Part shown: positions 1 to 64,000 of the stretch, one piece after another
Layout: each line of letters starts with the position of its first letter
Numbering within the stretch: the stretch's first letter is position 1
Assembly (NCBI RefSeq): GCF_024171955.1
Contig: NZ_JAMTCS010000009.1
Coordinates: 1-64,000 of the forward strand
DNA: 64,000 bases
Direction: 5' to 3'
Origin: Promicromonospora thailandica
GTDB taxonomy: Bacteria; Actinomycetota; Actinomycetes; Actinomycetales; Cellulomonadaceae
The notes under the pieces: model-generated
Told to the model about the DNA's origin: nothing
The model's input: the letters and a program-made list of their open reading frames with translations, nothing else
Databases searched by the model: none
Made by a program: the position numbers and the translations under genes

Positions 1-2
1 CA

Positions 3-800
3 TCACGCACCCGTCCGGGTGCTGGTGCCGGTGGTGACGGCCGGTTCCAGGGTGCGCAGGGCGTCCAGGCCGGCCATGGCCGACTCCGGGGTCGGGTCGC
101 TGATGTCCCCGGCGATCCGACCGTCGGCGATCAGCACCACCCGGTCCGCGTACGCGGCAGCCGAGGGGTCATGGGTCACCATGATGATCGTGCGCCCCAG
201 CTCCCGCACCGAGCGGCGCAGGAAAGACAGCACCTCGGCCCCCGAGCGCGAGTCCAGGTTCCCGGTGGGCTCGTCGGCGAAGACCACCTCCGGCTGAGCG
301 ATCAACGCCCGCGCGATCGCCACCCGCTGCTGCTGCCCACCGGACAGCTCCCCGGGACGGTGGGTCAACCGGCCCGACAGGCCCAGCGTCTCCACCAGGG
401 TGGCCAGCCAGGCCTGGTCCACCCGCCCGCCGGCCAGCTCCACCGGCAGGGTGATGTTCTGCTCGGCGGTGAACATCGGCAGCAGGTTGAACTGCTGGAA
501 CACGAACCCGACCCGGTCACGCCGCAACCGGGTCAACGCCTTGTCGCCCAGCCCGGTGATCTCGGTCTGGCCCAGGAACGCCTGACCCCCGGTAGCCGAG
601 TCCAGACCGGCCAGCAGGTGCATCAGCGTCGACTTGCCCGACCCCGACGGGCCCATGATCGCGGTGAACCGGCCCTGCTCGAAGTCCACGTCCACCCCGT
701 CCAGAGCCCGCACCACCGCCTCACCACGGCCATACGTCTTGGTCAGGTCACGGGCCCGCACGACGGGGGCGGCTCCCGGTGCATTCTCGGTGAAGTCCAT
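3..800 (-). CDS. ABC exporter ATPase, MacB/LolD type
   Basis: This is the ATP-hydrolysing subunit of a MacB/LolD-like ABC system, the class that works with FtsX-type permeases in peptide, drug or lipoprotein export. The 265-residue protein shows Walker A GPSGSGKST, the Q-loop region FQQFNLLP, the signature LSGGQQQR, Walker B VVFADEPTGNLD and the His switch VTHD. The frame is open up to 872, but the extra N-terminus is Arg/Gly low complexity, so I chose the ATG at 800, which has GAGGG just upstream. The TGA overlaps a minus-strand ATG (the reverse complement of bases 1-3). The partner permease therefore probably starts there, by ATGA coupling, and runs off the left edge. Confidence 0.9.
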   Translation of the reverse strand: MDFTENAPGAAPVVRARDLTKTYGRGEAVVRALDGVDVDFEQGRFTAIMGPSGSGKSTLMHLLAGLDSATGGQAFLGQTEITGLGDKALTRLRRDRVGFVFQQFNLLPMFTAEQNITLPVELAGGRVDQAWLATLVETLGLSGRLTHRPGELSGGQQQRVAIARALIAQPEVVFADEPTGNLDSRSGAEVLSFLRRSVRELGRTIIMVTHDPSAAAYADRVVLIADGRIAGDISDPTPESAMAGLDALRTLEPAVTTGTSTRTGA

Positions 801-917
801 GCCCTCGACGCTACGCAGCGCCCCGCCGCCCCGCGTCCGGCCCCGGTCCGATCCTGTGCCCCGCGTGGTCATACCCAGGTCGTACTCGTGCCCCTGACGG
901 GGCCGGACGGCGGGCGG

Positions 918-1799
918 TCAGGGGCGGAGCCGCTCCAGGTCCGCCAGGAGGGCGGGGTGGGTCGGCGTCCAGCCGAGCCCGGCCCGCGTGCGCGCGGACG
1001 AGGCGGGCTGGTCGGCCGCGAACACGGGTCCGAGCGCGCCGAACGACTCCGTCGGCAGCGACTCGACGGGCAGCCCGAGCCGGCGTCCGATCACGGCGGC
1101 GATGTCACGCACCGCGTCGCCCTCGTCGGCCACGGCGTGCCAGGACGTGCCCGCGGGTGCCTGCTCCAGGGCCAGGCGGAACAGCACGGCGGCGTCGCGC
1201 GCGTGGACGGCGGGCCAGCGCTGCGTGCCGTCGCCCGGGTAGCCGGACACGCCGGAGCCGCGCGCGAACCGGGTGAGCATGCCGGCGAACCCGCCGTCGC
1301 CCTGGTCGTGCACGGTGCGCGGCAGGCGGACGGCCGAGCTGCGCACCCCGCGGGACGCCAGGTCGAGTGCCGCCAGGACCGTGCGGCCGCGGCCGCCGAC
1401 CGGTCCGTCGGTCATGGGCGGGTCGTCCTCGGTGGCGAGGCGGCCCGGCAGGGCCGGCGTGCCCGAGACGACGACCAGGGGCCGGTCGCTGCCCACGAGC
1501 TGCTCACCGAGGGCGGCGACCGCGGCGCTCTCCTCGGCGACGCACCGCGCGAGGGCCTCGTCGCTGCTGAAGTCGTTGCCGAAGGCGAGGTGGACCACCC
1601 CGTCGGTCCGGGCGGCACCGGCCCGCAGGGTGTCGAGGTCGGTGAGGCCGCCGCGCAGCGGCTCGGCTCCGGCCTCCTCGGCGGCCCGCGCGGAGGCCTC
1701 GGAGCGGGCGAGCGCGAGGACGGTGTGGCCGCCCGCGAGAAGCTCGGCGACGACGGCGGACCCGATCAGACCGGTACCGCCGGAGACGAAGACATGCAT
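918..1799 (-). CDS. atypical SDR-family NAD-dependent epimerase/dehydratase
   Basis: This 293-residue Rossmann protein belongs to the extended or atypical short-chain dehydrogenase superfamily. The N-terminus MHVFVSGGTGLIGSA carries the GxxGxxG dinucleotide-binding motif, and strand VVVSGTPA follows at about residue 110. I do not see the usual catalytic YxxxK, so it may be an atypical member that binds NAD(P) without classical SDR chemistry. The ATG at 1799 begins exactly at the nucleotide-binding fold. The gene is divergent from a TetR regulator, and two matching palindromes lie in the 84-bp gap, so it is probably the repressor's target. The substrate is unknown. Confidence 0.8.
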   Translation of the reverse strand: MHVFVSGGTGLIGSAVVAELLAGGHTVLALARSEASARAAEEAGAEPLRGGLTDLDTLRAGAARTDGVVHLAFGNDFSSDEALARCVAEESAAVAALGEQLVGSDRPLVVVSGTPALPGRLATEDDPPMTDGPVGGRGRTVLAALDLASRGVRSSAVRLPRTVHDQGDGGFAGMLTRFARGSGVSGYPGDGTQRWPAVHARDAAVLFRLALEQAPAGTSWHAVADEGDAVRDIAAVIGRRLGLPVESLPTESFGALGPVFAADQPASSARTRAGLGWTPTHPALLADLERLRP

Positions 1800-1814
1800 G
1801 ACTGCTCCAGACAG

Positions 1815-1836
1815 TGATGGGACTATTGTCTCATCA
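1815..1836. promoter_or_regulatory. TetR operator, copy 1
   Basis: This is a 22-bp imperfect palindrome with outer arms TGATGGGAC and GTCTCATCA around a 4-bp centre. It lies between the SDR and TetR genes and matches the second site at 1848-1869. The repeated, symmetric arrangement between divergent genes is typical of TetR binding sites; binding is inferred. Confidence 0.7.
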
Positions 1837-1847
1837 CCGTACCAGAG

Positions 1848-1869
1848 TGACGGGACAAGAGTCCCATCA
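1848..1869. promoter_or_regulatory. TetR operator, copy 2
   Basis: This second 22-bp site has arms TGACGGGAC and GTCCCATCA and shares its outer bases with copy 1. The centres are 33 bp apart, close to three helical turns, so two dimers could sit on the same DNA face. It ends 14 bp before the TetR start codon, which suggests autorepression. Confidence 0.7.
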
Positions 1870-1883
1870 CGTAGGATGGCGGC

Positions 1884-2456
1884 ATGGCGAGATGGGCACC
1901 CGGAGCGCGCGACCGGCTCGTCGTCGCCGCTGTCGACCTGTTCACGGAGCAGGGGTACGACGCGACGACGGTCGCGCAGATCGTCGAGCGGGCGGGTGTC
2001 ACCAAGAGCACGTTCTTCCGGTACTTCCCGGACAAGCGCGACCTCCTCGTGGCGGGACAGGAGGCGCTGAGCACCCTGCTGACCGAGGGCATCGCCGGGG
2101 CGCCGGAAGGGGCGGGTCCGCTGGCGGCGGTCGCCGCGGGGCTCGAGCGGGCCTCCACCGCCTTCGGGCCCTTGAACCGCGAGCTCGCCCCGCGCCTCAA
2201 GGCCGCCGTCGCCGCCAGTGCCGAGCTGCAGGAGCGGGACGCGCTCAAGAGCGTCGGCCTCGCCGCCGCCATGACGGACGCGCTGCTGGAGCGCGGCACG
2301 CCCGAGGTGACGGCGCACCTCGCGGCCGAGCTCGGCGTGGTCGCGTTCAAGCGCGCCTACGCGCGGTGGTCGGAGGCCGACCGCGAGGAGGGCTTCGCCC
2401 CGTACGCGCTGGCGGCCCTGGACGAGCTCAGGAGCGCCGGCGCGACGCTGGACTGA
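1884..2456 (+). CDS. TetR-family repressor
   Basis: This is a DNA-binding repressor of 190 residues. Residues about 10-55 form the TetR HTH: RDRLVVAAVDLFTEQGYDAT, then VAQIVERAGVTKSTFFRYF, which is a very typical recognition helix, followed by PDKRDLL. The C-terminal ligand domain (LxxGLERAST, ending LDELRSAGATLD) does not identify the ligand. The gene is divergent from the SDR at 918-1799, and the shared gap has twin palindromes, so it probably controls both itself and that enzyme. Confidence 0.92.
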   Translation: MARWAPGARDRLVVAAVDLFTEQGYDATTVAQIVERAGVTKSTFFRYFPDKRDLLVAGQEALSTLLTEGIAGAPEGAGPLAAVAAGLERASTAFGPLNRELAPRLKAAVAASAELQERDALKSVGLAAAMTDALLERGTPEVTAHLAAELGVVAFKRAYARWSEADREEGFAPYALAALDELRSAGATLD

Positions 2457-2741
2457 CGGGGCGCGCCCGCGCGCGTGGCCGTGGGGGCCTGGTCGGCCTC
2501 GGTGCGCCTTCGAGCGCCTCATCCGGGCGGCGGGAGTCGCAACGTCTTTCGGCGGGCGCCGGCCGGGGCGAACGGTGTTCCACTGAGCCACGTCCAGTTC
2601 GGCCCAGCCGAACAGTTCAGCAGGGCTGGATCGCGCGACGACCAGCCGTACCTGGTCGCGCTCAGCTGGCCGGCCGCCGAAGACGACGTCTCGATCTCCC
2701 GGGCGGATCTCACCCCCTCGCCGGTCTGAGGCGTGCCAACG
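2457..2741. other. gene-free gap upstream of the iron operon
   Basis: About 285 bp separate the TetR gene from the iron box. Open frames here are short, overlap on both strands and carry no recognisable domain. I see no hairpin with a T-tract and no convincing -35 element. Confidence 0.6.
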
Positions 2742-2760
2742 TAAGGTTAGGCTTACCTGC
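2742..2760. promoter_or_regulatory. DtxR/IdeR-type iron box
   Basis: The 19-bp sequence TAAGGTTAGGCTTACCTGC closely matches the actinobacterial iron-box consensus (TWAGGTTAGSCTAACCTWA). It lies directly before the GTG of the ABC ATPase. The internal TAGGCT at 2748-2753 can serve as a -10 element, placing transcription start at or next to the GTG, so repressor binding would cover the promoter. Iron-dependent repression of the operon is inferred from site and gene content. Confidence 0.85.
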
Positions 2761-3579
2761 GTGACCCCCACTGCTCTCCGCGGCGACGACCTGGTGCTCG
2801 GCTACCAGCGCGCCACCGTCGTGCACGGCGTCGCCGTGCGTCTCGCGCCGGGCGTCGTCACGGCCCTCGTGGGCCCCAACGGCTCCGGCAAGTCGACGGT
2901 GCTGCGCTCGCTCGCCCGGCTGCACCCCGTGCAGGGCGGCAGCGTCAGCCTCGGCGCCACACCCGAGGATGCCGTCGACGTCGCCCCGCTGTCGGCCCGC
3001 GAGTTCGCCCGCCGCGTCACGCTGCTCGCGCAGTCCCGCCCGCACCCGGCGGGGCTGGAGGTGCGCGACGTCGTCGCCTTCGGCCGCCACCCGCACCGCC
3101 GGCGCTTCGCCCCGCTGACCGAGGCCGACCACGCCGCGATCGACCGCGCGATGGACATCACGGGCGTGGCCGGCATGGCCCGGCGCGCCGTCGACCAGCT
3201 CTCCGGCGGCGAGGTGCAGCGCGTCTGGCTGGCCACGTGCCTGGCACAGGAGACCGGCGTCGTGCTGCTCGACGAACCCACCAACCACCTCGACCTGCGC
3301 TACCAGGTCGAGACCCTCGACCTCGTGCGCGACCTCGCCGAGGAGCACGGCGCCGCCGTCGGCATCGTGCTGCACGATCTGGACCACGCCGCGTCGGTGG
3401 CCGACGCCGTCGTGCTGCTGCACCAGGGCCGCGTACTCGCCTCCGGGGCGCCCGCGCAGGTGCTGACCGGCGAGCACCTCTCGCTGGCGTACGGCCTGCC
3501 GATCGACGTCACCACCGACCCCGGGACCGGCCGCGTCCGCGTGCACCCGCGCGGCCGCCACCACGGCCGGACCCGCTAG
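2761..3579 (+). CDS. iron-siderophore ABC transporter ATPase (FecE/FepC-like)
   Basis: This is the cytoplasmic ATPase of a siderophore or heme importer, 272 residues long. It has Walker A GPNGSGKST, signature LSGGEVQR, Walker B VVLLDEPTNHLDLR (the form typical of FecE/FepC/BtuD importers) and the H-loop LHDLDHA. No Shine-Dalgarno sequence is possible because the iron box abuts the GTG, so the message is probably leaderless. It is followed by the binding lipoprotein and fused permease, and the box predicts induction under iron limitation. Confidence 0.92.
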   Translation: MTPTALRGDDLVLGYQRATVVHGVAVRLAPGVVTALVGPNGSGKSTVLRSLARLHPVQGGSVSLGATPEDAVDVAPLSAREFARRVTLLAQSRPHPAGLEVRDVVAFGRHPHRRRFAPLTEADHAAIDRAMDITGVAGMARRAVDQLSGGEVQRVWLATCLAQETGVVLLDEPTNHLDLRYQVETLDLVRDLAEEHGAAVGIVLHDLDHAASVADAVVLLHQGRVLASGAPAQVLTGEHLSLAYGLPIDVTTDPGTGRVRVHPRGRHHGRTR

Positions 3580-3687
3580 ACCCCCGCCCCGACGCCGCGG
3601 CGACCGTCGCGCGGCCGTCGCGCGGCACGGGCGCACGGCGCACCCCGAGAAGACACCCGACAACCAGCACCAGAGATCAGGAGAACC

Positions 3688-4731
3688 ATGTTCCTGCGCA
3701 CGCCACCGCGCTCGTCCCTGCCCACCGCGCCCCTCGCGGGCCTCGCCCTGCTGCTGCCGCTGACGCTCGCGGCCTGCGGCACGACCGACCCTGGCGAGGC
3801 CGCCCCCGCGCCGTCGGAGGCCGCCTCGGGCGACTGCGCCGACGTCACGACGTCGACCGGCCCGGTCACGCTCACCGACTCGTTCGACCGTACGGTCGAG
3901 CTCGACCAGCCCGCCGAGCGCGTCGCCGTCCTGGAGTGGCAGCAGACCGAGGACGTGCTCAGCCTGTGCGTGAACCCGGTCGCCGTGGCCGACGTCGCGG
4001 GCTACACCACCTGGAACGACGCCGAGAAGCTGCCCGAGGGCGTGACCGACGTCGGCACGCGCGGCGAGCCCAACCTCGACGCCCTGTACGCCGCCGACCC
4101 GGACCTCGTCATCATCGAGGCGTACACCCCGGACGACGAGATCATCGCCACGCTCGAGGAGTACGACGTGCCGGTGCTCGCCACCAAGGGCGCCGACGCC
4201 GCCGACCCGATCGCGAACATGCTCGACACGTTCGACCTCATCGCGCAGGCGACCGGCCGCACCGAGCGCGCCGAGGCCGTCACCGCCCAGTTCGAGCAGC
4301 ACCTGGCCGAGGGCAAGGAGGCCATCGCGGCCGCCGCCCCCGAGCAGACCGACTTCGTCTACTTCGACGGCTGGGTGGACGGCGGCAACGTCTCCATCCG
4401 GCCGTTCGGGCAGGGCTCGCTCATCGGCGAGGTGGGCGAGGAGCTCGGCCTGACCAACGCCTGGACCGGCGAGGTCGACCCGGCCTACGGCCTGGGCCAG
4501 TCCGACATCGAGGGCATGACCGCCGTCGGCGACGCGACCCTGCTGTACACGAGCACGCAGGAGGGCGAGGACGACTGGGTCGCCGAGCTCACCAGGAACG
4601 ACGTCTGGGCCGGCCTGCCCGCCGTCGCCGAGGACCGGGCCCTGCCGTTCCCCGAGCACGTCTGGACGTTCGGCGGGCCCCGTTCGGCCGAGAAGATCGT
4701 CGACGCGTACGTCGACGTCTTCACGCGCTGA
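3688..4731 (+). CDS. siderophore-binding lipoprotein of the iron ABC system
   Basis: This 347-residue extracellular receptor captures the ferric siderophore and hands it to the permease. Its lipoprotein signal ends in LTLAACG, so the mature protein is anchored through Cys30. The body is a class III (FepB/FhuD) fold, with TDSFDRTVELDQPAERVAVL near the start of the mature domain and YAADPDLVIIEA in the middle. A good ribosome site, CAGGAG, precedes the ATG. It sits between the ATPase and the permease; the ligand cannot be deduced from sequence. Confidence 0.9.
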   Translation: MFLRTPPRSSLPTAPLAGLALLLPLTLAACGTTDPGEAAPAPSEAASGDCADVTTSTGPVTLTDSFDRTVELDQPAERVAVLEWQQTEDVLSLCVNPVAVADVAGYTTWNDAEKLPEGVTDVGTRGEPNLDALYAADPDLVIIEAYTPDDEIIATLEEYDVPVLATKGADAADPIANMLDTFDLIAQATGRTERAEAVTAQFEQHLAEGKEAIAAAAPEQTDFVYFDGWVDGGNVSIRPFGQGSLIGEVGEELGLTNAWTGEVDPAYGLGQSDIEGMTAVGDATLLYTSTQEGEDDWVAELTRNDVWAGLPAVAEDRALPFPEHVWTFGGPRSAEKIVDAYVDVFTR

Positions 4732-4745
4732 CCCGGCGTGACGCG

Positions 4746-6884
4746 ATGACCGCCACGCAGTCGCCGTCCACGGCCGCCGCCCTGCCGCAGGCCCCCGCCT
4801 CCCGCCCCGCCGTCTGGGCCACGGGCGGCGCGGCCCTGGTGGTGCTCGCGCTGGCCGTGGTCGCGGTCGGGTCCTGGCACCTGACGCAGGGCACGTCCGG
4901 CGTCGGCACCGCGGACCTGTTCCGCCTCCTGACCAGTGCGCTCACCGGCCAGGAGACGGGCGACGACGCGGCGGTCCGCGCCGTCCTCGTCGGCTCACGC
5001 CTGCCGCGGCTCGCGGCGGGCGTGGCCGTCGGGTTCGCGCTCGGCGTGGCCGGCGCGCTCTTCCAGTCGATCGCCCGCAACGCGCTGGCCTCGCCCGACA
5101 CCCTGGCCGTGACCGCCGGGTCGTACGTCGCGGTGGTCGCCGTGGCGGCCTTCGGCATCGCCGTGCCGCTGTGGGCCTCCGGCGCCGTCGCGTTCGCGGG
5201 CGGCATCGTCGCGGCGGGCCTCGTGCTCGGGCTCGCGGGCGGCGCCGGGTCGTCGTCCACGCGGCTCGTGCTCGCGGGCTCCGCCGTCGCGATGGCGCTG
5301 CAGGCCGCCGCGTCGGCCCTGCTCATCCTCTTCCAGGCCGAGACCACCGGTCTGTTCGCCTGGGGCAGCGGCTCCCTGAGCCAGCTCGACCTCACCGCGT
5401 TCTGGCGCGCGCTGCCCGTGGTGCTGCTGGCCACGCTCGGGGGGCTCGTCGTCTCGCGGCGCCTCGACGTGCTCGGCCTGGGGGACGACACCGCCGGGGC
5501 GCTCGGCGTCCCCGTGCGCTCGACCCGCGCGGTCGGCGTGCTGCTGGCCGTGCTGCTCACCGCGGCCGCCGTCACCCTCGCGGGGCCGCTCGGCTTCGTG
5601 GGCCTCGCCGCGCCCGTCGTCGCACGGCTGCTCGCCCGCGTGGTGCCCGCGCTGCACCGGCACGCGATCCTCCTGCCCGCGGCGGGCCTGCTCGGCGCGT
5701 TCGTCGTGGTGCTCGCCGACGCCGTCGTGCGCGCCGTGATCGGCGCCGAGGAGGCGCTGTCGGTGCCCACCGGCGTCGCCACCACGCTCGCGGGGGCGCT
5801 CGTCATGGTCGTGCTCGCACGGCGCCTGCGCGACGCCGGCCCGTCCCGCCGACCGCCCGCCGCCGTCGCCGGACCCCGCAGCACGCGGCGGTTCGCCGTG
5901 GTGCTCGGGGTGTGCGTCGCCCTCGCCGTCGGCGTGACCGTGCTCGGCCTGCTCGCCGGGTCCACCTGGCTGCGCACCGGCGACATCGCGCTCTGGCTGG
6001 AGGGCCAGGGCCCCGCCGTGGTGCGGTTCGCGCTCGACGAGCGCGCGCCCCGCGTGCTGGCCGCCCTCGCCGCGGGCGCCGCGCTCGCGCTGGCCGGGAC
6101 GATGGTGCAGGCCACGGCGCGCAACCCGCTCGCGGAGCCCGGCATCCTCGGCATCACCGGGGGAGCGGGCCTCGGTGCAGTCGCCGTGGTCACCGCCGTC
6201 GCGGGCACCGCCTGGGGCAACGGCGTGGCCGCGAGCGACGGCGCCGTGCTGGTCGCGGCCGTCGCCGGCGGCCTGCTGGCGTTCGCCCTCGTCTACCTGC
6301 TGGCCTGGCGCGGCGGGCTGCACGCCGACCGGCTCGTGCTCATCGGCATCGGCCTCGGCTACCTGACCACGGCGCTGACCACCTTCCTGCTGCTGCGCTC
6401 CGACCCGTGGAACACGCCGCGCATCTACACCTGGCTCTCCGGCACCACCTACGGCCGCAGCCTCGAGCAGGTGCTGCCCGTGGCCGCCGTCCTGGCGCTC
6501 GCCGTCCCGCTCGCCCTGGTCGTGCGCCGCGAGCTCGACCTGCTCGCGCTCGACGACGACACGCCGCGCCTCGTCGGGGTCCGCCTCGAACGCAGCCGCC
6601 TGCTGGTGCTCGCCGTGGCCGCCGGGCTGGCGGCCACGAGCGTCACCGCCGTCGGCGTCGTGGGGTTCGTCGGACTCGTGGCACCGCACGCGGCACGCGC
6701 GCTGGTGGGGGCCCGGCACGCCCGGGTGCTGCCCGTGGCGATGCTGCTCGGTGCCGTGCTGCTCGGCCTGGCCGATACGCTCGGACGCACCGTGATCGCG
6801 CCGGCCCAGCTTCCCGCCGGGCTCGTCGTCGCGCTGCTCGGGGCGCCGTACTTCGTGTGGCTGCTCGCGCGCTCGCGGGCGTGA
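4746..6884 (+). CDS. fused FecCD double permease (FhuB-like)
   Basis: This 712-residue membrane protein contains two tandem FecCD permease halves, about residues 20-365 and 380-712. Each half ends with the family's cytoplasmic loop that contacts the ATPase: GFVGLAAPVVARLLAR in the first and GFVGLVAPHAARALVG in the second. The fusion replaces the usual pair of separate permeases, as in E. coli FhuB. The ATG at 4746 is 14 bp after the lipoprotein stop and begins MTATQSPSTAA before the first membrane segment. A complete importer needs only the two preceding genes. Confidence 0.92.
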   Translation: MTATQSPSTAAALPQAPASRPAVWATGGAALVVLALAVVAVGSWHLTQGTSGVGTADLFRLLTSALTGQETGDDAAVRAVLVGSRLPRLAAGVAVGFALGVAGALFQSIARNALASPDTLAVTAGSYVAVVAVAAFGIAVPLWASGAVAFAGGIVAAGLVLGLAGGAGSSSTRLVLAGSAVAMALQAAASALLILFQAETTGLFAWGSGSLSQLDLTAFWRALPVVLLATLGGLVVSRRLDVLGLGDDTAGALGVPVRSTRAVGVLLAVLLTAAAVTLAGPLGFVGLAAPVVARLLARVVPALHRHAILLPAAGLLGAFVVVLADAVVRAVIGAEEALSVPTGVATTLAGALVMVVLARRLRDAGPSRRPPAAVAGPRSTRRFAVVLGVCVALAVGVTVLGLLAGSTWLRTGDIALWLEGQGPAVVRFALDERAPRVLAALAAGAALALAGTMVQATARNPLAEPGILGITGGAGLGAVAVVTAVAGTAWGNGVAASDGAVLVAAVAGGLLAFALVYLLAWRGGLHADRLVLIGIGLGYLTTALTTFLLLRSDPWNTPRIYTWLSGTTYGRSLEQVLPVAAVLALAVPLALVVRRELDLLALDDDTPRLVGVRLERSRLLVLAVAAGLAATSVTAVGVVGFVGLVAPHAARALVGARHARVLPVAMLLGAVLLGLADTLGRTVIAPAQLPAGLVVALLGAPYFVWLLARSRA

Positions 6885-6927
6885 CGCGCCCGGCCGACCC
6901 GGCCGGGCACCCTGGGGAGAGGACCAC

Positions 6928-7677
6928 ATGAGCTTCAGCGAGACCGCACGCGCCGCCTTCCGGCGCGGCGACGACGACGCCGTCGCCCGGCTGGCGCACG
7001 ACGAGGCCGAGCGTGCGCGCGCGGCCGGGGACCGGCCCGCCCTGGTCGAGGCGCTCTACATGTCGTCCCGCCTCGCGATCCGGGGCGGCGACCTGGACGG
7101 CGCGGCGCGCATCGCGTCGGACGCGCTGGCGGTCGCGGTCGAGACCGGCGACCGCTCCCTGGAGGAACGCCCGCGGCACGTGCTGGCGGGCGTGACGCGC
7201 ATGGCGGGCGACCTGGCCCGTGCCCGCGTGCTCTACCAGGACAGCATCGACCTGAACACCGAGCTCGGCAACGACGACACCGTCACGTCCGAGCTGCACA
7301 ACCTCGCGTTCACCGAGCTCGGCCTGGGGGAGAGCGACGCCGCGCGCGGCAGGTTCGCGACGAGCCGCGCGCGGATCGTCGCGGCGGGGTACCGCGACTT
7401 CGTCCCGTACGCGTTCGTCGGCGCCGCCGCCATGGCCGTGGCCGACGGCGACCACCCCCGCGCCGCGCGCCTGGCCGGCCTGGCCCGGCGCGCGTTCGCC
7501 GACCTGGGCCAGGTGCCCGACCCGGACGACGCCGCGGAGCTGGCCGCCGTGGACGCCGCCGTGCTGGCCGCCCTGGGTGCCGAGGCCGTGGACGCCGGAC
7601 GTCGGCAGGGCGCCGGCCTCGACCCGTGGACCGTGCTCGCGGACGCCGCGGAGCGCGGAGCCGAGCCGGGGGTCTGA
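6928..7677 (+). CDS. TPR-like helical repeat protein, function unknown
   Basis: This is a 249-residue soluble, Ala/Arg-rich protein with repeated helix-turn-helix pairs of TPR type. Examples are ALYMSSRLAIRGGDLDGAAR, ARARVLYQDSIDLNTELGND and FTELGLGESDAARGRFATS. Such repeats usually mediate protein binding and also occur C-terminal to LuxR/SARP regulators, but no DNA-binding domain is present here. A GGGGAGAGGA ribosome site precedes the ATG. It lies 43 bp after the iron permease, so co-transcription is possible, but I see no functional link. Confidence 0.75.
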   Translation: MSFSETARAAFRRGDDDAVARLAHDEAERARAAGDRPALVEALYMSSRLAIRGGDLDGAARIASDALAVAVETGDRSLEERPRHVLAGVTRMAGDLARARVLYQDSIDLNTELGNDDTVTSELHNLAFTELGLGESDAARGRFATSRARIVAAGYRDFVPYAFVGAAAMAVADGDHPRAARLAGLARRAFADLGQVPDPDDAAELAAVDAAVLAALGAEAVDAGRRQGAGLDPWTVLADAAERGAEPGV

Positions 7678-7681
7678 GCCG

Positions 7682-9412
7682 TCAGGAGAACAGACGGCGG
7701 AACACGTTGGTGTCGGCCAGGTCCACGAGCTCGTCGCCGCGGCCCGACATGATCGTGCGGATCGCGTACAGCGTGAACCCCTTGACCTGCTGCGCCGAGA
7801 TCGCGGGCGGGATCGAGAGCTCCTGGCGGGCGGTGACGACGTCGACCAGGGCCGGCCCGTCATGCTCGAACGCGCGCCGCAGCGCGCCCTCCAGGTGGTC
7901 CGGCTGCTCGACGCGCTGGCCGTGGATGCCGACGGCCCGGGCGACCTCGGAGAAGTCGGGGTTGTCGAGGTCGGTGCCGTAGTTCACGAACCCGGCCGCC
8001 TTCATCTCCACCTCGACGAAGTTCAGCGAGGAGTTGTTGAACACCACGATCTTGACGGGCAGCCGGTTCTGGCGCAGGGTCAGCAGCTCGCCGAGCAGCA
8101 TGGCCAGCCCGCCGTCCCCCGCGAGGGCCACCACCTGGCGCCCCGGGAACGCGGACTGCGCGCCCACGGCCTGCGGCAGCGCGTTGGCCATGGTGCCGTG
8201 GGTGAACGAGCCGATCAGCCGGCGCCGGCCGTTCATCGTCAGGTAGCGGGCCGCCCAGACGACGGGGGAGCCGACGTCGGGCAGGAACACCGCGTCGTCG
8301 TCCGCCAGCTCGCTGACCAGCCGTGCGACGTACTGCGGGTGGATGGGTTCGCGGTTGCGGTCGTTGTCGGCGAGGTCGTCGAGGTCCTTGCGCGCCCTCG
8401 CGTAGTGCTTCAGCGAGGAGTCCAGGTGGCGGTGGTCGCGGTGGTCCTGCAGGAGGGGCAGCAGGGCGTCGATGGTGTCGCCGACGTCGCCCACCAGCCC
8501 CAGGTCCACCGGCGTGCGGCGGCCGAGGTGCTCACCCCGGAGGTCGACCTGCACGATCTTCGCCCTCGACGGGTAGAACTGCTGGTACGGGAAGTCCGTG
8601 CCGAGCATCAGCAGCACGTCGCAGGCCTCCATCGCGCGGTAGCCCGACGAGAAGCCGAGCAGGCCGGTCATGCCCACGTCGTACGGGTTGTCGTACTCCA
8701 GGAACTCCTTGCCGCGCAGCGCGTGCACCACCGGGGCCTTGAGCCGGCCCGCGAGCTGGACCACCCGGTCGTGGGCGCCCTGGGTCCCGGCGCCGCCGAG
8801 GATCGTGATCTTCCGCGCCGCGTTCAGGATGTCGGCGGCCTTGCGCAGCTCGTCGCCGTCGGGCCGCACCACGCTGCGCGCGGCGCGGATCGGGGCGGAC
8901 CGCCGGCGGTCGGCGCCCTCGGTCAGGAAGATCTCACCGGAGATGACGACGACGGCGACCCCGCGTCGCTCGACCGCCGTCCGCATGGCGATCTCCAGCA
9001 CGCGGGGGAGCTGCTCCGGCACGCTGACCAGCTCGGTGTAGACGCTGCACTCCCGGAACAGCTCCTGGGGGTGGGTCTCCTGGAAGTAGCCGCTGCCCAC
9101 CTCGACCGCCGGGATGTGTGCCGCGATCGCGAGCACGGGCACGCGGCTGCGCTGGGCGTCGTAGAGACCGTTGACGAGGTGCAGGTTGCCGGGCCCGCAG
9201 CTCCCGGCACAGACGGTGAGCTCACCCGTGAGCGCGGCCTCGGCACCCGCGGCGAACGCGGCCGCCTCCTCGTGGCGCACGTGCTGCCAGGTGAGCCGCT
9301 CGCTGACGCGCACGGCGTCCGTGAACCCGTTCAGCGAGTCGCCGGGCAGGCCGTAGACCCGCTCCACCCCGGCGTCCTCGATGATCTCGACGATGGTCTC
9401 GGCGACGTTCAT
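7682..9412 (-). CDS. poxB: PoxB-like pyruvate dehydrogenase (quinone)/ThDP enzyme
   Basis: This is a thiamine-diphosphate and FAD enzyme that converts pyruvate to acetate and CO2 and passes electrons to the quinone pool at the membrane. The 576-residue length fits PoxB (about 572). The N-terminal ThDP half has YGLPGDSLNGFTD, HVRHEEAAAFAAGAEA (with the catalytic Glu) and GSCGPGNLHLVNGLYDA. The central FAD domain is followed by the C-terminal ThDP/Mg motif VALAGDGGLAMLLGELLT. The ATG at 9412 has GGGGGAC upstream and begins at MNVAETIVEI. Acetolactate synthase or another ThDP oxidase is less likely given the whole-length match. Confidence 0.88.
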   Translation of the reverse strand: MNVAETIVEIIEDAGVERVYGLPGDSLNGFTDAVRVSERLTWQHVRHEEAAAFAAGAEAALTGELTVCAGSCGPGNLHLVNGLYDAQRSRVPVLAIAAHIPAVEVGSGYFQETHPQELFRECSVYTELVSVPEQLPRVLEIAMRTAVERRGVAVVVISGEIFLTEGADRRRSAPIRAARSVVRPDGDELRKAADILNAARKITILGGAGTQGAHDRVVQLAGRLKAPVVHALRGKEFLEYDNPYDVGMTGLLGFSSGYRAMEACDVLLMLGTDFPYQQFYPSRAKIVQVDLRGEHLGRRTPVDLGLVGDVGDTIDALLPLLQDHRDHRHLDSSLKHYARARKDLDDLADNDRNREPIHPQYVARLVSELADDDAVFLPDVGSPVVWAARYLTMNGRRRLIGSFTHGTMANALPQAVGAQSAFPGRQVVALAGDGGLAMLLGELLTLRQNRLPVKIVVFNNSSLNFVEVEMKAAGFVNYGTDLDNPDFSEVARAVGIHGQRVEQPDHLEGALRRAFEHDGPALVDVVTARQELSIPPAISAQQVKGFTLYAIRTIMSGRGDELVDLADTNVFRRLFS

Positions 9413-9567
9413 GTGTCCCCCGGTCGGAGTCGGTCCCACCACGGCCCGCTGCCCCCCGAACCTAAGCCCGCCCCACTCCCGTCGCACGTCGGTGGGCCCC
9501 CAGGCACTCGGCGTCTGGGGTGGTGCAGGGGCGGGGTCGTGTCAGGTAGGAGGGCTACCGTGGGGGC

Positions 9568-10563
9568 ATGGCCTCAGCGGTGTCCGGTGACGTCCTGTCC
9601 TGGCTGCTCGACAGCGACCCCGCCCTGCGCTGGCAGGTGGAGCGGGACCTGGCGGGTGCGCCCGACGCCGTCTGGCAGGCCACGCGGGCGCGTGTCGCCA
9701 CGGAGGGCTTCGGGGCGCGCCTGCTCGCGCTCCAGGACGACGCCGGCACGTGGGCGGGCGGCGCCTTCTTCCCCGCGGGCTTCGACTTCGACGGACCCGA
9801 GGCCCAGCCTGGCGCCGGTCAGCCGTGGACGGCGACCACGTGGTCGCTCAACGCGCTGCGCGAGTGGGGCCTGGACGCCGCGGTGCTGCGGGAGCGGGAC
9901 ACCGCCGCACGGATCGCGGCGAGCACCCGCTGGGAGTACGACGACCTGCCCTACTGGGGCGGCGAGGTGGACGCCTGCATCAACGGGTCCACCCTGGCCA
10001 ACGGCGTGTGGCTCGGGGCCGACGTCGAGGGGATCGCGGACTGGTTCGTCACCCACCAGATGCCCGAGGGCGGCTGGAACTGCGAGTGGGTGGAGGGCTC
10101 GACCCGTGCCTCCGCCCGCTCGACGCTCAACGCGCTCAAGGGCCTGCTGGTGCACGAGGACGCCACCGGCGGCACCGACGCCACGCGGGAGGCGCAGCGG
10201 CGCGCCGAGGAGTACCTGCTGGAGCGCCACCTGATCCGGCGGCTGACGACCGGCGAGCCGCTCGGCGCCTGGGTGTTGCGCCTCGCCTACCCGTTCCGCT
10301 CGTTCTACGACGTGCTCAGCGCCACCGACTACTTCCGTGCCGCCTCGGTGCTGCGCGGTACGCCGCCCGACCCGCGCATCGAGGAGGCCGTCGAGGCGGT
10401 GCGCGCCCAGCGGCAGCCGGACGGCACCTGGCTGCAGGGCCGACGCCACCCGGGGCGGGTCTGGTTCGAGGTGGACGTCGACGCCGGGCAGCCCTCCCCG
10501 TGGCTCACCTTCCACGCCGCGCGCGTCCTGGCCTGGTGGGACGCCCAGGACCGGGACGGCTGA
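9568..10563 (+). CDS. toroid-fold (squalene-cyclase/prenyltransferase-like) protein
   Basis: This 331-residue protein has Gly/Trp repeats of the alpha/alpha-toroid type, such as MPEGGWNCEWVEGSTRASA, ARSTLNALKGLLVHE and RQPDGTWLQGR. Actinobacterial proteins of this kind are often labelled squalene cyclase, but it is half the size of a real cyclase and I see no DxDD catalytic motif. It is better read as a toroid-fold protein of unknown activity. The ATG at 9568 has GTGGGGGC immediately upstream. The neighbours give no pathway. Confidence 0.75.
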   Translation: MASAVSGDVLSWLLDSDPALRWQVERDLAGAPDAVWQATRARVATEGFGARLLALQDDAGTWAGGAFFPAGFDFDGPEAQPGAGQPWTATTWSLNALREWGLDAAVLRERDTAARIAASTRWEYDDLPYWGGEVDACINGSTLANGVWLGADVEGIADWFVTHQMPEGGWNCEWVEGSTRASARSTLNALKGLLVHEDATGGTDATREAQRRAEEYLLERHLIRRLTTGEPLGAWVLRLAYPFRSFYDVLSATDYFRAASVLRGTPPDPRIEEAVEAVRAQRQPDGTWLQGRRHPGRVWFEVDVDAGQPSPWLTFHAARVLAWWDAQDRDG

Positions 10564-10582
10564 CCGTGCACCGGGGGCGACG

Positions 10583-11431
10583 TCAGCCCCGAGGCGCCAG
10601 CTCCTGGTTGCCGACCACCTCCAGCAGCCGCAGCCGCTCGGCGGTCTCGCTGCCCTCCGGCACACTGAACGCCATGATCCGCAGGTCCGCGCCGAGGGCA
10701 GCGAGGATGTCGCAGTCGAGGGTCAGCTCGCCGACGGCCGCGTGCCGCACCGTCTTGGTCAGGGGTTCGTGCGTACCGACCACGCCGGAGTCCCACAGCG
10801 CCACGAAGTCGGTGCTCCGGTCGCGCAGCGCGGCGACCAGGGCCGCCAGCCCGGCGTCGGTCGGGTAGCGGGCCGACGCCGCCCGCAGGTCGGACACGAA
10901 CGCCGCGCGGTGACCCGTCTCGCGCCCGACGGCCTGCGGGTACCCGGCGGGTGGCTCCACGAAGGACCACCACACCGCGTTCCTCGCGAGACCGCGGGAC
11001 GTGGGCGGGTCGCCGAACAGCGCCGCCCACAGCGGGTTCCAGGTGATGAGGTTCCACGCCGCGTCGTACACGCTCAGCGGCGTGCCGGTCAGCCGGTCCA
11101 GCAGGCGCTGGACCCCGGCGGGCACGTGGTCGGAGACCTGCCCGGCGCCGGGCACGGCCTGCCCGGCGAGCACAAAGAGGTGGTCCCGCTCCGCCGTCGT
11201 CAGCCGCAGCGCCCGCGCCAGCGCGGACAGCACCTGCGGGGACGGGTTGGTCGCCCGGCCCTGCTCGAGCCGCACCACGTAGTCGACGGACAGGCCCGCG
11301 AGCTGGGCGAGCTCCTCCCGCCGCAGGCCCGGCGCCCGCCGGGGCCCGTCGCCCGGCAGCCCCACCTCCGCCGGCCGTGTGCGATCCCGCCACGCGTGCA
11401 GGGCCCTGCCGAGATCCGTGGTTCCGGTCAT
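10583..11431 (-). CDS. XRE-family regulator with MmyB-like ligand domain
   Basis: This is a 282-residue regulator. Residues about 10-85 form an XRE helix-turn-helix (RRAPGLRREELAQLAGLSVD, then YVVRLEQGRATNPSPQVLSA). Residues about 105-270 form the PAS-like MmyB domain with the hallmark PLSVYDAAWNLITWNPLWAALFGD. This architecture is very common in actinobacteria, where the gene usually sits next to an oxidoreductase it controls. Here it is divergent from the aldo-keto reductase at 11584. I chose the ATG at 11431 (MTGTTDLGRALHAWR); the in-frame upstream extension overlaps the promoter region. Confidence 0.9.
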   Translation of the reverse strand: MTGTTDLGRALHAWRDRTRPAEVGLPGDGPRRAPGLRREELAQLAGLSVDYVVRLEQGRATNPSPQVLSALARALRLTTAERDHLFVLAGQAVPGAGQVSDHVPAGVQRLLDRLTGTPLSVYDAAWNLITWNPLWAALFGDPPTSRGLARNAVWWSFVEPPAGYPQAVGRETGHRAAFVSDLRAASARYPTDAGLAALVAALRDRSTDFVALWDSGVVGTHEPLTKTVRHAAVGELTLDCDILAALGADLRIMAFSVPEGSETAERLRLLEVVGNQELAPRG

Positions 11432-11583
11432 CTGCCCAGTATCGGCGTCCGCCCCCGTCCCAGCCTGGTACTGCCGGTCCGCCTGCTGCGGCGGGCACTG
11501 GCTGCCCCCGGAGGACGCGCGGAAGGTGGAGGCACCGGCCGGCGGGACCGCCCCGTCGTCGGGCACCGAAGGAGCACGCTCTC

Positions 11584-12603
11584 ATGAAGTACCGCAAGCT
11601 CGGACGGACCGGGATCGAGGTCAGCCCCTACGCGCTCGGCACCCTGATGTTCGCCAGCCAGATGGGCAACGATCCGGACGAGTCGGTCCGGATCATCCAC
11701 AGAGCGATCGACGCCGGGATCAACCTCATCGACACCGCCGACCGCTACGCCGACTCCGAGGACATCGTCGGCAGGGCACTCAAGGGCCGCCGCGACGAGG
11801 TCGTCCTGGCCACCAAGGTCGGCCTGCCCATGGGCGAGGGGCCCAACCGGCAGGGCGGCTCCCGCCACTGGATCACCACCGCCGTCGAGAGCTCCCTGCG
11901 CCGGCTCGGCACCGACCACATCGACATCTACCAGCTCCAGCGCCCCGACCCGGACACCGACCTGGAGGAGACGCTCTCCGTCCTGACCGACCTCGTCCGG
12001 GCCGGCAAGGTCCGTGCGATCGGCTCCTCGACGACACCCGCCGAGACGATCGTCCGGGCCCAGTGGGTCGCCGAGCGTGCCGGGCTGCAGCGGTTCCGCA
12101 CCGAGCAGCCGCCGTACTCGATCCTGAACCGCGGCATCGAACGGGACGTGCTGCCGACCGCCCAGGAGTACGGCATGGGCGTCCTCGTGTGGGGCCCGTT
12201 CGGCCAGGGGCTGCTCACCGGGCGCGTCCGCAAGGGCGGGAGCAACGACCTCAAGCGCGCCCAGTTCTCGCGCCACCTCTCCGACGAGCGGCGGATCGAC
12301 GTCGTCGAACAGCTCGTCCCGCTCGCCGCGGAGGCCGGCCTGCCCATGACCCACCTGGCCATGGCGTTCGCCGTCGCCCACCCTGGCGTCACCGCGGCGC
12401 TGCTCGGCCCGCGCACCATGGAGCACCTCGACGACCTGCTCGCCGGGGCGGACGTCGAGCTGCCCGACGACGTGCTCGACCGCATCGACGAGATCGTCCC
12501 GCCGGGCACCGACGTGACCCGGCTGGACCAGGAGTACAAGCCCCCGGCACTGATCGACGCGACGCTGCGCCGTCGTCCCGCCGGGGACCGGTCGGCGGCC
12601 TGA
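11584..12603 (+). CDS. aldo-keto reductase with Gln in place of the catalytic His
   Basis: This is a 339-residue TIM-barrel aldo-keto reductase, expected to reduce aldehydes or ketones with NADPH. Three residues of the catalytic tetrad are in place: Asp50 and Tyr55 (in DTADRYADSE) and Lys78 (in ATKVG). The fourth, normally His in YQxHRPDPD, is Gln119 in YQLQRPDPD. The cofactor loop IGSST and the C-terminal RxxxHL region look normal. GAAGGAGCAC precedes the ATG. It is divergent from the MmyB-type regulator. The His change may alter the pH optimum or substrate, so full activity is not certain. Confidence 0.88.
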   Translation: MKYRKLGRTGIEVSPYALGTLMFASQMGNDPDESVRIIHRAIDAGINLIDTADRYADSEDIVGRALKGRRDEVVLATKVGLPMGEGPNRQGGSRHWITTAVESSLRRLGTDHIDIYQLQRPDPDTDLEETLSVLTDLVRAGKVRAIGSSTTPAETIVRAQWVAERAGLQRFRTEQPPYSILNRGIERDVLPTAQEYGMGVLVWGPFGQGLLTGRVRKGGSNDLKRAQFSRHLSDERRIDVVEQLVPLAAEAGLPMTHLAMAFAVAHPGVTAALLGPRTMEHLDDLLAGADVELPDDVLDRIDEIVPPGTDVTRLDQEYKPPALIDATLRRRPAGDRSAA

Positions 12604-12613
12604 ACGGGCCGTC

Positions 12614-13465
12614 CTAGGCCAGGTGCGTGGCGGTGTCCACGAGGCCCTCCAGCGCGGCGGGCCGCACCCCGGCGGGCCACGCGAGCAGGGTCGTGACCTC
12701 CGGGGCGTCGACCACGGGGACCGCCACGTGCTCGGGCCACTGCCACGCACGGCTGGAGCCCGGGATGACCAGGAGCGTGCGCCCGAGCGCCACGAGCTGC
12801 GCGAGCTGGGACTGGGTGCGAACCTCGGGACCGGGGCCGGGCGGATAGGTGCCGTCGTGCCGGGGCCAGCGGGCGATCGGCAGGTCCGGCACGTCGCTCA
12901 CCTCCGCGAGGGTCAGGCGGGTGCGCCGGGCGAGGGGATGGGCCCCGGGCACGATCGCGACCTGGCCCTCGGTCTGCAGGGTGGCCGTCTCCAGGCCGGT
13001 CAGCACGTCGTACGGGGAGTGGACGAGCGCCACGTCCGCGCTGCCGTCGCGCAGCAGGCCGCGCTGCCCGCCGACCTCGCACAGCAGCACGTCGACGTCC
13101 ACGGCGTCCGGCCGCTGGGCGTACGCGTCGAGCAGCCGTTTGAGCAGCTCGTGGGACGCGCCCGCCTTCGTGGTGAGCACGAGGCCCGGCGTCGGGGCGG
13201 CGGCCCGGCGCGTGCGGCGCACGACGGCGTCCACGGCGTCCAGCGCGAGCCGCGCCTCCGCGAGCATCGTGGCCCCCGCCGGGGTGAGGGCGACGCCCCG
13301 GCGGTCGCGCTCCAGGAGCGTGACGCCGAGCCGGCGCTCCAGCTGCTGGATCGCGCGGGACAGGGGTGGCTGCGCGATGGCGAGGCGTTCCGCGGCCCGG
13401 CCGAAGTGCAGCTCCTCGGCCACGGCGACGAAGTAGCGCAGCTCGCGGGTCTCCAGTCCGTCCAC
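12614..13465 (-). CDS. LysR-family transcriptional regulator
   Basis: This is a 283-residue LysR regulator. The HTH covers residues about 5-60: LRYFVAVAEELHFGRAAERL, AIAQPPLSRAIQQLERRLG, and then LLERDRRGVALTPAG. The effector domain follows, with motifs such as ALGRTLLVIPGSS. The GTG at 13465 starts VDGLETREL exactly where LysR proteins begin; the longer frame to 13627 would run through the operator and the divergent promoter. A perfect T-N11-A inverted repeat 28 bp upstream is the likely binding site. It probably controls the divergent aldo-keto reductase at 13630. Confidence 0.9.
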   Translation of the reverse strand: MDGLETRELRYFVAVAEELHFGRAAERLAIAQPPLSRAIQQLERRLGVTLLERDRRGVALTPAGATMLAEARLALDAVDAVVRRTRRAAAPTPGLVLTTKAGASHELLKRLLDAYAQRPDAVDVDVLLCEVGGQRGLLRDGSADVALVHSPYDVLTGLETATLQTEGQVAIVPGAHPLARRTRLTLAEVSDVPDLPIARWPRHDGTYPPGPGPEVRTQSQLAQLVALGRTLLVIPGSSRAWQWPEHVAVPVVDAPEVTTLLAWPAGVRPAALEGLVDTATHLA

Positions 13466-13492
13466 CCCCGCAGCGTACGTCCGGAGGCCCCT

Positions 13493-13511
13493 TGATACCG
13501 GTGCGGTATCA
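13493..13511. promoter_or_regulatory. LysR box (T-N11-A inverted repeat)
   Basis: TGATACCG and CGGTATCA form a perfect 8-bp inverted repeat around GTG, and the inner bases read AT-N11-AT. It lies between the LysR gene and the divergent aldo-keto reductase, the classical place for an LTTR regulatory site. Binding by the adjacent regulator is inferred. Confidence 0.75.
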
Positions 13512-13629
13512 GGCCTGACCCGACCGGTCTTGGACGCGGGCGCCCGGGCGGACGGACGATCGGACCGGGCGCGGACGACGGCACGACCGGTCGTCCCCGC
13601 CCGCTCCGTACCTGACGAGAGGAACACCC

Positions 13630-14499
13630 GTGAGCACCTCAGCTCCCACCCTGGCCGGCGGCACCTGGACGTTCGGCGACCTGACCGTGACCCGGCTCGG
13701 CTACGGCGCCATGCAGCTCGCCGGCCCCGGGGTGCTGGGCCCGCCCGCCGACCGGGACGGCGCGCTGGCCGTCCTCCGCGAGGCGGCCGACCTCGGCATC
13801 ACCCACATCGACACCGCGGGCGCCTACGGGCCGCGCACGGTCAACGAGCTGGTCCGCGAGGCGCTGCACCCGTACGCCGGGCTCCTCGTCGCGACCAAGG
13901 TCGGTGCACGACGCGACGAGCAGGGCGGCTGGCCCGTGGCCCGCCGGCCCGACGAGCTGCGCCGCCAGGTCGAGGACGACCTCGAGATGCTCGGCCTCGA
14001 CACCCTCGGCCTGGTGCACCTGCGGCTCGGCGACGCGCAGGGCCGTGTGCCCGGGTCCGTCGCCGAGGCGTTCGAGACGCTCGCCGACCTGCGCGAGCAG
14101 GGCGTGATCCGGCACCTCGGCGTCAGCAACGCGACGGCCGGGCAGGTCGAGGAGGCGCAGCGGATCGCGCCCGTGGCGAGCGTGCAGAACCTGTACAACC
14201 TGGCCCACCGCGACGACGACGAGCTGATCGACCGCCTCGCGGAGCAGGGCGTCGCCTACGTGCCGTGGTTCCCGCTGGGCGGGTTCACCCCGCTGCAGTC
14301 CGACGCGCTCTCGGCCGTCGCCACGCGGCTGAGCGCCACGCCGTTCTCCGTGGCGCTCGCCTGGCTGCTGCAGCGCTCGCCCAACATCCTGCCGATCCCG
14401 GGGACGTCGTCGGTGGCGCACCTGCGCGAGAACGTGGCGGGCGCGGGGCTCGTGCTCGGGCCGGACGACGTCGCCGAGCTGGACCGGATCGGCGGCTAG
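13630..14499 (+). CDS. aldo-keto reductase (AKR)
   Basis: This is a 289-residue aldo-keto reductase with a full catalytic tetrad visible: Asp and Tyr in HIDTAGAYGP, Lys in LVATKVGA and His in LGLVHLRLGD. The cofactor segments HLGVSNATA and IPGTSSVAHL are typical. The GTG at 13630 has GAGAGGAA upstream. A LysR gene and its operator-like palindrome are divergent from it, suggesting regulation by an unknown effector. Its TAG and the TAG of the convergent methyltransferase share the same CTAG (14496-14499), so the two genes overlap by four bases. Confidence 0.9.
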   Translation: MSTSAPTLAGGTWTFGDLTVTRLGYGAMQLAGPGVLGPPADRDGALAVLREAADLGITHIDTAGAYGPRTVNELVREALHPYAGLLVATKVGARRDEQGGWPVARRPDELRRQVEDDLEMLGLDTLGLVHLRLGDAQGRVPGSVAEAFETLADLREQGVIRHLGVSNATAGQVEEAQRIAPVASVQNLYNLAHRDDDELIDRLAEQGVAYVPWFPLGGFTPLQSDALSAVATRLSATPFSVALAWLLQRSPNILPIPGTSSVAHLRENVAGAGLVLGPDDVAELDRIGG

Positions 14500-15665
14500 G
14501 TCGTACCCGCCTCCGTCAGCCGGTAGAAGCGGAAGAAGGCAAAGTCCTCGATCGGCAGCACCTCGAGCTCGCTGAACCCGGCGGCCGCGCCGTACTCCCG
14601 CAGCAGGGACGGCCGCAGCACCGTGCCCGTCGCCGCGCTCGGCCGGGTGGAGCGGCCGTCGGGCAGGCAGACGAACAGGCTGTAGCCGTACATCAGCCGC
14701 TCGACGTCGTCGCCGTCGGGCGCGAACGTCTCCGCCACCGCCTCGTCCATCACGACGAGCGGGGCGCCCGGCGCCAGCGCCCGGCGGACGGCGGCGAGCA
14801 CCTCGACCGGTCGCGGCATGTCGTGCACGCACTCGAAGGCGAAGGCCGCGTCGTACGGGCCCTCCGCGAGCGCGGCCGCGTCGCCGTGGGAGAAGGTGAC
14901 CCGGTCGGCGACACCGGCGGCCCGGGCGTTCCCGGTGGCCATCGCCACCGACGGCGCGTCGACGTCGATGCCGTGGACGGTCGCGCCGGGGTACGCGCGG
15001 CCGAGCGCGATGCTCGACCAGCCGCCGCCGGAGCCGACGTCGAGGAGCCGGGCACCGGCCCGTGCGAGCCGGTCGTGGAGGTCGGCGACACCGGCGAGCG
15101 CGTCGGCCAGCCGGTGCTCGAACCACGGCCGGTTCGCGTCGGACTGCCCCTCGCGGGCGTCGTCGCCGAGGTCGTCCCAGCTCACGCCACCGCCGGTGCG
15201 GTAGGCGTCGAGCAGGCGGGGCAGGGCGGCGCCGACCGCGCCGAACATCCGGGCGACCGGCGCGAGCAGGTTGAGGCTGTGCGGGTCGGTCAGCACCTCG
15301 GCGGTGCCCGGCGGGATGCTGAAGACCCGCGCGTCGGGGCCGCCGTCCGTGTCGAGCGCTGTGTCGAGCGCTGTGTCGAGCCGCAGGAGGCCGGTGACGG
15401 CCTGCTGCTCCAGCCACTCGCGAGCGTAGCGGGCGTCGGTGCCGGTCCGCTCGGCGAGCTGCGGCGCCGTGGCGGGGCCGTCGTCGGCCAGCGAGCGGTA
15501 CCAGCCGAGGCGGTCGCCCAGGAACACCGACAGCAGGTCGACGGCGCCGAGGGTGGCGCCGAGGAGGCGTTCGGCCACGGCGTCGGCGGAGGGTGCCTCC
15601 GTCGGACTGTCGTCCGTCATGCTCGTGCCGGTCGGCGCCGCGGCGCCGTACGCGCTGGGGTCCAT
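14496..15665 (-). CDS. SAM-dependent methyltransferase with winged-helix N-domain
   Basis: This is a 389-residue methyltransferase of the type with an N-terminal dimerisation/winged-helix domain (LAERTGTDARYAREWLEQQAVTGLL, in two parts) and a class I catalytic domain. The SAM motif is LLDVGSGGGWSS, followed by VHGIDVDAP and FECVHDMPRPVEVL. The substrate is not predictable. The start is uncertain: ATG at 15665 has AGGGGG directly touching it, and ATG at 15620 has no ribosome site. A 12-bp tandem repeat at 15349-15381 encodes LDTA units inside the gene. Confidence 0.85.
   Translation of the reverse strand: MDPSAYGAAAPTGTSMTDDSPTEAPSADAVAERLLGATLGAVDLLSVFLGDRLGWYRSLADDGPATAPQLAERTGTDARYAREWLEQQAVTGLLRLDTALDTALDTDGGPDARVFSIPPGTAEVLTDPHSLNLLAPVARMFGAVGAALPRLLDAYRTGGGVSWDDLGDDAREGQSDANRPWFEHRLADALAGVADLHDRLARAGARLLDVGSGGGWSSIALGRAYPGATVHGIDVDAPSVAMATGNARAAGVADRVTFSHGDAAALAEGPYDAAFAFECVHDMPRPVEVLAAVRRALAPGAPLVVMDEAVAETFAPDGDDVERLMYGYSLFVCLPDGRSTRPSAATGTVLRPSLLREYGAAAGFSELEVLPIEDFAFFRFYRLTEAGTT
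15349..15381. repeat. 12-bp tandem repeat inside the methyltransferase gene
   Basis: The unit GTGTCGAGCGCT occurs twice in full and a third time for its first nine bases. On the coding strand it gives repeated LDTA residues. The period is a multiple of three, so copy-number changes would lengthen the protein in frame. Confidence 0.85.
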
Positions 15666-15699
15666 CCCCCTACGTTCCGCCTGCCTGGCCGGGGGCACC

Positions 15700-15940
15700 A
15701 CCCTCGAGGCGGGGGAACTTTTCGGATCAGGAACCGGAGAGGAGCGGCCGTCAGCGCGACCGCCCGCGGCACGAGATGGATGAGGATCACCCGGTCCGCG
15801 GTACGCAGCGCGCGCCGTTCCTTCGGGGTCGAACCGCCGGTGGCCGGACGGCGTGCGCTGCGACGTGAGCAGACCCTGCTCCTCGTAGTACCGGACGGGC
15901 TGTTCCCGGCGCGGTCCGCCTCCTGACGCGGCGGGGTCGA
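15700..15940 (-). pseudogene. decayed MerR-family regulator
   Basis: On the minus strand one frame reads VRYYEEQGLLTSQRTPSGHR, then RFDPEG, which is the diagnostic second half of a MerR helix-turn-helix. The preceding half, QEADRAGNSP, lies in a different frame, with several bases missing between NSP and VRYYE. The sequence after FDPEG also leaves MerR similarity, and no effector domain follows. Frameshifts and deletions therefore explain why no intact gene is present in this 357-bp gap. It lies directly upstream of the methyltransferase, and ends are approximate. Confidence 0.6.
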
Positions 15941-16022
15941 GGCCCTGGACCGGCACGTACCTCACCCGGGGCGCGCGCCGGTCTGCCGGGTTTCTACCTC
16001 CTGACCGCACTACCCTGCCGTC

Positions 16023-16502
16023 ATGAGCCTCGTCCGCGATGGGATGCCGTGGCACCCGGACCTCCGGCGCGACCTCGTGCCAGGGGCCTCGGCGCGGTTC
16101 TGGGGCCAGGTCCACCGGGCCGCGATCACCGCGATGGCGCTGCTTACGTTCGCGGCGCTCCTCAGCGTCGTGCCTGCGCTCGGGTCGCCCACGTACATCG
16201 CCGTCGTGCTCCCGGCATGGGCCGTGTCCGCGGTGCTGGTCGGAACACGGTTCGGGGGACCCCTCACCATGATCGAGGCGCACCGGCTGCGAGCCGAGGC
16301 CACCGCCGGCTACACCACCAAGGTCGGCATCGAGCGCGCCGACGAGGCCCTCGTGGAGCTCGACGTCGTGGACCCGCGGTCCGGCCGGGTGCTGCGGCTC
16401 GCCGGTGAGCGCATGCCGCGCGCGTTCTTCAACGACAGGGCGGCGTTCATGCGCGACCGCCTCCGCCGCGTGCGCGCGGCCGCGGAGACCGGCGCGGCGT
16501 AG
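16023..16502 (+). CDS. small membrane protein of unknown function
   Basis: This is a 159-residue protein with two adjacent hydrophobic segments, AAITAMALLTFAALLSVV and YIAVVLPAWAVSAVLVG, at about residues 38-75. A soluble, charged C-terminal half contains GYTTKVGIERADEALVELDV and ERMPRAFFNDRAAF. I do not recognise the family. The coding bias is normal for the region. The downstream glucanase has its own promoter, so the gene is probably monocistronic. Confidence 0.65.
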   Translation: MSLVRDGMPWHPDLRRDLVPGASARFWGQVHRAAITAMALLTFAALLSVVPALGSPTYIAVVLPAWAVSAVLVGTRFGGPLTMIEAHRLRAEATAGYTTKVGIERADEALVELDVVDPRSGRVLRLAGERMPRAFFNDRAAFMRDRLRRVRAAAETGAA

Positions 16503-16571
16503 CGGCGTCCCCCCAGCGCGCGGCCCGGGTGGCCGCGTGGTCCTGGCGCGCCCGCAGGGCTGAGCCGACCC

Positions 16572-16601
16572 TTGACGCCCGTTGGCGCGCGCTCGTAAGA
16601 T
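16572..16601 (+). promoter_or_regulatory. sigma70-like promoter of the GH87 gene
   Basis: TTGACG (16572-16577) and TAAGAT (16596-16601) are separated by 18 bp, a strong match to a housekeeping promoter. The predicted start near 16608 leaves an untranslated leader of about 150 bases before the ATG at 16757, long for this genome, in which I found no clear riboswitch. Confidence 0.65.
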
Positions 16602-16756
16602 CCACACCGCAGACTGCAAGAAATTGACAAGCGATGGGCACAAAGCAGTGCACACGCTGCAACTCTTCAATCTCGCCCCGGTGTGACGGCCCTCGACGGG
16701 CGCTGCACCGCCCACGGGTGACCGAGCCCGCCCCCGGCGGGAGAACGAGGACGTTC

Positions 16757-19700
16757 ATGAGAATCCCCCGGAAGAGAACCTCCTGGAAGCAGACGGTGGT
16801 GGCGGGCGCCGCGCTGGCGCTGGTCGCGCCGCTCGGCCTGGCCGCCGTCGCGCACGCCGCGGACGCCACCAACCTCGCGGTCGGCACGTCGGCCACGGCG
16901 TCGTCCGTGACCCAGAACTACGTCGCGGGCAACGCCGTCGACGGCGACCCGGCGTCGTACTGGGAGGGTGCGGGCGGGCAGTACCCGGCGCACCTCACCG
17001 TGGACCTCGGGCAGGAGGCCGACGTCGAGCGCGTCGTCGTCACGCTGCCGCCGCCCGCCGTGTGGTCGCCGCGCACCCAGACGTTCAGCGTGCTCGGCCG
17101 GTCCGACGGCGAGTCGTCGTTCCGGACGCTCAAGGCGTCGGCGGCGTACGCGTTCGACCCGGCGAGCGGGAACCGTGTGGAGATCCCGCTCGACGGCGAG
17201 GTCGACGAGGTGCGACTCGACTTCACGGCCAACACCGGGGCGGGCAGCGGGCAGGTCTCCGAGCTGCAGGTGTGGGGCACCCCCACGGGCGACCCCGACC
17301 CGACCGACCCGACCGACCCGCCCGGGCCGACCGACACCAACTACGCGCAGGGGCGCCCCGCGGTCGCGTCGTCGACCGAGTGGACCTACGTCGCGGGCAA
17401 CGCGGTGGACGGGCAGGTCGGCAGCTACTGGGAGGGCGCAGGTGGTCAGTACCCCTCGACGCTCGACGTGGCCCTCGCCGCGCCCACGCAGGTCAGCAGC
17501 CTGCGCGTGCGGGTGAACCCCGACGCCGCATGGGGACCCCGCACGCAGACCTTCTCGGTCTGGGGGCGCTCCGGCACGGGCGCGTGGCAGGAGCTCAAGG
17601 CCTCGGAGGCGTACGCGTTCGCCCCCGCGACCGGCAACCTCGTGACCGTGCCCGTGACCGGCACCGTCACCGACGTGCGCCTGCGGTTCACCGGGAACAC
17701 CGGCGCGGGCAACGGCCAGGTCGCCGAGCTCGAGGTCTACGGCGCCCCGGCGCCCAACCCGAACCTGACGGTCACCGCCGTGACGGCATCGCCGGCGTCG
17801 CCGACGGCGACCACGCCCCTGACGCTCACGGCGACCGTGCGCAACACGGGCGAGCGGGCCTCGGCTGCCACGACGCTGGACGGCAAGCTCGGCGGCGGCA
17901 CGGCGGGCTCGGCGGACGTCGCCGCGCTCCAGCCGGGCGCCACCGCGCAGGTCGAGGTGGCCGCGGGCACCCGCGCCGCGGGGGAGTACACGGTGGGCGC
18001 CGTCGTCGACCCCGGGAACACGGTGGCCGAGCAGGACGAGGCCGACAACGCGTTCACGGCGTCGGCGCGGCTCGTGGTGCGCGAGGCGCCGGGACCGGAC
18101 CTCGAGGTCGTCTCGGTCTCCTCGAACCCGGCCAGCCCCGCCGTCGGCGCGGCCGTGTCGTTCTCCGTGCAGGTGCGCAACCGGGGTGACGAGGCCGTCG
18201 CAGCCGGCTCGGTGACCCGCGTCGTGGCGGGGTCCACCACCCTGAACGGCACGACGCCGGCGGTCCCCGCCGGCGGCACCGTCACCGTCACCCCGTCCGC
18301 GACGTGGACGGCGACCGACGGCGGCATCACCGTCACCGCGACGGCCGACGCCACCGACGTCGTCGACGAGACGAACGAGGACAACAACACCGGCACGCTG
18401 TCGGTGACCGTGGGCCGCGGCGCCGCCGTCCCGTACACCACGTACGAGGCCGAGGACGGGCAGTACACGGGCACGCTCCTGCAGACCGACCCGCTGCGCA
18501 CGTTCGGGCACACCAACTTCGCCACCGAGTCGTCGGGCCGCGAGTCGGTGCGGCTGACCAGCACGGGCCAGTACGTGCAGCTCACGTCCACCAACCCGAC
18601 CAACTCGATCGTCGTGCGCAGCTCGATCCCCGACGCCCCCGGCGGCGGGGGCCAGGAGAAGACGATCAGCCTGTACGCGGACGGCCAGTTCGTGCAGAAG
18701 CTGACGCTGTCGTCCCGGCACTCGTGGCTGTACGGGACCACCGACCAGCCCGAGGGGCTCACCAACACCCCGGGCGGCGACGCGCGGCGGCTGTTCGACG
18801 AGTCGCACGCCCTGCTCGGCCGGTCCTTCCCCGCGGGCACGGTGTTCAAGCTGCAGCGCGACGCCGGCGACGACGCGGCGTTCTACGTCATCGACCTGAT
18901 CGAGCTGGAGCAGGTGGCGCCGCCGGCGTCCAAGCCCGCGCAGTGCACGTCGATCACCGAGTACGGCGCCGTGCCGGACGACGGCGTGGACGACTCGACC
19001 GCCATCCAGGCCGCCGTCACGGCCGACCAGAACGGTGACATCGACTGCGTCTGGATCCCCGCGGGACAGTGGCGCCAGGAGAAGAAGATCCTCACCGACG
19101 ACCCGGTGGACCGGGGCACCCACAACCAGGTGGGCATCAGAGACGTCACGATCCGCGGTGCGGGCATGTGGCACTCGCAGCTCTACAGCCTGATCCAGCC
19201 GCAGGACGCCGGAGGCATCAACCACCCGCACGAGGGCAACTTCGGGTTCGACATCGACGACGACGTCCAGATCTCCGACATCGCGATCTTCGGGTCTGGC
19301 CGCATCCGCGGCGGCGACGGCAACGCCGAGGGCGGCGTCGCGCTCAACGGACGTTTCGGCACGGACACGAAGATCAGCAACGTCTGGATCGAGCACGCCA
19401 ACGTCGCCGTCTGGGTGGGCCGCGACTACAGCAACATCCCCGAGCTGTGGGGGCCGGCCGACGGCCTCGAGCTCTCCGGCATGCGCATCCGCAACACGTA
19501 CGCGGACGGCGTCAACTTCAGCAACGGGACGCGCAACTCGCTCGTGGTCAACTCGTCGTTCCGCAACACGGGCGACGACGCGCTCGCGGTCTGGGCCAAC
19601 CCGTACGTCAAGGACCGGAACGTCGACATCGGCCACGACAACGCGTTCCGCAACAACACCGTCCAGCTCCCGTGGCGCGCCAACGGCATCGCCATCTACG

Positions 19701-20161
19701 GCGGCTACGACAACTCCATCGAGAACAACCTGGTCTACGACACGATGAACTACCCGGGCATCATGCTGGCGACCGACCACGACCCCCTGCCGTTCTCGGG
19801 GACCACGCTCATCGCCAACAACGGCCTGTACCGCACCGGCGGGGCGTTCTGGAACGAGGACCAGGAGTTCGGGGCGATCACGCTGTTCCCGCAGACGCAC
19901 GACATCGTGGGCGTGACCATCCGCGACACGGACGTCGTCGACTCCACGTACGACGGCATCCAGTTCAAGAACGGCGGGGGGAACATGCCCGACGTCCGCA
20001 TCACGAACGTCCGGATCGACCGCTCGAACAACGGGTCCGGCATCCTCGCGATGGCCGGGGCCCGGGGCAACGCGATCCTGTCGGACGTGACCGTCACCAG
20101 CTCGGGTGAGGGCGACATCGAGAAGGAGCCCGGCTCGCCGTTCACGTTCACGGGCCAGTAG
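16757..20161 (+). CDS. secreted multidomain GH87-type alpha-1,3-glucanase/mycodextranase
   Basis: This is a 1134-residue exported polysaccharide hydrolase. The signal peptide ends AAVAHA at about residue 34. Then come two discoidin-like carbohydrate-binding domains (about 37-175 and 193-335) joined by a DP/TD-rich linker, two CARDB adhesion domains (about 335-555), a CBM35-like domain (about 558-718) and a right-handed beta-helix catalytic domain (725-1134). Asp917 in NTYADGVNF and Asp940/Asp941 in NTGDDALAVW have the 23/24-residue spacing I recall for GH87 catalytic aspartates. The likely substrate is alpha-1,3-glucan of fungal walls or dental-type mutan. The ATG at 16757 has GAGG upstream. 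Confidence 0.82.
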   Translation: MRIPRKRTSWKQTVVAGAALALVAPLGLAAVAHAADATNLAVGTSATASSVTQNYVAGNAVDGDPASYWEGAGGQYPAHLTVDLGQEADVERVVVTLPPPAVWSPRTQTFSVLGRSDGESSFRTLKASAAYAFDPASGNRVEIPLDGEVDEVRLDFTANTGAGSGQVSELQVWGTPTGDPDPTDPTDPPGPTDTNYAQGRPAVASSTEWTYVAGNAVDGQVGSYWEGAGGQYPSTLDVALAAPTQVSSLRVRVNPDAAWGPRTQTFSVWGRSGTGAWQELKASEAYAFAPATGNLVTVPVTGTVTDVRLRFTGNTGAGNGQVAELEVYGAPAPNPNLTVTAVTASPASPTATTPLTLTATVRNTGERASAATTLDGKLGGGTAGSADVAALQPGATAQVEVAAGTRAAGEYTVGAVVDPGNTVAEQDEADNAFTASARLVVREAPGPDLEVVSVSSNPASPAVGAAVSFSVQVRNRGDEAVAAGSVTRVVAGSTTLNGTTPAVPAGGTVTVTPSATWTATDGGITVTATADATDVVDETNEDNNTGTLSVTVGRGAAVPYTTYEAEDGQYTGTLLQTDPLRTFGHTNFATESSGRESVRLTSTGQYVQLTSTNPTNSIVVRSSIPDAPGGGGQEKTISLYADGQFVQKLTLSSRHSWLYGTTDQPEGLTNTPGGDARRLFDESHALLGRSFPAGTVFKLQRDAGDDAAFYVIDLIELEQVAPPASKPAQCTSITEYGAVPDDGVDDSTAIQAAVTADQNGDIDCVWIPAGQWRQEKKILTDDPVDRGTHNQVGIRDVTIRGAGMWHSQLYSLIQPQDAGGINHPHEGNFGFDIDDDVQISDIAIFGSGRIRGGDGNAEGGVALNGRFGTDTKISNVWIEHANVAVWVGRDYSNIPELWGPADGLELSGMRIRNTYADGVNFSNGTRNSLVVNSSFRNTGDDALAVWANPYVKDRNVDIGHDNAFRNNTVQLPWRANGIAIYGGYDNSIENNLVYDTMNYPGIMLATDHDPLPFSGTTLIANNGLYRTGGAFWNEDQEFGAITLFPQTHDIVGVTIRDTDVVDSTYDGIQFKNGGGNMPDVRITNVRIDRSNNGSGILAMAGARGNAILSDVTVTSSGEGDIEKEPGSPFTFTGQ

Positions 20162-20168
20162 GAGCCCC

Positions 20169-20222
20169 CGTGCGTGCCAGACCCTCAGGCCGCCCGGGCG
20201 ACCTGAGGGTCTGACACGTGCG
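20169..20222. repeat. palindromic repeat A, copy 1 (terminator-like)
   Basis: This is an inverted repeat of about 21-bp arms centred on CCGCCCGGGCGA, with core arm CAGACCCTCAGG and outer GTGTCAGACC on the right. It begins a few bases after the glucanase stop codon. A close relative with the core CAGACCCTCCGG occurs at 35423-35487. There is no T-tract, so it could be a U-less terminator or mRNA 3'-end stabiliser. Confidence 0.8.
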
Positions 20223-20270
20223 GGCAAGCCGTGGACCCCCGCTTGCCGGTGGCCGCGTTCGGCGACTAAG

Positions 20271-20283
20271 TTGCCGTCGGCAA
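20271..20283. promoter_or_regulatory. LacI-type operator before the alpha-galactosidase
   Basis: TTGCCGTCGGCAA is a perfect 13-bp palindrome 24 bp before the alpha-galactosidase ATG. Short TTGCC/GGCAA palindromes of this kind are typical LacI-family sites in actinobacterial sugar operons. No LacI gene is adjacent; the LacI at 45673 recognises a differently arranged TTGCC site by inference. Confidence 0.6.
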
Positions 20284-20307
20284 GAAAGTCGATCCGGGGT
20301 GGGGAAG

Positions 20308-22491
20308 ATGTCTGCTGGTGAGGAATACGCGGTGCTGCGCGCGGCCGGGGTGTCGCTCGTGCTCGACCTGGTGGGCGACGTGCCCCAGGTGCTGCACTGG
20401 GGGGCCGACCTCGGCGAGCTCGGCCCCGAGGATATTGCCGCACTGCGGGAGTCGGGCGTGCCCGCGCGCGTGGCCAACTCGCCGGAGACGCCGCGCGTCC
20501 TCACCGTGCTGCCCGTCGAGCGGGACTCGTGGTCCGGTCTCCCCGGCCTCGAGGGGCACCGCGGCGGGACGGCGACGACGCCGCGCCCGGAGACGGTCGG
20601 CGTGCGGGTGGAGCCGGGGGACGGGGATGCCGGCGGGACGGTGCGGATCGCCCTGCGCGAGCCGGTCGCCGACCTCGCCCTGGCGGCCGACGTCGAGCTG
20701 GAGGCCACCGGCGTGCTCCGCGTGCGGTGGTCGGTGACGGCCGGCGCCCGGACGCCCGGCACCTACGACCTCGGGCACCTCGTGGCCCTCATGCCGGTGC
20801 CCGCGCGGGCCACCGAGGTGCTCGACTTCAGCGGCCGATGGAGCCGGGAACGGGCCCCGCAGCGCCTGCCCCTGGTCGACGGCGCGCACGTGCGCGAGGT
20901 GCGCCGGGGCAAGCCCGGTCTGGACTCGCCGTACCTGCTCGTCGCCGGCACGCCGGGGTTCGCGCACCGCACGGGTGAGGTGTGGGCGGCCCACGTGGCG
21001 TGGAGCGGCGACCAGCGGTGGATCGCCCAGCGGCTGCCCGAGGGGGCCGGGGCGCACGCCGCCGTCATCGGCGGTGGTGACCTACCGCGCCCCGGCGAGG
21101 TGCGGCTCGGCCCGGGGGAGACGTACGTCGCCCCCGACGTCCTGTTCACCTGGTCCGACACGGGGCTCGACGGCCTCGCGGACCGGTTCCACCGCCGCGC
21201 CCGCACCCGGCGTCCGCGGCGTGCGCCGCAGCCGCTGGTGCTCAACACGTGGGAGGCCGTCTACTTCGACCACGACCTCGGCCGCCTGGGCGAGATCGTG
21301 GACCGCGCGGCCCGCGTGGGCGTGGAGCGGATCGTGCTCGACGACGGGTGGTTCCGCGGGCGTCGTGACGACACGGCGGGCCTCGGCGACTGGCAGATCG
21401 AGGCCGACGTGTGGCCCGACGGCCTGGAGCCCTTCGTCGCGCGGGTGCGCGAGGCGGGCATGCAGTTCGGGCTGTGGTTCGAGCCCGAGATGGTCAACCT
21501 CGACTCCGACCTGGCGCGCCTGCACCCGGAGTGGCTGCTCGCGCCGTCGGCGGGCGTGGGGGCGAGCTTCCGCAACCAGTACGTGCTCGACGTGGCCCGG
21601 CCGGACGCGTACGCCTACCTGGTCGAGTCGATCTCCAAGCTCGTGGAGCGGTACGCGATCGACTACATCAAGTGGGACCACAACCGTGAGCTGCACGAGG
21701 CGGTGGTCCGAGGCGGGGCCGACGGCGACCGGCCCGGCGTGCGCCGGCAGACGCTCGCGCTCTACGCCCTGCTGGACGAGCTGCGCGAACGTCACCCCGG
21801 GCTGGAGATCGAGAGCTGTGCCTCGGGCGGCGGGCGGGTGGACCTCGGCATCCTGGAGCGCACCGACCGGGTCTGGACCTCGGACTGCAACGACCCGGTG
21901 GAGCGCCAGCAGATCCAGCGCTGGAGCGAGCTGCTGGTGCCGCCGGAGCTCCTGGGCTCGCACGTGGGCGCGGCGCGGGCGCACACCACGAACCGCGTCA
22001 CCGACCTGTCCTTCCGCCTGCTGACTACGGCGTTCGCGGCGCCGGGCATCGAGTGGGACCTCGGTGCCTGCACCGACGAGGAGCTGGAGCGGCTCGCGTC
22101 CTGGGCCGCGTTCGTGACCTCGCGGCGCCCGTTGCTGCACGGGGGCGTACGGGTGCACGCCGACCTGGCCGACGACCAGGCCCTGCTGCACGGCACGGTG
22201 TCGGACGACGGCGCGCACGCGCTGTTCGCCTGGGTGCGGCTGGCGAGCTCGGCGGGGCCGCAGGCGGCGCGGGTCCCGTTCCCCGGGCTCGACCGCGGCC
22301 GGGACTACGTGGTGCGGGTGCCGGACGCCTTCGGGCCGGTGGCCGTGCACGGCCAGGAGCCGGGCTGGCTCGCGCGGGCCCGCGGCGCCGACGGGTTCCG
22401 CGTGCCGGGGGCGGTGCTCGCCGGGGCCGGTCTGACGCTCCCGGTGCTCCAGCCGGCGTCGGGCCTCGCGCTGGAGCTCACGGCGCGGTGA
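20308..22491 (+). CDS. GH36 alpha-galactosidase
   Basis: This 727-residue cytoplasmic enzyme removes terminal alpha-1,6-galactose from raffinose-type sugars and galactomannan fragments. It has no signal peptide. The N-terminal beta-supersandwich is followed by the TIM barrel with ERIVLDDGWFRGRRDD, FGLWFEPEMVN, nucleophile Asp457 in YIKWDHNR, SCASGGGRVD, and acid/base Asp526 in WTSDCNDPVER. The length fits the roughly 720-residue bacterial GH36 group. The ATG at 20308 follows GGGGTGGGGAAG. Its 3' end overlaps the convergent acetyltransferase by 14 bp. A LacI-type palindrome just upstream suggests sugar induction. Confidence 0.93.
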   Translation: MSAGEEYAVLRAAGVSLVLDLVGDVPQVLHWGADLGELGPEDIAALRESGVPARVANSPETPRVLTVLPVERDSWSGLPGLEGHRGGTATTPRPETVGVRVEPGDGDAGGTVRIALREPVADLALAADVELEATGVLRVRWSVTAGARTPGTYDLGHLVALMPVPARATEVLDFSGRWSRERAPQRLPLVDGAHVREVRRGKPGLDSPYLLVAGTPGFAHRTGEVWAAHVAWSGDQRWIAQRLPEGAGAHAAVIGGGDLPRPGEVRLGPGETYVAPDVLFTWSDTGLDGLADRFHRRARTRRPRRAPQPLVLNTWEAVYFDHDLGRLGEIVDRAARVGVERIVLDDGWFRGRRDDTAGLGDWQIEADVWPDGLEPFVARVREAGMQFGLWFEPEMVNLDSDLARLHPEWLLAPSAGVGASFRNQYVLDVARPDAYAYLVESISKLVERYAIDYIKWDHNRELHEAVVRGGADGDRPGVRRQTLALYALLDELRERHPGLEIESCASGGGRVDLGILERTDRVWTSDCNDPVERQQIQRWSELLVPPELLGSHVGAARAHTTNRVTDLSFRLLTTAFAAPGIEWDLGACTDEELERLASWAAFVTSRRPLLHGGVRVHADLADDQALLHGTVSDDGAHALFAWVRLASSAGPQAARVPFPGLDRGRDYVVRVPDAFGPVAVHGQEPGWLARARGADGFRVPGAVLAGAGLTLPVLQPASGLALELTAR

Positions 22492-23056
22492 CCTGCCGGC
22501 GGGTGACCGGGGTCGGCGGGGACACCCGCACGGGTGGGCGGATGCCGAACCACTGCTCGGCGCCGTAGGCATCGAACCGCATCGCCTCGACGAAGCCCAG
22601 CCGCCGCGCGAGGCGCACCGAGCGCTCGTTGGCGACCTGGGTGGTCAGCACGACGGGCTCGCGCGGCAGGACACCGGCGAACCAGGCCAGGGTGGCCGCG
22701 CACGCCTCCCTGGCGTACCCGCGGCCCCAGACCTCCGGCAGGAACAGGTAGCCCAGCTCGACCCGGCCGGCGGCGGGCGACGCCTCGTGCTCCCCGTCGT
22801 GCGCGTCGAGCGTGACGACGCCGATCGCCGTCCCGTCGAGGTCGACGGCGAACTGGCCGGGGCGGTCCCGCGGCACCTCGGGGATCGACCGCTCGAGCTC
22901 GTCGCGGGGCCGGGCGCCGCCGATGTAGGCGCCGACCTCGGGCGACGCGTTCAGGTCGACGACCGTCGGGCGGTCCCGGGCCTCGAGCCCGCGGACCAGG
23001 AGCCGCTCGGTCCTGATCGGCGCGGGCGGCCAGGTGACGCTTCCCAGGTCTGCCAT
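22478..23056 (-). CDS. GNAT acetyltransferase (RimJ-like)
   Basis: This is a 192-residue N-acetyltransferase of the RimJ/RimL branch, transferring acetyl groups from acetyl-CoA to an unidentified amine. It starts with the family's TERLLVRGLEARD, has strand VELGYLFLPEVWGRGYAREA with the acetyl-CoA-binding G-x-G-x-A turn, and then ANERSVRLARRLGFVEAMRF. It is convergent with and overlaps the end of the alpha-galactosidase. The start ATG at 23056 is the only sensible one before the fold. Confidence 0.88.
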   Translation of the reverse strand: MADLGSVTWPPAPIRTERLLVRGLEARDRPTVVDLNASPEVGAYIGGARPRDELERSIPEVPRDRPGQFAVDLDGTAIGVVTLDAHDGEHEASPAAGRVELGYLFLPEVWGRGYAREACAATLAWFAGVLPREPVVLTTQVANERSVRLARRLGFVEAMRFDAYGAEQWFGIRPPVRVSPPTPVTRRQVTAP

Positions 23057-23143
23057 CCCGGCACCCTACCCGGGTGGATGTCAGTGGCGGGAGGCAGGAT
23101 CGGGGGTGAGCGGAACCGACCGGCGCAGATCGTGGAGGACGTC

Positions 23144-24034
23144 ATGGCAGACACACCCGCACCTCGCACCTACCCGCACGGCGTGCCGAGCTGGCTGGAC
23201 CTGGAGACGCGCGACGTCGACGGTGCGGTCGCCTTCTACGGCGCGCTGTTCGGCTGGCGCTTCGCCGAGATGCTGCCGCCGGGCGCCCCGGGGCGGTACG
23301 TCGTCGCGTCGCTCGACGGCACGGAGGCGACGGCGGTCGCCGCCGTCGCCACGCCCGACCCGGGCTTCGAGGGCGAGGTCGCGTGGCACACCTACCTCGC
23401 GGTGGACGACGTCGACGCGGCGGCCGGGCGTGTCGCGGCCCTCGGCGGCCGGGTGAGCTCCCCGCCGCAGGACGTCGGTCCGCCGGACCGGCCAGCGGGG
23501 CGGATGGCCCGGTTCGTCGACGCGCAGGGGGCACCCGCGCGCCTGTGGCAGGCGGGCACCCGGCCCGGCGCCCAGGCGGTCAACGCGCCGGGCACCTGGA
23601 ACTTCAGCAACCTGGTCACGCCGGACGTCGACGCCGCGCTGCGGTTCTACGGTCCCCTGCTCGGCTGGGAGCGCAGCGACGAGCTGGGCGCGGGCATGGC
23701 GCGCGTGCCCGGGTACGGCGACCACCTGGCCCGCACGGTCGACGCCGGCATCCACGAGCGGCAGGAGCACGTGCCGCCGGGGTTCGCCGACGTCGTCGCG
23801 GGCGTGCTGCCGGGCGGCGGGCCCGCGCACTGGTCGGTCGCCTTCGCCGTCGGCGACCGCGACGCGTCGGCCGCGGTCGCCGAACGGGGTGGCGCCGTCG
23901 TCCTCGACACCCAGGACACCGAGTGGACCAAGGAGGCGACGATCCGGGACCCGCTCGGCGCGGAGCTGGTGCTGTCGCAGTTCGATCCGCCGGAGTCGTT
24001 CGTCGAGGCGGAGCGCCAGCCCGCTGCGGACTGA
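23144..24034 (+). CDS. VOC-family protein, two glyoxalase-like domains
   Basis: This 296-residue protein has two vicinal-oxygen-chelate domains. Domain one is about residues 10-135 (SWLDLETRDVDGAVAFYGAL) and domain two about 150-285 (FSNLVTPDVDAALRFYGPL, ending RDPLGAELVLSQF). Such proteins in actinobacteria include glyoxalase and dioxygenase homologues and antibiotic-binding proteins; the reaction is not predictable. GGAGGACGTC precedes the ATG. It is divergent from the acetyltransferase and followed by a gene-free repeat region. Confidence 0.87.
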   Translation: MADTPAPRTYPHGVPSWLDLETRDVDGAVAFYGALFGWRFAEMLPPGAPGRYVVASLDGTEATAVAAVATPDPGFEGEVAWHTYLAVDDVDAAAGRVAALGGRVSSPPQDVGPPDRPAGRMARFVDAQGAPARLWQAGTRPGAQAVNAPGTWNFSNLVTPDVDAALRFYGPLLGWERSDELGAGMARVPGYGDHLARTVDAGIHERQEHVPPGFADVVAGVLPGGGPAHWSVAFAVGDRDASAAVAERGGAVVLDTQDTEWTKEATIRDPLGAELVLSQFDPPESFVEAERQPAAD

Positions 24035-24059
24035 CCCGGGCAAGTACTGACCCCGGGCT

Positions 24060-24088
24060 GGTGCTGAGCCGGGTAGGTGCTGAGCCGG
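24060..24088. repeat. short direct repeat GGTGCTGAGCCGG
   Basis: The 13-mer GGTGCTGAGCCGG occurs at 24060-24072 and again at 24076-24088. A related CGGCTGAGCCGG follows at about 24108-24119. The GCTGAGCCGG core also appears in the palindromic element at 24181-24299, so this may be an eroded part of the same repeat family. Confidence 0.6.
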
Positions 24089-24180
24089 CCGCGTGCAGGG
24101 TTGACCGCGGCTGAGCCGGCCGCCCGTTGGGCCAGGAGTGCCCTCGGTCGGGTCTCGGGGAGAGGCTTCGCGTTCTGTGA

Positions 24181-24299
24181 GGTGCCGGCTGACGTGAATC
24201 CGGTTCAGCCCAGCCACGTGTGATGCGGCTCAGCCGCATTGTTCAGGTCAGCCGCACCACACGTCACCGAGCCGAACGCAGTTCAGCTGAGCCGGCACC
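24181..24299. repeat. palindromic element D, copy 1
   Basis: This is a 119-bp intergenic element that folds on itself. The 42-base left arm from GGTGCCGGCT to GTGTG pairs imperfectly with the right arm ending AGCCGGCACC. The centre holds a perfect small hairpin, ATGCGGCT-C-AGCCGCAT. It shares arm and loop sequence with the larger copy at 27976-28146. It lies 150 bp upstream of the rhamnosidase gene. Confidence 0.8.
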
Positions 24300-24393
24300 G
24301 CGCAGATCGCCGAGTTGAACCGCGACCGACCGGGACCACCAACGTGACCCTGGTCCCGGGCAGGGGGCTGCACCTACACTGGCTGGCGCGTGT

Positions 24394-24407
24394 TTGAAAC
24401 GTTGCAA
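24394..24407. promoter_or_regulatory. LacI-type operator before the rhamnosidase
   Basis: TTGAAACGTTGCAA is a near-perfect 14-bp palindrome of the classical LacI/CcpA form around a central CG, 41 bp before the rhamnosidase ATG. It differs from the TTGCC-type sites elsewhere in the window, so a separate LacI protein encoded outside the window probably acts here. Confidence 0.65.
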
Positions 24408-24448
24408 TGGAGCTCGCTTTCTCGACATCGCCCACGCCTGGAGGCGCC

Positions 24449-27400
24449 ATGACCCTCGACCGCAGACAGTTCCTCACCACCGCCGGCGTCGTGTCGACCG
24501 CCGCCGCCCTGCCCGTCGTGTCGACCGCCGCCGCGACGCCGGCGTCCGCCGCGCCGGGGCACGGCCGCATCCGGCTGACCGACCCGCTCGTGGAGAAGAA
24601 GACCGGCCCGCTCGGCATCGACGTCGACCGTCCCCGCTTCTCCTGGACCGTCGAGTCCGACGGGCGCGGGGTGGAACAGACGGCCTACCGGCTGCGGCTG
24701 CGCACCAGCGGGCGACGGCCCCGCGCCGTGTGGGACAGCGGTGTGGTGCGCTCGCGCGAGTCGGCGAACGTCGCGTACGACGGGCCGGCGCTGCGGGCTG
24801 CGACGGAGTACACCTGGCAGGTCGACGTGACCACGAACCGCGGCAGCGCGACGACGTCGTCGTCGTTCCGCACCGGGCTGTACGCCGACGCCGACTGGGC
24901 CGGCGCCGCGTGGATCGGCAACGAGCGTGGCGCGGACGAGGTGACGGACCTGCGGTTCGACGACGCCTCGTGGATGTGGGCGGCCGAGGGCGACCTGGCC
25001 GGCCAGGACCGGGCCTTCCGGATCGTGCGGTCGGCGCCCGAGGGGACGACGGCGACGCGCGCCGAGGTGCTGATCACCGCGGACGACTCGTACACGCTCT
25101 GGGTGGACGGCACCGAGCTGGGTGCCACCGAACCCGCCGAGAACGGCTGGCAGGGCTCGCGCTTCCACGAGGCCGACCTCTCCGGTGCGACCACCGTGGT
25201 CGCCGTGCGCGGCACCAACGACGCGGTCAGCGCGGGTGCGGTGCTCGCCGTCGTGCGCCTGACATACGCGGACGGGACGACGGCGACCCTGACGTCCGGG
25301 AGCGACTGGCGGGCCGCGACGGACTTCCCCGACGACTTCGCGCGCCCGGACCTCGACGACTCGGGCTGGTCACCGGCCCAGGAGATCGCAGCGTACGGCG
25401 CGGGCCCGTGGGGGAGCGGCGTCCGGCTGCCGGCCCGCGACCCGCTGCCGGCGCCGCTGCTGCGCAAGGAGTTCGACGTCGCACCCGGGCTGGAGCGGGC
25501 CACGCTGTACCTGGCGGCGGGCGGGTACGCGGACGTGTCGCTGAACGGCCGTCCCGCCGACGACCAGGTGCTCGCGCCGGGGTTCACCGACTACGACGAC
25601 ACCGTGCAGTACACCGCGACCGACCTGACCCGGCGCCTGGGCCGCGGGCGGAACACGCTGGGTCTGGAGCTGGGCCGCGGCTTCTACGGGATGACCGGCG
25701 GCAACGTGTGGCGGTGGGAGTCGCCGCCGTGGCACGACGAGCCCGTGGTGCGCGCCGTGCTGCGCCTGGAGTACGCCGGGGGCGCCGTCGAGCACGTGGT
25801 CACGGACGACACCTGGCGGCTCCACCCCGGGCCCACGGTCTTCGACGACCTCTACGGCGGCGAGGCGTACGACGCGCGCCGGACCCTGCCCGGCTGGGAC
25901 ACGACCGGGTTCGACGACGGCGACTGGGCTCCGGCGGGCGTGGCGCCCGGTCCGCGCGGCGTGCTCGTCAACCAGCGCCAGCAGCCGATCACCGTGGCCG
26001 AGTCGCTGCCCGCCGTCGAGGTCACCGAGCCCGAGCCGGGCGTCTACGTCGTGAAGTTCCCGCGCGTGATCGCGGGCTGGGTGCGGTACACGGCGACGGG
26101 GCCCGCCGGGGCGACGATCAGGGCCGCCCACGGCGAGAAGCTGACGGCCACGGGGCGCGTGAACACGAGCAACAACGGCGGGTTCCAGGCGGGCTTCCAG
26201 ACCGACCGGTTCACGCTGGCGGGCACGGGTGGCCCCGAGACCTGGGAGCCGCGGTTCTCGTACAAGGGATTCCAGTACATCGAGGTGACCGGCTGGCCGC
26301 AGGACGGCCCGCCGCCGCTGTCCGCCTTCACGGCGCGCGTGGTGCACACGGCGGCTGCCGAGACCGGCCGGTTCGACAGCTCCAGCGAGATCATGAACCG
26401 CACCCACCGGGCCGTGGTGGACACCATGAAGAACAACATCCACGGCATCCCGACCGACACCCCGATGTTCGAGAAGAACGGCTGGACCGGCGACGCCGCG
26501 CTCGGCGCCGAGATGTTCCTCATGAACCTCGACGTGCACGAGCTGTTCGCCAAGTGGTTGCGCGACGTGCACGAGACCCGGGACGCGCAGGGCCGGCCTC
26601 TGGTCATCGCGCCCAGCTCCGCCGACTGGGGCGAGTGGGGCGTGTGCCCGCCCTGGCACGCGGCGTACGTGATGATCCCCTGGTGGCTCTACCAGTACGG
26701 CGGCGACGACCGCGTGCTGAACGAGTGCTACGACGGCATGAAGCGGTACGTCGACCTGGAGTTCGACCGGTCGCAGGGCGGTATCGTGCCCGACGCGCGG
26801 CTCGGTGACTGGGTCAGCCCCGAGGCGAGCCCGGCTGGCGGAAACGCGCCCGAGGACCTGCGCATCTCCGCCACCGCATTCCTCTACGCCATGACGCTGT
26901 ACCTGCGGCGCAGCGCCGGATACCTCGGCAGGGCGGCCGACGTCGAGCACTTCGCCCGCAACGCCGCCACGATCAAGGCCGCGTTCAACGACACCTTCCT
27001 CGACCGCGCCGCCGGGCACTACCGGGGCCAGGGCGACCGGGGCTACCGGCAGACGCACAACGTGCTCGCCGTGGAGTTCGGCCTGACGCCCGACGCCGAG
27101 ACGACGCGCCGGGTGGTGGACAGCCTGGTGGCCGACATCCGCGCCAAGGGCACGAAGCTCAACACCGGTGTGCTCGGTACCAAGTGGCTCCTGCCGGTGC
27201 TTACCCGGCACGGGCGCGCCGACGTCGCCTGCGAGCTCGCCGTGCAGACCGGCTACCCGAGCTGGGGCTACATGATCGAGAACGGCGCAACCTCCATGTG
27301 GGAGCACTGGTCGCTGGAGGCGCGCTCCTACGGGCACTACTTCCTGGGCACCGTGGACGACTGGTTCTACCAGCACGTCGCCGGCATCCAGGCCTCGCCC

Positions 27401-27709
27401 GACACCGGGTACCGGGACATCACGATCGCCCCGGCGGTCACCGAGCACCTGGACCGGGCGAGCGCGTCGATCCGGACTCCGTACGGCGCGGTGGCCAGCG
27501 CCTGGCGGCGTACGGGCGGCCGGCTGCGGCTGACCGTCACCGTCCCGGTCGGCTCGACGGCGACGGTGCTCCTGCCGGTCGCCGACGCCGGCGCGGTGAC
27601 CGAGCAGGGCCGCCCGCTGTCGCACGCCGAGGGCGTCACCGACGTCGCGGTCGCCGACGGTACCGTCCGGGTGCGGGTGGGCTCCGGCCGCTACACCTTC
27701 GTCGCTTAG
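24449..27709 (+). CDS. Tat-exported GH78 alpha-L-rhamnosidase
   Basis: This 1086-residue enzyme releases terminal L-rhamnose from plant glycosides or polysaccharides. The signal has the twin-arginine motif DRRQFLTTAG and ends near TPASAAP, so it is exported folded. After an N-terminal Fn3-like domain and the Bac_rhamnosid_N region (WIGNERGADEV) come a concanavalin-like domain and the (alpha/alpha)6 barrel. The barrel motif DTPMFEKNGWTGDA contains Glu675, the likely general acid, and GATSMWEHW contains Glu952, the likely base. GGAGG six bases before the ATG sets the start. A LacI-type palindrome lies upstream, and palindromic elements flank the gene on both sides. Confidence 0.92.
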   Translation: MTLDRRQFLTTAGVVSTAAALPVVSTAAATPASAAPGHGRIRLTDPLVEKKTGPLGIDVDRPRFSWTVESDGRGVEQTAYRLRLRTSGRRPRAVWDSGVVRSRESANVAYDGPALRAATEYTWQVDVTTNRGSATTSSSFRTGLYADADWAGAAWIGNERGADEVTDLRFDDASWMWAAEGDLAGQDRAFRIVRSAPEGTTATRAEVLITADDSYTLWVDGTELGATEPAENGWQGSRFHEADLSGATTVVAVRGTNDAVSAGAVLAVVRLTYADGTTATLTSGSDWRAATDFPDDFARPDLDDSGWSPAQEIAAYGAGPWGSGVRLPARDPLPAPLLRKEFDVAPGLERATLYLAAGGYADVSLNGRPADDQVLAPGFTDYDDTVQYTATDLTRRLGRGRNTLGLELGRGFYGMTGGNVWRWESPPWHDEPVVRAVLRLEYAGGAVEHVVTDDTWRLHPGPTVFDDLYGGEAYDARRTLPGWDTTGFDDGDWAPAGVAPGPRGVLVNQRQQPITVAESLPAVEVTEPEPGVYVVKFPRVIAGWVRYTATGPAGATIRAAHGEKLTATGRVNTSNNGGFQAGFQTDRFTLAGTGGPETWEPRFSYKGFQYIEVTGWPQDGPPPLSAFTARVVHTAAAETGRFDSSSEIMNRTHRAVVDTMKNNIHGIPTDTPMFEKNGWTGDAALGAEMFLMNLDVHELFAKWLRDVHETRDAQGRPLVIAPSSADWGEWGVCPPWHAAYVMIPWWLYQYGGDDRVLNECYDGMKRYVDLEFDRSQGGIVPDARLGDWVSPEASPAGGNAPEDLRISATAFLYAMTLYLRRSAGYLGRAADVEHFARNAATIKAAFNDTFLDRAAGHYRGQGDRGYRQTHNVLAVEFGLTPDAETTRRVVDSLVADIRAKGTKLNTGVLGTKWLLPVLTRHGRADVACELAVQTGYPSWGYMIENGATSMWEHWSLEARSYGHYFLGTVDDWFYQHVAGIQASPDTGYRDITIAPAVTEHLDRASASIRTPYGAVASAWRRTGGRLRLTVTVPVGSTATVLLPVADAGAVTEQGRPLSHAEGVTDVAVADGTVRVRVGSGRYTFVA

Positions 27710-27975
27710 CTGTCCACGCGCGCCGGGCCGGCCGTAGGGACCGGTGCTCCCGGTTCCCACTGGTGCTCCCGGCGCACGCCGGGCGGACGAGGTGCGTGGC
27801 GGGGCCTCGGGGTCGTGCGGCGTAGCGGGCGGGGTGCGCGTGGCGACGTGGTGCGCGTGGCGGGCGAGGTGCGCGTGGCGACGTAGCGGACGTAGCGGAC
27901 GTGGCGCGCGTGGTGGGGCCCCGCGGCTGTCCGGCGGTGCGGACGGACATGACGCCTCGCCGGTCGCGCGACAGC
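27710..27975. other. GC-rich low-complexity gap
   Basis: This stretch repeats short variants of GTGCGCGTGGCGACG and GTAGCGGACGTAGCGGACG. Open frames run on both strands with no domain or ribosome site. I see no gene in it. Confidence 0.6.
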
Positions 27976-28146
27976 TCCGGAGCGACTTTGTTTTTCGCAG
28001 GGTGCCGGCCCAGGTGCACTGCGTTCAGCCTGGCACCGCCTGATGCGGCTCAGCCGAACAATGCTGCTCAGCCGGAGAAGGCGGTGCCAGGCTGAACGCG
28101 ATTCACCTCAGCCGGCACCCTGCCGAACACGAAGGCTCGCTCCGGA
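27976..28146. repeat. palindromic element D, copy 2
   Basis: This 171-bp element has arms of about 65 bases starting TCCGGAGCGA on the left and, read on the other strand, on the right. Between them is a loop of about 39 bases containing TGATGCGGCTCAGCCG. The inner 24 bases of the arms (GCGTTCAGCCTGGCACCGCC and neighbours) pair almost perfectly. The sequence is related to copy 1 at 24181-24299. It sits between the rhamnosidase and the GlcD-like gene. Confidence 0.85.
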
Positions 28147-28187
28147 AGGCGCGGGTTCAGACGCGAGTCGCGTGCACGTCGCGCGCG

Positions 28188-28400
28188 GTGACGCGGACCG
28201 TGCCGGGCGGCCGTGCGGTGGCGCGGGTGACGACGATGCGGATCGCGCCGGGCGGCCGTGCGGTGGGGCGGGTGACGACGATGCGGATCGCGCCGGGCGG
28301 CCGTGCGGTCGGGCGGGTGACGACGATGCGGATCGCGCCAGGTGGCTCGCGCGGTCGGGCGGGTGACGGCCGCGCGGACCGCGCCGGGCGGGTGGTCGGC
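28188..28400. repeat. 45-bp minisatellite, about five copies
   Basis: Units begin GTGACGACGATGCGGATCGC. They start at 28188 (39 bp), 28227 (45), 28272 (45), 28317 (46) and 28363 (partial). Units two and three are almost identical. The period is divisible by three, giving an open frame with a repeated VTTMRIAPGGRAVGR peptide, but no ribosome site or flanking gene supports translation. It ends next to the stop of the GlcD-like gene. Confidence 0.85.
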
Positions 28401-28409
28401 GCCGTTCGG

Positions 28410-29819
28410 TCAGCCGGGCAGGGGCGCCCCGGGGAATGCCTTGCCCGGGTTGAGGAGGCCGTGCGGGTCGAGGGCGTCCTTGACCGCGCGGTGCATCGCC
28501 AGCACCACGGGACTGAGCTCCGCCGCCGCGCCCGGCAGCTTGAGCAGGCCCACGCCGTGCTCGCCCGTGACCGTGCCGCCCAGAGCGCGGCACTCGTCGA
28601 CGATCCGGTCGAACGCCACCTTGGCGCGGGCCTTGGCGGCGTCGTCGCCCTCCGGCGCGATGATCAGCGGGTGCAGGTTGCCGTCGCCCGCGTGCGCGAT
28701 GTTCGCGATCACGACGTCGGCCTCGCGCGCGATGCTCTCGATGCGGCCGAGCATCGCGGGAACCGCGCCGCGGGGCACGCAGACGTCCTCCGTGAGCACG
28801 GGGCCGAGCCGCTCCAGCGCGGGGTAGGCGAGGCGTCGTGCGAGGAACAGCCGGTCGGTCTCGTCCGGTGTGAAGGCGCGCTCGACGTGCGTGCCGCCCG
28901 CCCCCTCGAAGAGGGCGGCCACGCGGTCCGCCAGGGCCTCGCCGGCCGCGCCGGGCTCGTCGACCTTCGCGAGCAGGAGCGCCGCCGCGCCCTCGGGCAG
29001 CGTCCAGCCCTGCCAGTCGGCGACGGCGCGCAGGCAGGTGCTGTCGATGAGCTCCAGCGCGGCGGGCACGATCCCCGCGGCCGAGACGGCGGCCACGGCG
29101 TTCCCGGCGTCGGGCAGCGAACCGAACCAGCCCACGACCGCCCGGTCCTCACGCCCGGCGAGCGGGCGCAGCTTGAGGGTGACGTCCACGACGACGCCGA
29201 GCGTGCCCTCCGACCCGACCATGAGCCCGGTGAGGTCGTAGCCCGTCACGCCCTTGGCGGTGGTGCGGCCGAGCCGGGCGACCGAGCCGTCCGCGAGCAC
29301 CACGGTCATCCCCAGCACGTAGTCGCGGGTGACGCCGTACTTGACGCAGCACAGTCCGCCGGCGTTCGTGGCGACGTTGCCGCCGATCGTGGAGATCGCC
29401 TGGCTGGCCGGGTCGGGCGGGTACCAGAGGCCGTGCGCGGCCACGTGCCGGCGCAGGTCGTCGTTGAGCACGCCCGCCTCGACCACGGCGTAGCGCTCGT
29501 CCACGTTCACCTCGCGGATGCGGGTCATGCGCTCGAGCGAGAGCACGACCGCGCCTGCCACGGCGTTCGCCCCGCCGGACAGGCCCGTGCCGGCGCCGCG
29601 CGGCACAACGGGTGCGCCGTGCTCGGCGGCGGCGCGGACGGTGGCGACGACGTCGTCCAGGCCGGTCGCGAGCACGACCGCGGCCGGCGGGGCCCAGTCG
29701 GCCCACTCGGCGTCGTCGTGGGCGTACCGGTCGAGGTCCGGGCCGTCCGTGAGGACGGTGCCGTCGGGCAGGGCGGTCTGGAGCGCCGCGACGAGCGCGG
29801 GGAGTTCGGTGCGGGTCAT
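28410..29819 (-). CDS. FAD-linked oxidase, GlcD/D-lactate dehydrogenase-like
   Basis: This 469-residue flavoenzyme is expected to oxidise a 2-hydroxy acid such as glycolate or D-lactate. The FAD-binding PCMH domain shows APVVPRGAGTGLSGGANAVA, then the DPASQAISTIGGNVATNAGG region and GLMVGSEGTLGVV. The C-terminal cap has IAHAGDGNLHPLI and GGTVTGEHGVGLLKL, both conserved in GlcD. The C-terminus LDPHGLLNPGKAFPG is canonical. No GlcE/GlcF genes are adjacent, so it may act alone as in single-subunit lactate dehydrogenases. Confidence 0.92.
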   Translation of the reverse strand: MTRTELPALVAALQTALPDGTVLTDGPDLDRYAHDDAEWADWAPPAAVVLATGLDDVVATVRAAAEHGAPVVPRGAGTGLSGGANAVAGAVVLSLERMTRIREVNVDERYAVVEAGVLNDDLRRHVAAHGLWYPPDPASQAISTIGGNVATNAGGLCCVKYGVTRDYVLGMTVVLADGSVARLGRTTAKGVTGYDLTGLMVGSEGTLGVVVDVTLKLRPLAGREDRAVVGWFGSLPDAGNAVAAVSAAGIVPAALELIDSTCLRAVADWQGWTLPEGAAALLLAKVDEPGAAGEALADRVAALFEGAGGTHVERAFTPDETDRLFLARRLAYPALERLGPVLTEDVCVPRGAVPAMLGRIESIAREADVVIANIAHAGDGNLHPLIIAPEGDDAAKARAKVAFDRIVDECRALGGTVTGEHGVGLLKLPGAAAELSPVVLAMHRAVKDALDPHGLLNPGKAFPGAPLPG

Positions 29820-29840
29820 CGGTCTCGGATCGTATCCCCG

Positions 29841-30287
29841 TCAGTCCTCGCGGCCCGGTCGCGACGAGCGCAGCCGTTTGGTGTCGGAGCGCTGCTTCTT
29901 GGCGGCCAGCCGCCGCTCCTGCGAGCCGCGGGTCGCCCGGGTGGCCCTTCGGGCGCGGGGGCCCGGGGCCAGCGCGTCGGCGACGAGCGCGGCCAGGCGT
30001 GTCGCGGCCGCGGAGCGGTTGCGTCGCTGCTCGCGGTGCTCGGAGGCGACGACGGTGAGCACGCCGTCGGACAGGCGCCCCGCGAGCCGTTCGGTGAGGC
30101 GTTGCCGCTGCCTCTCGTCCAGGACGGCGGAGCCGCGCAGGTCCCAGGACAGCTCGACGCGCGAGTCGGTGGTGTTGACGCCCTGGCCGCCCGGCCCGGA
30201 CGACCGGGAGAAGCGTTCGGTGAGCTCCGCCCGGGGGATGGTCAGCGCCGGGGTGACGGGGAGGCCGGGGCGTGCGGGTGCGGGCAT
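29841..30287 (-). CDS. arfB: peptidyl-tRNA hydrolase ArfB (ribosome rescue)
   Basis: This 148-residue protein rescues ribosomes stalled on broken mRNA by hydrolysing peptidyl-tRNA. It contains the release-factor GGQ motif in RSSGPGGQGVNTTDSRVEL at about residues 28-46. It also has the basic C-terminal tail (RRLAAKKQRSDTKRLRSSR) that in ArfB inserts into the empty mRNA channel. The size fits ArfB (about 140) and is too small for RF1/RF2. It lies 21 bp upstream of the GlcD-like gene on the same strand and may be co-transcribed with it. Confidence 0.93.
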   Translation of the reverse strand: MPAPARPGLPVTPALTIPRAELTERFSRSSGPGGQGVNTTDSRVELSWDLRGSAVLDERQRQRLTERLAGRLSDGVLTVVASEHREQRRNRSAAATRLAALVADALAPGPRARRATRATRGSQERRLAAKKQRSDTKRLRSSRPGRED

Positions 30288-30436
30288 GCGCCCATCGTCT
30301 CGCGACCGGGGCGGGCGGTCGAGCAGATACCTTCTCGGTGCTTTATAGAAAGCGCGCCGGAATGTCTACCGGAACACGAAGAAGTGCGTTGACGCACCGT
30401 GTGTTGCGCTGTGCGCACACGAGCGAAAGAAAAGGG

Positions 30437-30472
30437 AAGGGCTCCCCCACGGAATACCGTGGGGGAGCCCTT
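30437..30472 (-). terminator. Rho-independent terminator of the small peptide gene
   Basis: A 16-bp perfect stem (AAGGGCTCCCCCACGG paired with its complement) closes on a 4-base loop. In the minus direction it is followed by CCCTTTTCTTTC. On the plus side there is no T-run, so it serves the minus-strand peptide gene ending 44 bp upstream. Confidence 0.85.
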
Positions 30473-30515
30473 CTGCTGGGGGAACGACTCCAGCGATCTT
30501 CGGCGTCGTGCCAGG

Positions 30516-30599
30516 TCAGAGACCCAGCAGGCACAGCACCTGCGAGACCGTGATGCCCAGGTTGCAGACCAGGTTGGCGACGATGTCGATGAGGCTCAT
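30516..30599 (-). CDS. 27-residue hydrophobic peptide with two cysteines
   Basis: This tiny gene has every control signal. It has an AAGGAGCT ribosome site five bases from the ATG, a TTGCAC-17-TAACGT promoter and a strong terminator. The peptide begins MSLIDIVANLVCNLG and ends SQVLCLLGL. It is almost uncharged (one Asp), with Cys12 and Cys23 on a helix that could be membrane-inserted or amphipathic. I do not recognise it. It could be a membrane or secreted surface-active peptide, a toxin-like peptide or a bacteriocin-like product; no processing genes are adjacent. The flanking DNA is much more AT-rich than the rest of the window. Confidence 0.75.
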   Translation of the reverse strand: MSLIDIVANLVCNLGITVSQVLCLLGL

Positions 30600-30670
30600 G
30601 TGCGAGCTCCTTTTCATGAAATGGGGATCACGGACGTTTGCCCGTGAGTCGAACGGTGTTCGCGTTCCAT

Positions 30671-30699
30671 ACGTTAAGTAGGCGAGACGGACAGTGCAA
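30671..30699 (-). promoter_or_regulatory. promoter of the small peptide gene
   Basis: Read on the minus strand, TTGCAC and TAACGT are separated by 17 bp. Transcription should start near 30664, giving an untranslated leader of about 65 bases and a transcript of about 230 bases up to the terminator at 30437. Confidence 0.65.
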
Positions 30700-30843
30700 C
30701 GTGAATGGGATATTAGTTGTTAAAGCGCGAAATGCGTGACGGCGTGATAGTGGCCCGGGGCGACAGCGGCGACCCGGTGGAGCGGCTCCGACGGCGATTC
30801 CTGACCGGGCGACGAGGCCCGGCCCGGCGGGGACACTGGACCC

Positions 30844-31323
30844 ATGGCGACGACGAGCGCGGGACTGCTGCTGTACCGGCGCACGCCCGGCGGGTTCGAG
30901 GTGCTGCTCGGCCACATGGGCGGGCCGTTCTGGGCCCGCAAGGACGAGGGCGCGTGGACGGTGCTCAAGGGCGAGCTCGAACCCGGCGAGGACCCTCATG
31001 CCGCGGCGCTGCGGGAGGCCGAGGAGGAGCTCGGCCTGGAGCTGCCGCCGGCGTCGGTCCCGGACCTCGCGCTCGGTGAGATCCGCCAGCGCGCCGGGAA
31101 GGTGGTCCACGCCTGGGCGCGGGAGTGGCCGGAGTCCGGGCCTGACCTGAGCCGGGTGCGGAGCAACACGATCGAGATCGAGTGGCCGCCCCGGTCCGGA
31201 CGGCGCCTGGAGATGCCCGAGATCGACCGCGTCGCCTGGTTCGCGCCCGACGACGCCCGGCGGCTCGCCGTCCGCGCGCAGGCCGAGCTCGTCGACCGTC
31301 TGGAGGACGCGCTCGGGGGATGA
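30844..31323 (+). CDS. NUDIX hydrolase
   Basis: This 159-residue pyrophosphohydrolase has a complete Nudix box, GELEPGEDPHAAALREAEEEL then G, at about residues 40-62, with the REAEEE metal-binding helix. The substrate, a nucleoside diphosphate linked to another group, cannot be predicted. The start MATTSAGLLLYRR matches the family's first strand. The nearby conserved segment KGELEPGED follows DEGAWTVL. The gene converges on the secreted protein at 31403 across a strong hairpin. Confidence 0.92.
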   Translation: MATTSAGLLLYRRTPGGFEVLLGHMGGPFWARKDEGAWTVLKGELEPGEDPHAAALREAEEELGLELPPASVPDLALGEIRQRAGKVVHAWAREWPESGPDLSRVRSNTIEIEWPPRSGRRLEMPEIDRVAWFAPDDARRLAVRAQAELVDRLEDALGG

Positions 31324-31349
31324 GGCGCTCCCTGCCCGCCTCTGACCAC

Positions 31350-31383
31350 AGCGGGCCCCGCCGGTGCTCCGGCGGGGCCCGCT
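31350..31383. terminator. hairpin between convergent genes
   Basis: AGCGGGCCCCGCCGG pairs with its complement over 15 bp around loop TGCT. It lies exactly between the stops of the NUDIX gene and the minus-strand secreted protein, so it probably ends transcription from both sides, although neither side has a long T-tract. Confidence 0.75.
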
Positions 31384-31402
31384 GCTCAGGCGTCGTGCGA
31401 GA

Positions 31403-32059
31403 TCAGGGCTCGATCGTCGGCACGAAGTTGTCCAGCAGGAACTGGCCCTCCTCGCCCGCCGGCAGCTCGCCCATGAAACGGGTGACGACGCCGGTCGTCT
31501 CCGACTGGACGAACACCTGGAAGTCGATCGTCTCCACCGACGGGTCGGCCCAGTGCCCGGTCTGCGCGGCGGTGAGCACGGCCTCCGAGGCGCCCTCGAC
31601 GTCGATGGAGGAGGCGTACCAGCCGAGCTCGTTCAGCACCTCGGGGTCGGGCATCTCCTGGTCGTAGAACGGCGACTGCACCAGGATCCGCCAGTGCAGG
31701 TCGCCCCACTGGTCGGACACGGCGATCTCGGGCGACGTCCACTCGTGGCCCGCGCCGCCGTCGCCGACGATCGCCTCGCCGGCCCAGTCGGCCGGGACCT
31801 TGTAGCCCACGCCGTCGGTCTCGGTGGACTGCCACGTGTCGGTCGCGCCCTCGGTGGGCTCGCCCAGCTCGACCGGGATCCCGACCGGGTCGCAGCCGGG
31901 CAGGTCCGCGGCGGTGGCATGAGCGGGAACCTGGGCGGTCGCGGAGCAGGCGACGGCGGACGGGGCGGCGACGGCGGCGGACGTCGCACCGGCCGCCAGG
32001 CCGACGGTGAGCGCGGACGTCAGGACGACGGAACGAACCTTCTTCTGTGTCGGTGTCAT
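31403..32059 (-). CDS. secreted protein of unknown function
   Basis: This 218-residue protein has a clear Sec signal peptide (KKVRSVVLTSALTVGLAAG ... AAVAAPS, cleaved at about residue 32). The mature part is acidic and contains DLHWRILVQSPFYDQEMP, GWYASSIDVEGASEAV and TTGVVTRFMGELPAGEEG. Two cysteines near the mature N-terminus could form a disulfide. I do not recognise the family and see no catalytic motif. It appears monocistronic. Confidence 0.8.
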   Translation of the reverse strand: MTPTQKKVRSVVLTSALTVGLAAGATSAAVAAPSAVACSATAQVPAHATAADLPGCDPVGIPVELGEPTEGATDTWQSTETDGVGYKVPADWAGEAIVGDGGAGHEWTSPEIAVSDQWGDLHWRILVQSPFYDQEMPDPEVLNELGWYASSIDVEGASEAVLTAAQTGHWADPSVETIDFQVFVQSETTGVVTRFMGELPAGEEGQFLLDNFVPTIEP

Positions 32060-32147
32060 GTCATCAAAGACGCAGCACAGGGGTGAAAGGTTGTCTCCCT
32101 CGCGAGAATCTGTGCAGGTCAGCGTGGCTGAGCGCGCGTGAGCCCGG

Positions 32148-32708
32148 TCAGGTCGGCTCGCGGTCCAGGGTCAGGTTCCGCAGGTGCGGCAGCACGTCGT
32201 CGAGCCCCACCTCGATGCGGCTGTACACCTCGGGGTCGAGCACGGTGGTGCCGTCGAAGGCGCCGGCGCTCACGTAGAAGCCGACGGGCAGCACCGCGGC
32301 CTGGAAGAACCCGAACAGCGGCCGGAGCGCGTGCTCGATGACGAGCGCGTGCCGGTCGCTGCCCCCGGTCGCGGCGAGCACGACCGGCTTGTTCGCGAGG
32401 GCGTACTGGCCCACGTGGTCGAAGAAGTGCTTGAACAGGCCGGAGTAGGAGCCCCGGAAGACGGGTGTCGCCGCGACGACGACGTCCGCCTCCTCCACCG
32501 CGCGGTAGGCGGCCTCGACGTCGGGCGGGAAGTCTTCGCGCGCCAGGCCGCCGGTGAACCCGGGGCCGAGGCGGTAGACGTCGACGCGGCGCACCGTGAT
32601 CGGGACGAGCTCCCCGAGCCGGGCGGTGATCAGGTCGGCCAGCGCCGCCGTCTTTGAGGGCTCGCTGGGGCTGCCGTTGACGACGACGACGTCGAGCGGG
32701 CGGCTCAT
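32148..32708 (-). CDS. NAD(P)H:FMN reductase, CE1759-like
   Basis: This 186-residue flavodoxin-fold reductase is expected to supply reduced FMN to the partner monooxygenase. The FMN phosphate loop VVVNGSPSEPSKTAAL is at the N-terminus. VVVAATPVFRGSYSGLFKHF and VVLAATGGSDRHALVIEHAL are characteristic of the SsuE/MsuE-like group. Its ATG overlaps the stop of the upstream monooxygenase as ATGA, a tight translational coupling that fits a two-component enzyme. Confidence 0.9.
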   Translation of the reverse strand: MSRPLDVVVVNGSPSEPSKTAALADLITARLGELVPITVRRVDVYRLGPGFTGGLAREDFPPDVEAAYRAVEEADVVVAATPVFRGSYSGLFKHFFDHVGQYALANKPVVLAATGGSDRHALVIEHALRPLFGFFQAAVLPVGFYVSAGAFDGTTVLDPEVYSRIEVGLDDVLPHLRNLTLDREPT

Positions 32709-33772
32709 GCCGCTGCCCCGGCGCGCCGCTCCACCTCGCGCCGGACGACGGGCGCCACCTCGGTGCCCAGCCGCTCGATCGCGGCGAGGTGCTCGGCGTG
32801 CGGCACGCCGCCGAACCCCATCTGGAGCACCACCCGGTCGAGCCCGTAGGTGAGGTGGAACCGCATGATCTTGTCGATCACCTCCTGCGGGCTGCCCACC
32901 AGCATGCCGCCGGCCGGCGCGGTCTGGGCGTCGAAGGCGGGGCGGGGGAGCGCGAAGCCCGCGCCGCGCTGGTGGTTGTTCTCCATCATGCCCACGCGGA
33001 ACGCGGGGTACATGGTGTCGCGGGCGCCCTGGCTGGTCGCGCCGACGAAGCCGCCCGTGCTCACGCTGATGCGCAGCGCGTCGACGTCGTGCCCGGCGTC
33101 GGCGGCGGCCTGCCGGTACAGCTCGACGGGCCGCACGAAGCTGTCGACCGGCCCGAGCAGGAGGGCGAGCGCGAGGGGCAGGCCCAGCGTCCCGGTGCGG
33201 ACCGCCGACGCCGGTGTGCCGCCGACCCCCACCCAGACGGGCAGCTCGCCCAGGGGCCGGGGCGCGATGTCGAGGCCGGTCAGTGCGTGGGTGAACCGGC
33301 CGCCCGGCCACCGGGCAGGGTTGCCGGCGCGGATGGCCAGGAGGGCGTCGAGCTTCTCGCGGAACAGGTCCGAGTAGTCGGCGAGGTCGTAGCCGAACAG
33401 CGGGAACGACTCGGTGTAGGAGCCGCGGCCCGCGATGATCTCCGCGCGTCCGCCGGAGATGAGGTCGAGCGTCGCGAAGTCCTGGAAGACCCGGATCGGG
33501 TCGTCGGAGCTCAGCACGGTGACCGCGCTGGCCAGGCGGATGCGCTCGGTGCGCGTGGCGATCGCCGAGAGCACGACGGGCGGCGCCGAGACGAAGAAGT
33601 CGGAACGGTGGTGCTCGCCGACGCCGAAGACGTCGAGCCCCACCTGGTCCGCGAGCGTCGCGGCCTCCAGGGTCTCCCGCATCCGGGTCTGCGCCGACGG
33701 GCTGCGACCCGTGACCGGGTCGGGGGTGATCTCGCCGAGCGTCATGATGCCGATCTCGAACTGCTGAGCCAT
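32705..33772 (-). CDS. FMN-dependent luciferase-like monooxygenase, CE1758-like
   Basis: This 355-residue TIM-barrel monooxygenase uses FMNH2 from the coupled reductase to oxidise an unknown substrate with O2. Typical motifs are FEIGIMTLGEITPDP, VGEHHRSDFF, TERIRLASAVTVLSSDDPIR and AEIIAGRGSYTESFPLFGYD. The pair resembles the CE1758/CE1759 families named from Corynebacterium. The operon is divergent from a MarR gene, and two GGTGAA-NN-TTCACC sites lie between them, so MarR-controlled expression is likely. Confidence 0.9.
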   Translation of the reverse strand: MAQQFEIGIMTLGEITPDPVTGRSPSAQTRMRETLEAATLADQVGLDVFGVGEHHRSDFFVSAPPVVLSAIATRTERIRLASAVTVLSSDDPIRVFQDFATLDLISGGRAEIIAGRGSYTESFPLFGYDLADYSDLFREKLDALLAIRAGNPARWPGGRFTHALTGLDIAPRPLGELPVWVGVGGTPASAVRTGTLGLPLALALLLGPVDSFVRPVELYRQAAADAGHDVDALRISVSTGGFVGATSQGARDTMYPAFRVGMMENNHQRGAGFALPRPAFDAQTAPAGGMLVGSPQEVIDKIMRFHLTYGLDRVVLQMGFGGVPHAEHLAAIERLGTEVAPVVRREVERRAGAAA

Positions 33773-33796
33773 GTCTCCGGTTCCTCTCGCACAATA

Positions 33797-33810
33797 GGTG
33801 AATCTTCACC
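33797..33810. promoter_or_regulatory. MarR operator, copy 1
   Basis: GGTGAATCTTCACC is a perfect 6-bp inverted repeat around a 2-bp centre, upstream of the monooxygenase operon. The same repeat with a GT centre lies 24 bp away at 33821-33834. The adjacent MarR is the likely binder. Confidence 0.75.
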
Positions 33811-33820
33811 ATACTCTTCA

Positions 33821-33834
33821 GGTGAAGTTTCACC
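33821..33834. promoter_or_regulatory. MarR operator, copy 2
   Basis: GGTGAAGTTTCACC, extended to AGGTGAA...TTCACCT, is a perfect 16-bp palindrome with the same half-site as copy 1. It lies 30 bp before the MarR start, so it can serve both divergent promoters. Confidence 0.78.
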
Positions 33835-33863
33835 TAATGCCTCGTGCGGGGTAGAGTCGCCGC

Positions 33864-34325
33864 GTGGCTGACGTGACCGGGATCGAGCCGGAGGAGTGGG
33901 CGCTCTGGCGCGCGTTCCTCGTCTCGCACGCGCAGGTGTCGCGGCGCATCGACGCGCAGCTCCACCGCGACTCCGGGCTCGCCCAGGGCGAGTACGCCAC
34001 GATGACGTCGATCCTGGAGGCGCCCGGCCGCAGGCTGCGCGTCGGCCAGATCGCCGCTGCGCTCGGCTGGGAGAAGAGCCGGGCCTCGCACCTGGTCGGC
34101 CGCATGGAGCGGCGCGGGCTGCTCGCCCGCGAGGTCTGCGCCGACGACGCGCGGGCCACGGACATCACCGTCACGCCGGAGGGGCGCCGGGCCTACCTCG
34201 GCGCCGTGCGGGGCCACGCCGCCGAGGTGCGGCGGGTCTTCCTCGACCACGTCCGCCCGGAGGAGCGCGCGGTGGTCACCGACGTGCTCACGCGAGTCCT
34301 GGACAACCTGGGCCCGACGCCCTGA
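33864..34325 (+). CDS. MarR-family regulator
   Basis: This 153-residue dimeric winged-helix repressor has its wHTH at about residues 55-110 (LRVGQIAAALGWEKSRASHL, VGRMERRGLLAREVCADDAR, TDITVTPEGRRAY), a standard MarR pattern. The GTG start gives MADVTGIEPEEWALWRAFL, in which helix one begins normally. It is divergent from the flavin monooxygenase operon, with a pair of matching palindromes between, so it is the probable local repressor. The ligand is unknown. Confidence 0.92.
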   Translation: MADVTGIEPEEWALWRAFLVSHAQVSRRIDAQLHRDSGLAQGEYATMTSILEAPGRRLRVGQIAAALGWEKSRASHLVGRMERRGLLAREVCADDARATDITVTPEGRRAYLGAVRGHAAEVRRVFLDHVRPEERAVVTDVLTRVLDNLGPTP

Positions 34326-34326
34326 C

Positions 34327-34410
34327 GGCGGCGCCGAGATCGGTCGGTCGCCCCGAGATCGGTCGCTCGATGGACCGATCTCGGGGCAACCGACCGATCT
34401 CGGCGCCGCC
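34327..34410. repeat. palindromic element C between convergent genes
   Basis: This 84-bp hairpin has 38-bp arms with a single mismatch and an 8-base loop GCTCGATG. Each arm contains the motif CCGAGATCGGTC twice, at its two ends. It begins two bases after the MarR stop and ends 19 bp before the stop of the convergent LLM gene, so it may terminate transcription from both. It has the same layout as the unrelated element at 52228-52291. Confidence 0.88.
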
Positions 34411-34428
34411 CGGGATGGGTGGCGCTGG

Positions 34429-35346
34429 TCAGGCGCGGGGGACCAGGGTGCGGAGCTCCTCGAGCAGCTCGATCTGGACGTCCAGCGGCTCGGGTGACGG
34501 CCACGCGAACATGACGGCGTCGACGCCCCGCTCGCGCAGCGGCTCGATGTCCGCGGCGATCTGCTTCGGGGTGCCGCCCAGGTACGGGTGGTCGCCGCTG
34601 TCGGCGGTGGCGACCATGGGGGAGTTGGACTGGGCCGTGACGGTCAGGGCGGCGGCGTCCCGGCCGAGCCGCTCGGCCTCCGTGCGGAACCGGGTCGTCA
34701 TCCGCGTGACGTCGTCCAGCGAGAGCGAGACGGGCGTGATGCCGTCGGCGATGCGGGCCGCCCGGTCGATGCCGGCGTCCGTGAACGCACCCATGACGAT
34801 CGGGATGTCGCCGTGCACGGGCTTCGGATTGATCTCCGAGGGCTCGATCGAGTAGAAGCGGCCCTCGTACTCGACGGGGTCGGGTCCCCAGGCGGCGCGG
34901 ATCGCCGCGACGATGTCGTCCATGCCGGCGCCGCGGCGCTTCCAGGGGATGTTCGCGGTCGCGTACTCCTGCGCCATGGAGCCCTGGCCGAAGCCCGCGA
35001 TCACGCGGCCGCCGCCGCTGAACTGGTCGAGTGTGGCGAACCGGCGCGCCAGCACCACGGGTGGGTGCAGCAGTGCGGTGATGATGCTCGTGCCCAGGGT
35101 GATCCGGCTGGTGAGCGCTGCCACGTGGCTCAGCGTCTGCAGCGGTTCATAGGTGGTCCGGTAGATCTCGGGGGCGGGTCCGAGCGTGCCGTCGGGGCCG
35201 GGCCAGACCGGGGCGATCGGGCGCAGCACCCGCTCGTAGGTCCACAGCGAGTCGTAGTCGAGCCGCTCGGCGGCCTGGGCGATCGTGGTGATGGCGGCGG
35301 GCGACGCGTGCGGCCCCGACACGGGCAGCATGATTCCTAGCTTCAC
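34429..35346 (-). CDS. LLM-class flavin (F420 or FMN)-dependent oxidoreductase
   Basis: This 305-residue luciferase-like TIM-barrel protein is close to the F420-dependent group (GIMLPVSGPHASPAAI, DYDSLWTYERVLRPIAP, SRITLGTSIITALLHPP, GGRVIAGFGQGSMAQEY). The C-terminal PYLGGTPKQIAADIEPLRER is typical. The GTG at 35346 (VKLGIMLPV) begins at the first strand, and the preceding sequence is purine-rich (GAAAGAGAG). A perfect CTTCAAGCTTGAAG palindrome lies 43 bp upstream, between this gene and the MarR gene. Substrate unknown. Confidence 0.88.
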   Translation of the reverse strand: MKLGIMLPVSGPHASPAAITTIAQAAERLDYDSLWTYERVLRPIAPVWPGPDGTLGPAPEIYRTTYEPLQTLSHVAALTSRITLGTSIITALLHPPVVLARRFATLDQFSGGGRVIAGFGQGSMAQEYATANIPWKRRGAGMDDIVAAIRAAWGPDPVEYEGRFYSIEPSEINPKPVHGDIPIVMGAFTDAGIDRAARIADGITPVSLSLDDVTRMTTRFRTEAERLGRDAAALTVTAQSNSPMVATADSGDHPYLGGTPKQIAADIEPLRERGVDAVMFAWPSPEPLDVQIELLEELRTLVPRA

Positions 35347-35388
35347 GAGACTCTCTTTCGGCTGGAAGGTGCGTCGATCATAAGAATG

Positions 35389-35402
35389 CTTCAAGCTTGA
35401 AG
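35389..35402. promoter_or_regulatory. palindromic operator upstream of the LLM gene
   Basis: CTTCAAGCTTGAAG is a perfect 14-bp palindrome in an AT-rich promoter region just upstream of the LLM oxidoreductase. The short symmetric form is typical of MarR or TetR sites, and the MarR encoded at 35490 is the nearest candidate. Confidence 0.6.
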
Positions 35403-35422
35403 TCAATCGTGAAGTAAGCCCG

Positions 35423-35487
35423 CACCGCAGACGTGTCAGACCCTCCGGCCACCCGGGGTGCCCGGAGGGTCTGACACGTGCGCGGTG
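35423..35487. repeat. palindromic repeat A, copy 2 (terminator-like)
   Basis: This 65-bp hairpin has arms of about 32 bases with core GTGTCAGACCCTCCGG and only a few mismatches. It begins two bases beyond the MarR stop. It shares GTGTCAGACCCTC with copy 1 at 20169-20222. It probably marks the end of the trpEG-marR transcript. Confidence 0.85.
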
Positions 35488-35489
35488 GG

Positions 35490-36017
35490 TCAGCGCGGGG
35501 GCCAGGACTTGCCCGGCTCGACCCGGTCGGCGACGGCGCGGCCGATCCGGTCGAGCTGGGCGACCTGGTCGGCGTCGAGCGCGTCGAAGACGTACCTCCG
35601 CACGGCGCCGACGTGGCCGGGCGCAGCCTGCTCGACCAGTGCCATACCGGCGTCGGTCAGCGTGGCCACGGTGATGCGCGCGTTGTCGGGGCACGGCGTG
35701 CGGACCAGGAGGCCGCGCGTCTCCAGGCGCTTGGCCACGTTCGACAGCCGCGAGAGCGAGCCGTTGGCGAACTCGGCCAGGTCGCTCATGTGCATGTGCC
35801 GGCCGGGTGCCATGGACAGGGACGCGAGCACCACGTACTCGAAGTAGGACAGCCCGCTGTCGCGTTGCAGCTGCGCGTCGATGGCCCCGGGAAGCTTGAG
35901 CAGCAGCCACGACAAGGACACCCAGGCGTCGTTCTCCTGGGGCGTCAGCCACCGCACCTCGTCCCGGCCTTCCACGGCGCCCAGCGTACTGGCCGGCGCG
36001 CCGGTCGCCGTGGTCAT
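35490..36017 (-). CDS. MarR-family regulator co-transcribed with trpEG
   Basis: This 175-residue MarR protein has wHTH elements HMHMSDLAEFANGSLSRLSN, VAKRLETRGLLVRTPC, NARITVATLTDAG. The ATG at 36017 overlaps the TGA of the fused anthranilate synthase gene as ATGA, so the two are translationally coupled. A regulator of this kind next to a chorismate enzyme could sense an aromatic acid. The palindrome at 35389 is a candidate site. A terminator-like repeat follows immediately. Confidence 0.9.
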   Translation of the reverse strand: MTTATGAPASTLGAVEGRDEVRWLTPQENDAWVSLSWLLLKLPGAIDAQLQRDSGLSYFEYVVLASLSMAPGRHMHMSDLAEFANGSLSRLSNVAKRLETRGLLVRTPCPDNARITVATLTDAGMALVEQAAPGHVGAVRRYVFDALDADQVAQLDRIGRAVADRVEPGKSWPPR

Positions 36018-37957
36018 CCGGCCCGCACCATGCCCGGCTCCGTGCGGCCGGCGACCCCCAGCACGTGGCGCACGAGGGTGTCCAGGACGGTGAGGCCGTC
36101 CGCGGACAGCACCGACTCCAGGTGACCCTGGACCGAGGCCACGCCCGGTCCGCGCAACGCGGTGAGCACGCCGTCGGCGTCGGCGGACGGCTCCAGCGCG
36201 AGCCGCGCCACGGGGTTGTCGGCGTCCGCCGCCACGACCGTGGCGAGCATCGCGCCGAAGGTGTTGTAGTAGCCGACGGCGGCCGGGGTGCCGAGCACGT
36301 CGGCCTCCAGCCGCACACCCTGCCGCGGTGCGGGCAGGGGCCGCACCGGGAACCCGGCGAGGCCCGCCAGCACCTGGTGGCTGAGGCAGACCGCGAGCAG
36401 CGGCAGGCCCGCGGCCACCCGCTCGTGGATGCGGCGGACGACGGCGGCGATGCGCGGGTCGGCCCCGTCGCGCGGGTCGCCCGGGCCGGGCCCGAGGACG
36501 ACCAGGTCGTCGGCGAGCACGTCGGTGACGGCGTCCCACCGCACCACGCGCGCGTCCATGCCGAGGTGCCGCAGCTGGTGGGCGAGCATCGTCGTGAACT
36601 GGTCCTCGTGGTCGACCACGAGCACGCTGCGCCCCGCGAGCGGCGAGCCGGGCTCGGCGACGGCGGGCCCGTCGTCCTGCGGCCGCACCCAGAACTCGGC
36701 CAGCTGCCGGTTGCGGGCCGTCAGCGCCTCGGCCACGCCGTCCTGCGCGTTGAGGTCGACGACGGTGTCCGGGGCGGCGCCGCGCGGGATCAGCCCGAGC
36801 GAGGCGAGCACCCCGGACGCCTTGGCCCGGGTCTCGGCGACCTCGTGCTCGGGCACCGAGTGCCGCACGAGGGTGGCGCCGGCGGGGACCGACACGCGGC
36901 CGCCGTCGTGCAGGTAGGCCGTGCGGATCAGGATCGGGGCGTCGAGCGAGTAGGAGGTACCGTCCGGTTCGAACAGAGCCAGGAACCCCGAGTAGTAGCC
37001 GCGCGGGCGGGTCTCGTGGCGCGCGATCACCGTGCAGGCGTTCTCCATCGGCGAGCCCGTGACCGTCGGCGCGAACATGGTCAGCCGCAGCGCCTCGCGC
37101 GGGTCGGCGCTGGTGCGCCCCTCCAGGAGGTACTCCGTGTGGCTCAGGCGCGCCATCTGCTTGAGGTACGGCCCGAGGATGCGCCCGCCGCCAGGGCAGA
37201 GCGCGCTCATCATCTTCATCTCCTCGTCGACCACCATGAAGAGCTCCTCGTTCTCCTTGGTGTCGTGCAGGAACTCCAGCACGCCCTCGCGGGTGGGGCC
37301 CGTGGCGGGGTGGCGGTAGGTGCCGCTGATCGGGTTCATCCGGGCCACACCGTCGTGCAGGGTCAGGTGCCGCTCCGGCGTCGCGCCCGCGAGGGACACC
37401 GCCGCCGCGGCCGGCCCCGTGGCCTGCGCCGGTGCCGGGGCGTGCACCGCGAAGGTCCAGTACGAGCCGACCTCGTGCACGAGCAGCGCGCGGAACCAGG
37501 AGGTGAGGGCGGGCACGCGCGCCGCCTCGGTCCGGGCCTCGAAGCTGCGCATCACCACGAAGTTGGCGCCGGCGCCCTGCCCGATCTCGTCGTCGATCAC
37601 GCGGCGCACGATCCCCGCGTACTCGTCGTCCGGGATGTCGAAGCCCCGCGGCTCGGCGGCCACGGGCTCGGGCGGCAGCGCGGCGAGGGCGTCCGGCAGC
37701 GGCACCCGCTCCCGCTCGCGCACCACGAGGCAGCGCAGCGGGGCGCCGTCGTCCTGCACGGTGAAACCGCGCTCGCGCGCCTGCCGGTAGGGGACGACGG
37801 CGAGCACGGGCGCGCCGTCGAGCGGGATGTCGCCGAGCAGGTCGGCGTCGACGACGTCGCCGGTCAGCACCTCGACGTCGGTGCCGCCGTGGCGGCGCAG
37901 GAGCGCGAAGGGGAGCGATCCGTCGGAGGCGAGGACGCGGTCGAGGAGGGGGTGCAT
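36014..37957 (-). CDS. fused TrpE-TrpG anthranilate synthase (PhzE-like)
   Basis: This 647-residue fusion makes anthranilate, or an aminodeoxyisochorismate-type product, from chorismate and glutamine. The N-terminal synthase half (to about 430) has MNPISGTYRHPATGPTREG, DEEMKMMSALCPGGG, RLSHTEYLLEGRTS and FAPTVTGSPMENA, which resemble PhzE closely. The C-terminal glutamine amidotransferase half has LVVLGPGPGDPRD, nucleophile Cys in LAVCLSHQVLAG, and His/Glu in VQGHLESVL. GGAAGG precedes the ATG at 37957. A leader peptide with two tandem Trp codons and an attenuator hairpin lie upstream, favouring a role in tryptophan synthesis over phenazine. Confidence 0.9.
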   Translation of the reverse strand: MHPLLDRVLASDGSLPFALLRRHGGTDVEVLTGDVVDADLLGDIPLDGAPVLAVVPYRQARERGFTVQDDGAPLRCLVVRERERVPLPDALAALPPEPVAAEPRGFDIPDDEYAGIVRRVIDDEIGQGAGANFVVMRSFEARTEAARVPALTSWFRALLVHEVGSYWTFAVHAPAPAQATGPAAAAVSLAGATPERHLTLHDGVARMNPISGTYRHPATGPTREGVLEFLHDTKENEELFMVVDEEMKMMSALCPGGGRILGPYLKQMARLSHTEYLLEGRTSADPREALRLTMFAPTVTGSPMENACTVIARHETRPRGYYSGFLALFEPDGTSYSLDAPILIRTAYLHDGGRVSVPAGATLVRHSVPEHEVAETRAKASGVLASLGLIPRGAAPDTVVDLNAQDGVAEALTARNRQLAEFWVRPQDDGPAVAEPGSPLAGRSVLVVDHEDQFTTMLAHQLRHLGMDARVVRWDAVTDVLADDLVVLGPGPGDPRDGADPRIAAVVRRIHERVAAGLPLLAVCLSHQVLAGLAGFPVRPLPAPRQGVRLEADVLGTPAAVGYYNTFGAMLATVVAADADNPVARLALEPSADADGVLTALRGPGVASVQGHLESVLSADGLTVLDTLVRHVLGVAGRTEPGMVRAG

Positions 37958-38022
37958 GCGGGGACCTTCCTGGTGCGGGCCGCCCTGCCCGGACCGAAGG
38001 TCCTCGTCGGAGAGAAACGAGA

Positions 38023-38049
38023 ACGACCGCCCCGGGGCGAGGCGGTCGT
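38023..38049 (-). terminator. attenuator hairpin before trpEG
   Basis: On the minus strand ACGACCGCC pairs with GGCGGTCGT around a 9-base loop and is followed by TCTCGTTTCTC. It lies between the Trp leader peptide and the trpEG start, where a transcription attenuator is expected. The competing anti-terminator pairing was not worked out. Confidence 0.7.
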
Positions 38050-38080
38050 GGACGTGTGAGTGGATGCGTCGCGAACCCGC

Positions 38081-38125
38081 CTAGTCGGCGGGCCACCAGT
38101 CGAGGCAGATGCGGGGCGACGTCAT
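38081..38125 (-). CDS. tryptophan leader peptide
   Basis: This 14-residue open frame reads MTSPRICLDWWPAD, with tandem Trp codons ten codons into the message. It lies 123 bp upstream of trpEG on the same strand and just ahead of a hairpin with a T-rich tail. Ribosome stalling at the Trp codons when charged tRNA-Trp is low would prevent the terminator forming, as in classical trp attenuation. The ribosome site is weak, so the message may be nearly leaderless. Confidence 0.82.
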   Translation of the reverse strand: MTSPRICLDWWPAD

Positions 38126-38205
38126 GGCAGGAACGGTAGCCGGGTGCGGGCGAGGTGTCCACAGGGCGCGGGCGGTCCCGGCGGGACCACCCGCGCCCGG
38201 CCCCG

Positions 38206-40941
38206 TCACCGGCGCACGGTGACCTTGACCGTCGTCCAGTCCCGGGTGCCCTCGTCGTCGGTCGCGACGAGCCGCGCGGTGTACGTGCCCGGCTCGGCGT
38301 AGGTGTGCGTCGCGGCCGGACCCTGCGCCGTCGTCCCGTCGCCGAGATCCCAGGCGTAGGAGACGATCTCCCGGCCCTCCGGCGCCGCGGCGGACCCGGA
38401 CAGGTCGACGGGGACGCCGGCCCGGACACCGCGGACGGGGTCGGCGGTGACGACCGGCGCCGTGTCGTCGGCGACGCCGCGGCCGTGGAACACGAGCCAG
38501 TCGAGACCGAGGTCGGCGCCGCCCTCGGGCTCGTGCCGGCTCGTGGCGACGAGGTACAGGGTGGTCTCGCCCTGCTCGCCGCGGATCCCGACCGTCGGGG
38601 AGACGACCTGCCCGGTCCCGGTCGCCGCGTCGAGGCGGACCCGGCCGAGCACGCGCCCGGTCGGGCTGCCCGTCCGCACCTCGACCGTCGCGTCGGCCGC
38701 ACCGCGGACGGCGCCGACCGTGAGACCGTCGATGCCGCGCAGGTCGAGGGGGCCGAACGCGATCCAGTCGCCGTGGTCGACGTCGGTGACGAGCCGGCCG
38801 CCGCGGGCGTCCGCGCCGTCGGCCACCGTGACGCCCGAGCTGCCGGAGAAGAACTCCGCCTCCTTGTCGCGCACCTGCAGGCGGGCGGTGTCCTGCCCGG
38901 TCAGCTCCGGCACGTCCCCGGCGCCGAGGTCCTGGTAGCCCGCCCCGAGCACGGGGTAGACGTTCTGGCCCACGCCGTGGTCCGCGGGGTCGAGGAACAC
39001 CGCCCCGGCGCAGCCCGTGTAGTTGTCCAGGGGGTGCGCGTGCGCGTCGTGCCCGAGCATGGTGCTCACCGTGACGCGCTCGCAGTCGATGGTGCCCGCC
39101 CCGGTGGACCCGTCCTCGGCGTCGGACACGTCGACCGAGTACTCGACGGTGTCACCGAGCTCGGCGAAGCCGCCGTGCACGGGTGCCCCGAAGGAGACGT
39201 CGGGCCGGGTGTTGCCCGCCGTGATCTTCTGCACGGAGACGCCGGTGAACCCCTCGCCGTCCGTGACCGTCAGCCGCGCGCTGAACTGGCCGCGCGTCGT
39301 GTAGGTGTGCGTGGGGGCGGCCTGCGTGGAGTCGACGACGCCGTCGTTCTCGAAGTCCCACGCGTACGTGATGTCGAGGCCGTCGGGGCTCTCGCTGGCC
39401 GCGCCGTCGAACGCGACGGTCAGCGGCTCCGGACCCGAGTCGACGTCGGCCGTGAACCGCGAGATCGGCCGGCGGCCGTCGGCGGCGTAGTCGATGCGGT
39501 AGATGCCGGCGTCGGTGTTGCTGCTGCCGCGCCCGGCGCCCGAGCCGACGCCGAAGTCGATGACGTAGAGCGAGCCGTCGGGCCCGAACTCCGCCTCGAA
39601 CGGGGCCACGAACGTCTCGTCGGGCAGGAACGGGTCGATCGAGAGCAGCTCGCCGGTGGCCTCGTCGAGCGAGAGCGTGCGGTAGAAGTTGCGCGCGTAC
39701 TCCGAGACGAACCACGTGCCGTCGAAGTCCGCCGGGAACTTCGTCTTCACGTCGAGGTCCGGGTCGTAGCGGTACACCGGCCCGCCCATCGGGGCCGCTC
39801 CGCCGGAGCCCATCTCGGGGAACTCCTCGGACGGCCCGTAGCCGTACCAGACCAGCGGCTCCTGCGACGGCGGCAGCTCGCGCAGCCCCGTGTTGTTGGG
39901 GGAGTCGTTGACGGGGTGGGCGCAGTCGAACGGTTCGCCCGAGACCCCGGTGGCGAAGTCGTAGTCGATGTACGCCTGGTTGTCGGCGTGGCAGTACGGC
40001 CAGCCGTGGTTGCCCGGTTCGGTCATCCGGATGAGCTCGACCTGGCCGTCGGGACCGCGCAGCGGGTCGGCGACGCGGGCGTCCGGCCCGTAGTCGCCCA
40101 CCAGCACCGCCCCGGTGCCGGGGTCGACGGTGATCCGGAACGGGTTGCGGAAGCCCATGCCGTAGATCTCCGGGCGGGTGCCCTCGGTGCCCGGCGCGAA
40201 CAGGTTGCCGTCCGGGACCGTGTAGGTGCCGTCGTCCTGCGGGGTGATCCGCAGGATCTTGCCGCGCAGGTCGTTCGTGTTGGCGGACGTGCCCTGCGCG
40301 TCCCAGCCCCGGCGGCCGGGCCGCTCGTCGATCGGGGTGTAGCCCTGCTGGTCGAACGGGTCGGAGTTGTCGCCGGTGGCCACGTACAGGTCGCCGTCGG
40401 GACCCATGGCGAGCGAGCCGGCCATGTGCGAGTTGGCGCGGCCCTCGCCGCGCCAGATGGTGTAGTCGAGCAGGCGCTCTTCCGACGCCGGGTCGATCGT
40501 GTCGTCGGGCCCCATCGTGAACCGCGAGAGGTTCATCCGCGCGACGTCGGGGTCGCTCCACAGCAGGTACAGCCACCCGTTGTCGGTGAAGTCCGGGTCC
40601 AGGGTCAGGCCCAGCAGGCCGTCCGACTGCGTGAGCAGGTCCAGGGAGTAGTCCAGGTCCAGGGCCGTGGTCTGGCGCAGCGTGTCCTGATCCAGCACGA
40701 TCACCTGGCCCGTGCGCTGGATGTAGACGACGCGGCCGTCGTCGGCCACGTCGAGCTCGAACGGGTCGGCCAGGCCCTCGGTGACCAGGGGCACCTTGTC
40801 GAACTGGAGGTCGGCGTCGTGCGCCGTGGCGGCCGTCGTGGCGGGGACCAGGGCGCCGAGCGCGACGACCAGGCCGGTCGTCGCGGCCAGGGCCCGGCGG
40901 TGTGCCCGGCGGTGGAGTATCCAGCGGTGTGGTGCGGACAT
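38206..40941 (-). CDS. secreted sugar-dehydrogenase-like propeller with PKD and CBM domains
   Basis: This 911-residue exported protein has a signal peptide (ending about TTAATAHD), then a GSDH-type six-bladed propeller (about 55-480) with GLLGLTLDPDFTDNGWLYL, NDLRGKILRITPQDDGTY, EIYGMGFRNPFRI and EPGNHGWPYC. The end of the propeller is EFGPDGSLYVIDFG. PKD domain one is at 487-580, a CBM6/35-like region at about 690-825, and PKD two at 830-911. The fold suggests oxidation of a sugar, often with PQQ. GAGGGAG precedes the ATG at 40941. It is the third gene of an exported three-gene operon, and its in vivo cofactor is unknown. Confidence 0.87.
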   Translation of the reverse strand: MSAPHRWILHRRAHRRALAATTGLVVALGALVPATTAATAHDADLQFDKVPLVTEGLADPFELDVADDGRVVYIQRTGQVIVLDQDTLRQTTALDLDYSLDLLTQSDGLLGLTLDPDFTDNGWLYLLWSDPDVARMNLSRFTMGPDDTIDPASEERLLDYTIWRGEGRANSHMAGSLAMGPDGDLYVATGDNSDPFDQQGYTPIDERPGRRGWDAQGTSANTNDLRGKILRITPQDDGTYTVPDGNLFAPGTEGTRPEIYGMGFRNPFRITVDPGTGAVLVGDYGPDARVADPLRGPDGQVELIRMTEPGNHGWPYCHADNQAYIDYDFATGVSGEPFDCAHPVNDSPNNTGLRELPPSQEPLVWYGYGPSEEFPEMGSGGAAPMGGPVYRYDPDLDVKTKFPADFDGTWFVSEYARNFYRTLSLDEATGELLSIDPFLPDETFVAPFEAEFGPDGSLYVIDFGVGSGAGRGSSNTDAGIYRIDYAADGRRPISRFTADVDSGPEPLTVAFDGAASESPDGLDITYAWDFENDGVVDSTQAAPTHTYTTRGQFSARLTVTDGEGFTGVSVQKITAGNTRPDVSFGAPVHGGFAELGDTVEYSVDVSDAEDGSTGAGTIDCERVTVSTMLGHDAHAHPLDNYTGCAGAVFLDPADHGVGQNVYPVLGAGYQDLGAGDVPELTGQDTARLQVRDKEAEFFSGSSGVTVADGADARGGRLVTDVDHGDWIAFGPLDLRGIDGLTVGAVRGAADATVEVRTGSPTGRVLGRVRLDAATGTGQVVSPTVGIRGEQGETTLYLVATSRHEPEGGADLGLDWLVFHGRGVADDTAPVVTADPVRGVRAGVPVDLSGSAAAPEGREIVSYAWDLGDGTTAQGPAATHTYAEPGTYTARLVATDDEGTRDWTTVKVTVRR

Positions 40942-40990
40942 CAACACTCCCTCGTGCTGGTCGGATCGGGGTGGGGGGCGGGGCGCGCGC

Positions 40991-42139
40991 TCAGTAGCGC
41001 AGTGCCGACAGGTAGCCGAGGCTCGTGCACGCGGACGTCACGCCGTCCGGCGTCGGCTGGTCGTGCTCGGTGAACCCGTAGCGGACGCCGGCCGACGGGG
41101 CGGCGGCGAAGATCGCGGCGAAGTCGATGGTCCCGGCGCCGACGTCGGCGAAGGAGCCGTCCTCCGCGATGTCCTTGAGGTGCAGCAGCTCGAACCGGCC
41201 CGGGTACCGCTCGAACAGGTCCGTGGCGTGCGTGTCCGTGCTGGCCGCCCAGTACACGTCGAGCTCCATGGTCACGAACGCGGGGTTCGTCTCGCGGACC
41301 AGCACGTCGTACCCGGTGACGCCGTCCTCGGCCGTCTCGAACTCGAAACCGTGGTTGTGGTACGCGACCCGGATGCCCTCGGGCGCCAGCCGCTCGCCCG
41401 CCTCGTTCAGGAGCGCGGCCGTGCGGGAGTAGTCCTGGAGGTCCCACGCGTCCGAGCCGGACACGCGCACGTACCGCGCCCCGATCGCGTGCGCCTCGGC
41501 GGCCACCAGGTCGAGGTCGTGCTCCAGGTTCGCCAGGCTCACGCCGAGGGACGGCACCGTCAGGCCCGCCTCCCGCGTGAGCGGCGCCAGCCCGGCCGCC
41601 GGGTAGCCGTAGAAGTTGCCGGCGCTGCCCGAGGGCTCGATGTTCCGGAAGCCGCACGCGGCCAGCGCCCCGAGCGTCCCGGCGGCGTCGGTGGGCATGG
41701 TCGCGCGGACCGTGTACCCCACCAGGCCGATCGCGGACAGGTCGACCGACCGCCGCCCGGTGACCGGGTGGGGGCGGCCGACGGCGGAGCCCGCGGCGGC
41801 GCGGACCACGTCCCGGCGCTCGCCGCGGGTCAGGACCCCGTCGTGCACCAGGTCCCGGGTCACCGAGTCGACCGTCCGGACGAACCGGCCGTGCGTCGTG
41901 AACGGCGCCCCGGCCATGATCTGGTCCATGACGGTGCAGCCGCCGCCGGTGTCGCGGTTCGGCACGCCGGAGTCGGACGCGGCGCCGAACCAGACCGTGG
42001 CCGCGCTGGTCCAGCCGTAGGGGCAGGCGTCCGCCTGCGCCGTCGCGGACGGGGCCAGCAGCGGGAGCGACAGCGCGGCGGCCAGCGCGGCCGCGAGCCA
42101 CTGCCGGGTCGCGCGTGGGGAACGGGTAGTGCGTTTCAT
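40991..42139 (-). CDS. exported sugar isomerase/epimerase-like TIM-barrel protein
   Basis: This 382-residue protein has a signal peptide (WLAAALAAALSLPLLAPSA, cleaved near TAQA). About 95 residues of unassigned sequence follow (PYGWTSAATVWFGAASDSG ... GRPHPVTGRRS). The rest is a xylose-isomerase-like AP_endonuc_2 TIM barrel with YHNHGFEF, MELDVYW, LLHLKDIAED and YGFTEHDQP, which provide the usual metal-binding Glu/Asp/His/Glu. Relatives act on keto-inositols or catalyse beta-elimination of 3-keto-glycosides. Export is unusual for the fold and fits extracellular glycoside processing alongside its two operon neighbours (gaps of 49 and 52 bp). Confidence 0.85.
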   Translation of the reverse strand: MKRTTRSPRATRQWLAAALAAALSLPLLAPSATAQADACPYGWTSAATVWFGAASDSGVPNRDTGGGCTVMDQIMAGAPFTTHGRFVRTVDSVTRDLVHDGVLTRGERRDVVRAAAGSAVGRPHPVTGRRSVDLSAIGLVGYTVRATMPTDAAGTLGALAACGFRNIEPSGSAGNFYGYPAAGLAPLTREAGLTVPSLGVSLANLEHDLDLVAAEAHAIGARYVRVSGSDAWDLQDYSRTAALLNEAGERLAPEGIRVAYHNHGFEFETAEDGVTGYDVLVRETNPAFVTMELDVYWAASTDTHATDLFERYPGRFELLHLKDIAEDGSFADVGAGTIDFAAIFAAAPSAGVRYGFTEHDQPTPDGVTSACTSLGYLSALRY

Positions 42140-42191
42140 CGGACGAACCTCTCCGTCGAGGGACCAGATCAGGTGGGTGGTCGGAGCCGGG

Positions 42192-45100
42192 TCAGCGGAC
42201 GGTCAGGTGGGCCGTCGTTGTGCTCCGCCGGTAGGCCGTGTCGCCGAGGTACTCGACGGACACGGGGTGGACGCCGGGCTCCAGGCCCGTGGTCGGGAGC
42301 CGGAGCCGGGCCGGGCCACGGCCGAGCGGGGCGGTGACCGACGTGTCCCCGACGGTGACCCGGACGGTGCCCGTCGGTGCCGGGCGGCCCCTGGCCCCGG
42401 TCACCTTCACCACGGCGTGCGCGTCACGGCCCGCCTCGACCGCGGGCGGCGCGAGCCGTGCGGAGACGCCCGACGCCAGGCCCTGCCGGGTGGACTCCTG
42501 CTCGGGAAGCCGCTCGATCCAGACGTTGCGGAACCGCGGGTTGAGGCCGGGGTCGCCGTGGTCCTGCAGCCGGACGTGGCCGGGCGCCGGACCCTCCTCC
42601 CGGCCGTTGCCGGTCTTGCCGTCGATCGCCACGTCGTCGTGCACGAGCTGCCCGTTCCACCACAGGGACAGGCGCGCGTCCTCGGACTTCGTGCCGTCCG
42701 GGGCGAAGCGGGCGGCGCGGAAGACGAGGTCGTACGTCTGCCACGTGCCCATGGCGGTCGCCGCGTTCACGTCCGGGGCCTTCTTCAGGTAGACCGAGCC
42801 GGCGTCGTTCGTGGCCGGCGGGTCGATGCCGAAGGACTCCAGCACCTGCACCTCGTAGCGCTCCTGGATGTAGATGCCGCTGTTGCCGCGGGCCTGGCCC
42901 GTGACGTCGTCCGCGTGCTCCGGCTGGTACCACTCGGCGTGCATCCGGAAGTCGCCGAACGTCTCCTTCGTGCGGATGTCGCCGCCGAAGGACTCCATGG
43001 AGCCGTCCGCCACCGGCCACGTCGCGGGCCCGCCGCCCACCTTCTCCCAGGCGTCGAGGTCGCCGCCGTCGAACAGCGGGACGCGCTGCGTGGGAGTGAC
43101 CGTCAGGCTGTCGAGGTTGACGTGTCCCACGTCGTCGGCGTCGTACGCGTAGGCGATCGTGTTGGCACCCTCCCTCAGCTCGACGGTCTCCGACTGGGTC
43201 GCCCACGTGGACCAGCTCACGGTGCTGTCGAGCCACACCTGCTTCTGCTTCACGCCGTTGACGTACAGGCTCATCGACCGCGGCACCGGGCTCGGGTCGG
43301 AGTTCTGGCCGCTCGCGTAGCGCAGCGCTAGATCGTGCGGCCCCGCCTCGTCGGTGCGGACGGCGAACGTGGTGCGCGCGCCCGGCTCCCAGTTGCGGTC
43401 GACGAACCCGGCGCCCGAGTACCCGGGGTGGTTGGTGTTCCAGCCGGCCCCGCCCGAGAGGTCCGCGGCCTCGGCCTCGTAGACCGGCGGCGGGGTGGAC
43501 CCGTCCGGCAGCCGGCTGAGCGTGTACCAGGCCTCGGTGCTCCACAGCTGCGTGCCGTCCTCGGCAGTGAACGGCTCCGGGGCGTGCGGGGAGTGCACGT
43601 GGACCACGCGGCCGGGGCGCAGTCCGTCGATCCCGAGCGTGACCGTGCGGCGGTCCTGCGACAGGGTGGCCGAGGTGACCTCGAGGGTCTCCTCGTCGAC
43701 CTTGGGCCCGCCGTACTGCGGTGTCGACACGTAGCGCCACTGGGCCACCGCGTACCTCTGCGCCAGGTCCTGCGCGGTCTCGTCCGACAGCGGCTTGGTG
43801 TACTCGATCTCGAACCCGCCGTCCACGGCGCGCATCTCCAGCATGTCGAACGCGCGGCTCTCGTCGAAGGTGAGCCTCTGCAGGCCGTAGCCGAGCTTCC
43901 CGGCCTGGCCCCAGTTGCCCGACCAGCCGATGCCGCCCACGTAGACGGAGCCGTCCGGGCCCACGCTCGTGCGGCTCACGCCCGACTCCAGGCCCTGCGT
44001 CATGCGGAACACGGCGCCCTGCTCCTGGCCCGCGACGTCCTCCAGGTAGACGCGCTGCAGGCCGCCGTACGTGACGTCACCGATCGCCATCTGCCCGGCG
44101 AACACGCCCTCGGTGAGGATCACGGGGTTGCTCGGCGAGTTCGAGATCTCGCCGTGCGGCATCCACAGCACCGGCTCGGTCACGGGCTGGTCGTCGTACG
44201 GGCCGTCCGGGTTGGTGTAGTGGTTCCAGAACGCGCCCTCCTGCACGCGCACCAGCTTCGACGTCGGCACGTGCATGCCCTGGTTGTCGGTGACGTACAT
44301 GCCGCCGTCCGCGCCGAAGCCGAGGCCGTTCGGGGTGCGCAGGCCGCCCGCGAGGTACTCGACCTCGCCGGTGTCCTCGTCGATCTTGAGCACCGAGCCG
44401 CGGTTCTCCACGAGCTGCGGGTCGCGCGTGGCACCGCCGGGCACCATCGCGATGCCCGTGGTGACGTAGAAGTAGCCGTCCTCGTACAGCAGGCCGAACG
44501 CGAACTCGTGGTAGTTGCCGCCGAACGGCCACGTCGCCACCTGGCGGTACTCGTCGGTGACCTCGTCGCCGTCGGTGTCCACGAGCTCGGTCAGGCCGTG
44601 CTTCTCGGAGACGTAGATCCGGCCGTCGACCACCGTCAGGCCCATCGGTTCCTGGAGCTCCTCGGCGATCTTCGTGTACGTCACGTCCTCGGCGCCTCCG
44701 CCGCCCGTCACGTTCTCCACGAGGTAGACCTCGCCGAGCACGGTCTCGCGGTCGCCACCCCAGGTGGCGATGGCCATGCGGCCGTCGGGCAGCCAGTCCA
44801 TGCCGGTGACCTGCGGCTCGAAGCCGTCCGGGCGCAGGTTCGTGAGCGTGTAGTCGGGGTGCACCTCGGTCAGCGGCAGGCCGTCGCCCGGCGACTCGGT
44901 GACGCCCTCGCACTGCTTGCGTCCCGGCGAGGTGACGCGCGTGACGTCGGCATCGGTGCTCAGCACCGTGCTCGGCACCACGGCGAACTCGTCGGCGCCC
45001 GGCGGGCGCCACTCCAGGGTGAGCCGCTGGTCGAAGTCGCCGTCGAAGTGGTCGATGCGCAGGGCGTGGTAGCCGGCCTCCAGGTCGGCCGACCCGTCCT

Positions 45101-45545
45101 TGGGCGTGGCCCCGTGCTTGCCCGGGTGGTCCACCACCAGGGTGTCGTCCAGCAGCAGTCGTCCGCCGTCGTCGCTCGTGAGCCGGAACTCGTGGGCGCC
45201 CGCCTCGGGCACGTTCAGGTAGCCGGTCACCTCGGTGACGAACCGGTCGGTCAGGCCGAAGTCCTCGGGCGTGCGCCAGTCGATCGTGGGCATCAGCCGG
45301 TCGACGTTCGGGGTCTGGCCCGGCTTGAGCGTGCAGTAGTCCTCCAGCGGCACCTGCACGTCGAAGACGCGCATCGTGACGCCGGGCTCCTGCGGCCGGG
45401 TCGGGTCGGTCGCCGCGTGCGCTGTGCCCAGGGTGCCGGCCTGGGCCGGGAGCACGGTGAGCGGTAGGGCGAGTGCGCCGAGCATCGCGGCGAGCATGCG
45501 GTGGGGCGATCTGCGTTCCGGCCTGCGTTCCGGTCTGCTGTCCAT
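42192..45545 (-). CDS. secreted PA14/propeller/CBM/DUF1080 fusion (3-keto-glycoside hydrolase-like)
   Basis: This 1117-residue exported protein has a signal peptide near residues 17-45. It then has a PA14 domain (about 55-195, with FRLTSDDGGRLLLDD), a sugar-dehydrogenase-like propeller (about 215-675, with GLTVVDGRIYVSEKHGLTEL and LRTPNGLGFGADGGMYVTDN), a CBM6/35 (about 687-818), a DUF1080/3-keto-disaccharide hydrolase domain (about 820-1008, with VPLFDGGDLDAWEKVGGG and GNSGIYIQERYEVQVLES), and a C-terminal Ig-like domain. ATG 45545 follows GGAGAGG; the longer frame to 45614 would cross the promoter. It is first in the operon, behind a LacI operator shared with the importer operon. Confidence 0.87.
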   Translation of the reverse strand: MDSRPERRPERRSPHRMLAAMLGALALPLTVLPAQAGTLGTAHAATDPTRPQEPGVTMRVFDVQVPLEDYCTLKPGQTPNVDRLMPTIDWRTPEDFGLTDRFVTEVTGYLNVPEAGAHEFRLTSDDGGRLLLDDTLVVDHPGKHGATPKDGSADLEAGYHALRIDHFDGDFDQRLTLEWRPPGADEFAVVPSTVLSTDADVTRVTSPGRKQCEGVTESPGDGLPLTEVHPDYTLTNLRPDGFEPQVTGMDWLPDGRMAIATWGGDRETVLGEVYLVENVTGGGGAEDVTYTKIAEELQEPMGLTVVDGRIYVSEKHGLTELVDTDGDEVTDEYRQVATWPFGGNYHEFAFGLLYEDGYFYVTTGIAMVPGGATRDPQLVENRGSVLKIDEDTGEVEYLAGGLRTPNGLGFGADGGMYVTDNQGMHVPTSKLVRVQEGAFWNHYTNPDGPYDDQPVTEPVLWMPHGEISNSPSNPVILTEGVFAGQMAIGDVTYGGLQRVYLEDVAGQEQGAVFRMTQGLESGVSRTSVGPDGSVYVGGIGWSGNWGQAGKLGYGLQRLTFDESRAFDMLEMRAVDGGFEIEYTKPLSDETAQDLAQRYAVAQWRYVSTPQYGGPKVDEETLEVTSATLSQDRRTVTLGIDGLRPGRVVHVHSPHAPEPFTAEDGTQLWSTEAWYTLSRLPDGSTPPPVYEAEAADLSGGAGWNTNHPGYSGAGFVDRNWEPGARTTFAVRTDEAGPHDLALRYASGQNSDPSPVPRSMSLYVNGVKQKQVWLDSTVSWSTWATQSETVELREGANTIAYAYDADDVGHVNLDSLTVTPTQRVPLFDGGDLDAWEKVGGGPATWPVADGSMESFGGDIRTKETFGDFRMHAEWYQPEHADDVTGQARGNSGIYIQERYEVQVLESFGIDPPATNDAGSVYLKKAPDVNAATAMGTWQTYDLVFRAARFAPDGTKSEDARLSLWWNGQLVHDDVAIDGKTGNGREEGPAPGHVRLQDHGDPGLNPRFRNVWIERLPEQESTRQGLASGVSARLAPPAVEAGRDAHAVVKVTGARGRPAPTGTVRVTVGDTSVTAPLGRGPARLRLPTTGLEPGVHPVSVEYLGDTAYRRSTTTAHLTVR

Positions 45546-45585
45546 GGGCCTGCCTCTCCGTCGAGGACCTTGCCTGCCGCCCGTC

Positions 45586-45614
45586 ACTATGCGGCGGGCG
45601 CAGACCCCGGACAA
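45586..45614 (-). promoter_or_regulatory. promoter of the exported glycoside operon
   Basis: On the minus strand TTGTCC and CATAGT are separated by 17 bp. The -35 element overlaps the end of the 26-bp operator, so a bound LacI protein would block RNA polymerase. Confidence 0.6.
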
Positions 45615-45635
45615 CGAGTTGCCACTTGTTGCCCC
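45610..45635. promoter_or_regulatory. shared LacI operator, glycoside operon copy
   Basis: This 26-bp sequence contains the imperfect palindrome CAACGAGT-TGCC-ACTTGTTG. The same 26 bases occur, inverted, at 47171-47196 in front of the importer operon. It lies between the exported operon and the LacI gene. The identity of two such long sites 1.5 kb apart strongly suggests a common regulator. Confidence 0.82.
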
Positions 45636-45672
45636 TGCCCAGGCGAGCCCCAGGCGCCGCCCAGCAGGACCC

Positions 45673-46710
45673 TCAGCCGCGCCGCGCGGTCGAGCCCCGC
45701 TCGACGAGCTTGGCCGGCAGCAGGGCGGGCACCGAGAGGGCGGGTGACAGGGTCGGGGACGGGTTGCGCAGCTGGTTCAGCAGCCGCTGGACGGCGAACG
45801 TGCCGAAGTGGCGCAGCGGTGCGGCGACGGTCGTCAGGGGCGGGGTGCAGAAGTCGGAGCCGAAGATGTTGTCGAAGCCGACCACGCTCACCTCGCGGGG
45901 GATGTCCACGCCCAGCCGGGTCAGCCCTCGCATGGCGCCGATCGCGACCAGGTCGTTGTACGCGACGGTCGCCGTCGCGGAGTGCGTGGTGAGCGCCTGG
46001 GCGGCCGAGAGGCCGCCGGCCAGCGTCGGCGCGAACGGGCCGAGCCGCCGGGCCCGCAGGCCGAGCTCCTGGGTCGCCTCGCGGAACGCGCGCCAGCGCA
46101 TGCCGTCCGCCCACGACGCCTCCGGTCCGGCGAGATACGTGAGCCGGGTGTGCCCGAGACCGGCCAGGTGCTCGACGGCGCGACGCATGCCCTGGGCGTT
46201 GTCGGTGATCACGCTCGGCACGTCCGTGACCACGCGGTTCATCACGACCGTCGGACGCTGCTTGGCCACGGCGCGGATGGCGGAGTCCGAGAGCCGGGAC
46301 GTGGCGAGCACGACGCCCTCGACCAGCGGCAGCGTGCGCTCCAGGGCCCGTCGCTCCGCACCGCCGGACTCGTGCGCGTCCACGACCAGCAGCGTGTAGC
46401 CCGAGTCGATGGCGGTCTTCTCGGCGCTGCGGATGATCTCGAAGAAGAACGGGTTGGTGAGGTCGGCCACGACGATCGCCAGCAGCGCGGTGCGCCCGTC
46501 GGGCAGCCCGCGGCCGATCGGGCTGGTGCGGTAACCGAGCTCGTGCGCGACCCGGCGGATGCGCTCGGCCGTCTCGGCGTTGACCCGCCCGGGGCGGGAG
46601 AACGCCCGCGAGACGGTCGAGGGAGCGACGCCGGCCACCCGGGCGACGTCGTAGATGGTCGGTCTGGCGTGAGAGGTCCCTGTTTCCCCGATTTCCCCAG
46701 TTTCGCCCAT
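45673..46710 (-). CDS. LacI-family repressor of the glycoside regulon
   Basis: This 345-residue repressor has the DNA-binding domain at about residues 18-70: PTIYDVARVAGVAPSTVSRA, FSRPGRVNAETAERIRRVAH, ELGYRTSPIGR, the last with a hinge. The periplasmic-binding-like effector domain shows LAIVVADLTNPFFFEIIRSA and VSVVGFDNIFGSDFCTPPLT. The ATG at 46710 gives a short GETG-repeat tail before the HTH. It is flanked on one side by the exported operon and on the other by the importer operon, and matching TTGCC-type sites lie upstream of all three units, including itself. The effector is unknown, probably a sugar or released product. Confidence 0.92.
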   Translation of the reverse strand: MGETGEIGETGTSHARPTIYDVARVAGVAPSTVSRAFSRPGRVNAETAERIRRVAHELGYRTSPIGRGLPDGRTALLAIVVADLTNPFFFEIIRSAEKTAIDSGYTLLVVDAHESGGAERRALERTLPLVEGVVLATSRLSDSAIRAVAKQRPTVVMNRVVTDVPSVITDNAQGMRRAVEHLAGLGHTRLTYLAGPEASWADGMRWRAFREATQELGLRARRLGPFAPTLAGGLSAAQALTTHSATATVAYNDLVAIGAMRGLTRLGVDIPREVSVVGFDNIFGSDFCTPPLTTVAAPLRHFGTFAVQRLLNQLRNPSPTLSPALSVPALLPAKLVERGSTARRG

Positions 46711-46783
46711 GCGCGGCGAGCGTACGTCGCGCGCCGGTGCGCGGCAACCATGTGCCGTGAACCCCATGGGTAGCGGCAGATCT

Positions 46784-46812
46784 TTGCCTGCCCGGCAAGA
46801 GGTGGCAACACC
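46784..46812. promoter_or_regulatory. LacI operator before lacI and the LarE-like gene
   Basis: GGCAAGAGGTGGCAACACC at 46794-46812 matches the shared operator at GGCAA-N-A-N-GTGGCAAC. An overlapping TTGCC-TGCCC-GGCAA inverted repeat lies at 46784-46798. It is in the divergent gap, 84 bp before the LacI start and right beside the TTGACT at 46813, so it could mediate autoregulation. Confidence 0.65.
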
Positions 46813-46847
46813 TTGACTGCTCAGGAGGGGCACCCTCGAATGACTGC

Positions 46848-47114
46848 ATGACGACGCCCACCGACCCGCTCGACGCGCCGGCCGACGAGGCGGTCCAGGT
46901 CGAGGCCGCGGAGAGCGAGCTGCGGCGCCTCGGCCTCGACGACATCCGCGTGCGCCACCACGGCGACCTGGCGCGCCTCGAGGCGCCCCACCACGACCTG
47001 GCAGGCATGGCGGCCGAGCCCCTGCGCGGCGAGGTGCTCCGCGCCGTCCGCTCGGCGGGCTTCCGCTCGGTGGCCGTCGACCTGGAGCCCGTCGCCGACC
47101 CGCTCGACGGCTGA
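46848..47114 (+). CDS. free-standing LarE C-terminal domain (likely gene remnant)
   Basis: This 88-residue protein matches only the C-terminal end of LarE, the sulfur transferase that builds the nickel-pincer cofactor: ESELRRLGLDDIRVRHHGDL, then ARLEAPHHDLAGM, and RSAGFRSVAVDLEP. The PP-loop ATPase half is missing. The usual C-terminal GYRSGSLN is replaced by a diverged tail. TTGACT and TCGAAT spaced by 17 bp would start RNA at the ATG, giving a leaderless message. It is either a truncated relic or a repurposed small domain. No larB or larC is in the window. Confidence 0.65.
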   Translation: MTTPTDPLDAPADEAVQVEAAESELRRLGLDDIRVRHHGDLARLEAPHHDLAGMAAEPLRGEVLRAVRSAGFRSVAVDLEPVADPLDG

Positions 47115-47170
47115 CCGGGCGCCGCGGCAACCCGGTGCCGCCGTCGGCTCGCGGGGCCCGGCGCGGCGGC

Positions 47171-47196
47171 GGGGCAACAAGTGGCAACTCGTTGTC
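47171..47196. promoter_or_regulatory. shared LacI operator, importer operon copy
   Basis: GGGGCAACAAGTGGCAACTC followed by GTTGTC is the exact inverse of the site at 45610-45635. It overlaps the -35 element of the importer promoter, so binding would repress. Confidence 0.82.
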
Positions 47197-47220
47197 GGGC
47201 ACCGGTGCGGCTCATAGTGT
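47192..47220 (+). promoter_or_regulatory. promoter of the importer operon
   Basis: TTGTCG and TAGTGT are separated by 17 bp. Transcription would begin near 47227 and produce an untranslated leader of about 150 bases before the permease ATG. The -35 box overlaps the LacI operator. Confidence 0.6.
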
Positions 47221-47375
47221 CCGTTCGTGACACGCAGCCCCACCGGCGGGGCTGCTGACCTGCTCTCCCGACCGGCGCTTCCCGGACGACGACGTCCGGC
47301 GCGCCCTGACCCGCTGCCCCACGCACGGTGACCCGGACCACGACCCGGAAAGAGCGAGCTATGGAGGAACCCGCC

Positions 47376-48251
47376 ATGGTGACCACCCAGGAGGCCCGGC
47401 CCACGCCGCCGTCCGCCCGCGGGCCGCGGCCCCGGACCACCAGGGCGGCCGGGACGCCCGGGAGCAGGGCGCTCACGCTGCTCGCCGAGTCCTGGCGGCC
47501 TGTCGCGGTGCTGCTGGCGCTCTTCGCGCTCTGGTGGTTCGTGGCGTGGCGCGAGCTGGTCCCCGCCTACCTGGTGCCGTCACCCGGTGCCGTGGCGGAG
47601 ACGATGGCGGCGGACTGGGCGATGCTGCTGGAGCACACGTGGGTGACCACGCTGGAGACGATCGTCGGGTTCGTGCTCGCGGCCGTGATCGGGGTGGCGG
47701 CGGCCGTGCTGCTCGTCTACTCCCGCACGGCCGAGAAGTCCCTGTACCCCCTCATCCTCTTCGCCCAGGTCATCCCCAAGATCGCCATCGCGCCGATCCT
47801 CGTGGTCTGGTTCGGGTTCGGCATGACGCCGAAGATCGTCCTGGCCGTGCTCATCGCCTTCTTCCCGGTCGTCGTCTCGGCCGTGGCCGGGCTGCGGTCG
47901 GTCGACCCGGAACTGCTGGAGATGTCCGCGACCATGGGCGCCTCCCGCTGGAAGACGTTCCGCAAGATCCGGTTCCCCGGGGCCCTGCCGCAGCTCATGT
48001 CGGGCCTCAAGGTCGCGGTCACGCTCGCCGTGGTGGGCGCCGTCGTCGGCGAGTTCGTCGGGGCCGACCGCGGCCTCGGGTACGTGCTGCTGCTCGCCAG
48101 CGGCAACCTCGACGCGCCGCTGCTGTTCGCCGACCTGATCCTCATGTCGCTCATCGGCGTGGTCCTGTTCGTGCTGGTCGAGGTGCTCGAACGCCTCCTC
48201 ATCCCGTGGCACGCGTCGCGGCGCGGCAACCTCGCGCTCGCGACGGTCTGA
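47376..48251 (+). CDS. ABC permease, NMT1/SsuC type
   Basis: This 291-residue permease belongs to the sulfonate/nitrate/pyrimidine-precursor ABC importer family, with six predicted membrane segments between about residues 40 and 280. It carries the EAA-like loop ATMGASRWKTFRKIRFPGAL that docks with the ATPase. Two upstream in-frame starts exist (47328, 47361), but GGAGGAA six bases before the ATG at 47376 decides the start. It is the first gene of permease, binding protein, ATPase and Gfo/Idh/MocA. Confidence 0.9.
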   Translation: MVTTQEARPTPPSARGPRPRTTRAAGTPGSRALTLLAESWRPVAVLLALFALWWFVAWRELVPAYLVPSPGAVAETMAADWAMLLEHTWVTTLETIVGFVLAAVIGVAAAVLLVYSRTAEKSLYPLILFAQVIPKIAIAPILVVWFGFGMTPKIVLAVLIAFFPVVVSAVAGLRSVDPELLEMSATMGASRWKTFRKIRFPGALPQLMSGLKVAVTLAVVGAVVGEFVGADRGLGYVLLLASGNLDAPLLFADLILMSLIGVVLFVLVEVLERLLIPWHASRRGNLALATV

Positions 48252-48314
48252 CGGCTCGCGCCCCACTCGTACCTCCTGCCGTCACCGTGGCGGCCCGACC
48301 AGAAAGGCTCTCCC

Positions 48315-49358
48315 ATGCGTGATGCGACGAAGCAGAGGCGTGGCGGCAGGATGACGGCGTCGCTGGCCGTGGCGGGCGTCGCCCTGGCGACGGTCGCGGC
48401 CTGCGGGCAGACCGCCGGTGGTGCCCCGGGCGAGACGAACGCCGAGGGCCTGAGCGAGGTCACCGTGACCCTGAACTGGGTGCCGTACGGAGAGCACGCG
48501 CCGTTCTACCTGGGCGTGGCCGAGGGGATCTTCGAGGACGAGGGGATCGACCTGACGATCCAGCCCGGCAACGGCTCGGGCAACACGGTGCAGCAGGTCG
48601 CGCAGCGCAACACGGACTTCGGCTGGGCGGACACGCCGCCCCTGGCGAACGGCATCAGCTCGGGCATGCCGGTGCGCAGCGTCGGCGTCTTCCTGCAGAC
48701 CGGCCCCAGCTCGGTCGAGTTCTTCGACGACCAGGGCATCACCGAGCCCGCCGACCTCGTCGGCAAGACCGTGGGCGGCACGCCCGGCGACGCGATGTAC
48801 GGCACGTTCCCGGCGTGGCTGGAGATCAACGGCGTGGACCCCGACGACGTCACCGTGGTCAACGTCGACGCCGCGGGCAAGATCGCCGCGCTGATCGAGG
48901 GCAAGGTCGACGCGATCCAGGGGTTCTACCACGACCAGTCGGCGACCATCGAGAACCAGACGGGCAAGGAGGTCTCCGCGCTGCCGTTCGCCGACTTCGG
49001 CATGAACATGCTCGGCACCGGCCTGCTGGCCCACGAGTCGACCATCGACAGCGACCCGGAGCTGGTCCAGGCGATGGTGCGGGCGACGTCGAAGGCGTTC
49101 CTCGCGGCGGCCGAGGACCCGGACGCGGCGGTCGCCGCGATGGCGGCCGACGCCGAGCAGGCCCCCGACGAGGAGGTGCTCGCCGCGCAGCTCGAGGCGA
49201 CCATCGGCCTGCTCAACCTCGAGGAGGCGCCGGCGCCCGGCGTCAACACCGAGCAGCAGTGGGCCGACACGCTGACGTTCCTGACCGAGAACACCGAGTT
49301 CGAGGGGGAGCCGACGCCGGACGCCTACTGGGAGCCGTCCTTCGGGGAGGACCTGTGA
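48315..49358 (+). CDS. NMT1-type substrate-binding lipoprotein
   Basis: This 347-residue receptor has a lipoprotein signal ending ATVAACG, so it is anchored outside the membrane. The fold is NMT1/THI5/SsuA-like, with VTLNWVPYGEHAPFYLGVAE, GIFEDEGIDLTIQPGNGSG, FGWADTPPLANGI and KVDAIQGFYHDQ. This receptor family normally binds small flat or charged ligands (pyrimidines, sulfonates, nitrate, aromatic acids) rather than sugars. The ATG follows GAAAGG. Its stop overlaps the GTG of the ATPase as GTGA. Confidence 0.9.
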   Translation: MRDATKQRRGGRMTASLAVAGVALATVAACGQTAGGAPGETNAEGLSEVTVTLNWVPYGEHAPFYLGVAEGIFEDEGIDLTIQPGNGSGNTVQQVAQRNTDFGWADTPPLANGISSGMPVRSVGVFLQTGPSSVEFFDDQGITEPADLVGKTVGGTPGDAMYGTFPAWLEINGVDPDDVTVVNVDAAGKIAALIEGKVDAIQGFYHDQSATIENQTGKEVSALPFADFGMNMLGTGLLAHESTIDSDPELVQAMVRATSKAFLAAAEDPDAAVAAMAADAEQAPDEEVLAAQLEATIGLLNLEEAPAPGVNTEQQWADTLTFLTENTEFEGEPTPDAYWEPSFGEDL

Positions 49359-50173
49359 CCGCCACGACCGGGCACGACATCCCTGCCCGGGCGGCGGGCA
49401 CCGAGCCGATCATCGAGATCGCGCACCTCACCCGGCGCTTCACGTCCCGGCGCTCGGAGACCGTCGCGCTCGACGACGTCTCGCTGTCCGTGCGGCCCGG
49501 AGAGTTCGTGACGATCGCGGGGCCCTCGGGCTGCGGCAAGTCGACGCTGCTCAAGGTCGTCGCGGGCCTCACGCGCGCCACCGAGGGCGACGTGCGCCTG
49601 TACGGGAAGCCGGTCACCGGGCCGCAGCGCGAGATCGGCTTCGCCTTCCAGCGCTCGGCCCTGCTCGAGTGGCGGGGCGTGCGCAAGAACATCCTGCTGC
49701 AGGCCGAGATGCGGGGGATGGACCGCCGTCGGGCCGAGGAGCGGGCCGACCACCTCATCGCGCTCACCGGCCTGACCGGGTTCGAGAGGGCCCTGCCGCA
49801 CGAGCTGTCCGGGGGCATGCAGCAGCGCGTCGCGCTGTGTCGCGCCCTGCTGCACGAGCCGCGCGTGCTGCTCATGGACGAGCCGTTCGGCGCGCTCGAC
49901 GCGCTCACCCGCGAGCAGATGAACATCGAGATGAACCGCATCTGGCGGGAGACCGGCACCACGGTGGTGCTCGTGACCCACTCCGTGCCGGAGGCGGTGT
50001 ACCTGGGCAGCCGGATCGTCGTCATGAGCCCGCGCCCGGGCCGCATCGTCGAGACGCTCGAACCGGGCCTGCCGGACCGCCGCGAGTACGGCCCCACGCT
50101 CGCCGACCCGCGCTTCACGGCGGCGGCCGAGCGCCTGCGCGACCTGCTCGGCGCGAGCCATGCCCCCGAATGA
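49355..50173 (+). CDS. ABC ATPase, NMT1/SsuB type
   Basis: This 272-residue ATPase powers the importer. It has Walker A GPSGCGKST, Q-loop AFQRSALLEWRGVRKN, signature LSGGMQQRVALCRAL, Walker B VLLMDEPFGALDALTREQMN and the H-loop VTHSVPEA, all typical of the SsuB/TauB/ThiZ group. The GTG at 49355 overlaps the TGA of the binding protein. Its 3' end overlaps the next gene by 14 bp, so the operon is tightly coupled. Confidence 0.93.
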   Translation: MTATTGHDIPARAAGTEPIIEIAHLTRRFTSRRSETVALDDVSLSVRPGEFVTIAGPSGCGKSTLLKVVAGLTRATEGDVRLYGKPVTGPQREIGFAFQRSALLEWRGVRKNILLQAEMRGMDRRRAEERADHLIALTGLTGFERALPHELSGGMQQRVALCRALLHEPRVLLMDEPFGALDALTREQMNIEMNRIWRETGTTVVLVTHSVPEAVYLGSRIVVMSPRPGRIVETLEPGLPDRREYGPTLADPRFTAAAERLRDLLGASHAPE

Positions 50174-51179
50174 CCGCCCGGGCGGGCTCGGGGTGGGGAT
50201 CGTGGGGATGGGCGGGATCGGGGTCCTGCACGCCCGGGCGGTGGCCGAGCTGGCCGGGCGGGCCCGGCTCGTCGCGTTCAGCGGCGCCGGGACGCCGGGC
50301 GTGCCCGGGGCGGTACGGCTCGCGCCCCAGGAGGTGATCACCCACCCGGACGTCGACGTCGTGGCGGTCTGCACCCCGAGCGGAACCCACGCGGCGCTCA
50401 CGCTGACCGCCCTGGAGGCCGGCCGGCACGTGGTGGTCGAGAAGCCGCTCGCGCTGGGAACCGGCGACGCGCTGCGGGTCGCCCGCACCGCGCACGACCG
50501 GGGCCGCACCGTCTCGATGATCGCCCAGCGGCGCCTGGAACCCGGGCACGTGGCGCTCCGGCGCGCGCTCGACGCCGGCGCGCTGGGCGAGCTGCGCCTC
50601 GTGACGGCCCACCTGCACTGGCACCGCGACGACGCCTACTACCGCACGGCCGGATGGCGCTCGGCCGCCGACCAGGGCGGCGGGTCCCTGATGAACCAGG
50701 GCGTGCACACCGTGGACCTGCTGCGCTGGCTGTGCGGCCCGGTCGAGTCCGTGACGGCGCAGTCCGGCACGCTCGCGCACGCCATCGCGGCCGAGGACAC
50801 GACGGCCGCGACCCTCCGGTTCGCGTCCGGGGCGCTCGGCGTGCTGACGACGACGACGGCGACGCCGCCCGGCTTCCCGGCCACGATCGCGCTGTACGGC
50901 GCGCGGGGGTCGGTCGAGCTGGGCCAGGGCGAGGTGCTCCGCTGGGACGTGCCGGGCGTGCCCCCGCCGCCGGCGGGCTCACGGGCCAGCGGCGCCGCCG
51001 ACCCGCTCGCGATCGGCCACGCCGGGCACCTGGCCCAGTGGACCCGTGTCGTCGACGCCCTGGAGGCGGGCGCGCCGGTCCCCGTCGGCGTCGACGACGC
51101 CGTCGAGACGGTGCGCCTCCTGTGCGCGATCGAGGAGGCCGCGGCCACGGGGCGGCAGGTCCACCCGGGCTCGCTGTGA
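50160..51179 (+). CDS. Gfo/Idh/MocA-family oxidoreductase
   Basis: This 339-residue NAD(P)-dependent sugar or cyclitol oxidoreductase starts with the Rossmann motif GLGVGIVGMGGIGVLHARAV. It has the conserved catalytic Lys in VVVEKPLALG and the active-site signature GGGSLMNQGVHTVDLLRWL. There is no signal peptide, so it acts in the cytosol. It begins 14 bp inside the ATPase gene, an unusual partner for an NMT1 importer. In the 3-keto-glycoside route, members of this family interconvert hydroxyl and keto at C3; here it could reduce an imported 3-keto sugar. Confidence 0.9.
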   Translation: MPPNDRPGGLGVGIVGMGGIGVLHARAVAELAGRARLVAFSGAGTPGVPGAVRLAPQEVITHPDVDVVAVCTPSGTHAALTLTALEAGRHVVVEKPLALGTGDALRVARTAHDRGRTVSMIAQRRLEPGHVALRRALDAGALGELRLVTAHLHWHRDDAYYRTAGWRSAADQGGGSLMNQGVHTVDLLRWLCGPVESVTAQSGTLAHAIAAEDTTAATLRFASGALGVLTTTTATPPGFPATIALYGARGSVELGQGEVLRWDVPGVPPPPAGSRASGAADPLAIGHAGHLAQWTRVVDALEAGAPVPVGVDDAVETVRLLCAIEEAAATGRQVHPGSL

Positions 51180-51187
51180 TCCTCCCC

Positions 51188-51257
51188 TCGAGGTCGGCAC
51201 GTCGTGGCGAGGTCGGCACAGGCCTGGACCGACCTCGCCACGACGTGCCGACCTCGA
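51188..51257. repeat. palindromic element B, copy 1
   Basis: This 70-bp element has arms of 35 bases, from TCGAGGTCGGCACGTCGTGG on the left, with a two-base mismatch near the CAGG-CCTG centre. It starts 9 bp after the oxidoreductase stop. A perfect version lies at 52228-52291. Each arm contains GAGGTCGG twice. Confidence 0.9.
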
Positions 51258-51333
51258 CGCCGACCCCTCAGGTGGCCATGGCCTGGTCCATCCTGTGCAG
51301 GAGCTCCGTGGCGCGGCCGCCGCCGGGCCGCCG

Positions 51334-51600
51334 GTGACGCCGGTGCTCACGGGCGCCGGGCAACGGGCCACGGGCACGGCGTCTCAGGCACTGTCGTCCG
51401 TGGCCCGTGCCGCGATCGAGGTGCTGGCCGGCGACCTCGCGGCGAGCCCGATGAAGGAGTGCGGGCGTCCGGACTGCACCCGCGTCTACCTGGACCGCTC
51501 GCGCGGGCACCGCAGGACGTGGTGCGGCATGGAGGAGTGCGGCAACCGGGTCAAGGCCGCGGCGTACCGGCGCCGGCTGAAGGAGCGCGCGGGGGAGTGA
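51334..51600 (+). pseudogene. CGNR zinc-finger protein, N-terminally truncated
   Basis: This 88-codon frame encodes only the C-terminal zinc-finger part of a CGNR transcription factor: KECGRPDCTRVYLDRSRGHR, then RTWCGMEECGNRVKAAAYRR. All four cysteines and the CGNR signature are present. The N-terminal ABATE domain, normally about 100 residues, is missing, and upstream is a palindromic repeat. A GTG at 51334 could still allow a short protein. I read it as a deletion remnant. Confidence 0.65.
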
Positions 51601-51612
51601 TCCTCCGCGGCG

Positions 51613-52158
51613 TCAGAGCCGGTCGAAGGGTGCGGCGTACCGGAACGGGGCCGCGTACGCCGCGTCCCACGCGGTCAGGGCGCGGGCCTGGAAGTAGTCC
51701 CCCCAGGCCGGGTCGGGCGCCTCGATGCCGAGGTCGCGGGCGGGACCGAACCCGAACCGGGAGTAGAGCGCCGGGTCGCCGAGCAGCACCACGACGGGCT
51801 CGCCCAGCGCGTCGGCCGCGCCCAGGACGGCGTGCACCAGGGCCGAGCCGACGCCGCGCCCCTGGTGCGCGGGGTGCACGCTGAGCGGTCCGAGGCCGAG
51901 CGCCGGCCGGTCCGCGAGCCGCCCCCGGGTGGCGACGACGTGCCCGACGACCGCGCTGTCCACCGGTGTCTCCTGCGCCACCAGGGACAGCTCCGGCACC
52001 CAGCCCTTGTCCTCACGCAGCCAGCCCACCAGCGTGGCCTCGCCCGGCACGCCGTCCGGCTCGACCGGGGGAGCCGAGTGCGCGACGCCGGCGAAGGCCG
52101 CCGCCGTGACCGCCCGGATCGCCGGGACGTCGGACGGGCGCTCCTGCCTGATCAGCAT
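51613..52158 (-). CDS. GNAT acetyltransferase (YhbS-like)
   Basis: This 181-residue acetyltransferase has the acetyl-CoA motif LGLGPLSVHPAHQGRGVGSA with its Q-G-R-G-V-G loop, and GDPALYSRFGFGPARDLGIE, as seen in YhbS-like proteins. The substrate is unknown. The start MLIRQERPSDVPAIRAVTAA matches the family's first strand and helix. Perfect and near-perfect palindromic repeats lie on either side of this gene and the CGNR fragment. Confidence 0.88.
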   Translation of the reverse strand: MLIRQERPSDVPAIRAVTAAAFAGVAHSAPPVEPDGVPGEATLVGWLREDKGWVPELSLVAQETPVDSAVVGHVVATRGRLADRPALGLGPLSVHPAHQGRGVGSALVHAVLGAADALGEPVVVLLGDPALYSRFGFGPARDLGIEAPDPAWGDYFQARALTAWDAAYAAPFRYAAPFDRL

Positions 52159-52227
52159 GGCGTCACTCTCGGCCCTCGCCCTCGGGGGATCAACTCATTT
52201 CCCGGCGGCTCCGGGTGGCACTCGTCG

Positions 52228-52291
52228 AGGTCGGCACGTCGTGGCGAGGTCGGCACAGGCCTGTGCCGACCTCGCCACGACGTGCCGACCT
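52228..52291. repeat. palindromic element B, copy 2: 64-bp perfect palindrome
   Basis: Thirty-two bases starting AGGTCGGCACGTCGTGGCGA are followed directly by their exact complement, with no spacer (centre CAGG-CCTG at 52258-52261). The arm contains GAGGTCGGCAC-like units twice, so the element has an inner and an outer inverted repeat. It lies between the acetyltransferase promoter side and the end of the exonuclease gene. Confidence 0.95.
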
Positions 52292-52321
52292 GGGTGGACG
52301 GCGTCGGCCGGGACGCACCCG

Positions 52322-53590
52322 TCAGGGCACCGCCGGCGCGGGGGGCGTCCGGGCGAGGTCGTCGAGGGCGCGCCGGAAGCCCGCCTCGCCGACCACGGGG
52401 ATGCCGTAGGCGTCGGCCTTGCGGGCCTTCCCGGACATCGAGTCGGGGTCGGCGGCGACCACCAGGCGCACCCGCTTCGTGACGGCGGGGTGCGGGACGA
52501 GCCCGGCCGCGGCCGCCCGGCGCTGCCAGACGTCGCGCGGCTCGTCCATCGCCCCGGTGAAGACGACCAGGTCACCGGGGCGGAGCACGAACCGGCCGGG
52601 GTGCCCGGGGCCCGCACCGGAGCCGGTCGGCAGGGCGGGCGCGGACCGGTCCAGGATGCTGCCGGCATCCGCGGCCGGGACCTCGAGCAGGGCGGCGACG
52701 GCCCGGTAGTCGGTCACCCGCGCCGGGTCGAGCACGCCGTCGGACCAGGCCGCCGCCGCGAGGCCGGCGAGGTACTCCCGGTGCAGTGCGTCGGCCTCGG
52801 TGCGGCCGATGCCGAGCCGCGCGCACAGGCCGGCGAGCTGGTCGTGCTCGCGGGCCGAGATGTGCCGGTCGAGCAGGGCCCGGTCGACGAGCTCGAGGTA
52901 CACCTCCTGCGCCGAGGTGGTGGCCGGCGAGTCCCGGGCCGGAGTGAGCCGCGCGAGGAAGTGCGTGTCCCGCTCGGCCGCGACGCCGCGCCGGACCGGC
53001 GCGGCCCCGGCGGCGGGGATCACCGGCCAGGGCGTGGTGGCGGCGAGCTCGACGACGTCGTCCCAGTCCGCCACGGCACGGCGTGCGCCGCCGGTGAGGT
53101 ACACCCGCAGCAGCTCCGCCGCGGCCCGCGCGTCGGACAGGGCCTCGTGCGCGGAGTCCAGGGTGATGCCGTGGTGCAGGCAGGCGCCCGCCAGGGACCG
53201 GGGCGCGGCGGGGAAGAGCTGCGCACCCGTGCGCATGGTGCACAGCGTGGTGGGTTCGATGAGCGGCACGTCGTACCCGAGGGCGGCGAACGCGTGCCAG
53301 ACGAACCGGCGGTCGAACTGCGCGTTGTGCGCCACGAAGGTGCGTCCGCGGAGCCGGTCCGCGACGTGCCCGGCGACGTCGGCGAACGCCGGGGCGTGCC
53401 GGACGTCCGCGGCGCTGATGCCGTGGATCTGCTGCGGGCCGAGGTCGCGCCCCGGGTCGACGAGCGTCGTCCAGGTGTCCTCGACCCGACCGTCAGGGTC
53501 CACCCGGACGATCGCGATCTCCGCGATCCGGTCGTGCCCGCCGGGGAACAGCCCGGTGGTCTCGACGTCCACGACGGCGTACCCGGTCAC
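52322..53590 (-). CDS. DnaQ-like DEDDh exonuclease with C-terminal BRCT domain
   Basis: This 422-residue protein has a DNA polymerase III epsilon-like 3'-5' exonuclease domain at residues about 1-170. Exo I is AVVDVETTG, Exo II is FVAHNAQFDRRF, and Exo III with the catalytic His is SAHEALSDARAAAEL. A helical middle segment follows, and a BRCT domain closes the protein (about 335-420, with PGDLVVFTGAMDEPRDVWQR and GIPVVGEAGFRRALDDL). It probably trims or proofreads DNA in repair. The GTG at 53590 follows GAGAGGGAG. The BRCT fusion is a known actinobacterial arrangement. Confidence 0.92.
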   Translation of the reverse strand: MTGYAVVDVETTGLFPGGHDRIAEIAIVRVDPDGRVEDTWTTLVDPGRDLGPQQIHGISAADVRHAPAFADVAGHVADRLRGRTFVAHNAQFDRRFVWHAFAALGYDVPLIEPTTLCTMRTGAQLFPAAPRSLAGACLHHGITLDSAHEALSDARAAAELLRVYLTGGARRAVADWDDVVELAATTPWPVIPAAGAAPVRRGVAAERDTHFLARLTPARDSPATTSAQEVYLELVDRALLDRHISAREHDQLAGLCARLGIGRTEADALHREYLAGLAAAAWSDGVLDPARVTDYRAVAALLEVPAADAGSILDRSAPALPTGSGAGPGHPGRFVLRPGDLVVFTGAMDEPRDVWQRRAAAAGLVPHPAVTKRVRLVVAADPDSMSGKARKADAYGIPVVGEAGFRRALDDLARTPPAPAVP

Positions 53591-53831
53591 GCATGCTCCC
53601 TCTCGGCGGCGGCTGGACCGGGACATCGTCGCAGGCCCAGCCGGTCGCACGGCGGATGCGCCGTGGTCGGGCGCGCCGGGTCAGCCGACCTGCGCGGGTG
53701 GAGGCGCGCGTGGTGCGCACCGAACGGTCCGGGGCCAGGCGCCGCAGCACCGAGGTAGTCCTGGGGGGCGATGAGTTCGTGACGTGGCCGCCGTCTGCCC
53801 GGGGGAGTCCGTTCTCAGACCGGGAGACCCC

Positions 53832-54506
53832 ATGAAGCTGCTGCTCACGTCCGCCGGTGTCCGGAACCCGAGCATCGAGGCGGCACTGACCCGCCTGCTC
53901 GGGCGGCCGGTCGCCGAGTGCACCGCCCTGTGCGTCCCTACCGCCCTCTACGGCCACCCGTGGGTCGGCCCGGGGCGCAACGCACGGGACTTCGTCACCG
54001 GGCGGTCGGACGATCTGACGGGCCTGGGCTGGACGTCGGTCGGCCTCCTCGAGCTGACCGCCCTGCCGAGCATCCCCCGGGAGCGCTGGGTCCCGCTCGT
54101 GCAGGAGACGGACGTCCTGCTCGTGGCGGGCGGGGACGCCCTCTACCTCGCCCACTGGATGCGGCAGTCCGGCCTGGCGGACCTGCTGCCGTCGCTGGAG
54201 CGCACCGTCTGGGTCGGCATGAGCGCCGGCAGCATGGTGCTCACGCCGCGCGTCGGGGACGACTTCGTCGGCTGGGAGCGGCCGGACGACGGCGGCGACA
54301 CCGCGCTCGGCGTCGTCGACTTCTCGATCTTCCCGCACCTGGACCACCCGGACCTGCCGTCGAACACTCTGCCGGCGGCCGAGCGGTGGGCCGCAGGCAT
54401 CGGCGGGCCCGCCTACGCGATCGACGACGAGACGGCGATCGTCGTCGAAAAACCCGGGGGCCACGCCGAGGTGGTGTCGGAGGGGATGTGGCACCGGCTC
54501 CGCTGA
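53832..54506 (+). CDS. peptidase S51 (dipeptidase E-like)
   Basis: This 224-residue serine peptidase is of the PepE/cyanophycinase fold, likely cleaving Asp-X dipeptides or related isopeptides. The nucleophile is Ser131 in WVGMSAGSMV, the family elbow. VLLVAGGDALYLAHWMR precedes it, and FSIFPHLDHP carries the likely catalytic His. No signal peptide is present. The ATG follows GGGAGACCCC. The gene has no obvious operon partner. Confidence 0.88.
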   Translation: MKLLLTSAGVRNPSIEAALTRLLGRPVAECTALCVPTALYGHPWVGPGRNARDFVTGRSDDLTGLGWTSVGLLELTALPSIPRERWVPLVQETDVLLVAGGDALYLAHWMRQSGLADLLPSLERTVWVGMSAGSMVLTPRVGDDFVGWERPDDGGDTALGVVDFSIFPHLDHPDLPSNTLPAAERWAAGIGGPAYAIDDETAIVVEKPGGHAEVVSEGMWHRLR

Positions 54507-54604
54507 GCTGCCGTGCTCCCGCACCCAGCGGTCGGCCGGGCCCCTGCAGCGGGTAGGCGGGTCGCCGGCTGGGCCGCCCCGACCTACGGTGGCAGACTCA
54601 CCGC

Positions 54605-55357
54605 GTGAGCCGCCCCGACCGAACGGCCCCTCCCCGGCGCGTGGCGTCCGTCCTGTGGGTGGCCCTCGGCATCGTCCTGGTGGTCGACGCCCTGGTCGTG
54701 CTCCGCGTGACGACCCTGCACACCGGCATCGTCGTGGCATTCGCGCTCGGGCTCCTGTACCTGGCCCACGGCGTCTCGCGGCGGCGGGTCCGGTGGCTGC
54801 GGATCCTCGTCCCGGCCGGCACGGCGCTGCTCGTCGCGCTCTCCGCCGCGCTCGCGGTCGTCGGCAGCAGGGACACCGCCACGGGGGACGAGGACGCCGT
54901 CGTCGTGCTCGGGACGCTGGTGAAGGACGGCGAGCCGACGCCCGCCCTGCGCGCCCGGCTGGACACGGCGGCCGGGTATGCCGCGGCGAACCCGGCCGCC
55001 GTCGTCGTGGTCGCCGGCGGGCGCGCGCCCGGCGAGGACGTCACCGAGGCGCTCGCGATGCAGCGGTACCTCGTCGCGCGCGGCGTCGCGGAGCACCGGA
55101 TCGTCCGGGAGGGCACGTCGACCAGCACGTCCGAGAACTTCACGCACGCGAAGGAGCTGCTCGACGCGCGCCTCGGCACCCGGTACACGGCGGCGTTCGT
55201 CACGAACGAGTACCACGTGGTCCGGGCTGCAGGGATCGCGGCCGAGGCAGGCGTGGACGCCACGCACCTGCACGCGCGCACGCCCTGGTACGAGGTACCC
55301 GTCGACTACGTGCGAGAGGCGCTCGCGCTCGGCAAGTTCGTGCTGCTGCGGCGCTGA
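54605..55357 (+). CDS. YdcF-family (DUF218) membrane protein
   Basis: This 250-residue protein has three N-terminal membrane segments (about residues 12-85) followed by a DUF218/YdcF domain with DAVVVLGTLVKDGEPTPALR, VVVVAGGRAPGEDVTEALAM and the motif EGTSTSTSENFTHAKELL. ElyC and SanA of this family affect envelope synthesis, but the reaction is not established. The start is GTG. The neighbouring peptidase is on the same strand, 98 bp away. Confidence 0.88.
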   Translation: MSRPDRTAPPRRVASVLWVALGIVLVVDALVVLRVTTLHTGIVVAFALGLLYLAHGVSRRRVRWLRILVPAGTALLVALSAALAVVGSRDTATGDEDAVVVLGTLVKDGEPTPALRARLDTAAGYAAANPAAVVVVAGGRAPGEDVTEALAMQRYLVARGVAEHRIVREGTSTSTSENFTHAKELLDARLGTRYTAAFVTNEYHVVRAAGIAAEAGVDATHLHARTPWYEVPVDYVREALALGKFVLLRR

Positions 55358-55379
55358 CCCGAGGCACCCGGCCGACCGG

Positions 55380-55886
55380 TCAGGCCGTCACGGACCGGGT
55401 GGCCGCGTCGACCGCCCGCCGGTGCAGCGCGTCCAGCCCGCGCGCCCGGGCTCGGACGGCCGGCGCCACCCGCGCCGGGCGGGCGGCGCAGCGGGCGCGC
55501 AGCTCGAGGGCCGCGGCGAGCTCGTGGAGCAGGCCGGCGGTCAGCTCATCGAGGCGCTCGCGGATCGCGCCGAGGTCGGGCCGGGTGGTGGGAGCCTCCG
55601 CCGGGTGGGCGGCCCAGTGCGCGAGCAGCCCGCGCTGCACCTCCTTGCTGGCGCTGATCTGGTCCCGGAAGAACGCCACGGCCACGTCCGGGTCCACCCC
55701 GGCGTCCCGCGCCCGCGCCCGCACCTGGTCGAGCACCTCGCGCTCGCGGACCGGGTCGTCGACGGGGGAGCCGGCGCCGAACTTGGCCGCCGCCACGTCG
55801 TCCGTCACCAGGAGCCGTGCGACCACGAGGTCGATCAGCCGGCCCGCCTGCCCGCCCGAGGGGCCCTCGGCCTGGTGCGCGCTCAA
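55380..55886 (-). CDS. aroQ: gamma-class chorismate mutase (AroQ type) without signal peptide
   Basis: This 168-residue protein aligns with the gamma (secreted) class of AroQ chorismate mutases, which turn chorismate into prephenate. It has RLIDLVVARLLVTDDVAAAK, FGAGSPVDDPVREREVL, DVAVAFFRDQISASKEVQ and a long C-terminal helix region. The usual signal peptide is missing. The only usable start is TTG at 55886, overlapping the TGA of the FAD oxidase as TTGA, so translation is coupled. It would therefore act inside the cell. Confidence 0.8.
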   Translation of the reverse strand: MSAHQAEGPSGGQAGRLIDLVVARLLVTDDVAAAKFGAGSPVDDPVREREVLDQVRARARDAGVDPDVAVAFFRDQISASKEVQRGLLAHWAAHPAEAPTTRPDLGAIRERLDELTAGLLHELAAALELRARCAARPARVAPAVRARARGLDALHRRAVDAATRSVTA

Positions 55887-57274
55887 CCGCGCACCCCGGT
55901 CGAGGTCTCGGCTGTGGCGCGGTCCGGCAGCGGGATGGCGCGGAAGACGCCGTCCGGGTCGAGCTGCTCCTTGACCGCCAGCAGCCGCGCGGCGTTCGGG
56001 CCGTAGGCGTGGGCGATCTGGTCGGTCGCGTCCGGGCCGAGCAGGTTCGGGTAGCCGCCCGGCAGCGCGGCGGGTTCGAGGGCGCGGACGACGTCGTCGG
56101 CCCACGCGGTGTGCTCGGGGGCGCGGACGTCGCCGGGCTCCCAGGTGGCGATGACCTCCACCATGAGGTGCGGGTCGCGGAGGCCGAACGCCGTCTCCGT
56201 CACCGGGACCTGGGCCGCGGCCCCGTGCAGGCTGTGGACCGAGACAGCCGACAGCGGCGAGGTCAGGGTCTCGCCCGCGGCGACGAGCGCCTCGCCGACG
56301 TCCGCGGTGAGCGACGGCACCGACCGGGTGCGGATCGCGACGTGCCGCCCGACGGGGAACTGCGCGTCGATCCCGGCGAGCATCTGGGGGAGCGTGGTGG
56401 GGCCGACCTGGGAGACGAGCGGGGTACCCACGCTGCCGAGCCGCGCCAGGGCGCGCTCGCCCGCTTCCGCGTCGTCGCCGCTCCAGGTGGGTGACGCGAA
56501 GACGACGGGCGCACCGTCCGGGCCGGCCAGGACGCCGGTCTGGACGGTCAGCTCGTCCGGCTGCTCCGCGAGCAGGTCCGACAGCCCGGCCAGCACCGTG
56601 CCCGCCTGCGCCCACGGGAAGACGACCAGGCCCGAGAGCAGCGTGGGGACGGCCTGGAGCCGCACCCGCATCGACGTGACGACGCCGAAGTTCCCGCCGC
56701 CGCCGCGCAGCGCCCAGAACAGGTCCGGTTCGTGCTCGGGATCGGCCGTGACCACCGACCCGTCGGCGAGCACGACGTCCGCCGAGTACAGGTTGTCCAG
56801 GGCCAGCCCGAACCGGCCGCCGAGGGGGCCGTACCCGCCGCCCAGGGTGAGGCCGGCCAGGCCCACCGACCCGGCGGTGCCGGTCACCGGCGCCAGGCCG
56901 TACGGCGCCGCCGCGGCGGCGACGTCGGCGGCCGTGGCGCCCGCCTGCACCTCCGCGACGCGGGCCGCCGGGTAGACCGTCACGTTCCGCTCGGTGGAGA
57001 GGTCGATGGTCAGGCCGCCGGGCCGCAGCGCCCGGCCCGCCCAGTCGTGCCCGCCGCCGCGCACGGAGAGCGGTACCCCGGCCTCCCGCGCGGCCAGCAC
57101 GGCGCGGCCGACGTCGTCCGGCATGGCGCCGCGGACCACGACGCCGGGTCGTGCGGTGACGGCCCCGTTCCAGAGCTGGACGGCGGCGTCGTAGTCGGCG
57201 CCGGTGGTGACGACCGTGCCGCTGCGGAGGGTTCTCCGCAGGAGGTCCACGAGGTGGTCGGCGGGTTCGGACAT
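55883..57274 (-). CDS. berberine-bridge-type FAD oxidoreductase
   Basis: This 463-residue flavoenzyme belongs to the BBE-like oxidase family. The PCMH FAD domain has GVPLSVRGGGHDWAGRALRP, in which the His is the position of covalent FAD attachment, and GGGYGPLGGRFGLALDNLYS. The C-terminal BBE segment is PNLLGPDATDQIAHAYGPNA. I do not see the second, Cys attachment site, so FAD is probably bound through His alone. Substrates in the family are sugars or aromatic secondary metabolites. It is coupled to a chorismate mutase, an uncommon partner. Confidence 0.9.
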   Translation of the reverse strand: MSEPADHLVDLLRRTLRSGTVVTTGADYDAAVQLWNGAVTARPGVVVRGAMPDDVGRAVLAAREAGVPLSVRGGGHDWAGRALRPGGLTIDLSTERNVTVYPAARVAEVQAGATAADVAAAAAPYGLAPVTGTAGSVGLAGLTLGGGYGPLGGRFGLALDNLYSADVVLADGSVVTADPEHEPDLFWALRGGGGNFGVVTSMRVRLQAVPTLLSGLVVFPWAQAGTVLAGLSDLLAEQPDELTVQTGVLAGPDGAPVVFASPTWSGDDAEAGERALARLGSVGTPLVSQVGPTTLPQMLAGIDAQFPVGRHVAIRTRSVPSLTADVGEALVAAGETLTSPLSAVSVHSLHGAAAQVPVTETAFGLRDPHLMVEVIATWEPGDVRAPEHTAWADDVVRALEPAALPGGYPNLLGPDATDQIAHAYGPNAARLLAVKEQLDPDGVFRAIPLPDRATAETSTGVRG

Positions 57275-57300
57275 GGCTGCACTCCCGGTGGCGAAGGACT

Positions 57301-57326
57301 AAGTAGGGTAACTAGTGCGTCTACTT
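57301..57326. promoter_or_regulatory. inverted repeat upstream of the BBE oxidase
   Basis: AAGTAG and CTACTT flank 14 bp containing GTAACTAG, in an AT-rich stretch 27 bp upstream of the oxidase ATG. It looks like a promoter-operator, but no adjacent divergent regulator identifies the binder. Confidence 0.5.
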
Positions 57327-57360
57327 CGCACCTTAGATCCCCGCCGCCACGAGCGCAACG

Positions 57361-57630
57361 TCACGACGGCGGGCGCCCGCCGTCGTGGCTCCAGGCCGGC
57401 TTGCCGCCGGCCGCCGTCGACGTGATGGTCGTGCCGATCACGAGGAACCGCGCCTCCCCCTCGGCCTTCGGGCAGTGCTCGACCCCGCGCGGGACGACGA
57501 AGAGGTCGCCCGGCCCCAGCACGACGTCCCGGTCGCGGAGCTGCACCGTGAGGCTGCCGCTGACGAGCAGGAACGTCTCGTCCTGGTCGTCGTGGGAGTG
57601 CCACGTGGTCGAACCGATGCCCTTGGCCAC
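57361..57630 (-). CDS. cupin-domain protein, shortened N-terminus
   Basis: This 89-residue cupin has metal ligands in TTWHSHDDQDETFLL (His, His, Glu) and VPRGVEHCP (His), which are complete. Similar stand-alone cupins have about 25 more residues at the N-terminus. Upstream codons still read TVAEANGSLFKVAKG in frame, but no start codon occurs there before a TGA. Translation can begin only at the GTG at 57630, inside the first strand. It may be a truncated gene or use an unusual start. Confidence 0.65.
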   Translation of the reverse strand: MAKGIGSTTWHSHDDQDETFLLVSGSLTVQLRDRDVVLGPGDLFVVPRGVEHCPKAEGEARFLVIGTTITSTAAGGKPAWSHDGGRPPS

Positions 57631-57747
57631 CTTGAACAGGCTGCCGTTGGCCTCCGCGACCGTGCGCTGTGACGCGCGGCGGCTCGTCGTCCCCGGTCGG
57701 ACGGCGAGCCCGCGTCACACACCCCGTGCCGGTGCTGCGGTGACCGT

Positions 57748-58305
57748 CTACCGCGCGGTGAGAACCTGTGCCCACGGCTGGTCGATGTCGGCCAACCCCA
57801 GGACTGCTGCCACGTTGTCGAGCATCCCGGCGCCGAACCAGAGTCGCACGGCGTCGTCGTCCCCGAGCAGCTCTTGCATCGTCTCGACCTGCTTGGCGTA
57901 GCACCGGCGGACGGCCTCGCCGACGAGCGGCTCGCCCGCGGCGCAGTTGGCGTGCATGAGAAAGCGCAGGATGGTGCGGTCCGCGACGAGCGCGGCGTAG
58001 GCCTCGCGGGCGGCGCCCAACGCCTCGGACGAGCCGCCCCGGACCGACTCGCGTGCCCCCGGCGCGGGGGAGTGCTGGACCAGGGCATCGTTCATCACGA
58101 CGGACACGCGGTCGACCGCCGACGCGAACAGCGCTTCCTTGTTCGGGTACAGGCGGTAGAGGTACGGCTGCGAGATGCCGACGGCGTCGGCGATCTCGTG
58201 GGTCGTCGTGCCGTAGAAGCCCTTGATCGAGAAGCAGCGGATCGCAGCGTCCACGACGTTCCGACGTCGTTCGTCGCTCTTGGCGCTTGTACCGGCGGCG
58301 GGCAT
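57748..58305 (-). CDS. TetR-family regulator
   Basis: This 185-residue TetR repressor has HTH residues about 12-58: RRRNVVDAAIRCFSIKGFYG, TTTHEIADAVGISQPYLYRL, YPNKEALFASAVDR. The C-terminal helical domain has FLMHANCAAGEPLVGEAVR and is ligand-specific. It lies 25 bp after the SnoaL-like gene on the same strand and so probably shares its promoter, acting as an autoregulated pair. Confidence 0.9.
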   Translation of the reverse strand: MPAAGTSAKSDERRRNVVDAAIRCFSIKGFYGTTTHEIADAVGISQPYLYRLYPNKEALFASAVDRVSVVMNDALVQHSPAPGARESVRGGSSEALGAAREAYAALVADRTILRFLMHANCAAGEPLVGEAVRRCYAKQVETMQELLGDDDAVRLWFGAGMLDNVAAVLGLADIDQPWAQVLTAR

Positions 58306-58330
58306 GATCAGCAGTCAATCACGGCAGCGC

Positions 58331-58804
58331 TCAGCGGCCGAAGCTCACGCCGGGGCTGGTGTGGGCCGGCTCCTCGTCGGGTGTGAGCGCCTCGATCGCC
58401 ACCAGTGGGTTCCAGTAGTCCAGGTAGTGGGTGATCAGGCCGTCGTCGTCGGTCCGGACCACGGAGATGCAGACCTGCTCGTACGGCTTGCCGGTCGGCA
58501 GCGCCGTGCCCGTCGAGCGGAACTCCGCGACGACGAGACCCGGATCGACCGTGTCATGGAAGACCAGGTCGACGAACTTCACGTCGAAGGTCTCAGGAAA
58601 GTTCTTCATGTGCGCCAGCAGCGCCTCGTGGCCCTCCACGCGCCGTGGCACCCCGGTGGGCGCGTACGGGAACTCGAGCACCGCGTCCGGGGCGAACAGC
58701 CGCACCCACTCCTCGGTGCGTCCCTCGGCCGTCAGGCGCAGGTGAGCGGCCACGGCGTGCTGTGCGGCGGCCCGGCGGGTTGTGATCTCGTGCTCGGCAG
58801 ACAT
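58331..58804 (-). CDS. SnoaL-like/NTF2-fold protein
   Basis: This 157-residue protein has the NTF2 fold: AVAAHLRLTAEGRTEEWVRL, FAPDAVLEFPYAPTGVP, then EQVCISVVRTDDDGLITHYL and DYWNPLVA. Members include polyketide cyclases, ketosteroid-isomerase-like enzymes and small binding proteins; the reaction is unknown. It is transcribed ahead of a TetR regulator. The upstream region is AT-rich, with TTAGGTTATAGG and CACTAATAG, a probable promoter and operator. Confidence 0.82.
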   Translation of the reverse strand: MSAEHEITTRRAAAQHAVAAHLRLTAEGRTEEWVRLFAPDAVLEFPYAPTGVPRRVEGHEALLAHMKNFPETFDVKFVDLVFHDTVDPGLVVAEFRSTGTALPTGKPYEQVCISVVRTDDDGLITHYLDYWNPLVAIEALTPDEEPAHTSPGVSFGR

Positions 58805-58952
58805 CTCGACCTCTTCTATTAGTGATTGACCTATAACCTAACACGCCGTCGCGCACGGGGTCGCGGAGGACCGGATCCTCCAGGAGAGAGATCAGCGCGC
58901 GTGTGTGTGGCCGCCGACCCGAGGTGGTCCTGGCCGTTCCGGCGCGGTCCCC

Positions 58953-59930
58953 TCAGGCGTCGACGGTCAGCACGATCTTGCCGCGGGTGCGACCCGTCTC
59001 GCCGAGCTCGTGCGCGCGGCCGACCTCCTCGAGGGGGAAGGTCCGGGCCACCTCGACCCGCACCTCGCCGGCGTCGATCAGCTCGGCGATACGCGCGAGA
59101 GCGGGGGCGTCCGGCTCGACGAGGAACGCGGTCGCACGACCGCCGGCCTCCGCGACCGCTGCGGCGAGCTCCTCGGACACGCCGCCGGGCACGGCAACGA
59201 TGATGCCGCCCGGGCGGAGCGTGCCGGCCAGCCGCGGGCTCTCGTCGCCGCCGACCAGCTCGACGATCGCGTCCATGTCCGTGATCCGGGTCTCGTACCC
59301 GGCGTCGTGGTAGTCCACCACCTCGTCCGCGCCGAGCTCACGCAACCACTCGTGGTTCGCCGCGCTCGCGGTCGCCACGACGTGTGCGCCGAGGTGGCGG
59401 GCGAACTGGACCGCGAAGTGCCCCACCCCGCCGGCCCCCGCGGTGATCAGCACGCGCTGCCCCGGCTGCAGGTGCAGGGTGTCGACCAGCACCTGCCAGG
59501 CCGTGAGGGCCGCGAGCGGCACGGCCCCGGCCTCGGCGTGGCTCAGCGACGTCGGTGCGAGGGTGAGCTGGCGCGCCGGCGCGGTGACGTACTCGGCGTA
59601 CGCGCCCGCCGAGCGCGGGAACCACGGCATGCCGTAGACCCGGTCACCGACGGCCAGGGTCGTGACCCCGAACCCGACCTCCTCGACGACGCCGGCCACG
59701 TCCCAGCCGAGCACGAAGGGTGGCTCGCCGAGCACGTCGGCCATCCCGTGCCCTTCCCGGGTCTTCCAGTCGACGGGGTTGATCCCGGCGGCGTGGACGC
59801 GGACGAGAACTTCGGTGGGGAGCGGCATGGGCCGGGGGACCGTCTCGACCGCGAGGACCTCGCCGCCGCCGAGGCGGTGCTGGACCACAGCGTGCATGGT
59901 GCTGTTCTGCGTGCTGTTCTCTGGAGGCAT
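58953..59930 (-). CDS. zinc-less MDR-type NADPH:quinone oxidoreductase
   Basis: This is a medium-chain dehydrogenase/reductase of the quinone-oxidoreductase branch, 325 residues from ATG 59930. It has LVRVHAAGINPVDWKTREG, GWDVAGVVEEVGFGV and the cofactor motif VLITAGAGGVGHFAVQFARH, but no structural or catalytic zinc ligands. ATG 59897 (MHAVVQHRLGG) is an equally good start; neither has a clear ribosome site. It is divergent from an AraC-type regulator 70 bp away that probably controls it. Confidence 0.88.
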   Translation of the reverse strand: MPPENSTQNSTMHAVVQHRLGGGEVLAVETVPRPMPLPTEVLVRVHAAGINPVDWKTREGHGMADVLGEPPFVLGWDVAGVVEEVGFGVTTLAVGDRVYGMPWFPRSAGAYAEYVTAPARQLTLAPTSLSHAEAGAVPLAALTAWQVLVDTLHLQPGQRVLITAGAGGVGHFAVQFARHLGAHVVATASAANHEWLRELGADEVVDYHDAGYETRITDMDAIVELVGGDESPRLAGTLRPGGIIVAVPGGVSEELAAAVAEAGGRATAFLVEPDAPALARIAELIDAGEVRVEVARTFPLEEVGRAHELGETGRTRGKIVLTVDA

Positions 59931-60000
59931 GCGGCCAGCATCGTGCGGCGCGGAATCCGGGAGTAGTAGCCGAAAGGACGTCGGGCGTAACATTCTGGCC

Positions 60001-60972
60001 ATGACGCACCTCGTCGCCGTCCTTGCCCTTGACGGCGTGATCCCGTTCGACCTGGGGATCCCCGCGCGCGTGTTCCGCGAGGCGTACGACGCGGACGGTG
60101 CGGCCCTCTACAGCGTGTCCACGTGCTCGCTCGGCGGGCGCCCGGTGCGCACCAGCCAGGACTTCGCCATCACCGTCGAGCACGACGAACAGCTGCTCGC
60201 GCAGGCGGACACGGTGGTGGTCGCGACGCAGGAGCCGACGCCGGAGCTGCTGGCCACCGGCACGCTGCCCGACGAGGTCCTGGCCGCGCTCCGGCTCGTC
60301 CGGCCCGCCGCGCGGATCGTCAGCCTGTGCACGTCGGCGTTCGTGCTCGCGGCGGCCGGTCTGCTCGACGGCCGGACCGCCACGACCCACTGGAAGCTCA
60401 GCGGGGCGTTCGGCGAGCTCTTCCCGCACGTGTCGGTCGATCCCGACGTGCTGTTCGTCGACAACGGCCAGGTCCTGACCTCCGCCGGCGGTGCCGCCGG
60501 GATCGACCTCTGCCTGCACCTGGTCCGGCGCGACCACGGCGCCGAGGTCGCCAACGGCGCGGCGCGGCGCTGCGTCGTCGCCCCGTGGCGGGACGGCGGC
60601 CAGGCCCAGTTCATCGAGCACCCGCTGCCGGTCGACCCGGACTCGTCGACCGCGGGGGCACGCGCCTGGGCGCTCGCCCATCTCGACGAGCCGATCGGCC
60701 TGCTCGAGCTGGCCCGGCACGCGAACATGAGCGTGCGGACCTTCTCGCGCCGGTTTCGCGCCGAGGTAGGGGAGAGCCCGGCGCAGTGGCTGATCCAGCG
60801 CCGGGTGGACAGCGCGCGACGCCTGCTCGAGACGTCGGACCTGACCGTCGACCACATCGCCGCGGCCGCCGGGTTCGGCAGCGGGACGCTGCTGCGCAAG
60901 CACTTCCACGCCACGCTCGGTGTGGCGCCCGGCGCCTACCGCCGCACGTTCTCCGCGCCGGTCGGGACCTGA
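60001..60972 (+). CDS. GlxA-type AraC regulator with DJ-1/PfpI domain
   Basis: This 323-residue regulator has an N-terminal DJ-1/PfpI-like domain (about 1-170, with GVIPFDLGIPARVFREAYD and RIVSLCTSAFVLAAAGLLDG, in which Cys is at the nucleophile-like position). The C-terminal AraC DNA-binding domain has SVRTFSRRFRAEVGESPAQW, LIQRRVDSARRLLETSDLTV, AAGFGSGTLLRKHF. It is divergent from the quinone oxidoreductase. Its 3' end overlaps the remnant gene on the other strand. Confidence 0.92.
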   Translation: MTHLVAVLALDGVIPFDLGIPARVFREAYDADGAALYSVSTCSLGGRPVRTSQDFAITVEHDEQLLAQADTVVVATQEPTPELLATGTLPDEVLAALRLVRPAARIVSLCTSAFVLAAAGLLDGRTATTHWKLSGAFGELFPHVSVDPDVLFVDNGQVLTSAGGAAGIDLCLHLVRRDHGAEVANGAARRCVVAPWRDGGQAQFIEHPLPVDPDSSTAGARAWALAHLDEPIGLLELARHANMSVRTFSRRFRAEVGESPAQWLIQRRVDSARRLLETSDLTVDHIAAAAGFGSGTLLRKHFHATLGVAPGAYRRTFSAPVGT

Positions 60973-61250
60973 GCCGGCATCGCCAGCGCGTCGCCGTGGC
61001 GCTCCGCCGCGAGGTGCGTGGTGAGCTGCACGTGTCGGCTGCCGACGTGCAGGTCATGCCAGAAGCGCTGCAGCCCGCTGCCGGAGGCGTAGGGCCACCG
61101 GCCGGAGACGCGTACGTCACCGGCGACGCGTCGGCCCCGGCCGTGTGGGTTCCCCGCGCCGCACAGCCGGACGTCAGGGTCCGCGTAGAACTCGGTCAGC
61201 AGCTCCTTGGGCAGCAGCGGGGTGAAGGCCGCCTGCGCCTCGACGACCAT
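60936..61250 (-). pseudogene. acyl-CoA-dehydrogenase/flavin monooxygenase remnant (internal deletion)
   Basis: The minus strand reads AAFTPLLPKELLTEFYADPD, RRVAGDVRVSGRWPYASGSG and then directly LQRFWHDLHVGSRHVQLTTH before a TAG. The first two parts are the middle of an HsaA/DszC-like acyl-CoA-dehydrogenase-fold monooxygenase, and the third is its C-terminus. About 200 residues normally lie between SGRWPYASG and LQRFW, and the N-terminal domain is also missing. It is therefore a deletion remnant that still keeps a 104-codon frame. It overlaps the GlxA gene end by 37 bp. Confidence 0.68.
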
Positions 61251-61306
61251 CGTGGTACGGATTCGAAGGCGGTCGCCTCCAGTCCCGAGTCCCACGACCT
61301 GGCCGT

Positions 61307-62614
61307 TCAGCGGCGCCTGTGGGCCGTCTCCGAAGAGCTCACGGGCGTGTCCTTCCCTCTGGAGCTCCCTCTGGAGTGAAGCACCGCGACGACGCCGACA
61401 GCCGCGGGGAGAGCGAGCAGCGCACCGCAGAACACCAGCACCACGACGAGAAACGCCGACGCGACGGCGGCGGTGCCACGCTGCCGTCCGCGCAGGAGGC
61501 GGACGCCGGCCAGGGTGCCGACGAGCGTCACCGCCGCGAGCAGCGCGGAGGTGGCGCGGACCAGCCCGTCGAGCGAGAGGACACCGCCGAGGACCGGGGC
61601 CGTGACGACCAGGCAGCAGGCGGCGAGGAACGCCAGGCTGCGGCGCGGCTCGCGCCCCGGCCTCGTGCGGCCCACGAGCCACCGTGGCAGCGCCCGGTCC
61701 CGTCCGAGCGCCGCGCCCAGGCGGGCCCCGCCGGCCAGGTAGGCGTTGATGGCGCCGAACGTCAGCACCAGGGCCGCGGCGGTGGCCGGTACGGTCCCGG
61801 CGGTGCCGAACGCCCGCTGGAGCAGCGTGAGCAGCGGGGCCGGGTCGTGCCCTGCGGTGGGGCCCAGGACGCCGAGCGTGACGACCGACAGCCCCAGGTA
61901 CAGCACGGTGACCACGGCGAGGGCGAGTGCGGTCGCGAGCCGCAGGCCGCGCCCGGGGTCCGCGAAGTCCGCCGAGAGGTGGGTGGCCGCCTCCCAGCCG
62001 GCGAACGCGAAGAACAGCACGGTGGCCGCGACGCCGACGCCCGACCACCCGTGCGGGGCGAACGGCGTGAACGACTCGGGGCGCACGTCGCCGAGCGAGA
62101 CCGCGACGGTCACGACCAGGAGTGTCACCAGGACGCCGGCGGTCAGCACCTGGACGCGCCCGGTCGCGTGGAGGCCGACAGCGTTCAGGGCGAACGACGC
62201 CGCGAGCAGCCCGAGGCCGACCCCCGTGGCGAACCCGGGACCAGCACCCAGGGCGGCGGCGACGTAGTGGCCGCCCATCAGCCCGGCCGCCGTGACGCCG
62301 AGCGGCACGGCCGCCAGGAACCACCAGCTCGCCGCCGCGGCGATCCGTCCGTCGAAGGCGAGCGCCGCGAAGTGCGCCACGCCTCCACCGTCGGGATAGG
62401 TGCCGCCGAGCGCCGCGAAGGTCGCCGCGACGGGCACGCCGGCGAGGAGGAGCAGGGCCCACGCCAGCAGCGACGCGGGCCCGGCGGCGTCGGCGGCCAG
62501 CGTGGGCAGAGTCAGTGCTCCTGGCCCGAGGACGGCGCCGAGCAGCATGACCGATCCCGTCACGACGCCGAGCCCTCGGCGACCCTGCGGGCCCGGGCGA
62601 GCGTTCTCTTCCAT
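61307..62614 (-). CDS. APC-family amino acid permease
   Basis: This is a 435-residue transporter with about 12 hydrophobic segments and the amino acid-polyamine-organocation family pattern. Segment one holds GSVMLLGAVLGPGALTLPTLA, in which the unwound GxG region binds the substrate backbone. FFAFAGWEAATHLSADF is the conserved helix six motif. The frame is open upstream to 63001, but ATG 62614 begins MEENARPGP just before segment one. It is divergent from an Lrp/AsnC regulator that probably controls it. Confidence 0.87.
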   Translation of the reverse strand: MEENARPGPQGRRGLGVVTGSVMLLGAVLGPGALTLPTLAADAAGPASLLAWALLLLAGVPVAATFAALGGTYPDGGGVAHFAALAFDGRIAAAASWWFLAAVPLGVTAAGLMGGHYVAAALGAGPGFATGVGLGLLAASFALNAVGLHATGRVQVLTAGVLVTLLVVTVAVSLGDVRPESFTPFAPHGWSGVGVAATVLFFAFAGWEAATHLSADFADPGRGLRLATALALAVVTVLYLGLSVVTLGVLGPTAGHDPAPLLTLLQRAFGTAGTVPATAAALVLTFGAINAYLAGGARLGAALGRDRALPRWLVGRTRPGREPRRSLAFLAACCLVVTAPVLGGVLSLDGLVRATSALLAAVTLVGTLAGVRLLRGRQRGTAAVASAFLVVVLVFCGALLALPAAVGVVAVLHSRGSSRGKDTPVSSSETAHRRR

Positions 62615-62686
62615 GTACCGTCCTCTGTCGAATGGCCAAGCGATCGGCCTCAACGTAGGCAGAAGAACGGTGTGGCGGGACCTGTG

Positions 62687-62699
62687 CCGAACACTGTTC
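62687..62699. promoter_or_regulatory. candidate Lrp operator
   Basis: CGAACACTGTTCG is a perfect palindrome around a central C, 25 bp before the Lrp start, between the regulator and the divergent permease. A second weaker AGAACGGTGT lies upstream. Binding is inferred from position only. Confidence 0.5.
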
Positions 62700-62723
62700 G
62701 CCATCGTCGCTAGGATCCCGATC

Positions 62724-63185
62724 ATGGACGAACTTGATTCGGCGATCGTGCAGGCGCTCCAGCGCGATGCGCGGCAGACCAACCGGGACCTCGCCCGCCA
62801 GCTCGGCATCGCACCGTCCACCTGCCTGGAACGCGTGCGGCTCCTGCGGGCCCGCGGCGTCATCCGCGGGTACCACGCCGAGATCGACCCGGCGGCGCTG
62901 AACCGCAAGGTCGAGGCGTTCGTCTCCATCCGGCTGCGCCCGCTCAACCGCGACGTGATCGACAGGTTCAAGGCCGCGCTGATCGAGCTGCCCGAGGTCA
63001 TCGCCGTCTACGTGCTGGCCGGTGACGAGGACCTGCTCGCCCACGTGACCGCCCGGGACCTCGACCACCTGCACGCGTTCCTCATCGACCGGCTCAGCCG
63101 GCCCCGGGAGGTGGTCACCTTCCGGAGCCAGATCGTCTTCCAGAGCGCGCAGAAGCGGGTGCGCGAGCGTCTGCCCGGGGAATGA
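62724..63185 (+). CDS. Lrp/AsnC-family regulator
   Basis: This 153-residue feast/famine regulator has its HTH at residues about 4-55: DSAIVQALQRDARQTNRDLA, RQLGIAPSTCLERVRLLRAR, GVIRGYHAEIDPAAL. The C-terminal RAM effector domain includes VEAFVSIRLRPLNRDVIDRF and VYVLAGDEDLLAHVTA, which binds amino acids. It is divergent from the APC amino acid permease, a common arrangement in which the regulator senses the transported amino acid. Confidence 0.92.
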   Translation: MDELDSAIVQALQRDARQTNRDLARQLGIAPSTCLERVRLLRARGVIRGYHAEIDPAALNRKVEAFVSIRLRPLNRDVIDRFKAALIELPEVIAVYVLAGDEDLLAHVTARDLDHLHAFLIDRLSRPREVVTFRSQIVFQSAQKRVRERLPGE

Positions 63186-63197
63186 ACCGGGCGGGGG

Positions 63198-64000
63198 TCA
63201 CACGCCGTCGACCACGGCCCGGAGCTGCGCTCGCGCGGTGACTCCCAGGCGAGGGAAGGTCCGGTACAGGTGCGAGCCCACGGTGCGGGGGGAGATGAAG
63301 AGCCGCTCCCCGATCTCGCGGTTGGTGAGACCGCGGGCGGCGAGCCGGACGATCTCCTGCTGCTGGGGCGAGAGGTCGGCGAGCGCCTCGCTCGTCGCCG
63401 TGCCGACGTCGACGCCGGCGGCCCGTGACTCGGCCAGCGCCCGCTCGAGCCACGGCTCGGCGCCGAGGCGCCGGAAGGTCTCCAGCGCCTCGGCCAGCGG
63501 TGCCCGCGCCTCCGCCACGCGTCGCCGACGGCGGAGCCACTCGGCGAGGTCGAGCAGGGCCTGTGCGCGTTCGAACGGCCAGTGCTCGGTGACCGGTTCG
63601 GCCAGGGCGGCCCGGAGGTGCGGCTCGGCGCTCGCGGGTTCCGCCAGCAGCCCGCGAGCCCGGTGCAGGAGGGCGCGGAGCCGGGCCGAGGCGTCGTCGC
63701 CCAGCCGCCGCGCCGCGCTCTCGACGATCCCGGCGGCCTCCTGGCGGCTGCCGATACGCACCGCAGCGGCCGCGAAGTCGGCGAGGGCGGCGTAGGAGGC
63801 GTGGTAGTGCAAGGGGTCTCCGTGGGCGGTGAAGACGGTGCGCAGGTGGCGGTAGGCGGTCTCGTGATCGCCTTCCGCGGACGCGGCGGCGGCGAGCGCG
63901 CGCCGGGCGTAGACGGACACCGAACGGCTCTCGAGGGGATCGACGAGGGCGACGGCCCGCGCGGCCCGGGCCCGGGCGGCGCGGACGTCGCCGCGGAGTG
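63198..64000 (-). CDS. LuxR-family regulator, C-terminal part (cut by window end)
   Basis: The frame is open to the window edge, and at least 266 C-terminal residues are present. The last 65 residues form a LuxR/GerE HTH: LADLSPQQQEIVRLAARGLT, NREIGERLFISPRTVGSHLY, RTFPRLGVTARAQL. The upstream part is helical TPR-like repeat sequence (AEPHLRAALAEPVTEHWPFE). This pattern fits the C-terminal end of a large ATP-binding LAL regulator whose AAA-like domain would lie beyond the window. Confidence 0.85.
   Translation of the reverse strand, partial: LRGDVRAARARAARAVALVDPLESRSVSVYARRALAAAASAEGDHETAYRHLRTVFTAHGDPLHYHASYAALADFAAAAVRIGSRQEAAGIVESAARRLGDDASARLRALLHRARGLLAEPASAEPHLRAALAEPVTEHWPFERAQALLDLAEWLRRRRRVAEARAPLAEALETFRRLGAEPWLERALAESRAAGVDVGTATSEALADLSPQQQEIVRLAARGLTNREIGERLFISPRTVGSHLYRTFPRLGVTARAQLRAVVDGV

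What the first reader, a model, noticed from the sequence alone, without database searches (positions are those of the whole stretch)
30437..30699. Complete minimal gene for an undescribed 27-residue Cys-containing peptide
A promoter, a perfect Shine-Dalgarno sequence, an 84-bp frame and a 16-bp-stem terminator occur together in an AT-rich island. The peptide is hydrophobic, with two Cys eleven residues apart and nearly no charge. The strong signals imply high expression. Standard annotation would miss it because of its size.
Basis: partly seen in the sequence, partly recalled or inferred. Interest (0 to 1): 0.72.

Follow-up and report, generated by a model that had tools for sequence, protein, structure and literature searches.

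The report
Conserved 27-residue helical microprotein gene
A tiny, easily missed gene that makes a 27-residue, water-shy helical peptide is real and kept by evolution in one genus of soil actinobacteria, but what the peptide does is still unknown and its two cysteines are not the conserved part.

Summary
On the minus strand at 30699-30436 lie a promoter (-35 TTGCAC, 17 bp, -10 TAACGT), a 69-nt leader, an AAGGAG Shine-Dalgarno, a 27-codon frame (30599-30516) and a 17-bp terminator stem. The unit occurs 18 times in 12 of 13 genomes of its genus, identified as Promicromonospora by 12 named contigs. All 18 frames have 27 codons and no indel. dN/dS is below 1 in 12 of 12 pairs printed. In nine same-locus pairs, promoter and frame are 87-99% identical, while 3' UTR and terminator sequences often drift but keep stems. 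So the peptide is conserved; an RNA-only role is unlikely.

The cysteine idea fails: Cys12 is in 2 of 18 copies, Cys23 in 8 of 18. The shared pattern reads as two capped helices around Gly15; AlphaFold2 places helices at residues 3-14 and 18-25. Samples outside the genus gave no credible relative, and no known family matched significantly.

Best guess: a well-expressed, membrane-associated amphipathic microprotein; its function is inferred.

The parts
30669..30753 (-). conserved 85-bp promoter block upstream of the presumed RNA start, with -35 TTGCAC (30699-30694), 17-bp spacer and -10 TAACGT (30676-30671)
   Evidence: sequence; 89-99% identical in nine same-locus pairs and 71% in two A/B paralogue pairs; -35 region pattern found only at peptide loci, 17 hits in 12 of 13 genomes, control 0
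30600..30668 (-). 69-nt leader: 5' element GGAACGCGAACACCGTTCG (possible hairpin), then hairpin 2
   Evidence: alignment of 18 copies; the 18-nt leader pattern at 0-1 mismatches gives 16 hits, all at peptide loci, in 13 genomes; 10 further hits at 2 mismatches lie elsewhere
30628..30647 (-). leader hairpin 2, TCACGGGCAAACGTCCGTGA
   Evidence: 6-9 pairs in 18 of 18 copies; pair 5 occurs as G-C (4), C-G (1), T-A (1), A-T (12), pair 3 as A-T (6), G-C (3), G-T (9) (my script picks the best-pairing end for each copy, no shuffled control)
30607..30612 (-). Shine-Dalgarno AAGGAG, 7 nt before the ATG
   Evidence: sequence
30516..30599 (-). 27-codon gene, MSLIDIVANLVCNLGITVSQVLCLLGL, TGA included
   Evidence: translation; 18 full-length copies in 12 of 13 genomes; dN/dS below 1 in 12 of 12 printed pairs; two-helix model
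30474..30515 (-). 3' UTR with the conserved CCCCAGC motif at its end
   Evidence: CCCCAGC at this place in 17 of 18 copies, CCCCAGT in the G031 copy; the 3' UTR before it is 39-100% identical in nine same-locus pairs
30436..30473 (-). intrinsic terminator, 17-bp stem, 4-nt loop
   Evidence: best stems of 15-20 pairs with at most one mismatch in 18 of 18 copies although the sequences differ; the P. citrea locus-A stem is not followed directly by a T run

Best explanation
The feature is an independent one-gene transcription unit for a genus-specific microprotein. Shown by sequence comparison: a conserved promoter block, a structured leader, an SD, a 27-codon frame under purifying selection and a terminator, present once in 6 and twice in 6 of the 12 genomes that have it. 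Inferred: the transcript starts near 30668, is stabilised by hairpins at both ends and is translated efficiently. The peptide folds as two short helices (residues 3-14 and 18-25) joined at Gly15; helix 1 is amphipathic, with D5 and positions 8, 9 and 12 on its polar side. It has no cleavable signal layout. Most likely it lies in or on the cytoplasmic membrane and acts there by binding lipid or a membrane protein partner, as a regulatory or stress-type microprotein.
For: 18 copies in 12 of 13 genomes, 27 codons each, no indel. Synonymous to nonsynonymous differences 7:0, 8:2, 3:0, 4:1 and 8:3 in five of the 12 pairs printed, dN/dS below 1 in all 12; pooled pS 0.321 against pN 0.211 over 17 of 18 copies. 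Promoter 89-99%, ORF 87-96% and leader 91-100% (one pair 60%) identical in nine same-locus pairs, against 36-92% far upstream. Helix 1 hydrophobic moment beats at least 99.5% of shuffles in 18 of 18; GRAVY 1.06-1.87. AlphaFold2 helices at residues 3-14 and 18-25, mean pLDDT 79.3. No exact copy of promoter or leader pattern was found away from these genes in 13 genomes.
Against: No expression data. Membrane association rests on composition; each helix is too short to span a membrane alone. Helix 2 is not significantly amphipathic in 17 of 18 copies, and the whole-peptide moment is significant in only 9 of 18. Constraint is weak in some pairs: dN/dS 0.80 own_A/own_B, 0.77 kropp_A/sukum_A, 0.56 MEB111_A/G097_A, 0.52 panici_B/AC04_B. 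G123 lacks the gene. The structure model rests on 11 short sequences, has pTM 0.39, and includes a 6-residue extension that is probably not translated.
Confidence: 0.45

Rival explanations
1. PSM-like or delta-lysin-like peptide: released without a signal peptide, acting outside the cell as a surfactant, signal or weak antimicrobial.
For: Short leaderless peptide with an amphipathic first helix, paralogues and a structured mRNA. Hyphal actinobacteria use surface-active peptides (recalled).
Against: Net charge -1 to -3. Among the 20 neighbour proteins scanned from three loci, no ABC exporter (a LysE-type and an MFS transporter are there); exporters elsewhere were not searched.
Confidence: 0.22
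2. Type I toxin-like peptide whose mRNA is silenced by an antisense or trans RNA.
For: Small hydrophobic peptide, structured mRNA, two loci, palindromic blocks past the terminator (by eye).
Against: No antisense promoter recognised by eye or by the scan (which also missed the sense promoter); no positively charged tail as usual in such toxins (recalled).
Confidence: 0.1
3. Dual-function or purely regulatory RNA, with the frame secondary.
For: Covarying leader hairpin and terminator, CCCCAGC motif, fold z-scores -4.8, -6.6 and -3.9 in the 3 of 18 transcripts folded.
Against: Frame fixed at 27 codons and dN/dS below 1; most of the 3' UTR drifts. A second RNA role is not excluded.
Confidence: 0.1
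4. Micro-partner of a helix-turn-helix regulator: the two-helix pattern copies a dimer or DNA-binding surface and blocks or joins a larger regulator.
For: 5 of 15 members touch Pfam Xre-like-HTH, best E 0.012; some weak out-of-genus profile matches look like transcription regulators by eye (names recalled).
Against: Not significant; similar motifs occur in unrelated proteins, such as RNA polymerase beta at E 2.1; Foldseek against PDB gave 0 matches at E 10 (a very small model).
Confidence: 0.08
5. Leader peptide or attenuator for a downstream gene.
For: Short frame followed by a terminator; an RF-1-domain (ArfB-like) gene lies downstream on the same strand in the window, and its cluster member in P. 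citrea.
Against: At locus B the next gene is convergent in 9 of 11 copies by my gene calls; downstream genes differ between loci.
Confidence: 0.03

Closest known systems
YohP of E. coli (27-residue small membrane protein; only title and start of abstract of PMC7549839 seen)
   Same: 27 residues, hydrophobic, small stand-alone protein
   Different: the abstract describes such proteins as essentially a single transmembrane domain; this one is modelled as two short helices with an amphipathic first helix; no sequence comparison was run
Phenol-soluble modulins and delta-lysin of staphylococci (recalled; PSM papers seen only in the listing)
   Same: leaderless, short, amphipathic helix, paralogues
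   Different: here acidic, Gly-hinged two-helix pattern, no exporter linked among the neighbours scanned, different phylum
Type I toxin peptides such as Ldr, Ibs, Fst (recalled)
   Same: short hydrophobic chromosomal peptides, structured mRNA
   Different: no antisense RNA recognised, no positive tail, invariant D5, T17 and G26
Pfam PF20432 Xre-like-HTH
   Same: a helix-turn-helix stretch scores weakly
   Different: best E 0.012, 5 of 15 members, only 27 residues, no full domain

Membership tests
Conserved protein-coding small gene | frame kept at constant length without indels in relatives | tested here: met
   18 of 18 copies have 27 codons, no indel; the G031 copy has a local change at codons 14-15
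Conserved protein-coding small gene | fewer nonsynonymous than synonymous changes per site | tested here: met
   dN/dS below 1 in 12 of 12 pairs printed (0 to 0.80); pooled pS 0.321 vs pN 0.211, 17 of 18 copies
   Cys12 in 2 of 18, Cys23 in 8 of 18
YohP-type small membrane protein | one membrane-spanning helix | tested here: inconclusive
   model shows helices of 12 and 8 residues; hydrophobicity is high
Phenol-soluble modulins | amphipathic helix without signal peptide | tested here: inconclusive
   helix 1 moment p <= 0.005 in 18 of 18, but whole-peptide moment significant in 9 of 18; no signal-peptide program was run
Phenol-soluble modulins | export by a dedicated ABC transporter and release from the cell | not tested
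   none among 20 neighbour proteins scanned; whole-genome search not done
Type I toxin-antitoxin | antisense or trans RNA antitoxin | tested here: inconclusive
   promoter scan of both strands found 0 sites, but it also missed the sense promoter
Attenuator leader peptide | same downstream gene on the same strand | tested here: not met
   next gene convergent in 9 of 11 locus-B copies; other genes at locus A
Xre-like HTH | significant match to the domain profile | tested here: not met
   best E 0.012, 5 of 15 members
Known Rfam RNA | score above gathering threshold | tested here: not met
   0 matches in the window

The most novel reading that the evidence does not exclude
A new, genus-wide class of autonomous micro-hairpin peptides. 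A 27-residue peptide of two capped helices around a Gly-h-Thr hinge is made from a dedicated mRNA with its own covarying leader structure and a promoter block found only with it. It self-assembles or docks on one specific membrane or regulatory partner in the hyphal life of Promicromonospora.
Probability: 0.2. Interest if true: 0.65.

Novelty: new member of a known kind. Interest (0 to 1): 0.45.

Why it matters
It adds a well supported microprotein family, unmatched in the libraries searched, to a genus where such genes are easily missed; its 18 natural variants show which residues matter. Promoter block, leader and peptide are conserved together, and the promoter pattern was found only at these genes, so a small set of deletions in one laboratory strain could give a function for a self-contained unit. 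It also corrects the reading that the cysteines are the point.

Tried and rejected
Cys-pair idea: rejected on 18 copies. RNA-only idea: made unlikely by the spared frame. In-frame ATG at 30617 (33 aa): rejected as start; P. citrea locus A has no ATG there and in kropp_A the similar ATG is out of frame. DNA-operator reading of CGAACACYGTTCG: doubtful, since arm spacing is 2 in G031, 5 in G097_A and 3 in the others. Shared regulon: the box TATCACAGGGTGAAA gave 12 exact hits in 13 genomes, all at locus-B copies and none at the 6 locus-A copies (so not at the window's copy), plus one hit with 1 mismatch in G111 that was not followed. The leader pattern gave 16 hits with 0-1 mismatch, all at peptide loci, and 10 with 2 mismatches elsewhere, not followed; its control gave 1. 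TTGCG(N4)CGCAA in the own genome: 4 palindromic sites, none a peptide locus, control 13 per strand. Mobile origin: phages and plasmids gave only short matches, best E 1 and 0.3; 0 in viral contigs for the exact promoter-leader pattern. Profile matches outside the genus: 2 in the order sample and 8 in the class sample; nine lie in open frames of 310-618 aa, the tenth (L019, 32-aa frame) covers profile positions 11-25 only. I looked at translations of 7 of these 10. PADLOC was not scanned, and NCBIfam only with the window's two readings. Literature: five searches, listings and abstract starts only, no paper opened; nothing on this peptide appeared there.

Full report
What is there. The minus strand of 30753-30436 holds a compact gene. 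The -35 is TTGCAC at 30699-30694, the spacer 17 bp, the -10 TAACGT at 30676-30671. A presumed RNA start near 30668 gives a 69-nt leader. AAGGAG lies 7 nt before the ATG at 30599. The frame reads MSLIDIVANLVCNLGITVSQVLCLLGL and ends at 30516. A 17-bp hairpin with a T-rich tail follows at 30473-30436. The stretch is AT-rich for this genome (GC 0.606 against 0.70-0.78 in most windows around).

It recurs. The peptide finds a second full-length copy in the window's own genome (C5:145659-145739, E 0.016) and copies in 11 of 13 genomes of the genus. With a profile of 15 peptides the count is 18 copies in 12 of 13 genomes; G123 has none. In a sample of 200 genomes of the family, the 11 with a match all belong to the genus, so 0 of 187 outside it at E 0.1. 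In 297 genomes of the order and 394 of the class the profile found 2 and 8 further weak matches (best E 3.6e-4), nine inside open frames of 310-618 aa and one covering positions 11-25 alone; I looked at 7 of the 10. These are samples, so a distant relative may have been missed. A pattern over promoter and leader, scanned for exact matches in the named genome collection, hit 12 contigs, all of Promicromonospora, and each of the 12 holds the peptide.

Two loci. Six genomes have a copy at locus A, the window's locus; twelve have one at locus B. In L047, locus B lies between a methyltransferase gene and a TetR gene followed by genes with Pfam domains of a GlmU-like nucleotidyltransferase, a ribose-phosphate pyrophosphokinase, a glycosyltransferase and ribosomal protein L25. 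By my own gene calls, a gene of the GlmU-containing cluster follows in 9 of 11 locus-B copies; L050 lacked the call and L054 ends at a contig edge; G031 was not in that call. That cluster is loose, since it also took in the Fe-ADH gene. At locus A the neighbours are a NUDIX gene and an RF-1-domain (ArfB-like) gene in the window, with cluster members in P. citrea; in three other genomes a LysE-type gene (identified in one) lies upstream. In G123 the Fe-ADH block and the TetR block are separated by only 22-23 bp, so the 1.2 kb that hold the methyltransferase and peptide genes in P. panici are missing. The gene is dispensable in one species and not tied to one neighbour.

It is translated, by comparative signs. 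All 18 frames have 27 codons without an indel. Synonymous against nonsynonymous differences in the 12 pairs printed of 136: iran792/iran3169 7:0, own_B/citrea_B 8:2, kropp_B/MEB111_B 3:0, kropp_B/G097_B 4:1, kropp_B/panici_B 8:3, sukum_A/MEB111_A 3:1, own_A/citrea_A 3:2, kropp_B/sukum_B 2:1, kropp_A/sukum_A 1:2, panici_B/AC04_B 4:5, MEB111_A/G097_A about 5:8, own_A/own_B 8.5:17.5. As there are more than twice as many nonsynonymous sites, dN/dS is below 1 in all 12, from 0 to 0.80. Pooled pS is 0.321 and pN 0.211 over 17 copies, pairs not independent; I left out G031, whose codons 14-15 are locally changed. In nine same-locus pairs the promoter block is 89-99% identical, the ORF 87-96% and the leader 91-100% except 60% in sukum_A/MEB111_A. 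Far upstream is 36-92%, 3' UTR 39-100%, terminator part 53-100%, the first 55 bases past it 40-96% and the next 50 15-88%; the closest pairs (kropp/sukum) are high almost throughout.

The RNA is structured. Leader hairpin 2 forms 6-9 pairs in 18 of 18 copies; its fifth pair occurs as G-C, C-G, T-A and A-T, its third as A-T, G-C and G-T. The script chose the best-pairing end for each copy and had no shuffled control, so this leans towards the structure. Terminator stems of 15-20 pairs with at most one mismatch exist in 18 of 18 with different sequences. The 3 transcripts folded, of 18, fold better than shuffles (z -4.8, -6.6, -3.9). CCCCAGC precedes the terminator in 17 of 18 copies, CCCCAGT in the other. 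The 5' element GCGAACAC.GTTC is nearly invariant; since its arm spacing varies in G031 and G097_A, I favour an RNA hairpin over a protein operator, an inference.

Regulation. The promoter pattern was found only at these genes. The leader pattern gave 16 hits with 0-1 mismatch, all at these genes, and 10 at 2 mismatches elsewhere. The upstream box TATCACAGGGTGAAA is exact in the 12 locus-B copies and within 1 mismatch in none of the 6 locus-A copies, the window's included. The two loci may therefore be regulated differently.

The peptide. In the 15-row alignment M1, D5, L10, L14, G15, T17, L25 and G26 are invariant and Q20 nearly so; the later G031 copy breaks L14-G15, and position 2 is S or T in 18 of 18. 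Cys12 is in 2 of 18 and Cys23 in 8 of 18 (five locus-A copies, G111_B and the two P. iranensis copies). S/T2xxD5 and T17xxQ20 look like helix capping boxes, L14-G15 and L25-G26 like helix ends (my reading from general knowledge). AlphaFold2, on the 33-residue in-frame reading with ten relatives, gives helices at peptide residues 3-14 and 18-25, mean pLDDT 79.3, pTM 0.39. Helix 1 has a hydrophobic moment above at least 99.5% of shuffles in 18 of 18; helix 2 reaches p < 0.05 in 1 of 18, and the whole peptide in 9 of 18. Foldseek against PDB gave no match at E 10.

What it may do. The window peptide matched no Pfam or NCBIfam family even at E 10. Among 15 members the best Pfam match was Xre-like-HTH at E 0.012 (5 members), the best PHROG 0.19, the best PDB sequence an RNA polymerase beta at E 2.1. 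I commit to a membrane-associated amphipathic microprotein, made from its own promoter and acting on the membrane or a membrane partner. I hold the coding status about 95% likely and the mechanism about 45%. PSM-like release, a type I toxin, a second RNA role and a regulator-binding micropeptide remain open.

Novelty. Five literature searches of the held library showed no report of it (listings and abstract starts only, no paper opened). It is a new family of a known kind: small conserved bacterial microproteins of unknown function.

Noticed in passing
window about 30320-30435 and the same place in other copies (past the terminator): By eye, many copies at both loci keep palindromic blocks of the type TGCGC..GCGCA and TTGCG....CGCAA past the terminator although the neighbours differ; purpose unknown. 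An exact genome scan of one form found no peptide locus.
   Followed up: partly
L006 (locus-A copy of strain MEB111): Its leader is of locus-B type (GGAACGCGAACACTGTTCC...TTTCCCG) in front of a type-A peptide, as if the paralogues had exchanged DNA.
   Followed up: no
L057 (G031 copy): Residues 14-15 read Ala-Leu instead of Leu-Gly through a local change, and the 5' leader element is shortened; the copy may be decaying.
   Followed up: no
window 30523-30530 and 30473-30480: The codons CTGCTGGG near the end of the frame can pair with CCCAGCAG just before the terminator, which would close the 3' UTR into one stem; covariation not tested.
   Followed up: no
window about 28188-28366: Repeated stretches read as ...MRIAPGGRAVGRVTT... 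in the mechanical ORF list, so there is a short tandem array.
   Followed up: no
L007, L008, L009 (locus B of G111 and two P. iranensis strains): Locus-B copies with a type-A like end (ILCLLGL), so this end may be ancestral and the AQIR end derived.
   Followed up: no
L001-L017 set, box at locus B versus locus A: The upstream box TATCACAGGGTGAAA is exact at 12 locus-B copies and absent within 1 mismatch at the 6 locus-A copies; some locus-A copies have a TTAGC.....GCTAA palindrome there instead.
   Followed up: partly
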